Assembly: GCA_001563905.1 (NCBI GenBank)
Contig: LKMO01000006.1
Location: 1 to 35,340 of the forward strand
DNA: 35,340 bases
From: Nanohaloarchaea archaeon B1-Br10_U2g19
GTDB taxonomy: Archaea > Nanohalarchaeota > Nanosalinia > Nanosalinales > Nanosalinaceae
Direction of reading: 5' to 3'
A program made the position numbers and the translations under genes. Each line of letters starts with the position of its first letter. Position 1 is the stretch's first letter. This document shows, piece after piece, positions 1 through 35,340 of the stretch. The notes under the pieces were generated by a model. That model was given only the letters and a program-made list of their open reading frames with translations. It had not been told where the DNA came from and searched no databases.

Positions 1-558
1 GAGATACAGCCTCTGGAAGAAAATGAGGCAGAAGAACCAGAAGTAAGTACAGGATGGTTTACACCAGACTCCGCATTCTACGGCATTGAAACTGCTGTAG
101 ACAATGCAGGAATGGCTCTAGGAACCACTAGCCCTGGCGATGTTGCAGAGAAAAGAGCAGCTGAAGCAGATGCAATGATCGAAGCAGGCAACTCTGAAGC
201 AGCAGAAAGAGCAGCAAACGGACTGGAAAATGCCGCAGAAAGAGCTGGTGAAGCAGACATAGAAGGGGTTGAACGAGCTCAAAACAGTCTCCAAACAACA
301 ATGGAGAATGCTCCAGAAGAAGCTCAAGAAGGTTTACAGACAGCTCTTGACAATGTCAGCGAAGCTACAGAACCAGCTCCTGAAGAAACAGGTGCTCCAG
401 AAGATGTTGGAGAAGAACCTATAGATGAGGGTTTACCTGAAGACGTAGAAGAGTTAGAAGAGTTTGAAGAGCAGCCGGCAGAAGAGTTTGAAGAAGATAG
501 TGACCAAGATCAAGCTGAAGAAACTGAAGAAGAAAACGGTCAAGATCAAGCCGAATAA
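1..558 (+). CDS. DUF5667-like acidic protein, 5' truncated
   Basis: The reading frame is open from the first base, so the N-terminus lies outside the window and 185 residues are visible. Near the visible start is a segment reading TPDSAFYGIETAVDNAG, followed by AEKRAAEADAMIEAGN. This resembles the DUF5667 pattern (a 'P-x-S-x-x-Y' entry followed by a helix with R-x-x-E-A) found in secreted or membrane archaeal and bacterial proteins of unknown role. After it comes an Ala/Glu-rich helical stretch (about residues 50-120) and then a very acidic, low-complexity tail rich in Glu, Asp, Gln and Pro to the stop. Such a tail fits a protein exposed to high salt. The missing N-terminus may hold a signal peptide or membrane anchor. 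Function is unknown; the family match is by eye. Confidence 0.6.
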   Translation, partial: EIQPLEENEAEEPEVSTGWFTPDSAFYGIETAVDNAGMALGTTSPGDVAEKRAAEADAMIEAGNSEAAERAANGLENAAERAGEADIEGVERAQNSLQTTMENAPEEAQEGLQTALDNVSEATEPAPEETGAPEDVGEEPIDEGLPEDVEELEEFEEQPAEEFEEDSDQDQAEETEEENGQDQAE

Positions 559-589
559 TCCTGACTTAGTAAACCAACGCAACAAGCTT

Positions 590-606
590 ATTTCTTTTTA
601 TTTTTA
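590..606. terminator. T-rich terminator between convergent genes
   Basis: A run of T with single interruptions follows the stop at 558 and lies against the end of the minus-strand gene that stops at 604. Archaeal RNA polymerase terminates at such U-rich tracts without needing a hairpin. No strong stem is visible. Confidence 0.4.
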
Positions 607-1011
607 GATTACTAGTTCTTCTTCCAGCTTTTTTCTTAGTTCTATCAGGTCTGTAGGAAGTTTTTTCGGGTCGAGAAAGATTATGTCTTCTATAACAGGA
701 CCCATACATTCAGCTTGCAGATACCGTTTTACCTTGCTTTTTCTGCTTGCATCAGATAGATCGGTTTCAACCTCGTAGATATGTGCTGTGTCCGCATCTA
801 TAACATCTACTATCCAGTCGTTGGGTACCTCTACTTCTGTACGGACTTCGTGTCCTTTCTCGGTAAGTATCTCATATATTGCGCTTTTCACCATAAAATG
901 TCTGTACTCGTCGCCGTGTCTGTTAACACCTGAGAAACTGTTCCATTCTTTATGTCCTCCGCATTTATTGATTATGCCCATCTTCTGTTTGTACAGCTCC
1001 TTCTTGTTCAT
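604..1011 (-). CDS. PD-(D/E)XK nuclease-like small protein
   Basis: This 135-residue protein has no signal peptide. Its N-terminal third contains HFMVKSAIYEILTEKGHEVRTEVEV, a helix typical of the start of restriction-endonuclease-like folds. It is followed by WIVDVIDADTAHIYEVET, which places Asp in one strand and Glu-x-Glu in the next, and then a lysine-rich helix (RKSKVKRYL). The order helix, D, ExE/K, basic helix matches PD-(D/E)XK domains, although the usual final Lys of the ExK motif is replaced by Thr or displaced. It could be a nuclease remnant or a non-catalytic DNA-binding relative. It stands alone, divergent from the lipoprotein at 1233. Fold assignment is inference. Confidence 0.5.
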   Translation of the reverse strand: MNKKELYKQKMGIINKCGGHKEWNSFSGVNRHGDEYRHFMVKSAIYEILTEKGHEVRTEVEVPNDWIVDVIDADTAHIYEVETDLSDASRKSKVKRYLQAECMGPVIEDIIFLDPKKLPTDLIELRKKLEEELVI

Positions 1012-1202
1012 TGTTTCTGTAAAAGGGTTTTGTTAGAGAAACTTATACTTGAAGGGGATACACGGATTCATGTTCTGCTTTGTCTCAACATTCTATTAAC
1101 AGCACTGTTTCAGTCAGAAAAATTAGTTTAAGAACAAGTTTCTCAAATAACGTTCTCACAAACGACCCATAGCTTTAAAACCCCTATTAACGCCTCCATA
1201 GA

Positions 1203-1214
1203 CTTAAAAATAAC
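1203..1214 (+). promoter_or_regulatory. TATA box for the acidic lipoprotein
   Basis: CTTAAAAATAAC is centred about 25 bp before the ATG at 1233, the spacing expected for a leaderless archaeal transcript. Near-identical boxes occur at 4481 and 8540. Confidence 0.5.
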
Positions 1215-1232
1215 TGTTTCTAGTATTTCTCT

Positions 1233-1445
1233 ATGAGAAAATCATCACTAGTCCTAGTCGGTCTACTGGCACTATCCGTAATCGCAGCAGGATGTCTTGA
1301 CGGAGAACCTGCACCGGAAGAGCCAGCACCACAGGACGATGGCTTAGAAGACGATCCTTTGGAAGATGACTTCGATGATGATCCTCTGGAAGACGACTTC
1401 GATGACGACTTCGAAGAAGATCCTCTAGAAGATCCTGAACTGTAG
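1233..1445 (+). CDS. Tiny acidic lipoprotein
   Basis: This 70-residue protein begins with a Lys/Arg, a hydrophobic segment (residues 5-18) and a lipobox ending IAAGC, so Cys21 is the probable lipid-modified residue. Only one Arg precedes the hydrophobic core, which points to Sec rather than Tat export. The mature part is about 50 residues, almost entirely Asp, Glu, Pro, Leu and Phe, built from a repeated DPLEDDFDD unit. It should be an anchored, highly negative peptide on the outer face of the membrane. A good TATA box and a leaderless-type start support expression. It might bind cations or water or act as a charged spacer; no family is recognised. Confidence 0.7.
   Translation: MRKSSLVLVGLLALSVIAAGCLDGEPAPEEPAPQDDGLEDDPLEDDFDDDPLEDDFDDDFEEDPLEDPEL
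1353..1436 (+). repeat. 27-bp in-frame tandem repeat in lipoprotein gene
   Basis: Two near-perfect 27-bp units (1353-1379 and 1380-1406) encode DPLEDDFDD. They are followed by a partial unit (DFEE) and a third DPLED start at about 1419. Differences between units are mostly synonymous third-base changes, indicating selection on the peptide after duplication. Confidence 0.65.
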
Positions 1446-1479
1446 GAGAATCGTTCCAAAAGATCTAATCTAACACTAT

Positions 1480-1499
1480 TATTATTTCTTCTTTTTATT
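1480..1499 (+). terminator. T-rich terminator after lipoprotein gene
   Basis: This T-rich tract (ATTATTATTTCTTCTTTTTA type) lies 35 bp past the lipoprotein stop and before the next promoter. It has the form of an archaeal U-tract terminator. Confidence 0.35.
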
Positions 1500-1548
1500 C
1501 TGGAAGATTTAGCCAACTTATTTCTAACTGATGCCCTAAAATAATTTC

Positions 1549-1908
1549 ATGGAGTCCAGAGAGAACTACCTCAAAGCAGTATACCGGCTGACAGATAGCG
1601 GAGAGTCTTCAACAACAACCTCAAAGGTGGCTTCAGAGTTAGAAGTATCTGATGCTAGTGCTTCAGAAGCTATCCAAAAACTGGAAGAGGAAAAACTGAT
1701 CTGTAGAGCTCCCTACAAAGGATTCACTTTAAGCCCTCCCGGCAAAAAAGAAGCAAAAAACATAACAGAAAAATATGAGATACTGAAAAAGTTCTTGGAA
1801 GAAATATTAGATGTAGAAGACGCAGAGGAGCAGGCAGAAAAGATCAAACACCATCTAACAACTGAGACAATTGAAGAACTAAAGAAAATAAATAATGAAG
1901 GAAGATGA
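1549..1908 (+). CDS. DtxR/MntR-family transcriptional regulator, degenerate metal site
   Basis: This 119-residue protein matches DtxR/MntR regulators. It opens with ENYLKAVYRL, has a winged helix-turn-helix (TSKVASELEVSDASASEAIQKLEEEKLI, about 24-51), the wing PYKGFTLSPPGKKEA, and a helical dimerisation region ending EQAEKIKHHLT. It lacks the C-terminal SH3-like domain, like MntR. Family members sense Mn(II) or Fe(II). By-eye alignment with MntR puts Asn6 at Asp8, Lys9 at Glu11, Tyr76 at His77 and Lys100 at Glu102; only Glu97 and His101 keep ligand side chains. It is therefore likely a DNA-binding protein that no longer responds to metal, or responds to something else. It precedes the SGNH hydrolase gene by 39 bp and may be co-transcribed. 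Confidence 0.8.
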   Translation: MESRENYLKAVYRLTDSGESSTTTSKVASELEVSDASASEAIQKLEEEKLICRAPYKGFTLSPPGKKEAKNITEKYEILKKFLEEILDVEDAEEQAEKIKHHLTTETIEELKKINNEGR

Positions 1909-1947
1909 AAATAAGTCTAACCTTCTTCTTTCAAAAGATGTGATAAA

Positions 1948-3015
1948 TTGAAGAGAAAGAAAGTTTTCCAGAATAGAGTGGTACTTTTCCTATCAATACT
2001 GATTATAATATTCCTGATAAGCGAAATATCTCTACAAGTTGTAGGGCACACGAATGATATAGATTTCCGACTATATGATCAAGAACTAACCAACCCTGAC
2101 AGACTACCAGACAAACTATTTGTTGAGGCAGACCTACGCGTCTCACAGCTTGCACCTAATACAGACGTACTGGCTACCACATCAGACTTTTCTGTAATCT
2201 ACAGAATTAACTCACAAGGATTAAGAGATTACGAGTATCCTCAGCAGACAGATAAAACACGTATAGCCGTATATGGAGACAGCCTTACTTTTGGAGAAGG
2301 AGTGCCGCGAGGAGAAAGGTTTGCCGACATAGCTGAAGACGAAATAGAAAATGCTGAAATACTGAACCATGGTGTTCCCGGTTATAGTCTCGGTGATATG
2401 TATCTCCATTATAGATTCAGCGATTATTATGAAGATATAGATCACGTAGTCTTCTTTGTGAGCGAATCAGTTCTTCATAGAGACAGCTCTCATCTAATAG
2501 AGAACGACACAATTACTATAGATCAGAATGATTCTGCGAATAGTCTCGGACATATAGATCGTGAAGACGAATTCTTTACAGAAGAAACAGGCTTATTGAG
2601 AAAACACTCTCACTTAGTAAGCTATATTTCATATCGATGGAATATTCTAAAACTGCAAAGCGAGATGGAGGAATATGATAAAAACCTCTGGCAGAGAGCA
2701 AATGATCATGTTTCAGAAAACTATGGAGAGGCAAGACCTGCCTCAGAAAAACAACCAAACATAATACTCAATGAAACTGTTTCAAAAGCAGAAGACAACG
2801 AACACAACTTTATCGTTATCAATATAGGCACAAGCAAGATACCTGCAATGGAAGAAATTAGAGGCATAACATACTACGACCTTTCAGAAAATATGTCCTC
2901 CTATGGAGAAGAAAACAGGATCAGATTCCAATATGACCCTCACTATAATCCTGAAACACACAACTTTATAGGCAAAAATGTAGCGCAGATAATCCAGGAA
3001 AACTATATGAAATAG
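1948..3015 (+). CDS. Membrane-anchored SGNH/GDSL hydrolase-like protein
   Basis: This 355-residue protein starts at TTG. One hydrophobic helix (about 11-31) follows a KRKK start and anchors it, with the rest outside. Block I of the SGNH superfamily is present as AVYGDSLTFGEG with the nucleophile Ser112. The block II glycine region is NHGVPGYS, VVFFVSES occupies the block III position, and YDPHYNPETHNFIG near the C-terminus gives the catalytic Asp330/His332. The arrangement recalls acyltransferase/esterase domains acting on surface glycans or lipids. Block III does not show the usual G-x-N-D, so activity is not certain. No glycan gene cluster surrounds it. Confidence is high for the fold, low for the substrate. 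Confidence 0.75.
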   Translation: MKRKKVFQNRVVLFLSILIIIFLISEISLQVVGHTNDIDFRLYDQELTNPDRLPDKLFVEADLRVSQLAPNTDVLATTSDFSVIYRINSQGLRDYEYPQQTDKTRIAVYGDSLTFGEGVPRGERFADIAEDEIENAEILNHGVPGYSLGDMYLHYRFSDYYEDIDHVVFFVSESVLHRDSSHLIENDTITIDQNDSANSLGHIDREDEFFTEETGLLRKHSHLVSYISYRWNILKLQSEMEEYDKNLWQRANDHVSENYGEARPASEKQPNIILNETVSKAEDNEHNFIVINIGTSKIPAMEEIRGITYYDLSENMSSYGEENRIRFQYDPHYNPETHNFIGKNVAQIIQENYMK

Positions 3016-3021
3016 ATACAG

Positions 3022-3028
3022 TTTTTAA
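3022..3028 (+). promoter_or_regulatory. TATA box for tRNA-Gln
   Basis: TTTTTAA is centred about 31 bp before the 5' end of the tRNA gene, compatible with a short 5' leader. Confidence 0.35.
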
Positions 3029-3055
3029 GAGTTAGAGTAAACAGTTTAACTTACA

Positions 3056-3128
3056 AGCCCCCTGGTGTAGCGGTCAATCATAGCGGCCTTTGGAGCCGCT
3101 GACCCTGGTTCGAATCCGGGGGGGGCTA
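3056..3128 (+). tRNA. tRNA-Gln (TTG)
   Basis: A full cloverleaf can be drawn. The acceptor stem AGCCCCC (3056-3062) pairs with GGGGGCT (3121-3127), with A3128 as discriminator. The anticodon stem GCGGC/GCCGC encloses the loop CTTTGGA with anticodon TTG at 3090-3092. The T-arm CCTGG/CCGGG encloses TTCGAAT. CCA is not encoded. Confidence 0.93.
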
Positions 3129-3184
3129 TATTCTCTAAACCTGAGTGAGAACATTCTTAACCAAGCTAAACTAGTTTTTTACCT

Positions 3185-3779
3185 GTGAGCCGGAAGAACA
3201 AGGATATAGAGAAGGCTTTTAACCAACTTGAGAATCTTGAGAATGAAATTGAGCATGATCAGCAGGAGGCTGAGAAAGTTGAACAGAAGCTCTCCGAAGA
3301 TGAGAAAAGAACTGAGAAAGCTGAGAAAGCCGAGGAAAAAGAGATTAAGGACGGAGAGAATACAGGAAACACTGCAGAAATAGAGGATGCCGAGAAAAAG
3401 ATGGAAAAAATTCTCCAGATGCTGAAGAAAGAGGAGAAAGAGACCGATCAGATTTTAAAAGATATAGAAGAAGAAGCTCAAACTAGGCGGAAATGTAGAG
3501 CAGATTATAGAGCAGATGGAAGGAACCGCCGAGAAAGATTTTAAAGAGGCCAATCAGAGTCTAAAAAAACTTATTAACAATTTTAAGAAAATTCAAGAGT
3601 CCGGTAACAGAAGTTTTGCGGAGAGAAATTTTCGGGCAGCAGAGGAAACTCTCGAAGAGATAAGGTTTTCTGCAGAAATCTTCAGAAGAATTTTACAACA
3701 CGAAGAACGACTTGTAAAGGAGTTTAACCGTCTTGAGACAGAAGAGGATAACCTAGAACATCTTGCAGGAAGACTTTAA
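3185..3779 (+). pseudogene. Frameshifted coiled-coil protein gene
   Basis: The first part (GTG at 3185) is a long charged helix rich in Glu and Lys. At about codon 100 its frame turns into an Arg/Cys-rich tail (TRRKCRADYR) unlike the rest and stops at 3544. The other frame continues the acidic helical pattern without a break: reading back from the ATG at 3516 it is already coil-like (LGGNVEQIIEQ, 3483-3515) and runs to 3779. Dropping one A from AAA at 3480-3482 joins the halves as EEEAQ-LGGNVEQ and gives one protein of about 197 residues. This is a real decay, a sequencing or assembly homopolymer error, or a +1 programmed shift; the error is simplest. It would be a soluble coiled-coil protein of unknown role, 12 bp before a similar membrane-tethered gene. 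Confidence 0.6.
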
Positions 3780-3791
3780 AAAGAGCTTGAG

Positions 3792-4331
3792 ATGGATAAA
3801 AAAGAGATTAAACAACTTCTAACAGATTCTAAACACATTCAGATTCCTGAAGATATAGAGAAAGCCGAAATGGAAGGTAAAGAACTTTCACAGTTACTGG
3901 AACACGGGAATAGCGAAGAAGCAGAGCTTAAGAAGATAGATCAGCAGATAGAGAAAGAATTGGGAGAACTCAAGAAGATGCTTGGAGAAGATGAGACAAT
4001 ATTACAGGAAATGGAAAACTGTCTGCATTATCTGGAGAATCTAGAGACTATTATGCAGAACGAGAAAAGTACCTTAGAGTTCATGTCTGATAAGTCATCA
4101 GCTAAAACTGTTTTGAAAGATATTGACACCACTCGGAATAAGCTTCAAAGCGAGTTACAACAGGAAGAAAATATTACAGATAAGTTAGAAAATCAGTTTT
4201 CCAGTCTGAAGAAGAATGCTCCTAAAGGCAAAGCTGTTGCAGGTACAGCAGCCAGAGCAAGCATTTCTACATTAAAGCTAGTCTTAATAAGTGTTATAAT
4301 CCTAGTCGCCCTAACCTGGTTCTATATCTAA
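3792..4331 (+). CDS. Tail-anchored coiled-coil protein
   Basis: This 179-residue protein is mostly charged heptad-like helix (about 15-140), containing runs such as KIDQQIEKELGELKKMLGED. A Gly/Ala/Lys linker follows (KKNAPKGKAVAGTAARAS), then a single C-terminal transmembrane helix (LKLVLISVIILVALTWFYI, 161-179) that ends the protein. There is no signal peptide, so the coil should face the cytoplasm. It follows the frameshifted coil gene by 12 bp and probably shares a transcript and perhaps a complex with it. Nothing identifies a function; tethering or membrane organisation are possible. Confidence 0.65.
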   Translation: MDKKEIKQLLTDSKHIQIPEDIEKAEMEGKELSQLLEHGNSEEAELKKIDQQIEKELGELKKMLGEDETILQEMENCLHYLENLETIMQNEKSTLEFMSDKSSAKTVLKDIDTTRNKLQSELQQEENITDKLENQFSSLKKNAPKGKAVAGTAARASISTLKLVLISVIILVALTWFYI

Positions 4332-4635
4332 ACCATGTATTAGAGTTTCTGTATCTGAAATCTGGCTACTGAAGTCTTCTTAGTTTTTCGATCAGGTTAC
4401 AGTCTTTAACATGCAGAGAGTTTGTTGGAAGAACTACTGTTCTTTTAGAGTCCGATAGGAATATTATTTTTCTATTTCGGCTTAAAAATAACCTTTAACC
4501 TATTAAGTAATATGAAGTTCTAAAAGCCTATAAACTACTTTAACAATCTAAAAGATACTAAAACAGCACAAAAAAACCTTTAAGTCTTAACCACAGTAGA
4601 AAAGTCTTTTATAACTTTACTAAAGAACAAATAAT
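4332..4635. other. Intergenic region with tandem promoter-like boxes
   Basis: This 304-bp non-coding stretch is AT-rich. It holds a CTTAAAAATAAC box (4481-4492) with no long ORF 25 bp downstream (only a 3-codon MKF-stop at 4512). It also has two AACCTTTAA-like copies (about 4491 and 4576) and the proper TATA box of the next gene (4606). No RNA gene or ORF of note is visible on either strand. Confidence 0.4.
4606..4614 (+). promoter_or_regulatory. TATA box for Tat lipoprotein
   Basis: CTTTTATAA is centred 25 bp before the ATG at 4636, which predicts a leaderless transcript. Confidence 0.5.
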
Positions 4636-5484
4636 ATGAAACGCAGAGAATTACTTGGAACCAGCAGTATAGTTTTAGGATCATTAGTTGCAGGATGTTC
4701 TAACTCTACAAGCGAAAGCAGTGGAGAAGAACCCTATCATTTCAGCAACTGGCTACATGCAGACCACGAACCTGCATTCGGATATACCAACTTCGAAAAA
4801 GCAGAATCCGAGGTAAAAATGGGAGGACTAAAAGATTATTTCGGTATAGATGAAGAAGATGTAGCGTCAATAGTTACAATGCCTCAGATCTCCGGAGATG
4901 CAAGCGAGTTTGTACTGGAAGGAGACTTCAGCAAAGACGAAGTCATAGAACATCTTGAGGAAGAGTCTGATGCCGAACCTGAAGGAGAGTATGGAGGCTA
5001 TGACATCTTAGAAGCAGGAGAAACCATAGAAGTAGACCATCTCTTTTTAGAAAACCATCACTTAGGCGTCAGCTCCGACACAATTGTAGCAACATACGAC
5101 CACGAAGACCGTATCGATGCTAGAAACGGAGAAGCAACTAGACCGACAGATGAGGACGAAGACTTCGAACTCTTATTCTCCAATATGCCTGATGCGGAAA
5201 ACTTCGAAGAACCGTACATTTTTAGTGGCGGAGAATATCTATCAATGGACGAAGTAAAGTACCGAGCAGAGTCTCTTCTCAAGATAAGCCCTCCGGATTC
5301 TCCTGGCTTATACCACACCAACCTAGTATTTGAAGATGAGGAATATGTAACTGAAGAAAACATTGAAGACGCATTAAACCAAGAGTATGAAGACCGTAGC
5401 GGTGTCAGACTTGAAAATATAGTGGAAGAGGATATTGATGGAAAATTGGCATCGCTGGAATGGGAGTACATACCAGTAGCCTAA
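4636..5484 (+). CDS. Tat-exported lipoprotein, unknown function
   Basis: This 282-residue protein begins MKRRELLG and reaches a lipobox LVAGC with Cys21. The RR pair before a short, weakly hydrophobic core is the twin-arginine lipoprotein form common in Haloarchaea, where folded proteins are exported. The mature part is acidic. A central segment reading [19 protein letters not shown]...[10 protein letters not shown], then [12 protein letters not shown], resembles a layout I recall from unnamed haloarchaeal Tat lipoproteins in which a GDFD-type strand precedes a GY turn. No catalytic motif is visible. It stands alone, with its own promoter. Confidence 0.75.
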
Positions 5485-5543
5485 ACTCTCTACCCTTTTC
5501 TTTCTCTTTAACCATAAAAGCTCACGGTACAAAAACAAGTTTT

Positions 5544-5825
5544 ATGGCATCAGAAGTACGTGCATCACATATCCTTGTTGACGACAAGGAGAAAGCAGAA
5601 AATATTAAACAACAGATAGACAACGGTAAAGAGTTCTCAGAACTGGCAAAAGAAGCCAGTAACTGTCCATCAGGAGACAAAGGCGGAGACCTAGGATTCT
5701 TCGGTAAAGGTCAGATGGTGAAGCCTTTCGAAAGAAAAGTATTCAGCATGGATGTAGGAGAGATCTCTAAACCTGTAAAAACCGAGTTCGGCTACCACTT
5801 AATCAAGAAAACCGACGAAAAATAG
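5544..5825 (+). CDS. Parvulin-type peptidyl-prolyl isomerase
   Basis: This 93-residue protein is a stand-alone PpiC/parvulin domain that catalyses cis-trans isomerisation of X-Pro bonds. Family marks in order are VRASHILV at the start, [33 protein letters not shown] in the middle and [11 protein letters not shown] at the end. There is no signal peptide, so it works in the cytoplasm. I chose ATG 5544 over an in-frame start at 5460 because homology starts at VRASHIL and the earlier start would run into the preceding gene with unrelated sequence. A TATA-like CATAAAA lies about 28 bp upstream. Confidence 0.92.
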
Positions 5826-5862
5826 AAGGATTTAAATTAAATTCCTTCATCCCTTTCTTCAC

Positions 5863-5870
5863 CTTTATAA
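5863..5870 (+). promoter_or_regulatory. TATA box of the S13-S4-S11-RpoD operon
   Basis: CTTTATAA is centred about 39 bp before the rps13 ATG and predicts a leader of roughly 14 nt, unlike the leaderless starts elsewhere in the window. Confidence 0.45.
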
Positions 5871-5905
5871 GATTTAACTCAGATTTAGGAGTTACGGGTT
5901 ATACT

Positions 5906-6385
5906 ATGGCCGAGACACAAGAAGTTGTAAGAATTGCAAGAACAGGAGTTGACGGTACAAAACCAGTCTCCGAAGCATTAACAGGACTAAAAGGAGTTGG
6001 CGAAAGATACGCTAACGCAATAGGAAAAGAATTAGACTTAGATTCAGATACACGTCTCGGTGACTTATCTGAACAACAGATCAACAATATTGAAGAAATG
6101 ATTAAGAACCCTGACCAAGTAGATCTCCCTTCATGGATTAGAAACAGGAGACACGACAGAGACGAAGGAGACAACCAACACTTAATCGAATCAGATCTTG
6201 AACTCAAAGAAGAGTTCGATATCAGAAGACTGAAAGAGATAGCAAGCTACAGAGGATGGAGACACAAGATTGGTCTACCAGTAAGAGGTCAGAAGACCAA
6301 ATCCTCATTCAGATCAGGAAGCAAGATCGGAGTTTCAAGAGCAAGACTACAGGAAGAAGCATCACCTGACGGAGGCGACGAATAA
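5906..6385 (+). CDS. rps13: 30S ribosomal protein S13
   Basis: This 159-residue protein of the small-subunit head contacts the P-site tRNA and the large subunit. The helix-hairpin-helix segment LKGVGERYANAIGKEL is near residues 28-43. The basic C-terminal region IASYRGWRHKIGLPVRGQKTKSS is the archaeal S13 signature. The protein ends in a short acidic tail (SPDGGDE), unusual for S13 but typical of halophile extensions. It opens the operon; its stop overlaps the rps4 ATG by one base (TAATG), implying coupled translation. Confidence 0.97.
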   Translation: MAETQEVVRIARTGVDGTKPVSEALTGLKGVGERYANAIGKELDLDSDTRLGDLSEQQINNIEEMIKNPDQVDLPSWIRNRRHDRDEGDNQHLIESDLELKEEFDIRRLKEIASYRGWRHKIGLPVRGQKTKSSFRSGSKIGVSRARLQEEASPDGGDE

Positions 6386-6927
6386 TGGTAAAGAAACTAA
6401 AACAACAGTACGAGACACCGACAGAAGGATGGAGTCAAGAAAGAATTGAAAGAGAAGACAAGCTCATAGAAGACTACGGTCTCAAAAACAAGAAAGAAGT
6501 ATACAAAGCAGAAAGCGAACTAAGAAACCTTAGAAGAGAAGCAAGAAGACTGATCGCTGAAGAAGATGAAGATCAGAGAAAAGATCTTATTGAAAGAGTA
6601 CACGGTCTAGGACTTATAACAAAGAAGTCAGGACTGGAAGATATTCTAACACTTAACACAACAGACATACTAAACAGACGTTTACAGACAGCTGTAAACA
6701 GAAGAGGCTACTCTGACACAGTAAGAGAAGCCCGACAACTAGTAACACACGGACACGTCTACATCAACGGACAGAAAGTAAACATTCCTGGCTACCTACT
6801 AACACAAGAAGAAGAGAAACAGTTAGAAGTAAGAAAGCCAGAACCAGAAGAAACAGAAGAAGTTGAAGAAGTAGAGGAAGAAGCGGAAGAAAACCCTGAA
6901 GAAACAGAAGAAGAACAAGAAGAATAG
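6385..6927 (+). CDS. rps4: 30S ribosomal protein S4 with acidic tail
   Basis: This 180-residue protein is a primary 16S rRNA binder in the small-subunit body. The S4 RNA-binding domain is recognisable as RRLQTAVNRRGYSDTVREARQLVTHGHVYINGQKVNIPGYLL, about residues 94-135. The last 30 residues are almost all Glu (EETEEVEEVEEEAEENPEE), a long acidic extension beyond the core. The start is fixed by the TAATG overlap with rps13. Confidence 0.97.
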   Translation: MVKKLKQQYETPTEGWSQERIEREDKLIEDYGLKNKKEVYKAESELRNLRREARRLIAEEDEDQRKDLIERVHGLGLITKKSGLEDILTLNTTDILNRRLQTAVNRRGYSDTVREARQLVTHGHVYINGQKVNIPGYLLTQEEEKQLEVRKPEPEETEEVEEVEEEAEENPEETEEEQEE

Positions 6928-6936
6928 GTGTAACAA

Positions 6937-7320
6937 ATGACAAAGAAAGGTATCGTAAACATTTACTCAAGCTTCAACAACACAATGATTCACATAACTG
7001 ATGCTACAGGAGCAGAAACAATTGCTAGAGTAAGCGCAGGAATGGTAACAGATAAAGGAAGACTACAAGGATCTCCTTTCCCAGCTATGAAAGCAGCTAA
7101 ACAAGCTTCAGAAGAAGCTAAAGAGAAAGGAATCGAAAAAGTAGATATCCAAGTAAGAGCGCCAGGAGGAAGCAAGATGAAGATGCCTGGTAAAGGAGCA
7201 CAGCCAGCAATCAGAGCAATCTCCAGAAGCGACCTAGAAGTAGGTAACATCGAAGACGTAACCCCTGTACCGCACGACGGCGTAAGAGCTAAAGGCGGTA
7301 AAAGAGGAAGAAGAGTCTAA
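6937..7320 (+). CDS. rps11: 30S ribosomal protein S11
   Basis: This 127-residue platform protein of the 30S subunit opens with [24 protein letters not shown] and ends with [22 protein letters not shown], both standard for archaeal S11. In the RNA-contacting loop the usual PGPGAQ reads PGKGAQ. A GGTG ribosome-binding site sits at 6927-6930, seven bases before the ATG and overlapping the rps4 stop. It is the third gene of the operon. Confidence 0.97.
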
Positions 7321-7321
7321 A

Positions 7322-7903
7322 GTGGTCAAAATGGATATTGAAACAGTTGAAGAGACAGAAGACGTTCTTAAACTCAAAGTTGAAGGTATCAACGAAGCAG
7401 TAGCCAACTCCCTACGACGTTCAATGATGATAAAAGTACCAACACTTGCCATCAAAGAACTAGACGTAGTCAAAAACGAGTCAGGACTTCTTGATGAAGT
7501 ATTAGCAAACAGAGTAGGCCAGATTCCGTTCACAATACCGAAAAACGTTGATGAAGAAAGCCAGGTAAACATAGCACTTACACAGGAAGGACCAGGAACA
7601 GTACTAGCAGAAGACCTGAAAGCAGATAACGATGAAGCAGAGCCTGTAAACCCTGAAACCGTACTAGTAACACTCAAAGAAGATCAAGGATTAGACTTTG
7701 AAGCAACAGCAGTACTAGGAACAGGAGAAGAACACGCCAAACATCAAGGCGGAACAGTAGGATACGAAAAACTGGATGACGAAACATACCAGTTCAGAAT
7801 CGAATCAACCTCAGGCTACAGTAACGAAGACCTTCTCGAGACAGCTATTCAGACACTTAAAGAAGAGCTTGACGTGTTTGAAGAAGCAGTAGCCGAACTT
7901 TAA
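7322..7903 (+). CDS. rpoD: DNA-directed RNA polymerase subunit D, lacking Fe-S cysteines
   Basis: This 193-residue subunit is the archaeal counterpart of bacterial alpha and eukaryotic Rpb3 and pairs with subunit L to start polymerase assembly. The assembly motif EAVANSLRRSMMIKVPTLAI (about 24-43) and RVGQIPF are clear. The protein has no cysteine, so the [4Fe-4S] domain seen in some archaea is lost; only a short acidic segment fills the insert region. GTG 7322 and ATG 7331 are both possible starts, one base or nine bases past the rps11 stop. It is the last gene of the operon, followed by tRNA-Leu. Confidence 0.95.
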   Translation: MVKMDIETVEETEDVLKLKVEGINEAVANSLRRSMMIKVPTLAIKELDVVKNESGLLDEVLANRVGQIPFTIPKNVDEESQVNIALTQEGPGTVLAEDLKADNDEAEPVNPETVLVTLKEDQGLDFEATAVLGTGEEHAKHQGGTVGYEKLDDETYQFRIESTSGYSNEDLLETAIQTLKEELDVFEEAVAEL

Positions 7904-7913
7904 ACATATCTAC

Positions 7914-7925
7914 TTATTTTTCTCT
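7914..7925 (+). terminator. T-rich terminator after rpoD
   Basis: A TTATTTTTCTCT tract lies 10 bp past the rpoD stop and ahead of the tRNA-Leu promoter, in the form of an archaeal U-tract terminator. Confidence 0.4.
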
Positions 7926-7953
7926 ATAATTTCTAACCACAGTTACCGAGTCT

Positions 7954-7963
7954 AGTTTAAACT
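7954..7963 (+). promoter_or_regulatory. TATA box for tRNA-Leu
   Basis: The palindromic AGTTTAAACT is centred about 31 bp before the 5' end of the tRNA gene, so the tRNA probably has its own promoter. Confidence 0.4.
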
Positions 7964-7989
7964 TTTGTAACACCAAATAAGTACAGGCA

Positions 7990-8072
7990 GCCGGGTTAGC
8001 CAAGTGGTCAAAGGCGACGGACTCAAGATCCGTTCCCGCAGGGGTTCACAGGTTCGAGTCCTGTACCCGGCA
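7990..8072 (+). tRNA. tRNA-Leu (CAA)
   Basis: The acceptor stem GCCGGGT (7990-7996) pairs with ACCCGGC (8065-8071), with A8072 as discriminator. The anticodon stem ACGGA/TCCGT holds the loop CTCAAGA, anticodon CAA. A long variable arm (TTCCCGCAGGGGTTC region) marks a class II tRNA, as expected for Leu. The T-loop is TTCGAGT. CCA is not encoded. Confidence 0.95.
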
Positions 8073-8155
8073 AAACCTCAATCTAGCTATAAGAACATAC
8101 ATACAAAAGGCTAGAAATTACTACTGTTTGAGTTCTAATTAAGGAAAATGAAGGG

Positions 8156-8509
8156 TTAGTTATCTCCTAATCCGGATAGTTCGTCTTGAAGAGTCTCTAA
8201 CTCAGAGTGAAGCTCTTCTACAGAGTCATCAATCTCTGATGTTTCATCAGTGTTTTGAGGAGCATAAGTTGCAGTCTGTGCTCCATCTACTTCCGGCATC
8301 TCCATTTCAACGTCTTCAAGTTTGTCGTTCAGTCTGTCAACGTTCTCGTATATTGTGTCGATAGATTTCTCTTTAACGTCTCTGACTTGTGAGAGTACTT
8401 CTGAAGCCTCTCTAATATTTTCTATTATCTGTCTTACGGCTTCTAAGTCTTGTAAAAGTATTTTATAGCCGTCCACTCTTACGTATAGTTGGTCTTCTTC
8501 AGATACCAT
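8156..8509 (-). CDS. Conserved archaeal coiled-coil protein
   Basis: This 117-residue soluble protein begins with a short beta-like stretch (QLYVRVDGYKILLQDLEAVRQ). It continues as a helix through REASEVLSQVRDVKEKSIDTIYENVDRLNDKLEDVEMEMPEV. The pattern 'VRVDxYKxxLxxLExxRxxI...REAxExLxxxRxxKEK' recalls small uncharacterised archaeal proteins of about 90-120 residues. An acidic, low-complexity linker and a short second helix form the C-terminus. It faces away from the tRNA and CWB2 genes. No function is known to me. Confidence 0.7.
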   Translation of the reverse strand: MVSEEDQLYVRVDGYKILLQDLEAVRQIIENIREASEVLSQVRDVKEKSIDTIYENVDRLNDKLEDVEMEMPEVDGAQTATYAPQNTDETSEIDDSVEELHSELETLQDELSGLGDN

Positions 8510-8848
8510 TTCCTTACAAAACTGTTTCTCTACGCCGCTTATTAAAAATAACTTTTTTGGAGAAATGGAAAAGTAGTTTCTCAGAGGTGTTCAAGTTGTC
8601 ATCATCCCTCTTCAGCGTCGAGGATCAGACGATGTCATAAACCTCATCATCGAAAGTAAACAGTTTTATTTGAGGTGTAAACTCCTTTATAGCCTTCCTT
8701 CAGTCACCGGGTATTGTTGAAAAGCATCTCAAACAAAAAGCTTCCTTGAGGTCAAGCACTATAAAGAGTTTATTCCGGCTAAGACTGTCCTAGAGCACAT
8801 CATATCCATTAGGAATATTAAAGCTGGCTCCTATTGAACGGTGTGACC
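8510..8848. other. Intergenic gap with promoter-like box and possible gene relic
   Basis: This 339-bp stretch has no intact gene. It holds a TTATTAAAAATAAC box (8540-8553). One plus-strand frame is open apart from a single TGA (8718-8720) between a TAG at 8574 and a TGA at 8835; its second half reads protein-like (KHYKEFIPAKTVLEHIISIRN). The minus strand also offers a plausible broken frame (EFTPQIKLFTFDDEVYDIV). It could be a decayed gene, a transposase scrap or a non-coding RNA. I cannot decide between them. Confidence 0.35.
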
Positions 8849-9730
8849 ATGAGATTGATTGCTGTATTAGCACTTTCACTGGCTCTAATCTCAGGGGTTG
8901 CTATAACACACGCACAGGAAGAACCACAGGAAATGGAGAACGTTACACTGCTGACGGCGCAAGACTTAGACTTTCTAGTCGCCTCATCCGTATCCAATAA
9001 CTTCCAGTTACCATTGATGCTTACCGACTCTGAAGAGTTATCAGAGGAAGCATTGATGCAAATAGAACAGATTCAGCCTTCAGAAGTTATCGTGATCGGT
9101 GGTCCGGAAGCAGTTTCTGACGAAGTAGTCCAACAGGTAGAAGACCATGAACTTGTAGAAGAAGTAACACAGGTTTATGGAGAAACCGCCTCAGAGACCT
9201 CGGTAGCAGTCTCACAGATGTTCTGGGACGAAGCTGAAGAAGCAGTAGTAGTTCACGGACAGCCTGATCAAACAGCTATTACAGAGATAGCTGAAACCCA
9301 GGTCGAAGGCCCAGTACTTCTATCAATGACTGAACCAGTACCAGAAGAAATGCCTGAAGAAGAACCGGCTCCTGAAGAAGAGAACATGACCGAAGACGAC
9401 GAAGCTGTACCTGAAGAAGAAACACCGCCTGAACCAAACGAAACAGAAGAGCAAACACAGTTAGAAGAAAATGAAACACAAGACGAGATAGAGGAACCTG
9501 TCCTAGAAGAGATTGAACGTCTAGGTGTTCAAAACGTAGTGCTCTACACTGCTGACGAAGCGGTAGCAGAACAGTTAGAAGAACAAGGACTCAACGTTGA
9601 AACAGAAGAAATGCCTGAAGAAGAACCAGAAGAACAGCCTGAAGAGGAAGAGAACGAGAACGGTCTTCTAGAAGAACTTGAAGAAGAGTTCGACGAAGCA
9701 TTCAACGGAGACGAACAGCCTGAAGAATAA
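8849..9730 (+). CDS. Secreted CWB2-like surface protein with acidic tail
   Basis: This protein has a Sec signal peptide (MRLIAVLALSLALISGVAITHAQ) and no later membrane helix. Residues about 30-130 match the cell-wall-binding repeat 2 (CWB2, PF04122) pattern: LTAQDLDFLVASSV, LPLMLTDSEELSEEAL, then VIVIGGPEAVSDEVVQQVE and YGETASETSVAVSQM. A second partial copy (VVVHGQPDQTAI, then VQNVVLYTADEAVAEQLE) follows, separated by a Pro/Glu-rich acidic linker, and the C-terminus is again acidic. CWB2 binds anionic wall polymers in Gram-positives; in archaea its ligand is unknown. I prefer ATG 8849, with GGTG 6 bp upstream and a normal signal peptide, to TTG 8834, which adds only five residues. Confidence 0.75.
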   Translation: MRLIAVLALSLALISGVAITHAQEEPQEMENVTLLTAQDLDFLVASSVSNNFQLPLMLTDSEELSEEALMQIEQIQPSEVIVIGGPEAVSDEVVQQVEDHELVEEVTQVYGETASETSVAVSQMFWDEAEEAVVVHGQPDQTAITEIAETQVEGPVLLSMTEPVPEEMPEEEPAPEEENMTEDDEAVPEEETPPEPNETEEQTQLEENETQDEIEEPVLEEIERLGVQNVVLYTADEAVAEQLEEQGLNVETEEMPEEEPEEQPEEEENENGLLEELEEEFDEAFNGDEQPEE

Positions 9731-9766
9731 GCAACTCCCCTAATTAGACCAACAAAAACCATCTAC

Positions 9767-9785
9767 TTTCCCCTCTTTTTTCTCT
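9767..9785 (+). terminator. T-rich terminator after CWB2-like gene
   Basis: A pyrimidine tract with runs of T (CCCCTCTTTTTTCTC) lies between the stop at 9730 and the aspS promoter, in the form of an archaeal U-tract terminator. Confidence 0.4.
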
Positions 9786-9824
9786 CGAAGCCAATAAAAA
9801 AATAGATGTAGAAAAAATGATACT

Positions 9825-11147
9825 GTGAAGAACCAAATGATTGAAAGAAAATACACTCATGAGATAACATCAGAAGATGAAGGAGAAAAAGTGTCCGTAG
9901 CCGGCTGGGCACACGAAATAAGAGACTTAGGAGGAATAAGCTTCGTAATTTTAAGAGACCGTGAAGGAGAGATACAGATAATATTCAAAGAAGACGACAA
10001 CGAAGAACTATTCGAAAAAGCACAAGAAATAGGTAAAGAAGACGTTATACACGTAACCGGACAGGTATCAGAAAACGACCAAGCACCAGGAAACCGAGAA
10101 ATCCATCCTGAAAGCCTGGAAATAATCAGCAACGCAGAATCACCTCTACCAATGGACATCTCTAAAGATATTGATTCAGATCTTGCAACACGGTTAGACG
10201 CACGTTTCATGGATTTGAGACAGCCAGAAGTACATTCAATCTTCTCGCTTAGAAGCCATATCATCAACGCAATGGAAGAATGGTTCGAAAAAAACGAGTA
10301 CATCAACATTCAGACCCCTACCATCGCCAAAATGGGTGCAGAAGGAGGAGCAGAGCTATTCCCAGTAATCTACTACGACCAAGAAGCTTTCCTAAGCCAG
10401 AGCCCTCAGTTATACAAACAGATGTTAATGGCTGCAGGATTCGACAAAGTATACGAGACCGGTACAGCTTTCAGAGCTGAAGACTTTGCGACAAGCCGGC
10501 ATATCTCAGAGATCTCAATGTTCGATGTTGAACTAGCGTTCATCGAAGACCATCACGACGTAATGGATGTACAGGAAGACTCCCTCAAGTACACACTTGA
10601 AAAAGTACAGGAACGAGCAGCAGACGATCTAGATATTCTAGGAATCGACTTAGAGATTCCTGAAGACGATTTCCCAAGAGTCAGGTTCGAAGAAGCACGT
10701 AGAATACTGAAAGAAGAGTATGACCACGTACCTGAAGACGACAACGACTTAGATACTAAAGGCGAGAAGCTTCTTGGAAAACATTTCGAAGAACAGGGTC
10801 ATCCAGCGTTCTTCGTAGTCGGTTATCCTGATGAAAAGTTCTACTACATGCAGGACGTAGAAGGTGACGACATCGCATCAAGAAAGTTCGACCTGATCTA
10901 CAAAGGCTTAGAGCTATCCTCCGGAGGTCAGAGACAGCATGACTTCGACACACTAATGGAGTACGTACATGAAGAAGGTGCAGATCCAGAGGACTTCTCG
11001 TTCTACCTAGAAAGCTTCAAGTTCGGTATGCCTCCACACGGAGGATACGGTCTTGGTATCGACAGACTGGTAAAACAGATAGCCGAACTAGAGAACGTGA
11101 AAGAAGGTATCCTGTTCCCAAGAACACCGGACAGGCTAACACCTTAA
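9825..11147 (+). CDS. aspS: Aspartyl-tRNA synthetase, non-discriminating type
   Basis: This 440-residue class IIb synthetase charges tRNA-Asp and probably tRNA-Asn with aspartate. The N-terminal OB fold spans about 15-110. Class II motif 2 is [17 protein letters not shown] (about 213-229) and motif 3 is [11 protein letters not shown] (about 405-415); the length and layout are archaeal. In the anticodon-binding domain, His30 (GWAHEIRD) and Pro88 ([10 protein letters not shown]) occupy positions that hold Trp and Lys in the discriminating Thermococcus enzyme. His and Pro mark non-discriminating AspRS, which works with an Asp-tRNA amidotransferase. GTG 9825 fits a leaderless start after AATAAAAAAA; ATG 9837 is the alternative. 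Confidence 0.95.
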
Positions 11148-11149
11148 CT

Positions 11150-11166
11150 CTTTCCTTTTCCTTCTT
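11150..11166 (+). terminator. Pyrimidine-rich terminator after aspS
   Basis: CTTTCCTTTTCCTTCTT directly follows the aspS stop, before the smc promoter, consistent with termination at a U-rich tract. Confidence 0.35.
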
Positions 11167-11174
11167 GTCATAGT

Positions 11175-11183
11175 CTTTTTATT
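11175..11183 (+). promoter_or_regulatory. TATA box for smc
   Basis: CTTTTTATT is centred about 28 bp before the smc ATG. It probably drives smc and the membrane-protein gene 18 bp after it. Confidence 0.4.
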
Positions 11184-11207
11184 CAGTAGGCTGTAAACTG
11201 TTTTTAC

Positions 11208-13733
11208 ATGGCAGAGACCGTTCAGAAACAAGAGACAGAGACCTCTACTAAGATTAACAAGGTCACTTCTAAAGGATTCAAGTCCTTTCAACAAAAGACC
11301 GCCGTACCTTTCTTTGAAGGATTAACAGCGATTGTAGGAGAAAACGGGAACGGTAAAAGCAATATTCTTGACGCCATGAGCTTTGTATTCGGCCGTAGAA
11401 GCTCCAAGATCAGAGCAGAGAAGATGACACAGCTTATCTTCAACGGAGGAGAAAACCGTAAAGCCGCTGACTACGCCCATGTAACCATTTACTTAGACAA
11501 CTCTAGCGGCATCTTCGACGAATTTTTAGAAGAAGACGAAGAAGCCGACGAAATAACTGTAGGCCGTAAAATTACGCGTGCCGGAAGCTCCATGTACAAA
11601 TTCCAGGGAACCAACTGTAAAAAATCAGTTATAGAAGATATCAAACGGAAAGGCAACATCGATCCCGATGGATACCACTTCGTAAGACAGGGAAAAGTAA
11701 CAGAGATTGTTGAACAAAGCGATGTAGATAGAAGAAAAGTAGTTGACGAGCTTTCAGGCGTATCAAAGTTCGATCAGAAGAAAGAAGAAGCTGAAGAAGA
11801 GCTTGAAGAAGTCGAATCCAAGCTTCAAGAACAAGAAATACTTTTAGAAGAGAAAAAGGAATACCTAGAGAAATTAAAAGAGCAGAAAGAACTCGCATTA
11901 AAATACAGAGAACTTGAACAACGTAAAGAAAAACTAGAAGCCTCTACACTAATAGTACGTAAAAGAGCATTATCCAACCAGCTAGCAAACATTAACACTG
12001 ACGTATCCGATAAAAGAGAACGTATAGAAGAACTTGAAGAAGAACTAGAGGAGTTAGACGCTGAAATAGATCAGAAACAGGAAAGAATTGACGAAATTGA
12101 TGAACAGCACTCCTCCGGAATGACGGATGTACAGCATCTGGAGAACCGTATAGAGAAAAAAGAAGGTCAGATAGAGAACAAACGTGACAAAGTAGAAGAT
12201 CTAGAGGAAACCATTCAAGAGCTAGAAAAGATGAAGAACCGTCGGAACACAGGATCCCGAGCAGTCGACGCAGTTCTATCTATGAACAACAACAAGATTT
12301 TAGGTGCCTTCCAAGACCTTATCTCTGCCGACAACCGTTTTGCTGTAGCTGTAGAGACAGCTGCAGGAGGACATATGAAAGACGTTGTTGTAGAAGATAA
12401 AAACACTGCCTTAGATGCTATAAACTATTTGAAAAGAGAGAACATTGGAAGAGCACGGATGCTACCTTTAGACAAGATAAGTACCCGCTCAAAAAGCGCT
12501 AAGTCACAGATGGCTAAGAAAAAGAAAGGCGTAATAGGTTATGCTTCAGAAATAGTTAACTACGATCAGAAATATGCGAAAGCCGTAAACCACGTGTTTT
12601 CAGATACTTTAATTGCAGAAGACCTTGAATCAGTTAAAAATATTGACGGAATCCGTGTTGTAACTCTTGATGGAGACGTAATGTCTCGTGGCGGAGCTAT
12701 GAGCGGAGGTAAGAAAAAGCAACGTAGAAGTAAGAACAAAAAGCTCTCTCAAAGCCTAGATCCGGAGAAAAAGAAAGAAGAGAAAAAAGAAGTAGAGAAA
12801 GAGATAGAGAAACTACAGAAAGATATCGCTGAACTAAAACAGATGAAAGAGAGGAAAGAAGACAAACAAGAAACAGATGAAGACCTAGTTCAAGAGAAAA
12901 AACAGATAAGAAAAGATCTGAGAGAGTTGAGAGACAAGAGACAAGATCTTTACTCAGAGAAACAGAAGATTAAGACCAAAGTTGACGATGTCGGCGGAAA
13001 AAAAGCACGGCTCAAAGCAGAACTAAGCAATGTCGAAGACGATTTAGAGGATTACGACTACGATGAAGACGAACTGCCAGGCCTAGACTCTTCTCCAGAA
13101 GACCTGAAAAAGAAAAAGAAGAAACTACTACGTAAACAGAACTCTATGGGTCCTGTAAACATGAGGGCTATAGACGAGTACAAACAACAGAAAGAAGAGT
13201 TTGACGAGTTTAACGAGAAGATATCCGAGATAAGGAGAGAAAAACTTGAAATTGAAGATATGATTAACGAGATTGAGAAGAAAAAACGGTCCTGTTTCAT
13301 GGAAACCTTAGAACAGTTACAGGAAAGCTTCTCCCGTATCTTCACACAGCTGTTTGACGGCGGTAACGCCGAACTAGTTCTAGAAGATGATGATATAGAC
13401 AAAGGACTGAAAATCAGGGCAGCTCCACCTAAGAAAGATCCTCACATAATACAGGCTTTATCTGGAGGAGAAAAAACTTTAACAGCTATTGCATTCGTAT
13501 TTGCAATCTTGGAGTATGAAGAAAGTCCTTTCTACATCATGGATGAGATAGATGCTGCTTTAGATAAGAAAAACTCAAAGAAGCTTTCAGAGCTACTGAA
13601 AGACTACGCTGATGACAACCAGTTCATAGTTATCAGCCACAACGAGATAACTGTTAGACATGCTGAAAGAGCCTACGGCGTATCTATGAAAGAGGGTGTC
13701 TCTCGTATGAGAAGTATAGATCTAGACGCATAA
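11208..13733 (+). CDS. smc: SMC chromosome-segregation ATPase, short-armed
   Basis: This is the core ATPase of the SMC-ScpAB condensin, which compacts and separates chromosomes. The N-terminal head has GFKSFQ and Walker A GENGNGKSN (44-52; usually GxNGSGKSN), with Q-loop FVRQGKV at 158-164. The first coil spans about 185-345. The hinge spans about 353-500 and contains FAVAVETAAGGHMKDVVVED and the glycine-rich SRGGAMSGGKKK end. The second coil is about 515-690. The C-terminal head has signature LSGGEKT (751) and Walker B FYIMDEIDAALD (775-786). All ATPase motifs are intact, yet the protein is 841 residues against about 1150-1200 for typical SMC, with arms roughly half the normal length. ScpA and ScpB lie downstream. 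Confidence 0.95.
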   Translation: MAETVQKQETETSTKINKVTSKGFKSFQQKTAVPFFEGLTAIVGENGNGKSNILDAMSFVFGRRSSKIRAEKMTQLIFNGGENRKAADYAHVTIYLDNSSGIFDEFLEEDEEADEITVGRKITRAGSSMYKFQGTNCKKSVIEDIKRKGNIDPDGYHFVRQGKVTEIVEQSDVDRRKVVDELSGVSKFDQKKEEAEEELEEVESKLQEQEILLEEKKEYLEKLKEQKELALKYRELEQRKEKLEASTLIVRKRALSNQLANINTDVSDKRERIEELEEELEELDAEIDQKQERIDEIDEQHSSGMTDVQHLENRIEKKEGQIENKRDKVEDLEETIQELEKMKNRRNTGSRAVDAVLSMNNNKILGAFQDLISADNRFAVAVETAAGGHMKDVVVEDKNTALDAINYLKRENIGRARMLPLDKISTRSKSAKSQMAKKKKGVIGYASEIVNYDQKYAKAVNHVFSDTLIAEDLESVKNIDGIRVVTLDGDVMSRGGAMSGGKKKQRRSKNKKLSQSLDPEKKKEEKKEVEKEIEKLQKDIAELKQMKERKEDKQETDEDLVQEKKQIRKDLRELRDKRQDLYSEKQKIKTKVDDVGGKKARLKAELSNVEDDLEDYDYDEDELPGLDSSPEDLKKKKKKLLRKQNSMGPVNMRAIDEYKQQKEEFDEFNEKISEIRREKLEIEDMINEIEKKKRSCFMETLEQLQESFSRIFTQLFDGGNAELVLEDDDIDKGLKIRAAPPKKDPHIIQALSGGEKTLTAIAFVFAILEYEESPFYIMDEIDAALDKKNSKKLSELLKDYADDNQFIVISHNEITVRHAERAYGVSMKEGVSRMRSIDLDA

Positions 13734-13751
13734 CGCACAAGTGATTACAAA

Positions 13752-14165
13752 ATGGAATCTTACGAGCACTTCATTATTTCAGCAGTTGTAAGCCTTCCTC
13801 TAATTTACATGGTTGCAGGTTTTCCTGGTATAGTTTTGTTTACAGCCTACTGGCTTTACAGCATTGCTGCAGGCACTTTAATTGATCTGGACCACTTTAT
13901 AATCTCCACTATAAGAGATAGGAACTTTAAGGAGGTTAGATTAGCTTTTTCAAGTCCTAAAAAGATTTTAACAGACAACAACGAAGCTCTGGACAACACT
14001 ATACCAGAATGGAGCCGTTATATAAGCCATGTAGTCATACTTATAGGTTTTCCTCTACTGCTACTGAATTATAGTACAGTTCTAGCTGAGTTAACGTTCG
14101 CGGTTCTCCTAGTACATCTCATATCTGATATCTACGGTAGCTATAGAGAGTATTATTTAGAATAG
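13752..14165 (+). CDS. YdjM-like membrane protein (putative metal-dependent hydrolase)
   Basis: This 137-residue integral membrane protein has about four hydrophobic helices (roughly 8-28, 32-45, 88-108 and 110-128). Histidine and aspartate residues at helix ends (YEHFIIS, GTLIDLDHFI, YISHVVI, VHLISDIYG) match the pattern of the YdjM/DUF457 family of membrane-bound putative metal-dependent hydrolases, although it is shorter than most. It starts 18 bp after smc and is probably co-transcribed; 104 bp then separates it from scpA. Whether it has any link to chromosome segregation is unknown. Confidence 0.5.
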   Translation: MESYEHFIISAVVSLPLIYMVAGFPGIVLFTAYWLYSIAAGTLIDLDHFIISTIRDRNFKEVRLAFSSPKKILTDNNEALDNTIPEWSRYISHVVILIGFPLLLLNYSTVLAELTFAVLLVHLISDIYGSYREYYLE

Positions 14166-14269
14166 AACCGGTCTACCAACCATACTTGTTAAATAGTAGA
14201 AATGTCTAAAAACATTGTTAGAGGGATTCAGTAAGAGGGGTTTTAGAATCAAGCATGGTTTGAGACATA

Positions 14270-14995
14270 ATGGAACAGTATGAAATCAACGAACTAGCAG
14301 AGCAGCCCTGGGAAGAAACACTTGAAGTACTAACAGCAGATATGGATCCTCACAGTATAGATATCTGTCTTCTAACAGAGAGATACCGCGAATATATTCA
14401 AGAGCTTCAAGAGTTTGATCTGGAAGTTCCTGCACGCGCCGTAAGACTTTGTGCCGCACTTCTGAAAATAAAGACTTTAGCGGTTGCAGGAGAAGAAGTT
14501 GTAGAGGAAGAACCAGAAAACCCTATGGACTTTGAAGAGGAGGAAGAGTTTCTTGAAGACGAAGTCTATGAAGATCCTGAACCCTCACTTGAGACCGGTC
14601 CGGATTTAGATATACCTGTAAAACCTCGGCCACGTAGAAGAATGAGTCTTGACGAACTTAAAACTGCTTTAAACGATGCTTTAGAAGTTAAAGAGAGGCG
14701 TGAGGAGAGAAGAGAGCTGCGACAACAGATGGATGATCCTGTTGATATCGATGAGAAAAGTCTTGAAGAGAAGGTCAACTCTTTGTTTTCACGTGTTACC
14801 TCACTTGTATCTTCAAAAAGCAGGGAACGAATACCGTTCAACAACTTGGTAGAGAACGGTGATAAAGAGGAGAAGATCGAGAAGTTTCTACACGTACTAC
14901 ATCTAGAGAATGAACAGAAAGTAGAATGTATACAAGATGAATGGTTAGGCGACCTAGAAGTAAAGCCTCAACAGAAACCCGAGGTATTCAACTAA
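14270..14995 (+). CDS. scpA: Segregation and condensation protein A
   Basis: This 241-residue kleisin bridges the two SMC heads and carries ScpB. The N-terminal segment PWEETLEVLTADMDPHSIDICLLTERYREYIQELQEFDLEVPARAVRLCAALLKIKTLAV (about 13-72) is the standard ScpA N-domain that binds the SMC neck. The middle is an acidic linker with RPRRRMSLDEL. The C-terminal winged helix (KSRERIPFNNLVE...KFLHVLHLENEQKVECIQDEWLGDLEV) binds the SMC cap. Length is normal. It is followed 43 bp later by scpB. Confidence 0.93.
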   Translation: MEQYEINELAEQPWEETLEVLTADMDPHSIDICLLTERYREYIQELQEFDLEVPARAVRLCAALLKIKTLAVAGEEVVEEEPENPMDFEEEEEFLEDEVYEDPEPSLETGPDLDIPVKPRPRRRMSLDELKTALNDALEVKERREERRELRQQMDDPVDIDEKSLEEKVNSLFSRVTSLVSSKSRERIPFNNLVENGDKEEKIEKFLHVLHLENEQKVECIQDEWLGDLEVKPQQKPEVFN

Positions 14996-15038
14996 AAATG
15001 TATCTATCTTTTTCAATAAACAGGTCTGTACAGTAGTT

Positions 15039-15575
15039 ATGGAAGAGAAAAAATCCCGGCTCGAGGCAGCGCTTTTTCTAAGCGAGGAAGCTTTAGACAA
15101 CAAACAGATAGCAGACATCCTAGATCTTGGAAGTATAGGCTACGTAGACATGCTTATAGAAGAGTTCCAACAAGACTTAGAAGATGAAGACAGAGGTCTT
15201 GAACTTGTTGATACCCCTGAAGGCTACGAACTCAAAGTAAAGAAAGATCATTTAGAACATGTCTCGCATCTAGCCCCTCACCAAGACCTGAACGAAGGTC
15301 AGTTAAGAACGCTTTCTCTTATTGCTTACAACGCGCCTGTAGAACAGACCGATATTATCGATATACGTGGAAACCGGGCCTACCAGCATGTGAAAGAGAT
15401 GGTGAAAAGAGGATTTATCTCAAAAGAGAAAGACGGTAGAACCGCTATACTTGATGTTACCGACCATTTCTTAGAGTACTTCGAGCTTGACTCTGTGGAC
15501 GACTTCAAAAGACAGTTTGAAAACGAACAGGCAGGACGAGACTCAACTCAAGACGGTATCGATGCTTTCAACTAA
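15039..15575 (+). CDS. scpB: Segregation and condensation protein B
   Basis: This 178-residue protein has two winged-helix domains and binds ScpA as a dimer. The first domain starts KSRLEAALFLSEEALDNKQIADIL and includes the strand GLELVDTPEGYELKVKKDHLEHV. The second includes LSLIAYNAPVEQTDIIDIRGNRAYQHVKEMVKRGFISKEKDGRTAILDVTDHFLEYF. The segment 'AYNxPVxQxDIxxIRG' is the ScpB family signature. Start ATG 15039 gives standard length. It is part of the smc-scpA-scpB cluster and is followed 37 bp later by rqcH. Confidence 0.94.
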   Translation: MEEKKSRLEAALFLSEEALDNKQIADILDLGSIGYVDMLIEEFQQDLEDEDRGLELVDTPEGYELKVKKDHLEHVSHLAPHQDLNEGQLRTLSLIAYNAPVEQTDIIDIRGNRAYQHVKEMVKRGFISKEKDGRTAILDVTDHFLEYFELDSVDDFKRQFENEQAGRDSTQDGIDAFN

Positions 15576-15612
15576 GCGGGTTTTTTGTAACTCACCTTTC
15601 AAAAAGTAGTTT

Positions 15613-17508
15613 ATGGAGCTTACCAGTTTAGACCTCTCACTTTTAATGAATGATTTAGACGAGTTAGAGAACGGTCATGTACAGAAAGTATACCAGAGAA
15701 AAGATGAGTTAACATTAGAGGTCTATGTAGGCGGTGAAGGTAAGAAACGTGTTATAATAGGTCCTAACCATGTTTTTCTATCAAAGTATAAACGTGACAA
15801 TCCTCAGAAGCCTCCAGGATTTGCTATGGAGCTTAGAAAACATCTTGGGCGTATCACAAGTATAGAGCAGCGTGGTTTTGACCGGATACTTGAAATTGAG
15901 AGTGGAGACACCAAGCTAATATGCGAGGTCTATGGTAGAGGTAACTTCGTGCTTACGAAAGACAATAAGATTATAGGAGCATTAAGAGAAGAAGAATGGG
16001 CCGACAGAACCATCCGTGTGGGTGAAGAGTACAGTTATCCTGAACCAACTTTTGATCCTCGTGATACAGAGAGCCATGTTGAAACCTTGGGAGAAGGTGA
16101 AGTAGTACGTAAAATTGCTTCAGACCTGAGTCTCGGAGGAGTATACGCCGAAGAGATCTGTGAGAGAACCGGTATAGACAAACACAAAGCTGTTGACGAT
16201 TTAGAGGAGGACGAAAAAACCAGGTTAGACGAGGAGATTAACGAAGTACTGTTCGGAGAGCTCTCACCACAGCTATATATCGAGGACGAAGATCCTGTAC
16301 GTGCCTCCCCATTCGAACTACAGACCTACAGCGAGTACGATACCCAAGATGTTGAAAGCTTTTCCGAAGCCTTAGATACTTACTTCTATATCAAAGAGAA
16401 ACGGAAAGAAGAGAAAAAACTCAACAAAGCATACAGAGAACGGAAAGAAGGTTTAGAAGCCCAATTAGAACAGCAGAAACGTAAGATACAAGGCCTAGAA
16501 AAGTCTTCAGAACAGAACCGGGAGACCGCAGAAAAGATATACGAAAACTACCAGGAGCTCGAAGAGATCAAAGAGATGGTTGAAGAAGCGCTTGACAAGT
16601 ATGGCTGGAAAGAAACAGAGAAACGGATCAGTGAATCTGAAACCAGTGTTTCAAACAGGATTAAAGGATTCAACGAGCAAGAAAGATTTTATACTGTAAA
16701 AATTGATGGTGAAACCGTAAAACTTAAGCCAGGAGACAACTTAGAAGCTACAGCTTCAAGATACTACGACAAGGCTAAAGACTCCGAATCAAAGATTAAA
16801 AAAGTTAAAAAAGCGAAAGAAGAGACAGAAAAACAGTTAGACGGCCTTGAAAAAGAAGAGATAGATATAGAAGATGTCTTAGAAGACAAAACACAGAAGA
16901 GAAGTAAGAAATGGTTCGAAAAATACCGGTGGTTCTACTCGTCTGAAGGCTACCTCGTCTTATGTGGAAGAGACTCACAGACAAACGATATGCTTGTGAA
17001 AAAACATATGGAAAGTAACGATCTCTACTTCCATGCAGACTTCGACGGCGCTCCTAGCGTAGTAATAAAAGACGGGCAGGACTCCGGTGAAGAAACTCGC
17101 CAAGAAGCAGCCAAAGCATCCATAACATTCTCTAAAACCTGGAAAGCAGGTATAGGATCCGACAACGTCTACTATGTTGCACCTGACCAGGTTTCACAAG
17201 AGCCTGAGCCAGGAGAATATCTGCCGAAAGGCGCATTCATAGTTAGAGGAGACAGAAACTACTTAAGAAACGTTAAAGTGGAGGCAGCCGTAGGAGTATA
17301 CGAGGTAGAAGAAGATGTCTATGTACCTGTAAGCGGTCCGGTAAAAGCTATAGAAGAGAACTGTTTAGAACATGTAGAGATAAAACCTGGCAGAAGTAAG
17401 AAATCAGAGGTCGCTAAAGAGATAAGATCTCGTTTTGACGACTACGACATTGACTTAGACTATATAATCCGTGTTCTTCCACCAGGAAAATCAAGTATTA
17501 AAAGTTAG
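15613..17508 (+). CDS. rqcH: Ribosome quality-control factor RqcH/NEMF (NFACT)
   Basis: This 631-residue homologue of bacterial RqcH and eukaryotic Rqc2/NEMF binds split 50S subunits carrying stalled peptidyl-tRNA and recruits tRNA to add C-terminal tails. The NFACT-N domain begins MELTSLDLSLLMNDL and holds the Asp-Arg pair (GFDRIL, Asp90-Arg91) that corresponds to the functional DR of RqcH. Helix-hairpin-helix and two coiled-coil stretches (about 255-335 and 385-430) follow. The NFACT-R domain reads KWFEKYRWFYSSEGYLVLCGRDSQTNDMLVKKHM (about 437-470) with NDLYFHADFDGAPSVVIK. Its last four bases overlap the convergent tfb gene. Confidence 0.94.
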   Translation: MELTSLDLSLLMNDLDELENGHVQKVYQRKDELTLEVYVGGEGKKRVIIGPNHVFLSKYKRDNPQKPPGFAMELRKHLGRITSIEQRGFDRILEIESGDTKLICEVYGRGNFVLTKDNKIIGALREEEWADRTIRVGEEYSYPEPTFDPRDTESHVETLGEGEVVRKIASDLSLGGVYAEEICERTGIDKHKAVDDLEEDEKTRLDEEINEVLFGELSPQLYIEDEDPVRASPFELQTYSEYDTQDVESFSEALDTYFYIKEKRKEEKKLNKAYRERKEGLEAQLEQQKRKIQGLEKSSEQNRETAEKIYENYQELEEIKEMVEEALDKYGWKETEKRISESETSVSNRIKGFNEQERFYTVKIDGETVKLKPGDNLEATASRYYDKAKDSESKIKKVKKAKEETEKQLDGLEKEEIDIEDVLEDKTQKRSKKWFEKYRWFYSSEGYLVLCGRDSQTNDMLVKKHMESNDLYFHADFDGAPSVVIKDGQDSGEETRQEAAKASITFSKTWKAGIGSDNVYYVAPDQVSQEPEPGEYLPKGAFIVRGDRNYLRNVKVEAAVGVYEVEEDVYVPVSGPVKAIEENCLEHVEIKPGRSKKSEVAKEIRSRFDDYDIDLDYIIRVLPPGKSSIKS

Positions 17509-18443
17509 AGCTCTCTAGCATCTTCTAGTTCTTCGAGAACACCTAGCTCTTCGGCGAACTCTCTGTAACCTTTTCTAATTGTTACTTCTGTTACACCTAC
17601 AGTTTCAGCTATCTCTTTCTGCGATCTTTTCTCTCCTTCTAGTACCGAGGCGATGTAAAGCGCTGAAGCCACAACACCCTCAGGACTTCTTCCAGCTATC
17701 AAGCCTTTTTCCCGTACATCTTTTATTATCTGCCGGGCTTTCCCTCTTGTTCTACCGGAAAGGTCGAGACTTGAAGCGAATCTAGGAGTAAAATCTTCTG
17801 GTTTAGCAGGCACTACTCTTTTATCGAGTTCTCTGGCTACGTAACGATAGTTTCTACCTACTTCTGTTCTTTCAACTTCTGCAGCTTCTGCAACTTCATC
17901 AAGCGTTCTAGGAACGTTTTGCATCCTACAGACAAGGAAGATTAATGCAGCTACAATGTTTTCTACTCTTCGTCCTTTAACTACTTCTATCTCCCATGCT
18001 TTTTCGTAAAGTCTTGCCGACTCCTCATGAATTCTTTTAGGTAGATTGAGATCTTCTACAACTCTCTGCATTTCAGACAGTGCCAACCTCATGTTTCTAG
18101 GCTTGGATCCTGACAGCCGCCGGTCCCATTTTTTCATACGGTGGTAACGCCCTCTTTTATCCGCAGACATTTTGTCCATGTTCTTGCTTCCTATACGAGT
18201 GACTATACCGCGGTGATGCTTTGTGTAGGTTAAAGGCGAGCCTGTGCGTTCTTTTCTCTGTTTTTCCTCGAAGCTGAAGGCTCTTCTTGATGCAGACTGT
18301 TCTACAAGATTGTCTTCTAAGACGCCCCCACAGCTGTTACATACTAGTTCGCCAGAGTTCTTGTTTTGTATAAGGTTTTTAGAGCCGCAGAATGTGCAGC
18401 TACGTTTTTTAACAGTTTCAACACTATCTAGTTTGTTTTCCAT
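17505..18443 (-). CDS. tfb: Transcription initiation factor B (TFB)
   Basis: This 312-residue archaeal TFIIB homologue recruits RNA polymerase to TBP-bound promoters. The N-terminal zinc ribbon has Cys16, Cys19, Cys35 and Cys38 (CTFC...CNSC). The B-reader and linker region RAFSFEEKQRKERTGSPLTYTKHHRG follows. Two cyclin folds come next: RNMRLALSEMQRVVEDLNLPKRIHEESARLYEKAW (from about 117) and FTPRFASSLDLSGRTRGKARQIIKD (from about 215). The C-terminal helix-turn-helix QKEIAETVGVTEVTIRKGYREF contacts the BRE. A strong Shine-Dalgarno (18451-18458) precedes the ATG. It is transcribed toward rqcH. Confidence 0.97.
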   Translation of the reverse strand: MENKLDSVETVKKRSCTFCGSKNLIQNKNSGELVCNSCGGVLEDNLVEQSASRRAFSFEEKQRKERTGSPLTYTKHHRGIVTRIGSKNMDKMSADKRGRYHRMKKWDRRLSGSKPRNMRLALSEMQRVVEDLNLPKRIHEESARLYEKAWEIEVVKGRRVENIVAALIFLVCRMQNVPRTLDEVAEAAEVERTEVGRNYRYVARELDKRVVPAKPEDFTPRFASSLDLSGRTRGKARQIIKDVREKGLIAGRSPEGVVASALYIASVLEGEKRSQKEIAETVGVTEVTIRKGYREFAEELGVLEELEDAREL

Positions 18444-18450
18444 AAAAAAT

Positions 18451-18458
18451 CCCTCCCC
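18451..18458 (-). promoter_or_regulatory. Strong Shine-Dalgarno before tfb
   Basis: On the minus strand GGGGAGGG lies seven bases before the ATG at 18443. Most starts in this window have no such site, so tfb is probably translated from a leadered mRNA. Confidence 0.55.
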
Positions 18459-18591
18459 GATTTAGACTTTCCTTATGAGCATTCAAGACCTTTCTCGCAC
18501 TAAAACAACGTTTATAGAAAACTGTTGTTCCAAAAACTATTCTCAATTAAAGGTTTTAGATGTTCTATTCTAAACGAACAACTATTGCAGA

Positions 18592-18599
18592 GTTAAAAA
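18592..18599 (+). promoter_or_regulatory. TATA box for NEW3-ABC operon
   Basis: GTTAAAAA is centred 26 bp before the ATG at 18622, which predicts a leaderless transcript for the three- or four-gene operon. Confidence 0.45.
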
Positions 18600-18621
18600 G
18601 GAATATTGTTTTACTGTTACT

Positions 18622-19728
18622 ATGAGACATAAATCCCTTCTAATCCTTTTAACAATAGTTTTGTTAACGTTCAACGGTTTGTCTGCAGAAGAATTCAGTG
18701 AAAGTGCAGAAACAACTCTTGAAATAGGTGAAGAGCTGAAGTTCGGAAACCATGTCATAGAATACTATAGAAACACACGAAACAACGAAGAACTCAAAAT
18801 AGGATACGATACCGGAGAATCATTAAGAGTTTTAGAACGCATCACCCAAGACGAGATTTATGAGAATGAAGGAGAAGTAGTTCAGATCTCCGAAAATCTA
18901 TCCCTTGGTATAAACAGGCTCTGGAGTAGTCCCGACGGAATATATATTGATCTTGAAATATATGCAGATAGCGAGACATTGAGCTCTGCAGACATGACTA
19001 CGTCAGTACCTTCAAGCTTTCTGGCTCAACAAGGAGACGAAACTACTATAACTTTAGAGATAACTAATACCGGACTTAAAAACCAGACCTTCAGCTTAGA
19101 CAGCAATCACAGCTCGCCCATTGACATCTCGTTCGACCTTGATGGCTTTACAGTATCAAACATCTATGTTCCTGCAGGAGACTCTGAATCATTAAACGCC
19201 GATTTATCTATACCTCAGAACACTGATCCCGGAGTCTATGAACTAGACATAAATGCGGATAATCGTACATCCCTCTCAGAAACAGTGGAGTTAGAAATTT
19301 TGGGGGCAGAACAAGAAAGAAACATGAATATGAATGTAAGAGATCAGTACTTGAGAGAACAGCCCGGCGAAACGGTTTCATCAACTATAGAAATCATAAA
19401 CAATGGCGACGTGGCATTAAACAATATTGAGATAAATACAGAGGCTCCTGAAGACTGGAGCTATGAACTAGAAGCTGAAGAAATAGATGTTATACAACCT
19501 TTTGGCCGAGAAACTGTAGAAATAGAGCTTGATATACCTGCAGATGCGGATGTTGGCGACGACTTTATCGAAGTATCCGTACTATCTGACGAGACGGATG
19601 CAGAAGAAACTGAAGAGATACGGGTAAACATCGTAGAAGAAAGTAATATGAACTTAGTAGGCGCAGCTCTAATGGCTCTCAGCCTTATGATGCTATTATT
19701 TGTCTATAGAAAGTTTGGACGGAGGTAA
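18622..19728 (+). CDS. Secreted NEW3-domain membrane protein of ABC system
   Basis: This 368-residue protein has a signal peptide (KSLLILLTIVLLTFNGLSA) and one C-terminal helix (MNLVGAALMALSLMMLLFVY) followed by RKFGRR, so the body is extracellular and anchored at its end. Two Ig-like modules of the NEW3 type are visible. One begins SSFLAQQGDETTITLEITNTGLKNQTFSL (about 133) with DPGVYELDINA. The other begins YLREQPGETVSSTIEIINNGDVALNNIEI (about 243) with APEDWSYELE and IPADADVGDDFIEVSV. An N-terminal beta domain precedes them. NEW3 proteins next to ABC-2 exporters are common in archaea; the role is presumably as extracellular partner. Its stop overlaps the Shine-Dalgarno of the ATPase gene. 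Confidence 0.85.
   Translation: MRHKSLLILLTIVLLTFNGLSAEEFSESAETTLEIGEELKFGNHVIEYYRNTRNNEELKIGYDTGESLRVLERITQDEIYENEGEVVQISENLSLGINRLWSSPDGIYIDLEIYADSETLSSADMTTSVPSSFLAQQGDETTITLEITNTGLKNQTFSLDSNHSSPIDISFDLDGFTVSNIYVPAGDSESLNADLSIPQNTDPGVYELDINADNRTSLSETVELEILGAEQERNMNMNVRDQYLREQPGETVSSTIEIINNGDVALNNIEINTEAPEDWSYELEAEEIDVIQPFGRETVEIELDIPADADVGDDFIEVSVLSDETDAEETEEIRVNIVEESNMNLVGAALMALSLMMLLFVYRKFGRR
19721..19726 (+). promoter_or_regulatory. Shine-Dalgarno for ABC ATPase
   Basis: GGAGGT sits eight bases before the ATG at 19735, inside the last codons of the preceding gene. This fixes the start and shows translation within an operon. Confidence 0.6.
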
Positions 19729-19734
19729 AAGCTA

Positions 19735-20628
19735 ATGAATAATGTGGTAGAGCTTGAAGAGATAGAAAAGAGTTATGGCGATTTAAAGGTGCTCAAAGAC
19801 ATAACTCTATCCGTAGAGGAAGGAGAAATATTTGGTATTCTAGGACCTAATGGCGTAGGTAAAACCACGCTATTTCAAACAGTTATAGGTCTGATTAGAC
19901 ACGATGCAGGTACTATAAAGATTCAAGGAAAGTTGCACGACCATAGCAAAGAAACCAAAGCTAAAATAGGTTATTTATCTGCCGACGTAAATTTCTATGA
20001 AAATAGAACTGCCGAAGAGAACTTAGAGTTTTTTGCAGATCTCGCTGAGAAAAAAACTGATCTAGACGAGTTTTTGGAGCTTGTAGATCTTAAAGATGAA
20101 GCAGACAAAAAGGTTAAAGGTTTTTCCACAGGAATGAAGAAACGATTAGGTATAGCTCAGTCTTTAATCAAAGATCCTGAGATAATCATCTATGACGAGC
20201 CCACAACCGGTTTAGATCCTCAGGGAAAAAAAGAGTTCAAAGATCTAATCAGAAAAATAAACAGAGAGAAAGATAAAACCATTATACTTTCTTCACATGC
20301 GACTACCGAAGTAGAATCTCTTTGTGACCGCTTCGCAGTCTTAAAAGACGGAGTGGTAATGGCTTGTGGAACAAAGGAAGAATTAAGCAGCTCTAATAGC
20401 AGCTATAAACTTCTTTTAAAAACTGAGAATAATGATAAAACCGAAAAAATACTTGAAGAAAAAAATCTAGATTTTAAACGAAAAGATGGCTGCTTACTAA
20501 TCAAAACAGAAAGAGATATACGGAATAATCTATTCGAAACACTTGTAAAGAAAAACATTACTATTTCTAAACTTGAAATCGAAGAAGAAACCCTAGAATC
20601 AGCTTATCTAAAACTTACAAGTGATTAA
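19735..20628 (+). CDS. ABC transporter ATP-binding protein (NosF-like)
   Basis: This 297-residue ATPase of an ABC-2 exporter has Walker A GPNGVGKTT (37-45), signature FSTGMKKRLGIAQSL (about 127-141), Walker B IIIYDEPTTGLDP (about 152-164) and switch His in SSHATTEVE. The Q-loop reads GYLSADVNFYENRTAEENL, without the usual Gln, as in many members of this subgroup. About 90 residues after the ATPase core form a small C-terminal domain typical of the NosF/CcmA-like class. It pairs with the permease that starts one base after its stop. The substrate is not evident. Confidence 0.95.
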   Translation: MNNVVELEEIEKSYGDLKVLKDITLSVEEGEIFGILGPNGVGKTTLFQTVIGLIRHDAGTIKIQGKLHDHSKETKAKIGYLSADVNFYENRTAEENLEFFADLAEKKTDLDEFLELVDLKDEADKKVKGFSTGMKKRLGIAQSLIKDPEIIIYDEPTTGLDPQGKKEFKDLIRKINREKDKTIILSSHATTEVESLCDRFAVLKDGVVMACGTKEELSSSNSSYKLLLKTENNDKTEKILEEKNLDFKRKDGCLLIKTERDIRNNLFETLVKKNITISKLEIEEETLESAYLKLTSD

Positions 20629-20629
20629 A

Positions 20630-21628
20630 ATGGGTTCTAAGTGGGACATCGGTCGTAAGCAGCTTGAAGATACTTTTTCGAGCAGAAAATTCCTTCTTAT
20701 CTTCGGCCTTTTCTTACTTCTTTCAGTAGGTTCAGTACATTTAGGCGTAAACGAGTTTGAAGAGGAGATGGACAGGTATGAACAGGGCGCCGGCGCTGCT
20801 CCTGACGAACCTTCACTTATTGATGTATTTGGGTTTATGGCAGGTTTTAACCTGCCTCTTGCAGCAGGCATATTAGCTATATTACTGAGTTATGATTCAG
20901 TTTCAAAGGAAAGGGAAGAAGGAACAATAGAACTTCTGCTTTCTTATCCTGTTTATAGGGACGAAGTTATTAACGGCAAATTCTTGTCAGGTTTATTTAC
21001 AGTGGCCTTAGCTCTTCTAATTGCTTTCATAGCTGCATCAGGATATGTTATATTTAGAATCGGCCAATTACCTGAGCTTTCCGAAGTTTCACGCTTAGGT
21101 TTTATGTGGATAGGAAGTGTGGTATATATGGCTTTCTTTTATGGCCTAGGTATACTTTTTTCAACAGCATTAAGATCTAGTAGAAGAGCTTTAATTTCTT
21201 CAATGGTTTTACTTATGATTTTTATAGCTACACCATTTCTCCTTGGTATGGTTGCAGGACATATATATGAGTACGATAGTTCTGCTAACCATCACGCTCA
21301 ACCTAGTCAGATTGAAGTTGTTGACACAGAAGTGGAAGGCGAACGCATTATAGAGGATCGACCTGAACCCGATCATAGTTCCGGAGATTCTAGGGAAGAA
21401 GTCATGGCAGAAAGAACAAGATTTACTGAACGTTACTCCCGATTTTCTCCCTCAACTAGTTACCAGAATTATGTAGGACTAATGATAGGTACAGAGTATG
21501 ATGGCGAGTTTCCTCCAACATTGGAAGAGAGTTTACAGCAGGCATCAGGGTATCTTGTTTTCTTAATTAGTCAAACTATGCTAGTTTTTGCGACCGCGTA
21601 CACTATTTTCATGAGACAAGATCTCTAA
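20630..21628 (+). CDS. ABC-2 type permease (NosY-like)
   Basis: This 332-residue permease has about six membrane helices: near 20-38, 75-90, 122-147, 160-185, 192-215 and the last one at the C-terminus. The segment GILAILLSYDSVSKEREEGTIELLLSYPVYRDEVINGKFLSG (about 79-120) is the signature of NosY-type ABC-2 permeases. A long polar loop of about 80 residues between the last two helices lies outside and is rich in Glu and Arg. ATG 20630, one base after the ATPase stop, is preferred to the overlapping GTG 20621. With the NEW3 protein it forms an exporter of unknown cargo. Confidence 0.92.
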   Translation: MGSKWDIGRKQLEDTFSSRKFLLIFGLFLLLSVGSVHLGVNEFEEEMDRYEQGAGAAPDEPSLIDVFGFMAGFNLPLAAGILAILLSYDSVSKEREEGTIELLLSYPVYRDEVINGKFLSGLFTVALALLIAFIAASGYVIFRIGQLPELSEVSRLGFMWIGSVVYMAFFYGLGILFSTALRSSRRALISSMVLLMIFIATPFLLGMVAGHIYEYDSSANHHAQPSQIEVVDTEVEGERIIEDRPEPDHSSGDSREEVMAERTRFTERYSRFSPSTSYQNYVGLMIGTEYDGEFPPTLEESLQQASGYLVFLISQTMLVFATAYTIFMRQDL

Positions 21629-21664
21629 ACACTTTTCAACACATGTTCCCTACTTTTTGTTAGA

Positions 21665-22672
21665 ATGGTTACAAGAGCAGCAATTCTTGTTTTGATAACT
21701 GTTTTGATGTGTTTTAGTGCTACAAGTTATGACGACAGCTTTTATCCTGAAGATAATGAAGCAGATATATGGGCTTACTACAGCGTCAACAACTCTTTTG
21801 ATGGCGTATCCAACTCAATTAATATTATAGTTGAAAATCCTGTTTCCGAAACAAATGAAACTCTGGAAGACTGGAGAGAGGCCGAAGGAACAGATAGATA
21901 TGCCTACTTAGAGAGAAACGGCTCCGGCGAGTGGCTTGAAGAATACTCGCAGCTAGAGAAAGGAAACTACTACAGCAAACGCAAACATCTAAGACTTTAC
22001 AATGCCGGAGACTCCACTATAATCCAAGGTCATAAAGAGTTTTGGAACTGGTTCACATTAAGACACGAAGTCGTAAGTAACGAGAAAACAGTAAACGAAG
22101 TAGAAAACAATCTGGCTGATAGCACCAAGAATATAACTAAGTATGATGCAGGCAATGATGATTTTCTTGATTCAAGCGGATGGATTACCGTTATACAGCT
22201 AAGCCTTATTACTTTAGTAGCTATGCTTAAACCTCTCAAAAACATGAGCAAGTACAAAACAGAGCTAAAATTATTTTCTCTAACCGTTAGCACACTTCTA
22301 GTTCTCAAAAGTATACCGATAGCTCTTGAACCTACTTTAAACGTCAACAACCATTTAATCACGTTTACTTTCTACATTCTAATTTTCTCCATGCTACCTT
22401 TAACGGTATACAAAAGCTCTACAGAGAACAGAACTATTCCAAGTATCTACTCGCTTCTTACCGCTTTCTTACTGGTTTTCTTTATTGATGCAGCTTTGTT
22501 TAAAACAAGCTATATCCCTAGTAGCTACGTTCTACAGTACTTTGGATTCGGAATAATAGTTTCCTGTCTACCCCTAATTAAGTCGTCAAAGGTCAAGTTA
22601 ACCTATAATCTAGGAATTTGGATTACGGTCTATGTTTTATGGCTGACAGCAGCAAATCTAGGATTTATCTAA
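21665..22672 (+). CDS. Multi-pass membrane protein with extracellular domain
   Basis: This 335-residue protein has an N-terminal signal-like helix (AAILVLITVLMCFSATS). An acidic, Asn-rich extracellular domain of about 155 residues with several N-x-S/T sites (NNS, NET, NGS, NIT) follows. Then come five or six helices (about 178-190, 205-222, 230-250, 260-280, 292-306, 315-335). It begins 36 bp after the ABC permease on the same strand and may belong to that operon. I recognise no family. The layout of an outer domain on a membrane bundle would suit a partner or sensor, but nothing in the sequence shows it. Confidence 0.75.
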   Translation: MVTRAAILVLITVLMCFSATSYDDSFYPEDNEADIWAYYSVNNSFDGVSNSINIIVENPVSETNETLEDWREAEGTDRYAYLERNGSGEWLEEYSQLEKGNYYSKRKHLRLYNAGDSTIIQGHKEFWNWFTLRHEVVSNEKTVNEVENNLADSTKNITKYDAGNDDFLDSSGWITVIQLSLITLVAMLKPLKNMSKYKTELKLFSLTVSTLLVLKSIPIALEPTLNVNNHLITFTFYILIFSMLPLTVYKSSTENRTIPSIYSLLTAFLLVFFIDAALFKTSYIPSSYVLQYFGFGIIVSCLPLIKSSKVKLTYNLGIWITVYVLWLTAANLGFI

Positions 22673-22719
22673 ACACCTATTCTGCTCTCTCAGTACAACA
22701 GTTTTACCGCAACAATTAT

Positions 22720-22728
22720 TGTATAAAG
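22720..22728 (+). promoter_or_regulatory. TATA box and leader for Tat lipoprotein
   Basis: TGTATAAAG is centred about 39 bp before the ATG at 22764. A GAGGT Shine-Dalgarno at about 22748 lies between them, so this transcript should carry a short leader. Confidence 0.45.
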
Positions 22729-22763
22729 AGATACAGTATTAGCTTTTTGAGGTCTTAACAAGA

Positions 22764-23375
22764 ATGAGCGACAAGTACTCCAGACGCCAAATTATTGCTT
22801 TAGGAGGTATATCCAGTCTTTCAGGCTGTTTAGACAGAGTGCCAGGATTAGGCGACGACGAGCCTGAAGAACCCGAAATCCATGCCGATATGGCTGTCAG
22901 AGCTGAAGAAGCTGAAGCAGAGATACTAGAAGACGAACTTCTACTAGATTACGAAGAAGCCGACGAAAGAGTTATAGCTGACAGCGCAAGAGTAGAACTA
23001 ACTATTTTAAGAGATGTCGGTATAGGAGATGCTCAAGAGTACCGTGTAAGCGCTAAAGCAGATCTAGGACGTAACATCGATGATCTTGAAGGCTATGTTG
23101 AAGAGGATAGACAAACACTAATAGATAAACTCAGTGAACCTTCCTACGACATGACAACCGTAGTGTTCGAACATTTAGAAGAGTATGACGCTGAAGAGAG
23201 AAACGTGCATCAGACACGGCTAACGCAGTACCAAACACGTTTTCACGGTAGAAATGAAAATTTTGTCCGTTATAGGATAAGTTCTGAGCAGCTTAGAGAG
23301 TTTGAAGAGGAAGAAGATTACTTAGAACATTTTATAGATAATGCAGAAGTCCATATAGATGGCGACACCTATTAA
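22764..23375 (+). CDS. Tat-exported lipoprotein, unknown function
   Basis: This 203-residue protein has a twin-arginine signal, SRRQIIALGG (Arg7-Arg8), and a lipobox SSLSGC with Cys22. The mature part is acidic, with a helical Glu/Asp-rich start and then alternating strands (RVELTILRDVGIG, QEYRVSAKADLGRN). It has no recognised domain. Its 3' end overlaps the convergent PiT-like gene by four bases. It is the second Tat lipoprotein in the window but shows no obvious sequence similarity to the one at 4636. Confidence 0.75.
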   Translation: MSDKYSRRQIIALGGISSLSGCLDRVPGLGDDEPEEPEIHADMAVRAEEAEAEILEDELLLDYEEADERVIADSARVELTILRDVGIGDAQEYRVSAKADLGRNIDDLEGYVEEDRQTLIDKLSEPSYDMTTVVFEHLEEYDAEERNVHQTRLTQYQTRFHGRNENFVRYRISSEQLREFEEEEDYLEHFIDNAEVHIDGDTY

Positions 23376-24301
23376 ACCACGTATCCTATCAGAGCAGTCA
23401 GTAAAACCGCCATGAAAAATGCGGACACCCATGCTGCTACAGTAAAGCCTATCTTGTGTAAGTCGTTGTTAGACTTACCTTCAACCATTCCGCTCCCTAT
23501 CACTGCAGCTATAATAGCCAAGTTAGCTGAAATCGGAGCCCCTATAATTACTCCTGCCTGAGCCGTTATTCCTCCTGCTGCAAGAGCTGCTATTGAACGT
23601 CTAGGACCGATATTTGAGTAGTCATATGAAACCGCCTTTATTATACGCGGAGAGTACATCCAAGTACCTAAAAGTATTGCAATAGCGCCAAACCACAGTA
23701 AAGCAGTTTGAGAGTAACCTAAAGCAGACATTGGACCTGCAACAAGACCTACTGAACCTGCCCCAGTTGTATAAGCCATATAAGATGCCGAGATTAAAAG
23801 TAGATATCTTATAGGTTTTTTGGCATCTTTCGGAATATATTTCTGCAGTAAAATTGCAGTAAAGTATGCAATAATAAGTGACGCAAAAGGCACAACAAAC
23901 CAGTAAGCTACCACGTCAAACAGTTCTGCCCAGTTAACAGCATCTCCGAAACCATAAGCACTTCCTACTATAGCTCCAGTAGTGGTGAATGCGGTTGGCA
24001 TCGGATAATCTGTTAGAACACTTACAATAACCAGTAGTCCTGCAACAAAAAGTATTGCGGCTGCCTGAGCAACCTGTATTTCTCCCATTAACAGTCCTGA
24101 ACCCATTGTGTCCGCGACATTTTGTCCTTGTAGAACTGATCCTAGAAATGCAAATATTCCTGCAATCATTGCAGCTCTTAGAACGTTCATTGCTCCTGAA
24201 GAGCTTACAGGTCCGAAGGTTGCAGCAACGCTCGATGCACCTATTGATATACCCATAAAAAGGGCAGCAACCATCGTTATCAGAGTGATAATTTCAAACA
24301 T
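23372..24301 (-). CDS. PiT-family phosphate transporter, haloarchaeal-like
   Basis: This 309-residue protein has about nine or ten membrane helices. The N-terminal repeat opens with GISIGASSVAATFGPVSSSGAMNVLRAAM and LGSVLQGQNVADTMGSG. The second repeat has AYTTGAGSVGLVAGPM and GAPISANLAIIAAVIGSGM. This twofold layout is that of PiT (COG0306) phosphate permeases. The classic GANDVANA motif is replaced by GASSVAAT, similar to what I recall from haloarchaeal PitA proteins. It probably carries phosphate with a cation, but the altered motif leaves the substrate less certain. The ATG overlaps the stop of the upstream gene (TAATG), so both are co-translated. Confidence 0.85.
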   Translation of the reverse strand: MFEIITLITMVAALFMGISIGASSVAATFGPVSSSGAMNVLRAAMIAGIFAFLGSVLQGQNVADTMGSGLLMGEIQVAQAAAILFVAGLLVIVSVLTDYPMPTAFTTTGAIVGSAYGFGDAVNWAELFDVVAYWFVVPFASLIIAYFTAILLQKYIPKDAKKPIRYLLLISASYMAYTTGAGSVGLVAGPMSALGYSQTALLWFGAIAILLGTWMYSPRIIKAVSYDYSNIGPRRSIAALAAGGITAQAGVIIGAPISANLAIIAAVIGSGMVEGKSNNDLHKIGFTVAAWVSAFFMAVLLTALIGYVV

Positions 24302-24870
24302 TACTTATCTTCCCTAAATCTTGTCTGTACATCGTTTCTACACTCTTCATCAGGTATGTTTACTCCTAATATGTATCTACCATTTTTCTGAGAACGCATA
24401 TCAACAGAAAATTCTTTAGTATCGAAGAAATAAGGGTTGAATCGTAGCATCATGTCGGAATAGATTGTTTCTTCAAATTTACGGACCGACGTTATCGTTT
24501 TTGACATTACAAAGTTGCTAACTTCTTTTGAAGCATCTTTGATCTCCCGATCTGGCTTTTCGCGTTTACCTACTTTTTTACCTGCTTCAGCAACTTTTTT
24601 AGAAGCCTCAACTAAATCTTTGGAACCATTACTATCTTCTTCAGGCTTTTTCTTATCTATAGATGCCTGTTTAACCGTTTTTTTCTTTACTTTCTCTGTA
24701 TCATCTTCTTTTCTCGGTCTCCACTCCTTATATTTTTTTATCGAGTCATTTTTGATAGAGGTGTCTTCTATAGCTTTTTCAACATCTTCTGCAAAGTCTG
24801 TAATCTCTTCCCAGTCGCCTTCTTTTTCTATACCTGAATTAGTATGCTTGACGTCTTTTGGCTCCGTCAT
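24301..24870 (-). CDS. DUF5828-like protein, partner of PiT-like transporter
   Basis: This 189-residue soluble protein has an N-terminal segment EGDWEEITDFAEDVEKAIED and YKEWRPRKEDD, then KKKTVKQASID. A Lys/Glu-rich linker follows, then a C-terminal segment SVRKFEETIYSDMMLRFNPYFFDTKEFSVDM with RYILGVNIPDE. This series resembles the haloarchaeal DUF5828 family as I remember it (GDW, EWRPK, EQAS, R-K-x-E-D-T-x-Y, PYYFD). The linker is Lys-rich, unlike most proteins here. The stop overlaps the transporter start by one base, so it likely regulates or assists transport, as PhoU-like proteins do for other PiT systems; that role is inference. Confidence 0.6.
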   Translation of the reverse strand: MTEPKDVKHTNSGIEKEGDWEEITDFAEDVEKAIEDTSIKNDSIKKYKEWRPRKEDDTEKVKKKTVKQASIDKKKPEEDSNGSKDLVEASKKVAEAGKKVGKREKPDREIKDASKEVSNFVMSKTITSVRKFEETIYSDMMLRFNPYFFDTKEFSVDMRSQKNGRYILGVNIPDEECRNDVQTRFREDK

Positions 24871-24970
24871 CCTATAATGTAGAAGACAAGTAAGCTCAAT
24901 AAAAAGGGTTTCGGTTCCGTAAAAAAATTCTTTAAAAACAATAGATTCCTGCCCTCTTACAACGCAGAAT

Positions 24971-25705
24971 TTAAGTTAGACTCCTTATTTTTTCTTTCAA
25001 ATCCTCTGTAACCGCTTTTTTAGACCTCTCTCCATCTATTATATTCCAGCCCTGATCTTTGGCTACTTTCCTACCATTTTCATTAGCCTTTTTCATATAA
25101 GAATCATCTAATTCATGGATATCTTTTTCTTTATCCGACATACGTCTAACAGACTCTTCAACAGACACATCTATATAGAAGACAGTATCTGCATCAGGTA
25201 AGTCTGCATCAATTGCTTTTACCTGTCTAAGTTTTTCATTCCATTCTTCTCCTTCGAAATCAACAAGCTGATGTATCAGATTTGCTTCTCTATAACGGTC
25301 GGCAACTATTATCCCTCCTGCAGACAAGTATTCAGCTATTGTTTGTTTGAACTGTTTTCTATCTGCAGCATAGATATCTACAATTGTCTGAGTTGAGAGC
25401 TCATCCCTATTACCGAACTCCTCCTGTAGGTAAGCGTTTACGACTCTTCCTCCAGGCGTTTGATGATATGTTGGGAAAGATAGTCTCCAGACACCGTTCT
25501 CTAATGAGTCTTCAACTTTATCATAATCAGGATCGGGATATTTGCCAGGCATCCTCGAAATTATCTCTTCTTCCTTTTTTTCAGAGATTTCGCTCACATT
25601 TGACTCTCTTAACCACTCTGAAAGTCTTTCAACTTGAGTCTGTTTTCCTGAAGCATCCGGACCTTCTACTACGATAAAGGTTCCTGGGTAAGAATTTTTC
25701 CGCAT
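24971..25705 (-). CDS. tmk: Thymidylate kinase
   Basis: This 244-residue enzyme phosphorylates dTMP to dTDP. The P-loop is EGPDASGKQTQ (14-24). The DR motif is in IVADRYREANLIHQ, and a LID-like basic/acidic segment is in VRRMSDKEKDIHELDDSYMKKANENGRKVA. It is about 30-40 residues longer than usual, mainly because of an acidic insert after the first helix (SEISEKKEEEIISRMPGKYPDPDYDKVEDS, roughly 37-68). It is divergent from the gene at 25762. With glyA, thyA, folC and folA nearby it completes dTMP activation. Confidence 0.9.
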   Translation of the reverse strand: MRKNSYPGTFIVVEGPDASGKQTQVERLSEWLRESNVSEISEKKEEEIISRMPGKYPDPDYDKVEDSLENGVWRLSFPTYHQTPGGRVVNAYLQEEFGNRDELSTQTIVDIYAADRKQFKQTIAEYLSAGGIIVADRYREANLIHQLVDFEGEEWNEKLRQVKAIDADLPDADTVFYIDVSVEESVRRMSDKEKDIHELDDSYMKKANENGRKVAKDQGWNIIDGERSKKAVTEDLKEKIRSLT

Positions 25706-25731
25706 TACAGAAATTAATCGGAGAGCCCAGC

Positions 25732-25740
25732 TATTTAAAA
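25732..25740 (+). promoter_or_regulatory. TATA box for BI-1-like membrane protein
   Basis: TATTTAAAA is centred 26 bp before the ATG at 25762, in the divergent gap next to tmk, and predicts a leaderless start. Confidence 0.5.
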
Positions 25741-25761
25741 CAAAACGAGTATTCCATTTCT

Positions 25762-26415
25762 ATGTTGGACAACCACGAGCTCAAAAGTCTAGGAATAGGA
25801 TCAGCACTGGTACTAGTAAATATTGCTTTAATGCTCGTGTTTGCCAGAACATTCCTAGTAGACGTATTTAACTATGTTTGGGGTCTAGGAGCAATAGTCG
25901 GAATAATTGTATACGCAGTACCTCTTATTGCAGGAAGCTGGCTCGGAAGAAAAGGTATTGAAGAAAACAACCTTGGTTTAGCCGGTATCGGTATCTCGCT
26001 TCTAATGCTTGCATACGGATCGTTTGGAGGAGGTATAATAGCCCAGATAGGAGACTTTGGAACACAAGTAGTTGTATTGGCTGTAACAGCCCTAATCACA
26101 ACTGCTATAACAACTTTAGCAGGATTATACGTTTACTGGACTGATAGAAACCTTTCAAAAACAGGTCACTACTCGAACATTGCATTCTTAGGAGTTTTCG
26201 TAACAGGTTTCATAGGAACATTTGTACTACCGCTCCTACTACTAACCTTTATACTTGCATTAGCAGGATTCCTACTGTATCTTGTCTATGAAGTCTGGAG
26301 AATGAAAACCGAAGCAGTCAGCCCCGAACTAACAGGTCTCGGACTCTACATCGCTTACGCAGGTGTCTTCATCCACGTACTTCAGATCGTGGCTCGGCAC
26401 TACATAGAAGAGTAA
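25762..26415 (+). CDS. Bax inhibitor-1-like membrane protein
   Basis: This 217-residue protein has about seven membrane helices. The order of features fits the BI-1/YccA (UPF0005) family of small seven-helix proteins linked to Ca2+ leak and proteolysis control: a mid-protein YWTDRNLSKTGHYSNIAFLGVFVTGFIG, then a penultimate helix LAGFLLYLVYEVWRM and a last helix GLYIAYAGVFIHVLQIVARHY. The conserved acidic residue in the last helix is not obvious, and the N-terminal half is divergent, so other small membrane families cannot be excluded. It has its own TATA box. Nudix and glyA genes follow. Confidence 0.5.
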   Translation: MLDNHELKSLGIGSALVLVNIALMLVFARTFLVDVFNYVWGLGAIVGIIVYAVPLIAGSWLGRKGIEENNLGLAGIGISLLMLAYGSFGGGIIAQIGDFGTQVVVLAVTALITTAITTLAGLYVYWTDRNLSKTGHYSNIAFLGVFVTGFIGTFVLPLLLLTFILALAGFLLYLVYEVWRMKTEAVSPELTGLGLYIAYAGVFIHVLQIVARHYIEE

Positions 26416-26452
26416 AAAACCATTAAACATTCTCTAAACCTATTTTTATTCT

Positions 26453-26884
26453 ATGAAGTATCCTCTGAGAAAAATCGTTACAGGTATTGAAAGACGTATA
26501 TCTCCTTTACTTGGAAAAGTTCTCTGGCCTCCTACAGGAGCAAACGTAGTATGCTGGACAAACGAAGAGAAAAATGAGCTTGTCTTACTTGATGTAGACG
26601 GAACATACAACTTTCCGGCCGGAATGATAGAACACGGAGAACATCCAAGAGAAGCAGCTGAAAGAGAGTTCAAGGAAGAGACAGGACTAGACGCAGAGAT
26701 CAAAGAATTTCTAGGCGTTAAAACTGTTTGGAACGGTATACACGGACTACATTTCTTCTACGAAGCAACTTTGGACAGTAATTTTGAGACCCGTAGCTCA
26801 GGATGGGAAGGAGAACCAACAATTGTTGAAAGTGAAGAGGTCAGCGAACTTTTAGACCAACTTCCTGATCCGAAAGAAACATAG
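26453..26884 (+). CDS. Nudix hydrolase
   Basis: This 143-residue pyrophosphohydrolase has a complete Nudix box. GMIEHGEHPREAAEREFKEE followed by TGL fits G-x5-E-x7-R-E-U-x-E-E-x-G-U exactly (about residues 46-68). FPAG precedes it, and HGLHFFYEATLD forms the later strand. The substrate is not shown: options include damaged or excess nucleotides and ADP-ribose. It lies 27 bp before glyA on the same strand. Confidence 0.93.
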   Translation: MKYPLRKIVTGIERRISPLLGKVLWPPTGANVVCWTNEEKNELVLLDVDGTYNFPAGMIEHGEHPREAAEREFKEETGLDAEIKEFLGVKTVWNGIHGLHFFYEATLDSNFETRSSGWEGEPTIVESEEVSELLDQLPDPKET

Positions 26885-26911
26885 TAAGTAGACACAAAAA
26901 TAGTTCTCAGT

Positions 26912-28174
26912 ATGGAGCACCAAGATCTTTCTGAAGCAGATCCTGAAATATACAAAGCACTGAAAAAAGAAGTGGACCGTCAAGAGTCCGAAAGCCTGGA
27001 GATGATCGCCTCTGAAAACTTTGTACCTAAACAGGTTTTACAAGCCCAAGGAAGCGTTCTAACTAATAAGTACTGTGAAGGCTATCCCGGTAAAAGATAC
27101 TATGCCGGATGTAAACACCACGACAAGGTTGAAAACTTGGCAAGAGAACGTGCATGCGAAATATTCGATGCCGAACACGCTAATGTTCAGCCTCACTCAG
27201 GCTCAACAGCAAACTTTGCAGCATACTTCGCAGTACTGGAAGCGGGAGACAAAATATTAGGTCCAAGACTTTCTCACGGAGGACATCTAACTCATGGCCA
27301 CGGCGTAAACTTTTCAGGAGATCTCTTCGACTTTGAACCTTACTACATAAACGAAGAGACAGAAAGATTTGAGAAAGAAGATATAATTGAAGCCGCGAAA
27401 GAACATGATCCTGAGCTTATTGTATGCGGTTTCTCTGCTTATCCACGTGAAATAGATTTCCAAGCGTTCCGTGAAGCTGCTGACGAAGTCGACGCCATTC
27501 TCATGTGCGATATTGCACATATTTCTGGTCTTGTGGCAACAGGGGAGCATCCAAGCCCTTTCCCTGAATGCGATATTGTAACCACTACGACCCACAAGTC
27601 TATTAGAGGCGCCAGAGGAGGCATGATACTTTGTAAGGACGAGTACGCTGAGAAAGTGGATAAAGCAGTCTTTCCTTACAGTCAGGGAGGTCCTTTAATG
27701 CATCAGATAGCAGGTAAAGCCGTATGTTTCAATGAAGTTATGAAGCCTGGTTTCAAAGAGTACTCTAAACAGATTAAATCAAATACAAAAGCTTTAGCCC
27801 GTAGTCTTCAAGAAAATGGTTTAGAACTGGTTTCAGACGGTACCGACAACCACTTGGTTCTAGTAGATCTTAGAGACGAACAGGTTACAGGTAAAGATGC
27901 GGAGAAAGCTTTAGAAGAAGTTAACATTGTTGTTAATAAGAATACTGTTCCTTATGATCCTGAATCTCCTTTCGTAACTTCTGGTATCCGTATCGGTACT
28001 CCGGCATTAACTACTCGGGGTATGGATGAAGAAGTGTTTGAAAGAATTGGCGAGATGATTGCGGAAAGAGTTAATAACCCTGAAGATGAGGATGTGGAGA
28101 GAAGCGTTAAGAGAACTGTTTCAAAGCTTTTAGACGAGTACCCTCTCTATGAGGATTCTGGTGTCGAGTTCTAG
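26912..28174 (+). CDS. glyA: Serine hydroxymethyltransferase
   Basis: This 420-residue PLP enzyme converts serine and THF to glycine and 5,10-methylene-THF, the carbon donor for ThyA. Marks include ESLEMIASENF (28-36), TNKYCEGYPGKRYY (51-64), VQPHSGSTANFA (92-103), CDIAHISGL (199-207) and the PLP lysine Lys229 in TTTTHKSIRGARGG. The C-terminal SGIRIGTPALTTRGM is also standard. Length is normal. Its last four bases overlap the convergent histidine kinase gene. It sits upstream of thyA in the folate neighbourhood. Confidence 0.97.
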   Translation: MEHQDLSEADPEIYKALKKEVDRQESESLEMIASENFVPKQVLQAQGSVLTNKYCEGYPGKRYYAGCKHHDKVENLARERACEIFDAEHANVQPHSGSTANFAAYFAVLEAGDKILGPRLSHGGHLTHGHGVNFSGDLFDFEPYYINEETERFEKEDIIEAAKEHDPELIVCGFSAYPREIDFQAFREAADEVDAILMCDIAHISGLVATGEHPSPFPECDIVTTTTHKSIRGARGGMILCKDEYAEKVDKAVFPYSQGGPLMHQIAGKAVCFNEVMKPGFKEYSKQIKSNTKALARSLQENGLELVSDGTDNHLVLVDLRDEQVTGKDAEKALEEVNIVVNKNTVPYDPESPFVTSGIRIGTPALTTRGMDEEVFERIGEMIAERVNNPEDEDVERSVKRTVSKLLDEYPLYEDSGVEF

Positions 28175-28995
28175 GCTTTTTTCAGTCTGAGCTCGTATCC
28201 AAATCCTTCTTCAGTTACTGAGGCTTCCTGACAGTATTCTATATTACCATTGAATGTTTCGGTGATCTCTCTACTAATGTATAGTCCAAAGCCTGTTCCT
28301 TTACCGTGGTCTTTCTCAAATATTTCTTCAGGGGTTTCTCCGTTAAGTCCTGGTCCGTTGTCGCCAACTCTGAATACAATATCGTTTTTATCTTGGTAAA
28401 CTGTTGCTTTTAGTTCGGCTTCTTCATCTTCTAAAGCGTTTTCTGTTTCTGAACCGTATTTTCGCCAGTTTTCACCAGTAGTTTTGGAGATTATTTTTGC
28501 TGCCTGGTTAGCGTTTACTTCAGTGTTTTTAGGTAGTTCATAACTTATATCTGCGTTGTAATCTTCTTCTAGTATCTCTGTTATTTCGTTTAGTTCGATT
28601 CTCTGTTCGCCAGAAGGGTCTGAATGTACTTCTTGATAGTCTTTCAGACACGACACCATCTCTACTACGTTGTCCACTCTAGTACCTAGATCTCTTTCGA
28701 ACCTTTCCGAGTAGCCTTCTAATCTCTGGGCTGTCTGTGGAGGCATCCAGTTATACTTATCTAGAGAGTCTAAGACTTTGTTTGTCTCTGTTAGGAACTG
28801 TTCTACTTCTTGGCGGTTCTGACTTATCTCTTTCATGAAAGGGTTTTCAGGCTCTTCATGGCGCTCTGATTCCTCTAGATAACCTGATATCACTGTCACC
28901 GGGTTACCTAGCTCGTGTCTAAAAGTTCTGTACAGAGAGATGTCTCTTTCTCCAAATATCATTCTGTAGCCATCGGAACCTTTCTCCAAATCCAT
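28171..28995 (-). CDS. Soluble orphan sensor histidine kinase
   Basis: This 274-residue protein has no membrane helix. The H-box is YRTFRHELGNPVTVISGYLE, with His27 the phosphorylation site. A helical dimerisation region and a longer helical segment follow. The HATPase_c domain has an N-box-like ENWRKYG (Asn in the usual place, otherwise weak), G1 VGDNGPGL, the F-box-like IFEKDHGKG and G2 TGFGLYIS. There is no input domain beyond the N-terminal 20 residues, and no response regulator lies in the window. It could autophosphorylate and act on a distant regulator, or act as an ATPase scaffold. It is divergent from thyA across a 93-bp gap. Confidence 0.85.
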   Translation of the reverse strand: MDLEKGSDGYRMIFGERDISLYRTFRHELGNPVTVISGYLEESERHEEPENPFMKEISQNRQEVEQFLTETNKVLDSLDKYNWMPPQTAQRLEGYSERFERDLGTRVDNVVEMVSCLKDYQEVHSDPSGEQRIELNEITEILEEDYNADISYELPKNTEVNANQAAKIISKTTGENWRKYGSETENALEDEEAELKATVYQDKNDIVFRVGDNGPGLNGETPEEIFEKDHGKGTGFGLYISREITETFNGNIEYCQEASVTEEGFGYELRLKKA

Positions 28996-29088
28996 TTTTT
29001 ATATCTCTCCAGTAACAAATCTGTCTTATATGTTTAAATATTAAACCCTTCTCAGAGAAAAAGTTAACTTAAGAAGGGGCGAAAAAGC
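28996..29088. promoter_or_regulatory. Divergent promoter region, histidine kinase / thyA
   Basis: A minus-strand TATA-like element lies in GTTTAAATATTAAAC (29031-29045, near-palindromic), and the plus-strand GTTAACTTAAG (about 29062-29072) is centred 23 bp before the thyA TTG. Shared regulation is possible but not shown. Confidence 0.4.
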
Positions 29089-30099
29089 TTGGAACAGTAT
29101 CTCAAACTAGTTGAAAACATTCTAACAGAAGGAAACTACAAACCCAACAGAACCAGCGTAGACACAGTATCAACATTCGGACAGTTCTACAAAATAGATT
29201 TATCCGAAGGATTTCCACTACTTACAACCAAAGACATGTCTGGATACCGGTGGAACTCACTGATCCATGAACTACTCTGGTATTTCTCAGGTGAAGAACA
29301 TATCAAGAATCTTCGAGAAGAAACTAAGATCTGGGACGCCTGGGCTGATGAAGAAGGATTGCTTGAAACTGCGTACGGCCGTTTCTGGAGACGTTATCCT
29401 ATACCTAAAGAATCTGATCAGTTGGAAGGCGAAGCCTGGCCTGGAAAGAATCATAAATGGGTTAACGAAGAGGAGAATGGAAGACTTACTTTCGATCAAA
29501 TAAAGTATGTTATCGATCAGTTGAAAGAGAATCCTAAGTCCCGTAGAATTGTTGTAAACGCCTGGCATCCTTCAAACGCTACAGTTTCTAAACTTCCGCC
29601 TTGCCATTATAGTTTCGTATTCAACGTTCAGGATGGAAAACTTAACACGCATCTTACACAACGTTCGGCAGATACTGCTCTCGGAGTACCGTTCAATATC
29701 GCAGCCTATGCTATAATCACAAGGTTAATAGCTAAAGAAGTAGGTCTTGATCTAGGAGAGTTTGGACACACCTTGGTTGATGCTCATCTCTACTGCGGAG
29801 AAGATGAGAGAGGGGAATGGTACGGAGAAAATATTGAGGAACTCCAAGAAAGAATGAGCAAAGTAGAAGAAAAAGAAGACTACCTAAAAATCCGAGAATG
29901 GATACTCGAAAACGCTCCAGAAGAAGAAAACAAAGGAAAAGATCATATACCCGGAATGCTCAAACAGCTGTCACGAGAACCAAAAGAAAGGCCGGCACTA
30001 GATATAGCCGACAAGTCTTTAGACGAACTAGAGTACAAAGACTTCAAACTAAGAGACTACGAACCGCATCCAGGACTAAAGTTCGGTATAGCCGAATGA
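29089..30099 (+). CDS. thyA: Thymidylate synthase
   Basis: This 336-residue folate-dependent enzyme methylates dUMP to dTMP. Key residues are Arg21 in PNRTSVDT, Trp in ELLWYFSGE, the pair SRRIVVNAWHP (Arg152-Arg153), nucleophile Cys172 in LPPCHYSF, and QRSADTALGVPFNIAAYA with Asp195 and Asn203. HLY (233-235) follows. It is longer than the 264-residue bacterial minimum because of inserts near 106-132 and 236-300. The start is TTG. The stop overlaps the folC ATG (ATGA), so the two genes are coupled. It uses THF, which FolA (33577) can regenerate. Confidence 0.97.
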   Translation: MEQYLKLVENILTEGNYKPNRTSVDTVSTFGQFYKIDLSEGFPLLTTKDMSGYRWNSLIHELLWYFSGEEHIKNLREETKIWDAWADEEGLLETAYGRFWRRYPIPKESDQLEGEAWPGKNHKWVNEEENGRLTFDQIKYVIDQLKENPKSRRIVVNAWHPSNATVSKLPPCHYSFVFNVQDGKLNTHLTQRSADTALGVPFNIAAYAIITRLIAKEVGLDLGEFGHTLVDAHLYCGEDERGEWYGENIEELQERMSKVEEKEDYLKIREWILENAPEEENKGKDHIPGMLKQLSREPKERPALDIADKSLDELEYKDFKLRDYEPHPGLKFGIAE

Positions 30100-31265
30100 C
30101 CACGAAATACCGTGAAATAGTCAAAGATCTGGAGAGCCGCAAGAACAACAAGTCAGATCCTACGCTAGAGAAGACTCGGAATGCGTTAAAGGAGCTTGGA
30201 AACCCTCAAAACAGTTACAAAACTGTTTTAGTCGGAGGTACAAACGGTAAAGGTTCTACAGTAGAGATGATATCTGAAGGGTTACAGAGCAAAGAGTTCC
30301 GAGTTGGAACCTTTACCTCTCCACATCTAGTAAGTTGTAGGGAAAGAACTCGTGTAAATCAAAAGAAAATTAGCAAGGACTGTTTCGTGAAGCTTTTCAA
30401 AGAGATAGAAAGATTTAGTCCGGGCTTATCGTTCTTCGAGTTCACAACTGTTTTAAGCTATCTCTACTTCGACAGAAAGAACGTTGACTACGCTGTGGTT
30501 GAAGTAGGAATGGGTGGCAGACTAGATGCCACCAACGCTGTAGACAACAAGTACGCCGTAATAACGAATATTGGTAAAGATCACTCCGCATATCTTGGAG
30601 AAACCAGAGAGGAGATAGCCCGTGAGAAAGCAGGCATAATACCGAAGAACGGTAAACTAGTTACAAGAGAAAACTACTCCTCTATCATTAAGCTAGCAGA
30701 AGACCGGAATACAGAGATAGTAAAACCCGTAAAGATAGAGCAGAAAGGTTCAGAATATTACTACGATGAGAAAAAATTTACCATACCTTTAGAGGGTGGT
30801 TTCCAGAAAGAAAACTTAGAAACTGCAGTAAAAACTATAGAAATGCTTGAAGAAAAGATTGAGAAGCCTTCTGAAGCTTTTGGAAACCTTTACTGGCCTG
30901 GAAGAATGGAGAAAATCTCAGAAAATCCTTTGTATATTCAAGATGGTGCTCACAACCCTGACGCGCTAAAGAAGGTTATACCTGATTATCCTGAAGACTT
31001 TGTATGTGTTTTCAACGCTGTAAAATCAAAAAACACTAGGAAAATGATTGAAATAATTGAGAGTAAATCCTCCAAACTATACTTAACAAGGTCAACAGTA
31101 TTCACTGCTGAGAAACCAGAAAAAATTGCAGAACATGCTTCAATCCCTTTTGAAGTAATTGAGAGTCCTTCTGAAGCTGTAAAAAAAGCTAAGAACGACG
31201 GTAAACCTGTTGTGGTGACAGGTTCTCTTTACCTGCTTGGCGATTTAAAGAAGACTTCTAAATAA
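30096..31265 (+). CDS. folC: Folylpolyglutamate / dihydrofolate synthase
   Basis: This 389-residue ligase of the Mur family attaches glutamate to folates (and possibly to dihydropteroate). The P-loop is GTNGKGST (48-55). FTSPHLVSCRERTRVN and FFEFTTVLSYLYF follow, then YAVVEVGMGGRLDATNAV and ITNIGKDHSAYLGET, and the C-terminal domain has YIQDGAHNPDALKKV. I chose ATG 30096, which overlaps the thyA stop by four bases; an upstream extension in this frame (from 29898) is Arg-rich shadow sequence inside thyA. It is coupled to thyA and so serves the same folate pool. Confidence 0.95.
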   Translation: MTTKYREIVKDLESRKNNKSDPTLEKTRNALKELGNPQNSYKTVLVGGTNGKGSTVEMISEGLQSKEFRVGTFTSPHLVSCRERTRVNQKKISKDCFVKLFKEIERFSPGLSFFEFTTVLSYLYFDRKNVDYAVVEVGMGGRLDATNAVDNKYAVITNIGKDHSAYLGETREEIAREKAGIIPKNGKLVTRENYSSIIKLAEDRNTEIVKPVKIEQKGSEYYYDEKKFTIPLEGGFQKENLETAVKTIEMLEEKIEKPSEAFGNLYWPGRMEKISENPLYIQDGAHNPDALKKVIPDYPEDFVCVFNAVKSKNTRKMIEIIESKSSKLYLTRSTVFTAEKPEKIAEHASIPFEVIESPSEAVKKAKNDGKPVVVTGSLYLLGDLKKTSK

Positions 31266-31311
31266 AAAAAGTTTCAGAGATAAAGAGAAAAAGAAAAATG
31301 TAAGAAAAGGT

Positions 31312-33429
31312 TTAACCGAAGATTGAAGCTACTCTAGAGAATACTCCCGGACTCTCTGTTGGTGATTCAACTGCTAATCCTGTAGGAGTCTCTTCTACTT
31401 CTGCTTGTCCTGTTTCTTCAAGAACTTGAGCTGTGTCGTCCATACTGTTCTCGACACTTTCAACTCTTGATTCAAGACTTTCTAGCTCTTCTTGTTGAGC
31501 TTCAATTGTTTCTTCTTGTTCTTGGATTACATCCTGTTGAGCTTCAATCGTTTCCTCTCTATCTTCAACTGCATCCTCTACAATTGAAGTAACTTCAGAT
31601 TCGCCAAGACCTGTTGAAGCAGGTGCTGAAGGAGCTACATCCTCTGCGATCTCTTCAATCTCAGAAACAGACCTCTGAGAGTCGGTGTTAGCTTCAAATC
31701 GAGACCATTCCTCTTCATTCTCGCTTACCTTCCAATCAGCAAACGTGAAAGCTACCTCGTTGTTATCTAGTGCCTCCTCAGTAGGGTAATAAGGCCTCCA
31801 CTCAACATCACCCTCAACCTGAGAACTATCAAGTCCTGTAGGATCACTCCAGTAGTTCTCTGTTGCATCTAGAACTTCTTCGTGTTCTTTTGCGTCAATA
31901 GATGTTTCTGAGACAAATTTATTAGATCGAATTTCAGTCTCGGAAGGGTCATAAGATTCTAATTTGACAGACTCTATCGCTTTTTGAGAGTCAATTTTGT
32001 TATTTTCTACTGTTGTTGACCGAACTTCTTCTTGGAGGGTTACAGCCGTATCAGCTGAAATTATATTCCCCTCAATTTTTAGGTCCTCAACATGATTTCC
32101 TTCTTCTGTCCAGTCGAATAAGTCACCAAAGTAGTTTCCGCTGGCTCCGATTGCTGAGGCTCCTTGAATATCAAATTCGTTACCAAGAATCTCTACAGCT
32201 TTGGAGTCAGTTACTACAATTCCTGTTGATGTCCATTCACCTTCATCTTTCTCCTCTTCTAAGTTGTGGGCAAACAAATTGTCATTAATTTTTGCTCCAT
32301 CAGAGTTCCTCAAACTGATAGCATTTGCGCCATCTGTTGTAAGAAAGTCAATAAATTCAAATCCTGAAATCTCTACATTCTCTGCTTCTTCAATGACAAA
32401 AGAAGTCTCTGAATCACGGTCAGCTTCTTCAGAAGATTGAATTGTTGCACCGTCTTCACCAGTTAAACGCAAATCATCCTGCCTGATTTTAACAGTCTCT
32501 TCTAGTTCATAATTTCCTGCTCCAACCTTTATTTCGTCTCCTTCCTCAGCTGTATCAACAGCGTCTTGAATACTAGTATAGTAAGCTTCTTGATCAGCGT
32601 TTTCTATATCTCTATCGTAAGCAGAATCTGAAACCTCTACAGATTCTACCAGGTTACTATTCAGAACTTGGTAAGCTGTTTCCTCAGAGTTCTCTACATC
32701 AATCCCATTTATTTTATTTGGAATGAAAATTAACTTAATTTCTTTGTTACCATATTCTAGGACTTCGTTATCTTCAACCTTAAGATTGAAAGAAGTTTGC
32801 TCTGATTCTGCACCATATGTCCAAATTCCTTCGTCTGTTGCTTCGGTCACAGTATTTCCAACAATTTCTACCTCAGCGTCTTCGGAAGGATATAATCCTA
32901 TAGCTCCTGTGACTTTGTTATCCTGGACAGTTACATCTCCTCCACTGTCGCCACCCCAGTGACCTAAAGCTAATCTTGAAAGGTCTTCAGGATTTGCTTC
33001 AACTACATTGTTGACGACTTCTGTTCCTTCAGTACCTTGGAACTCAATCACATTATCTGCTTCTTGATCAACCACATTTACTCCCTCAACTCTTACATCA
33101 TCTGAAGTGATAGTGATTTGGCCTTCAATAATTGCCTCTTCTTCACGTTCAGAGTCTCCTGAATTATCTGTATTAGGGCCTTGAAGAGTTAGTTCTTCAA
33201 CATCGATAGCGATATCTTCCTCATATGTTCCTGCTTCAAGTTCTACAATATCTTCTGAACCTGCTTCATCTATCGCTTCCTGAATTGTATCATAATCCTC
33301 ATCCACCATAATTGTGTCTTCTGCTGCTACTCCTGTTGAGAATAGTGCGAAGGACACGAATATTATTGTTAGAAATGTTGTACTTTTCGTAAAACCGTTT
33401 TTTAAGTTGTATTTGGATGTATTAGTCAT
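31312..33429 (-). CDS. Large secreted beta-helix surface protein with coiled-coil end
   Basis: This 705-residue protein has a signal peptide (hydrophobic about 18-34, cleavage near VAA-ED). Two right-handed parallel beta-helix modules each start with the pectate-lyase-type 'I-Q-x-A-x-D' strand: YDTIQEAIDEAGSEDIVELEAGTY (from about 45) and YYTSIQDAVDTAEEGDEIKVGAGNY (from about 281). NosD-like repeats (VEGNxI, VENNKI, IRSNKF) follow. A Trp-rich segment (WSDPTGL, WRPYYP) leads to a coiled coil (EDREETIEAQQDVIQEQEETIEAQQ, about 615-670) and a C-terminal amphipathic piece (FSRVASIFG). No catalytic site or anchor is visible. It is a probable adhesin or fibre on the cell surface. A Shine-Dalgarno-like GGGGAG precedes its ATG. 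Confidence 0.8.
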   Translation of the reverse strand: MTNTSKYNLKNGFTKSTTFLTIIFVSFALFSTGVAAEDTIMVDEDYDTIQEAIDEAGSEDIVELEAGTYEEDIAIDVEELTLQGPNTDNSGDSEREEEAIIEGQITITSDDVRVEGVNVVDQEADNVIEFQGTEGTEVVNNVVEANPEDLSRLALGHWGGDSGGDVTVQDNKVTGAIGLYPSEDAEVEIVGNTVTEATDEGIWTYGAESEQTSFNLKVEDNEVLEYGNKEIKLIFIPNKINGIDVENSEETAYQVLNSNLVESVEVSDSAYDRDIENADQEAYYTSIQDAVDTAEEGDEIKVGAGNYELEETVKIRQDDLRLTGEDGATIQSSEEADRDSETSFVIEEAENVEISGFEFIDFLTTDGANAISLRNSDGAKINDNLFAHNLEEEKDEGEWTSTGIVVTDSKAVEILGNEFDIQGASAIGASGNYFGDLFDWTEEGNHVEDLKIEGNIISADTAVTLQEEVRSTTVENNKIDSQKAIESVKLESYDPSETEIRSNKFVSETSIDAKEHEEVLDATENYWSDPTGLDSSQVEGDVEWRPYYPTEEALDNNEVAFTFADWKVSENEEEWSRFEANTDSQRSVSEIEEIAEDVAPSAPASTGLGESEVTSIVEDAVEDREETIEAQQDVIQEQEETIEAQQEELESLESRVESVENSMDDTAQVLEETGQAEVEETPTGLAVESPTESPGVFSRVASIFG

Positions 33430-33576
33430 TTGTTGTTCTCCCCTCTTTAAATTTTAAGGTAAAAAATGATTTCAGAAATGAGTTTATTAAGGGTTTTTCT
33501 ATAACGCAACGTGTTTTAGCTTCTAAAACTTGGTAATAGTCAGTTTCTTGAATACTGGCGAACAATCAGTTAACTT

Positions 33577-34053
33577 ATGAAAAAGGTTATTGTTGCAGCA
33601 GTTTCAGAAAACGGTGTTATAGGCAGGGACGAAGATATCCCTTGGTATTTTCCTGAAGATTTGAAACATTTCAAAGAGGTAACCCTCAATAATCCTGTTG
33701 TTATGGGTCGTAAGACTTTTGAGTCGCTTCCAGAGGATTACAAGCCTTTACCGGACAGAACTAATATTGTTTTAACTCGTTCAGGTCCCGATCTCCCTGA
33801 GAGTGTAAAGGTTGTGAACAGTCTTGAAGATGCATGGAGCACAGCAGAAAAATTCGGAGAAACTGTTTACGTGATAGGAGGCTCAAGCATCTACAGACAG
33901 GTCTTGGATGAAGCTGATAAAATGGTTTTAACCCGTATACACGACCATTATGAAGGCGACACATTTTTCCCGGACTGGAACACAGAAGACTGGGAGCTAG
34001 TAGAAGAGGATAACCGCGGAGAGCTCTCATTTTTAGAGTACGTAAGAACTTAG
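33577..34053 (+). CDS. folA: Dihydrofolate reductase
   Basis: This 158-residue enzyme reduces dihydrofolate to THF with NADPH, restoring the cofactor oxidised by ThyA. Features in order are IVAAVSENGVIGRDEDIPWYFPEDLKHFK (Asp28 the catalytic acid), VVMGRKTFESLP (NADPH site), NIVLTRS, and VYVIGGSSIYRQVL (the Gly-Gly pair), then FFPDW near the end. Length is standard. It starts divergently from the beta-helix gene and is followed 17 bp later by the BFN gene. Confidence 0.97.
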   Translation: MKKVIVAAVSENGVIGRDEDIPWYFPEDLKHFKEVTLNNPVVMGRKTFESLPEDYKPLPDRTNIVLTRSGPDLPESVKVVNSLEDAWSTAEKFGETVYVIGGSSIYRQVLDEADKMVLTRIHDHYEGDTFFPDWNTEDWELVEEDNRGELSFLEYVRT

Positions 34054-34070
34054 GAAAGGAAAAGGTTGAT

Positions 34071-34577
34071 ATGAATAAAACTTCTTTTAGAAGATTTATG
34101 AGAGAGTCTGAAAGAGACGCATTAATTATTGTAGCCTCATGTGTGATCATAGGGCTGTCCCTATACAGTTTAATCGGTATTCCTGATACGTCTTTCGGAG
34201 CTGTAGAAGTACATAATATCCATGCCGAAGGAAACCTTATTTCGCTTCATACCGGATGCCACATACTAAGTATGAGTACTTCTCAACCCCAGATTTCGTC
34301 TATAAACCAAGAGTTCGAGAACGAGACCACAAGACCTATGACTCACGATCTTGCTTTAGATCTTGTAGAGAGCAGTGGTTCAAGTGTTGAAACTGTCAAG
34401 ATCCATAGCTTTCAAAACGGTACATACTACAGCGACATAATCCTTAGCAATGGTGAGAAAGTTGACGCTCGTCCTTCCGATGCTTTAGCACTTTCTCTAC
34501 GAACCGACTCCCCTGTTAAAGTAGATAGAAATCTTCTTCATAGCGAAGGCGAGATGGTATGTGACCACTTCGTCTGA
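34071..34577 (+). CDS. Membrane-anchored BFN (DUF151) domain protein
   Basis: This 168-residue protein has a hydrophobic helix at about 17-38 (ALIIVASCVIIGLSLYSLIGI) followed by about 130 residues. The BFN core reads RPMTHDLALDLVESSGSSVETVKIHSFQNGTYYSDIILSNGEKVDARPSDALALSLRTDSPV, matching the 'RPxTHDL...DARPSDAxALA' signature of bifunctional nuclease (DUF151) proteins. Most such proteins I know of are soluble; here a tether has been added. A GGTTGAT element lies just before the ATG. The activity (RNase/DNase) is reported for plant members and unproven in archaea. Confidence 0.85.
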   Translation: MNKTSFRRFMRESERDALIIVASCVIIGLSLYSLIGIPDTSFGAVEVHNIHAEGNLISLHTGCHILSMSTSQPQISSINQEFENETTRPMTHDLALDLVESSGSSVETVKIHSFQNGTYYSDIILSNGEKVDARPSDALALSLRTDSPVKVDRNLLHSEGEMVCDHFV

Positions 34578-34672
34578 AAAATAGCATTAGTAGTTTTCAG
34601 ACTAGAGCCTAACAACAATTTGGAAAGCCAGAGAAGTAGAGTCATAAGACTTCAACCTCCAGTTACTATATT

Positions 34673-35340
34673 ATGAAATTAGAAAACCTAGATCTACCAG
34701 AGAAAATTAAACAAGATTATCTGGATTCTGGTATAGAAGTCTTGAATCCTCCACAGCAGAAAGCTGTTGAAAACGGTTTAATGGAAGAAGAAGATTTAAT
34801 TATTGCTTCTCCAACCGCTTCAGGTAAAACATTTATTGCAGAGTTAGGGATAGTTAACCAAGTAGTTAAAAACAAAGGTAAAGCTGTTTACATCGTTCCT
34901 TTAAAGGCTTTAGCCTCAGAGAAGTACGAAGATTTTACAGAACGTTATGAAGATCTTAACGTTATGATGTCGGTAGGAGATAAAGACGAGTCCGGAGACT
35001 ACCTAGAAACCGCGGACATAGTAATTGTTACATCTGAAAAACTGGACTCCATGCTCCGACACAACCCTTCATGGATACACGATATCAACTTAGTGGTGAC
35101 CGATGAAATACATCTTTTGACTTCGCCTAACAGAGGTCCTACACTCGAAATAACACTTACACGGTTAAGAGATATACTAGATTTCCAGATGCTGGGACTG
35201 AGCGCTACCATAAGCAATTCGAACGAACTAGCTAACTGGCTGGACGCAACACTTGTCGAATCAAGCTACAGACCAGTAGAGCTAGAAGAAGGGATCATGC
35301 ACGGAAACGAAGTAGAGTTCTACCCTGAAGACTACGAACC
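34673..35340 (+). CDS. hel308: Hel308-like superfamily 2 helicase, 3' truncated
   Basis: The first 222 residues are present and the frame runs off the window end. The Q-type motif is NPPQQKAVENGL, Walker A is SPTASGKTFIAEL, motif Ia is VPLKALASEKY, motif Ib is IVTSEKLDSMLR, motif II is VVTDEIHLL (DEIH) and motif III is GLSATISN. This order and DEIH identify a Ski2-like helicase, probably the replication-fork helicase Hel308 of archaea. The C-terminal ratchet and helix-hairpin-helix domains that would separate it from other Ski2-like archaeal helicases are outside the window. Confidence 0.85.
   Translation, partial: MKLENLDLPEKIKQDYLDSGIEVLNPPQQKAVENGLMEEEDLIIASPTASGKTFIAELGIVNQVVKNKGKAVYIVPLKALASEKYEDFTERYEDLNVMMSVGDKDESGDYLETADIVIVTSEKLDSMLRHNPSWIHDINLVVTDEIHLLTSPNRGPTLEITLTRLRDILDFQMLGLSATISNSNELANWLDATLVESSYRPVELEEGIMHGNEVEFYPEDYE

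Follow-up and report, generated by a model that had tools for sequence, protein, structure and literature searches.

Why the arms of SMC proteins have the length they do is an open mechanistic question. A natural small condensin offers a direct test of the models that presuppose long arms (scrunching, segment capture and elbow folding), and the locus described here may provide one. The window, by which we mean the whole 35,340-nucleotide stretch of nanohaloarchaeal DNA that was analysed, contains an SMC-like open reading frame of only 841 codons. Is it a true SMC, is its small size inherited or accidental, and could a protein with such arms work as a condensin? In short, we find that the short-armed SMC is genuine, conserved and intact, and that it belongs to a known kind.

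The protein is a true SMC with ScpA and ScpB encoded next to it

The smc gene (11208..13733, + strand, as are all of its domains and the scpA, scpB, tRNA synthetase and rqcH genes below) begins with ATG and was delineated from the ORF list, its translation and Pfam and NCBIfam matches. Pfam recognizes SMC_N (3.4e-44) and SMC_hinge (9.2e-28), and NCBIfam recognizes SMC_prok_A (5.8e-202) and SMC_prok_B (1.9e-180). The score for SMC_prok_B (TIGR02168) exceeds its cut-off (602.2 versus 567.35), while that for TIGR02169 falls below (673.4 versus 729.4), as expected, because about 340 model positions are missing from the short SMC. Pfam and the HeadN profile delimit the N-terminal head (residues 15-188; 11250..11771). 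The hinge (residues 363-497; 12294..12698), set by landmark profiles and by PF06470 at residues 363-475 (97.4 bits, cut-off 22.5), is placed between two coiled-coil strands. The C-terminal head (residues 690-841; 13275..13733) was assigned from the translation, Pfam and a profile, and it carries the signature and Walker B. The split ABC ATPase head is present in full, with residues that we take to be Walker A (G44-N52), the Q-loop (Q161), the signature LSGGEK (751-756) and Walker B FYIMDEID (775-782). Domain matches and motif positions thus agree with the initial annotation, which had described complete heads, hinge and ATPase motifs joined by shortened arms. Its impression that the Walker A sequence GENGNGKSN (residues 44-52; 11337..11363; from the translation and the HeadN profile) is slightly unusual has to be dropped: GxxGxGKS is intact and fits the ordinary consensus. 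The full GENGNGKSN is read in 10 of the 28 Nanohaloarchaeota rows (23 distinct loci).

The predicted structure (mean pLDDT 77.7, pTM 0.44, 10 sequences behind the prediction) points the same way. It matches the head structure 4i99 with a Z-score of 34.7 and the Pyrococcus yayanosii head-coil-joint structure 5xei with a Z-score of 32.6 (488 of 517 residues aligned, rmsd 6.0; Foldseek was also run). There is virtually no chance that the protein is instead Rad50-like or an archaea-specific SMC-related protein (ASRP), because the weak matches that might hint at it (74.2 and 123.5 bits) are far under the curated cut-offs (700 and 300), an SMC hinge occupies the place of the Rad50 zinc hook, SMC_prok_B is above cut-off, and ScpA and ScpB are encoded close by. 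A search for the ASRP family gave no above-cut-off match in any of five genomes. The 841-residue open reading frame is a true SMC, followed by genes for ScpA and ScpB.

The kleisin gene scpA (14270..14995) encodes 241 residues (PF02616, 3.9e-12; matches cover its N- and its C-terminal part), and scpB (15039..15575) encodes 178 residues (PF04079, 2.1e-38; TIGR00281 above cut-off). The neighbours on both sides are conserved in synteny: upstream a class II tRNA synthetase (9825..11147; Pfam), for which aspS-like is one reading of the match, and downstream rqcH (15613..17508; NF041120 above cut-off). Between smc and scpA lies a hydrophobic ORF of 137 residues (13752-14165) without a Pfam match; in the loci scanned for synteny, its sole other occurrence was in L031, downstream of rqcH. 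Positions 8834-9730 encode a very acidic protein of 298 residues, whose hydrophobic N-terminus may be a signal sequence and which has a cell-wall-binding repeat 2 domain (PF04122). A search of the window's own genome (662,884 bases) returned the SMC as the sole match to its own sequence.

The partners were sought in 44 genomes, 38 of them with a short SMC. ScpB was found in 38 of these 38 and ScpA in 34; for Nanohaloarchaeota the count is 17 of 17 for both. Nanohaloarchaeota keep the order smc-scpA-scpB, as do many of the Aenigmatarchaeota loci. ScpA was not found in four of the 38 short-SMC genomes, three from family f21 and one from f20. In f21, whose arms are the shortest of all (about 150), an ORF of 186-211 residues lies between smc and scpB. 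Three such ORFs were tested: the one in L110 (6117-6749) has a weak Rad21_Rec8 match (0.0015), the one in L113 (3060-3623, minus strand) a weak match to the ScpA C-terminal part (0.013), both under cut-off, and the one in L114 (3181-3738, minus strand) neither. This small ORF may encode a divergent kleisin. In the study of Jeon et al. (accessible part of PMC7055376), ScpB was detected in none of 285 Halobacteria, and ScpA-ScpB binding failed for all six archaeal ScpAs tested.

The gene is intact

Both findings that could have undone the initial annotation, an assembly deletion and full-length arms in close relatives, were looked for. Instead, the SMC is of the same size across the phylum, and no close relative has full-length arms. 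The sister genome (96% identity) has the same length, as do single-contig genomes (G014-G019, G026), and the frame is free of stops. Against the nearest genome, dN/dS is 0.010-0.012 for the heads, 0.023 for the hinge and 0.019-0.029 for the arms. These values are rough, since dS is near saturation (0.86-1.72 for the two closest genomes); taken as such, they suggest purifying selection in the arms as in the heads. The window's genome is in 35 contigs and 79.5% complete, which might invite the idea of an assembly deletion or a decaying gene, but the phylum-wide length, the single-contig genomes, the absence of stops and the strong purifying selection already refute it, leaving it with a negligible probability. 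Because the short version recurs across the whole phylum as well as in further small archaea, the short SMC is a design passed on by descent, not the product of gene damage. One Nanohaloarchaeota genome has an SMC match split into two overlapping pieces (G020:C7:26704-29216; L019, L028, L205), the N-terminal one with three in-frame stops, which indicates a frameshift or an assembly fault.

Arm length on a common scale

Arm length was measured between four landmarks located with profiles built from the collected SMCs: F188 (end of the N-terminal head), K363 and A497 (hinge) and L715 (C-terminal head). The N-terminal strand (residues 189-362; 11772..12293; model helices 186-298 and 307-343) spans 174 residues from F188 to K363. 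The C-terminal strand, including the joint (residues 498-714; 12699..13349; model helices 519-550, 559-613, 630-646 and 654-716), spans 217 from A497 to L715, giving a mean of 195.5. By the same landmarks, the 1186-residue Smc of B. velezensis has strands of 348/391 (mean 369.5), the SMC of Natronorubrum bangense 352/380 (mean 366) and the 978-residue Smc of Mycoplasmopsis cynos 248/280 (mean 264). The arms are therefore half-length, as the initial annotation had it. Of its estimates, about 160 and 180 residues were right in indicating short arms, although the exact figures hinge on where the ends of head and hinge are set, and the roughly 300 allowed for a typical arm is too low, given 344 residues published for B. 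subtilis Smc (accessible text of PMC5344682).

Two calibrations convert these values to the published scale, both on the assumption that the arm of the reference proteins equals the B. subtilis value of 344. With 19 Bacillota (median 353/390, offset 27.5) the window SMC has an arm of 168.0 residues, and with B. velezensis Smc (offset 25.5) an arm of 170. By the latter offset, N. bangense SMC has an arm of 340.5, and the Mycoplasmopsis Smc, our positive control, one of 238.5 (264 - 25.5), on the published mode of 238. According to the same accessible text (PMC5344682), natural arm lengths cluster at 238, 341 and 515, with possible minor modes at 163 and 423; the passage on the histogram does not name the owners of the 163 mode. 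At 168-170 residues, the window SMC is close to this minor mode, against 344 in B. subtilis, which is a common length but not a defining one for SMC. Scaled from the published 47 nm per 344 residues, its arm would be about 23-25 nm long, roughly half that of B. subtilis.

Short arms belong to whole lineages

Among 28 Nanohaloarchaeota genomes, the window's own included, we obtained 22 full-length matches, five partial ones and none in the remaining genome. All 22 are of this short size. Across 28 Nanohaloarchaeota loci (23 distinct), N-terminal strands measure 173-181 and C-terminal strands 215-222 residues. The few longer open frames owe their length to in-frame upstream sequence or an intein and not to longer arms. 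The comparison with Haloarchaea suggested by the initial annotation thus sets a uniformly short phylum against one measured haloarchaeal SMC, that of Natronorubrum, which is long. In Aenigmatarchaeota, 62 of 67 genomes have a hinge match, and in 58 of these 62 the open frame measures 805-861 residues; the other four comprise two with inteins (1386 and 1353) and two that start at a contig edge (684 and 600). A wider archaeal sample gave an SMC match in 112 of 149 genomes. Short frames occur there also in f16, f18, f20, f21, f33, f50 and f66, and the remaining frames are mostly 1118-1245 residues long. For relatives of Ruminococcus (116 of 119 with a match) and of Acidobacterium (88 of 96), lengths are mostly 1184-1217 and 1220-1400, respectively.

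The 123 distinct SMCs that we measured (23 from Nanohaloarchaeota, 21 from Aenigmatarchaeota, 16 other short, 44 long archaeal and 19 from Bacillota) fall into two classes, 60 at 149.5-179.5 and 63 at 319.5-350 on the Bacillota offset, with none between. Since the sequences were chosen for fetching, this distribution shows the gap and not frequencies, and the published 238 class is represented by the single Mycoplasmopsis control. Dropped before the count were L017 (truncated), L035-L043 (Lokiarchaeota, no hinge match), L047, L177 and L178, as well as L019, L026-L028, L046 and L049-L051 (not full) and seven duplicate copies; L052-L098 (short flanks) were unused. The short arm is a lineage trait common to whole phyla, not a peculiarity of one genome, because it spans these phyla and matches the published 163 mode. 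Our literature search found no publication that deals with the length of SMC arms in these archaea, subscription papers being mostly outside its coverage.

Several candidates for other lengths dissolved on inspection. The 929-residue frame of G100 (L199, family f49) is a short-armed SMC with a C-terminal extension of about 90 residues. Frames of 987 (G075), 1089 (G044) and 751 (G121) residues are cut off by the end of their contig, and the arm that can be measured in each is long. Frames of 1386, 1353 and 1391 residues contain inteins and do not represent long arms. Three short-armed SMCs of Nanohaloarchaeota and Aenigmatarchaeota carry an intein with a LAGLIDADG endonuclease domain, inserted in each at roughly the same position, K/S of Walker A: L033 (Candidatus Nanosalinarum J07AB56; 4183-8355), L133 (1248-5405) and L134 (1623-5681). 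A literature search on SMC inteins returned no paper combining the elements of this topic. The Lokiarchaeota loci L035-L043 encode SMC-like proteins of about 1490 residues with SMC heads and without a match to the first hinge query; the one tested with Pfam, L036, has no hinge match.

The missing residues map between joint and hinge

The joint loops (residues 614-653; 13047..13166) are identified by the model, the match to 5xei and the spacing of a GPVN motif, which precedes the LFDGG landmark by 64 residues. This spacing is exactly 64 in 100 of the 123 SMCs, short and long alike, the other 23 being without the motif, and the model shows the split C-strand helices of a head-proximal joint. Compared with B. 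velezensis, each strand is 174 residues shorter. The missing residues lie between joint and hinge, since the joint keeps its exact spacing and is seen both in the model and in the match to 5xei. The initial annotation proposed that arm length sets the size of the DNA loop that the ring can hold. In B. subtilis, arm function is periodic in length, with a period of 91 residues, and does not simply follow a rule that longer arms hold more (accessible text of PMC5344682). The loss of 174 residues (344 - 170) is near two such periods (182).

In the model, both strands are also interrupted at a distance of some 40 residues from the hinge, in the N-terminal strand at the hinge-proximal residues 299-306 (12102..12125) and in the C-terminal strand, at about the same level, at residues 551-558 (12858..12881). 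Arm indels among the 23 Nanohaloarchaeota rows fall at 265-267, 302-305, 345, 508-510, 550-558 and 611-627, all of them loops or helix ends in the model except 265-267, inside a predicted helix. A glycine/proline profile shows a similar break site in the f33 group and in Bacillota, and no such site in Aenigmatarchaeota or in the pooled long archaea. We make no claim of an elbow at these breaks.

A probable working condensin with short arms

Taken as a whole, the explanation we favour, at a probability of about 0.75, is that of a functional condensin, SMC-ScpA(-ScpB), whose short arms were inherited and are about two periods shorter than usual. Its ATP-driven head engagement and release would open and close the ring and move DNA as in other SMCs, on arms about two superhelical length periods shorter. 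A cut between joint and hinge would let head, joint and hinge keep a compatible phase, and this preserved phase would explain a length that keeps to a discrete class instead of varying at random. The two parts differ in standing. That the complex functions as a condensin is very probable, judging from conservation: the protein retains intact heads, hinge, joint and ATPase motifs, its gene has those for kleisin and ScpB beside it, and its length stays fixed from one end of the phylum to the other. For phase tuning we would give even odds, as the argument involves one subtraction and the short class spans 150-180.

One objection comes from engineering. The shortest functional engineered B. subtilis arm has 253 residues (accessible text of PMC5344682), and even this arm folds the chromosome poorly (accessible text of PMC8357415); by that yardstick, an arm of 168-170 should fail. 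The short SMC could then be no loop extruder at all, only a static or diffusing clamp that bridges DNA. Engineered short arms that were non-functional still hydrolysed ATP, so intact ATPase motifs are no proof of translocation. However, full ATPase motifs, a kleisin and strict joint spacing have all been kept, and a clamp would not obviously need them. We therefore rate a mere clamp as quite improbable; an archaeal SMC tuned to its own length is more likely than one doing less than loop extrusion.

One origin or several

A 43-row tree built on heads and hinge alone unites Nanohaloarchaeota, Aenigmatarchaeota and families f18/f50 in a single clade (99/98), places f33/f66/f16 and f21 outside it and has three changes between short and long arms. 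An 86-row tree leaves the backbone open and has four such changes; in a first quick version of it, most short rows were joined (SH-aLRT 99). The AU test does not reject one common origin for all short arms (p 0.312 with f21, 0.468 without), so the shared length need not be convergence.

This result also gives room to a neutral account, in which arm length is a by-product of genome reduction, the arms having shrunk for want of any constraint, and the common length reflects shared descent only. Short arms do occur in small genomes (0.5-1.9 Mb). Yet full arms are retained in equally small archaeal genomes, G097 (0.6 Mb, 1171 residues) and G117 (0.8 Mb, 1194 residues), which weakens streamlining alone. 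Moreover, Nanohaloarchaeota SMCs down to 42% identity to P0001 keep their length constant within a few residues, and the 123 measured proteins include no intermediate. The neutral account is unlikely in our view, and the inherited, working short-armed condensin remains our preferred reading. In its boldest form, which we consider doubtful if possible, one ancient loss of two superhelical periods would set apart a broad set of archaea with small genomes (Nanohaloarchaeota, Aenigmatarchaeota and several further families), and the arms with which their condensins move DNA would, at about 24 nm, be shorter than the engineering limit. Were this true, the mechanism would need hinge-head phase and not reach.

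Relation to known systems

Compared with bacterial and archaeal Smc-ScpAB (B. subtilis Smc; TIGR02168/TIGR02169), the system is alike in its heads, joint, hinge and kleisin and ScpB genes, whereas the window SMC has about 174 residues fewer per arm strand than B. subtilis Smc, between joint and hinge. It resembles the mini-Smc constructs of B. subtilis (Burmann et al. 2017; accessible text of PMC5344682) in combining short arms with intact heads and hinge and in its length class, but those constructs worked only down to 253, against about 168-170 here; the window SMC would thus be a natural example shorter than the engineered limit. Mycoplasma-type Smc, as in Mycoplasmopsis cynos, is likewise naturally shortened in a reduced genome, although its arm is one class longer. 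Haloarchaeal Smc-ScpA of Natronorubrum bangense shares the order smc then scpA and the salt-lake habitat, yet its arm is about 340 residues long, and Halobacteria are without detected ScpB (accessible part of PMC7055376), whereas the window has an scpB gene. The short-arm class itself was already hinted at by the 163 mode of the published histogram; its tie to whole archaeal lineages is the new part.
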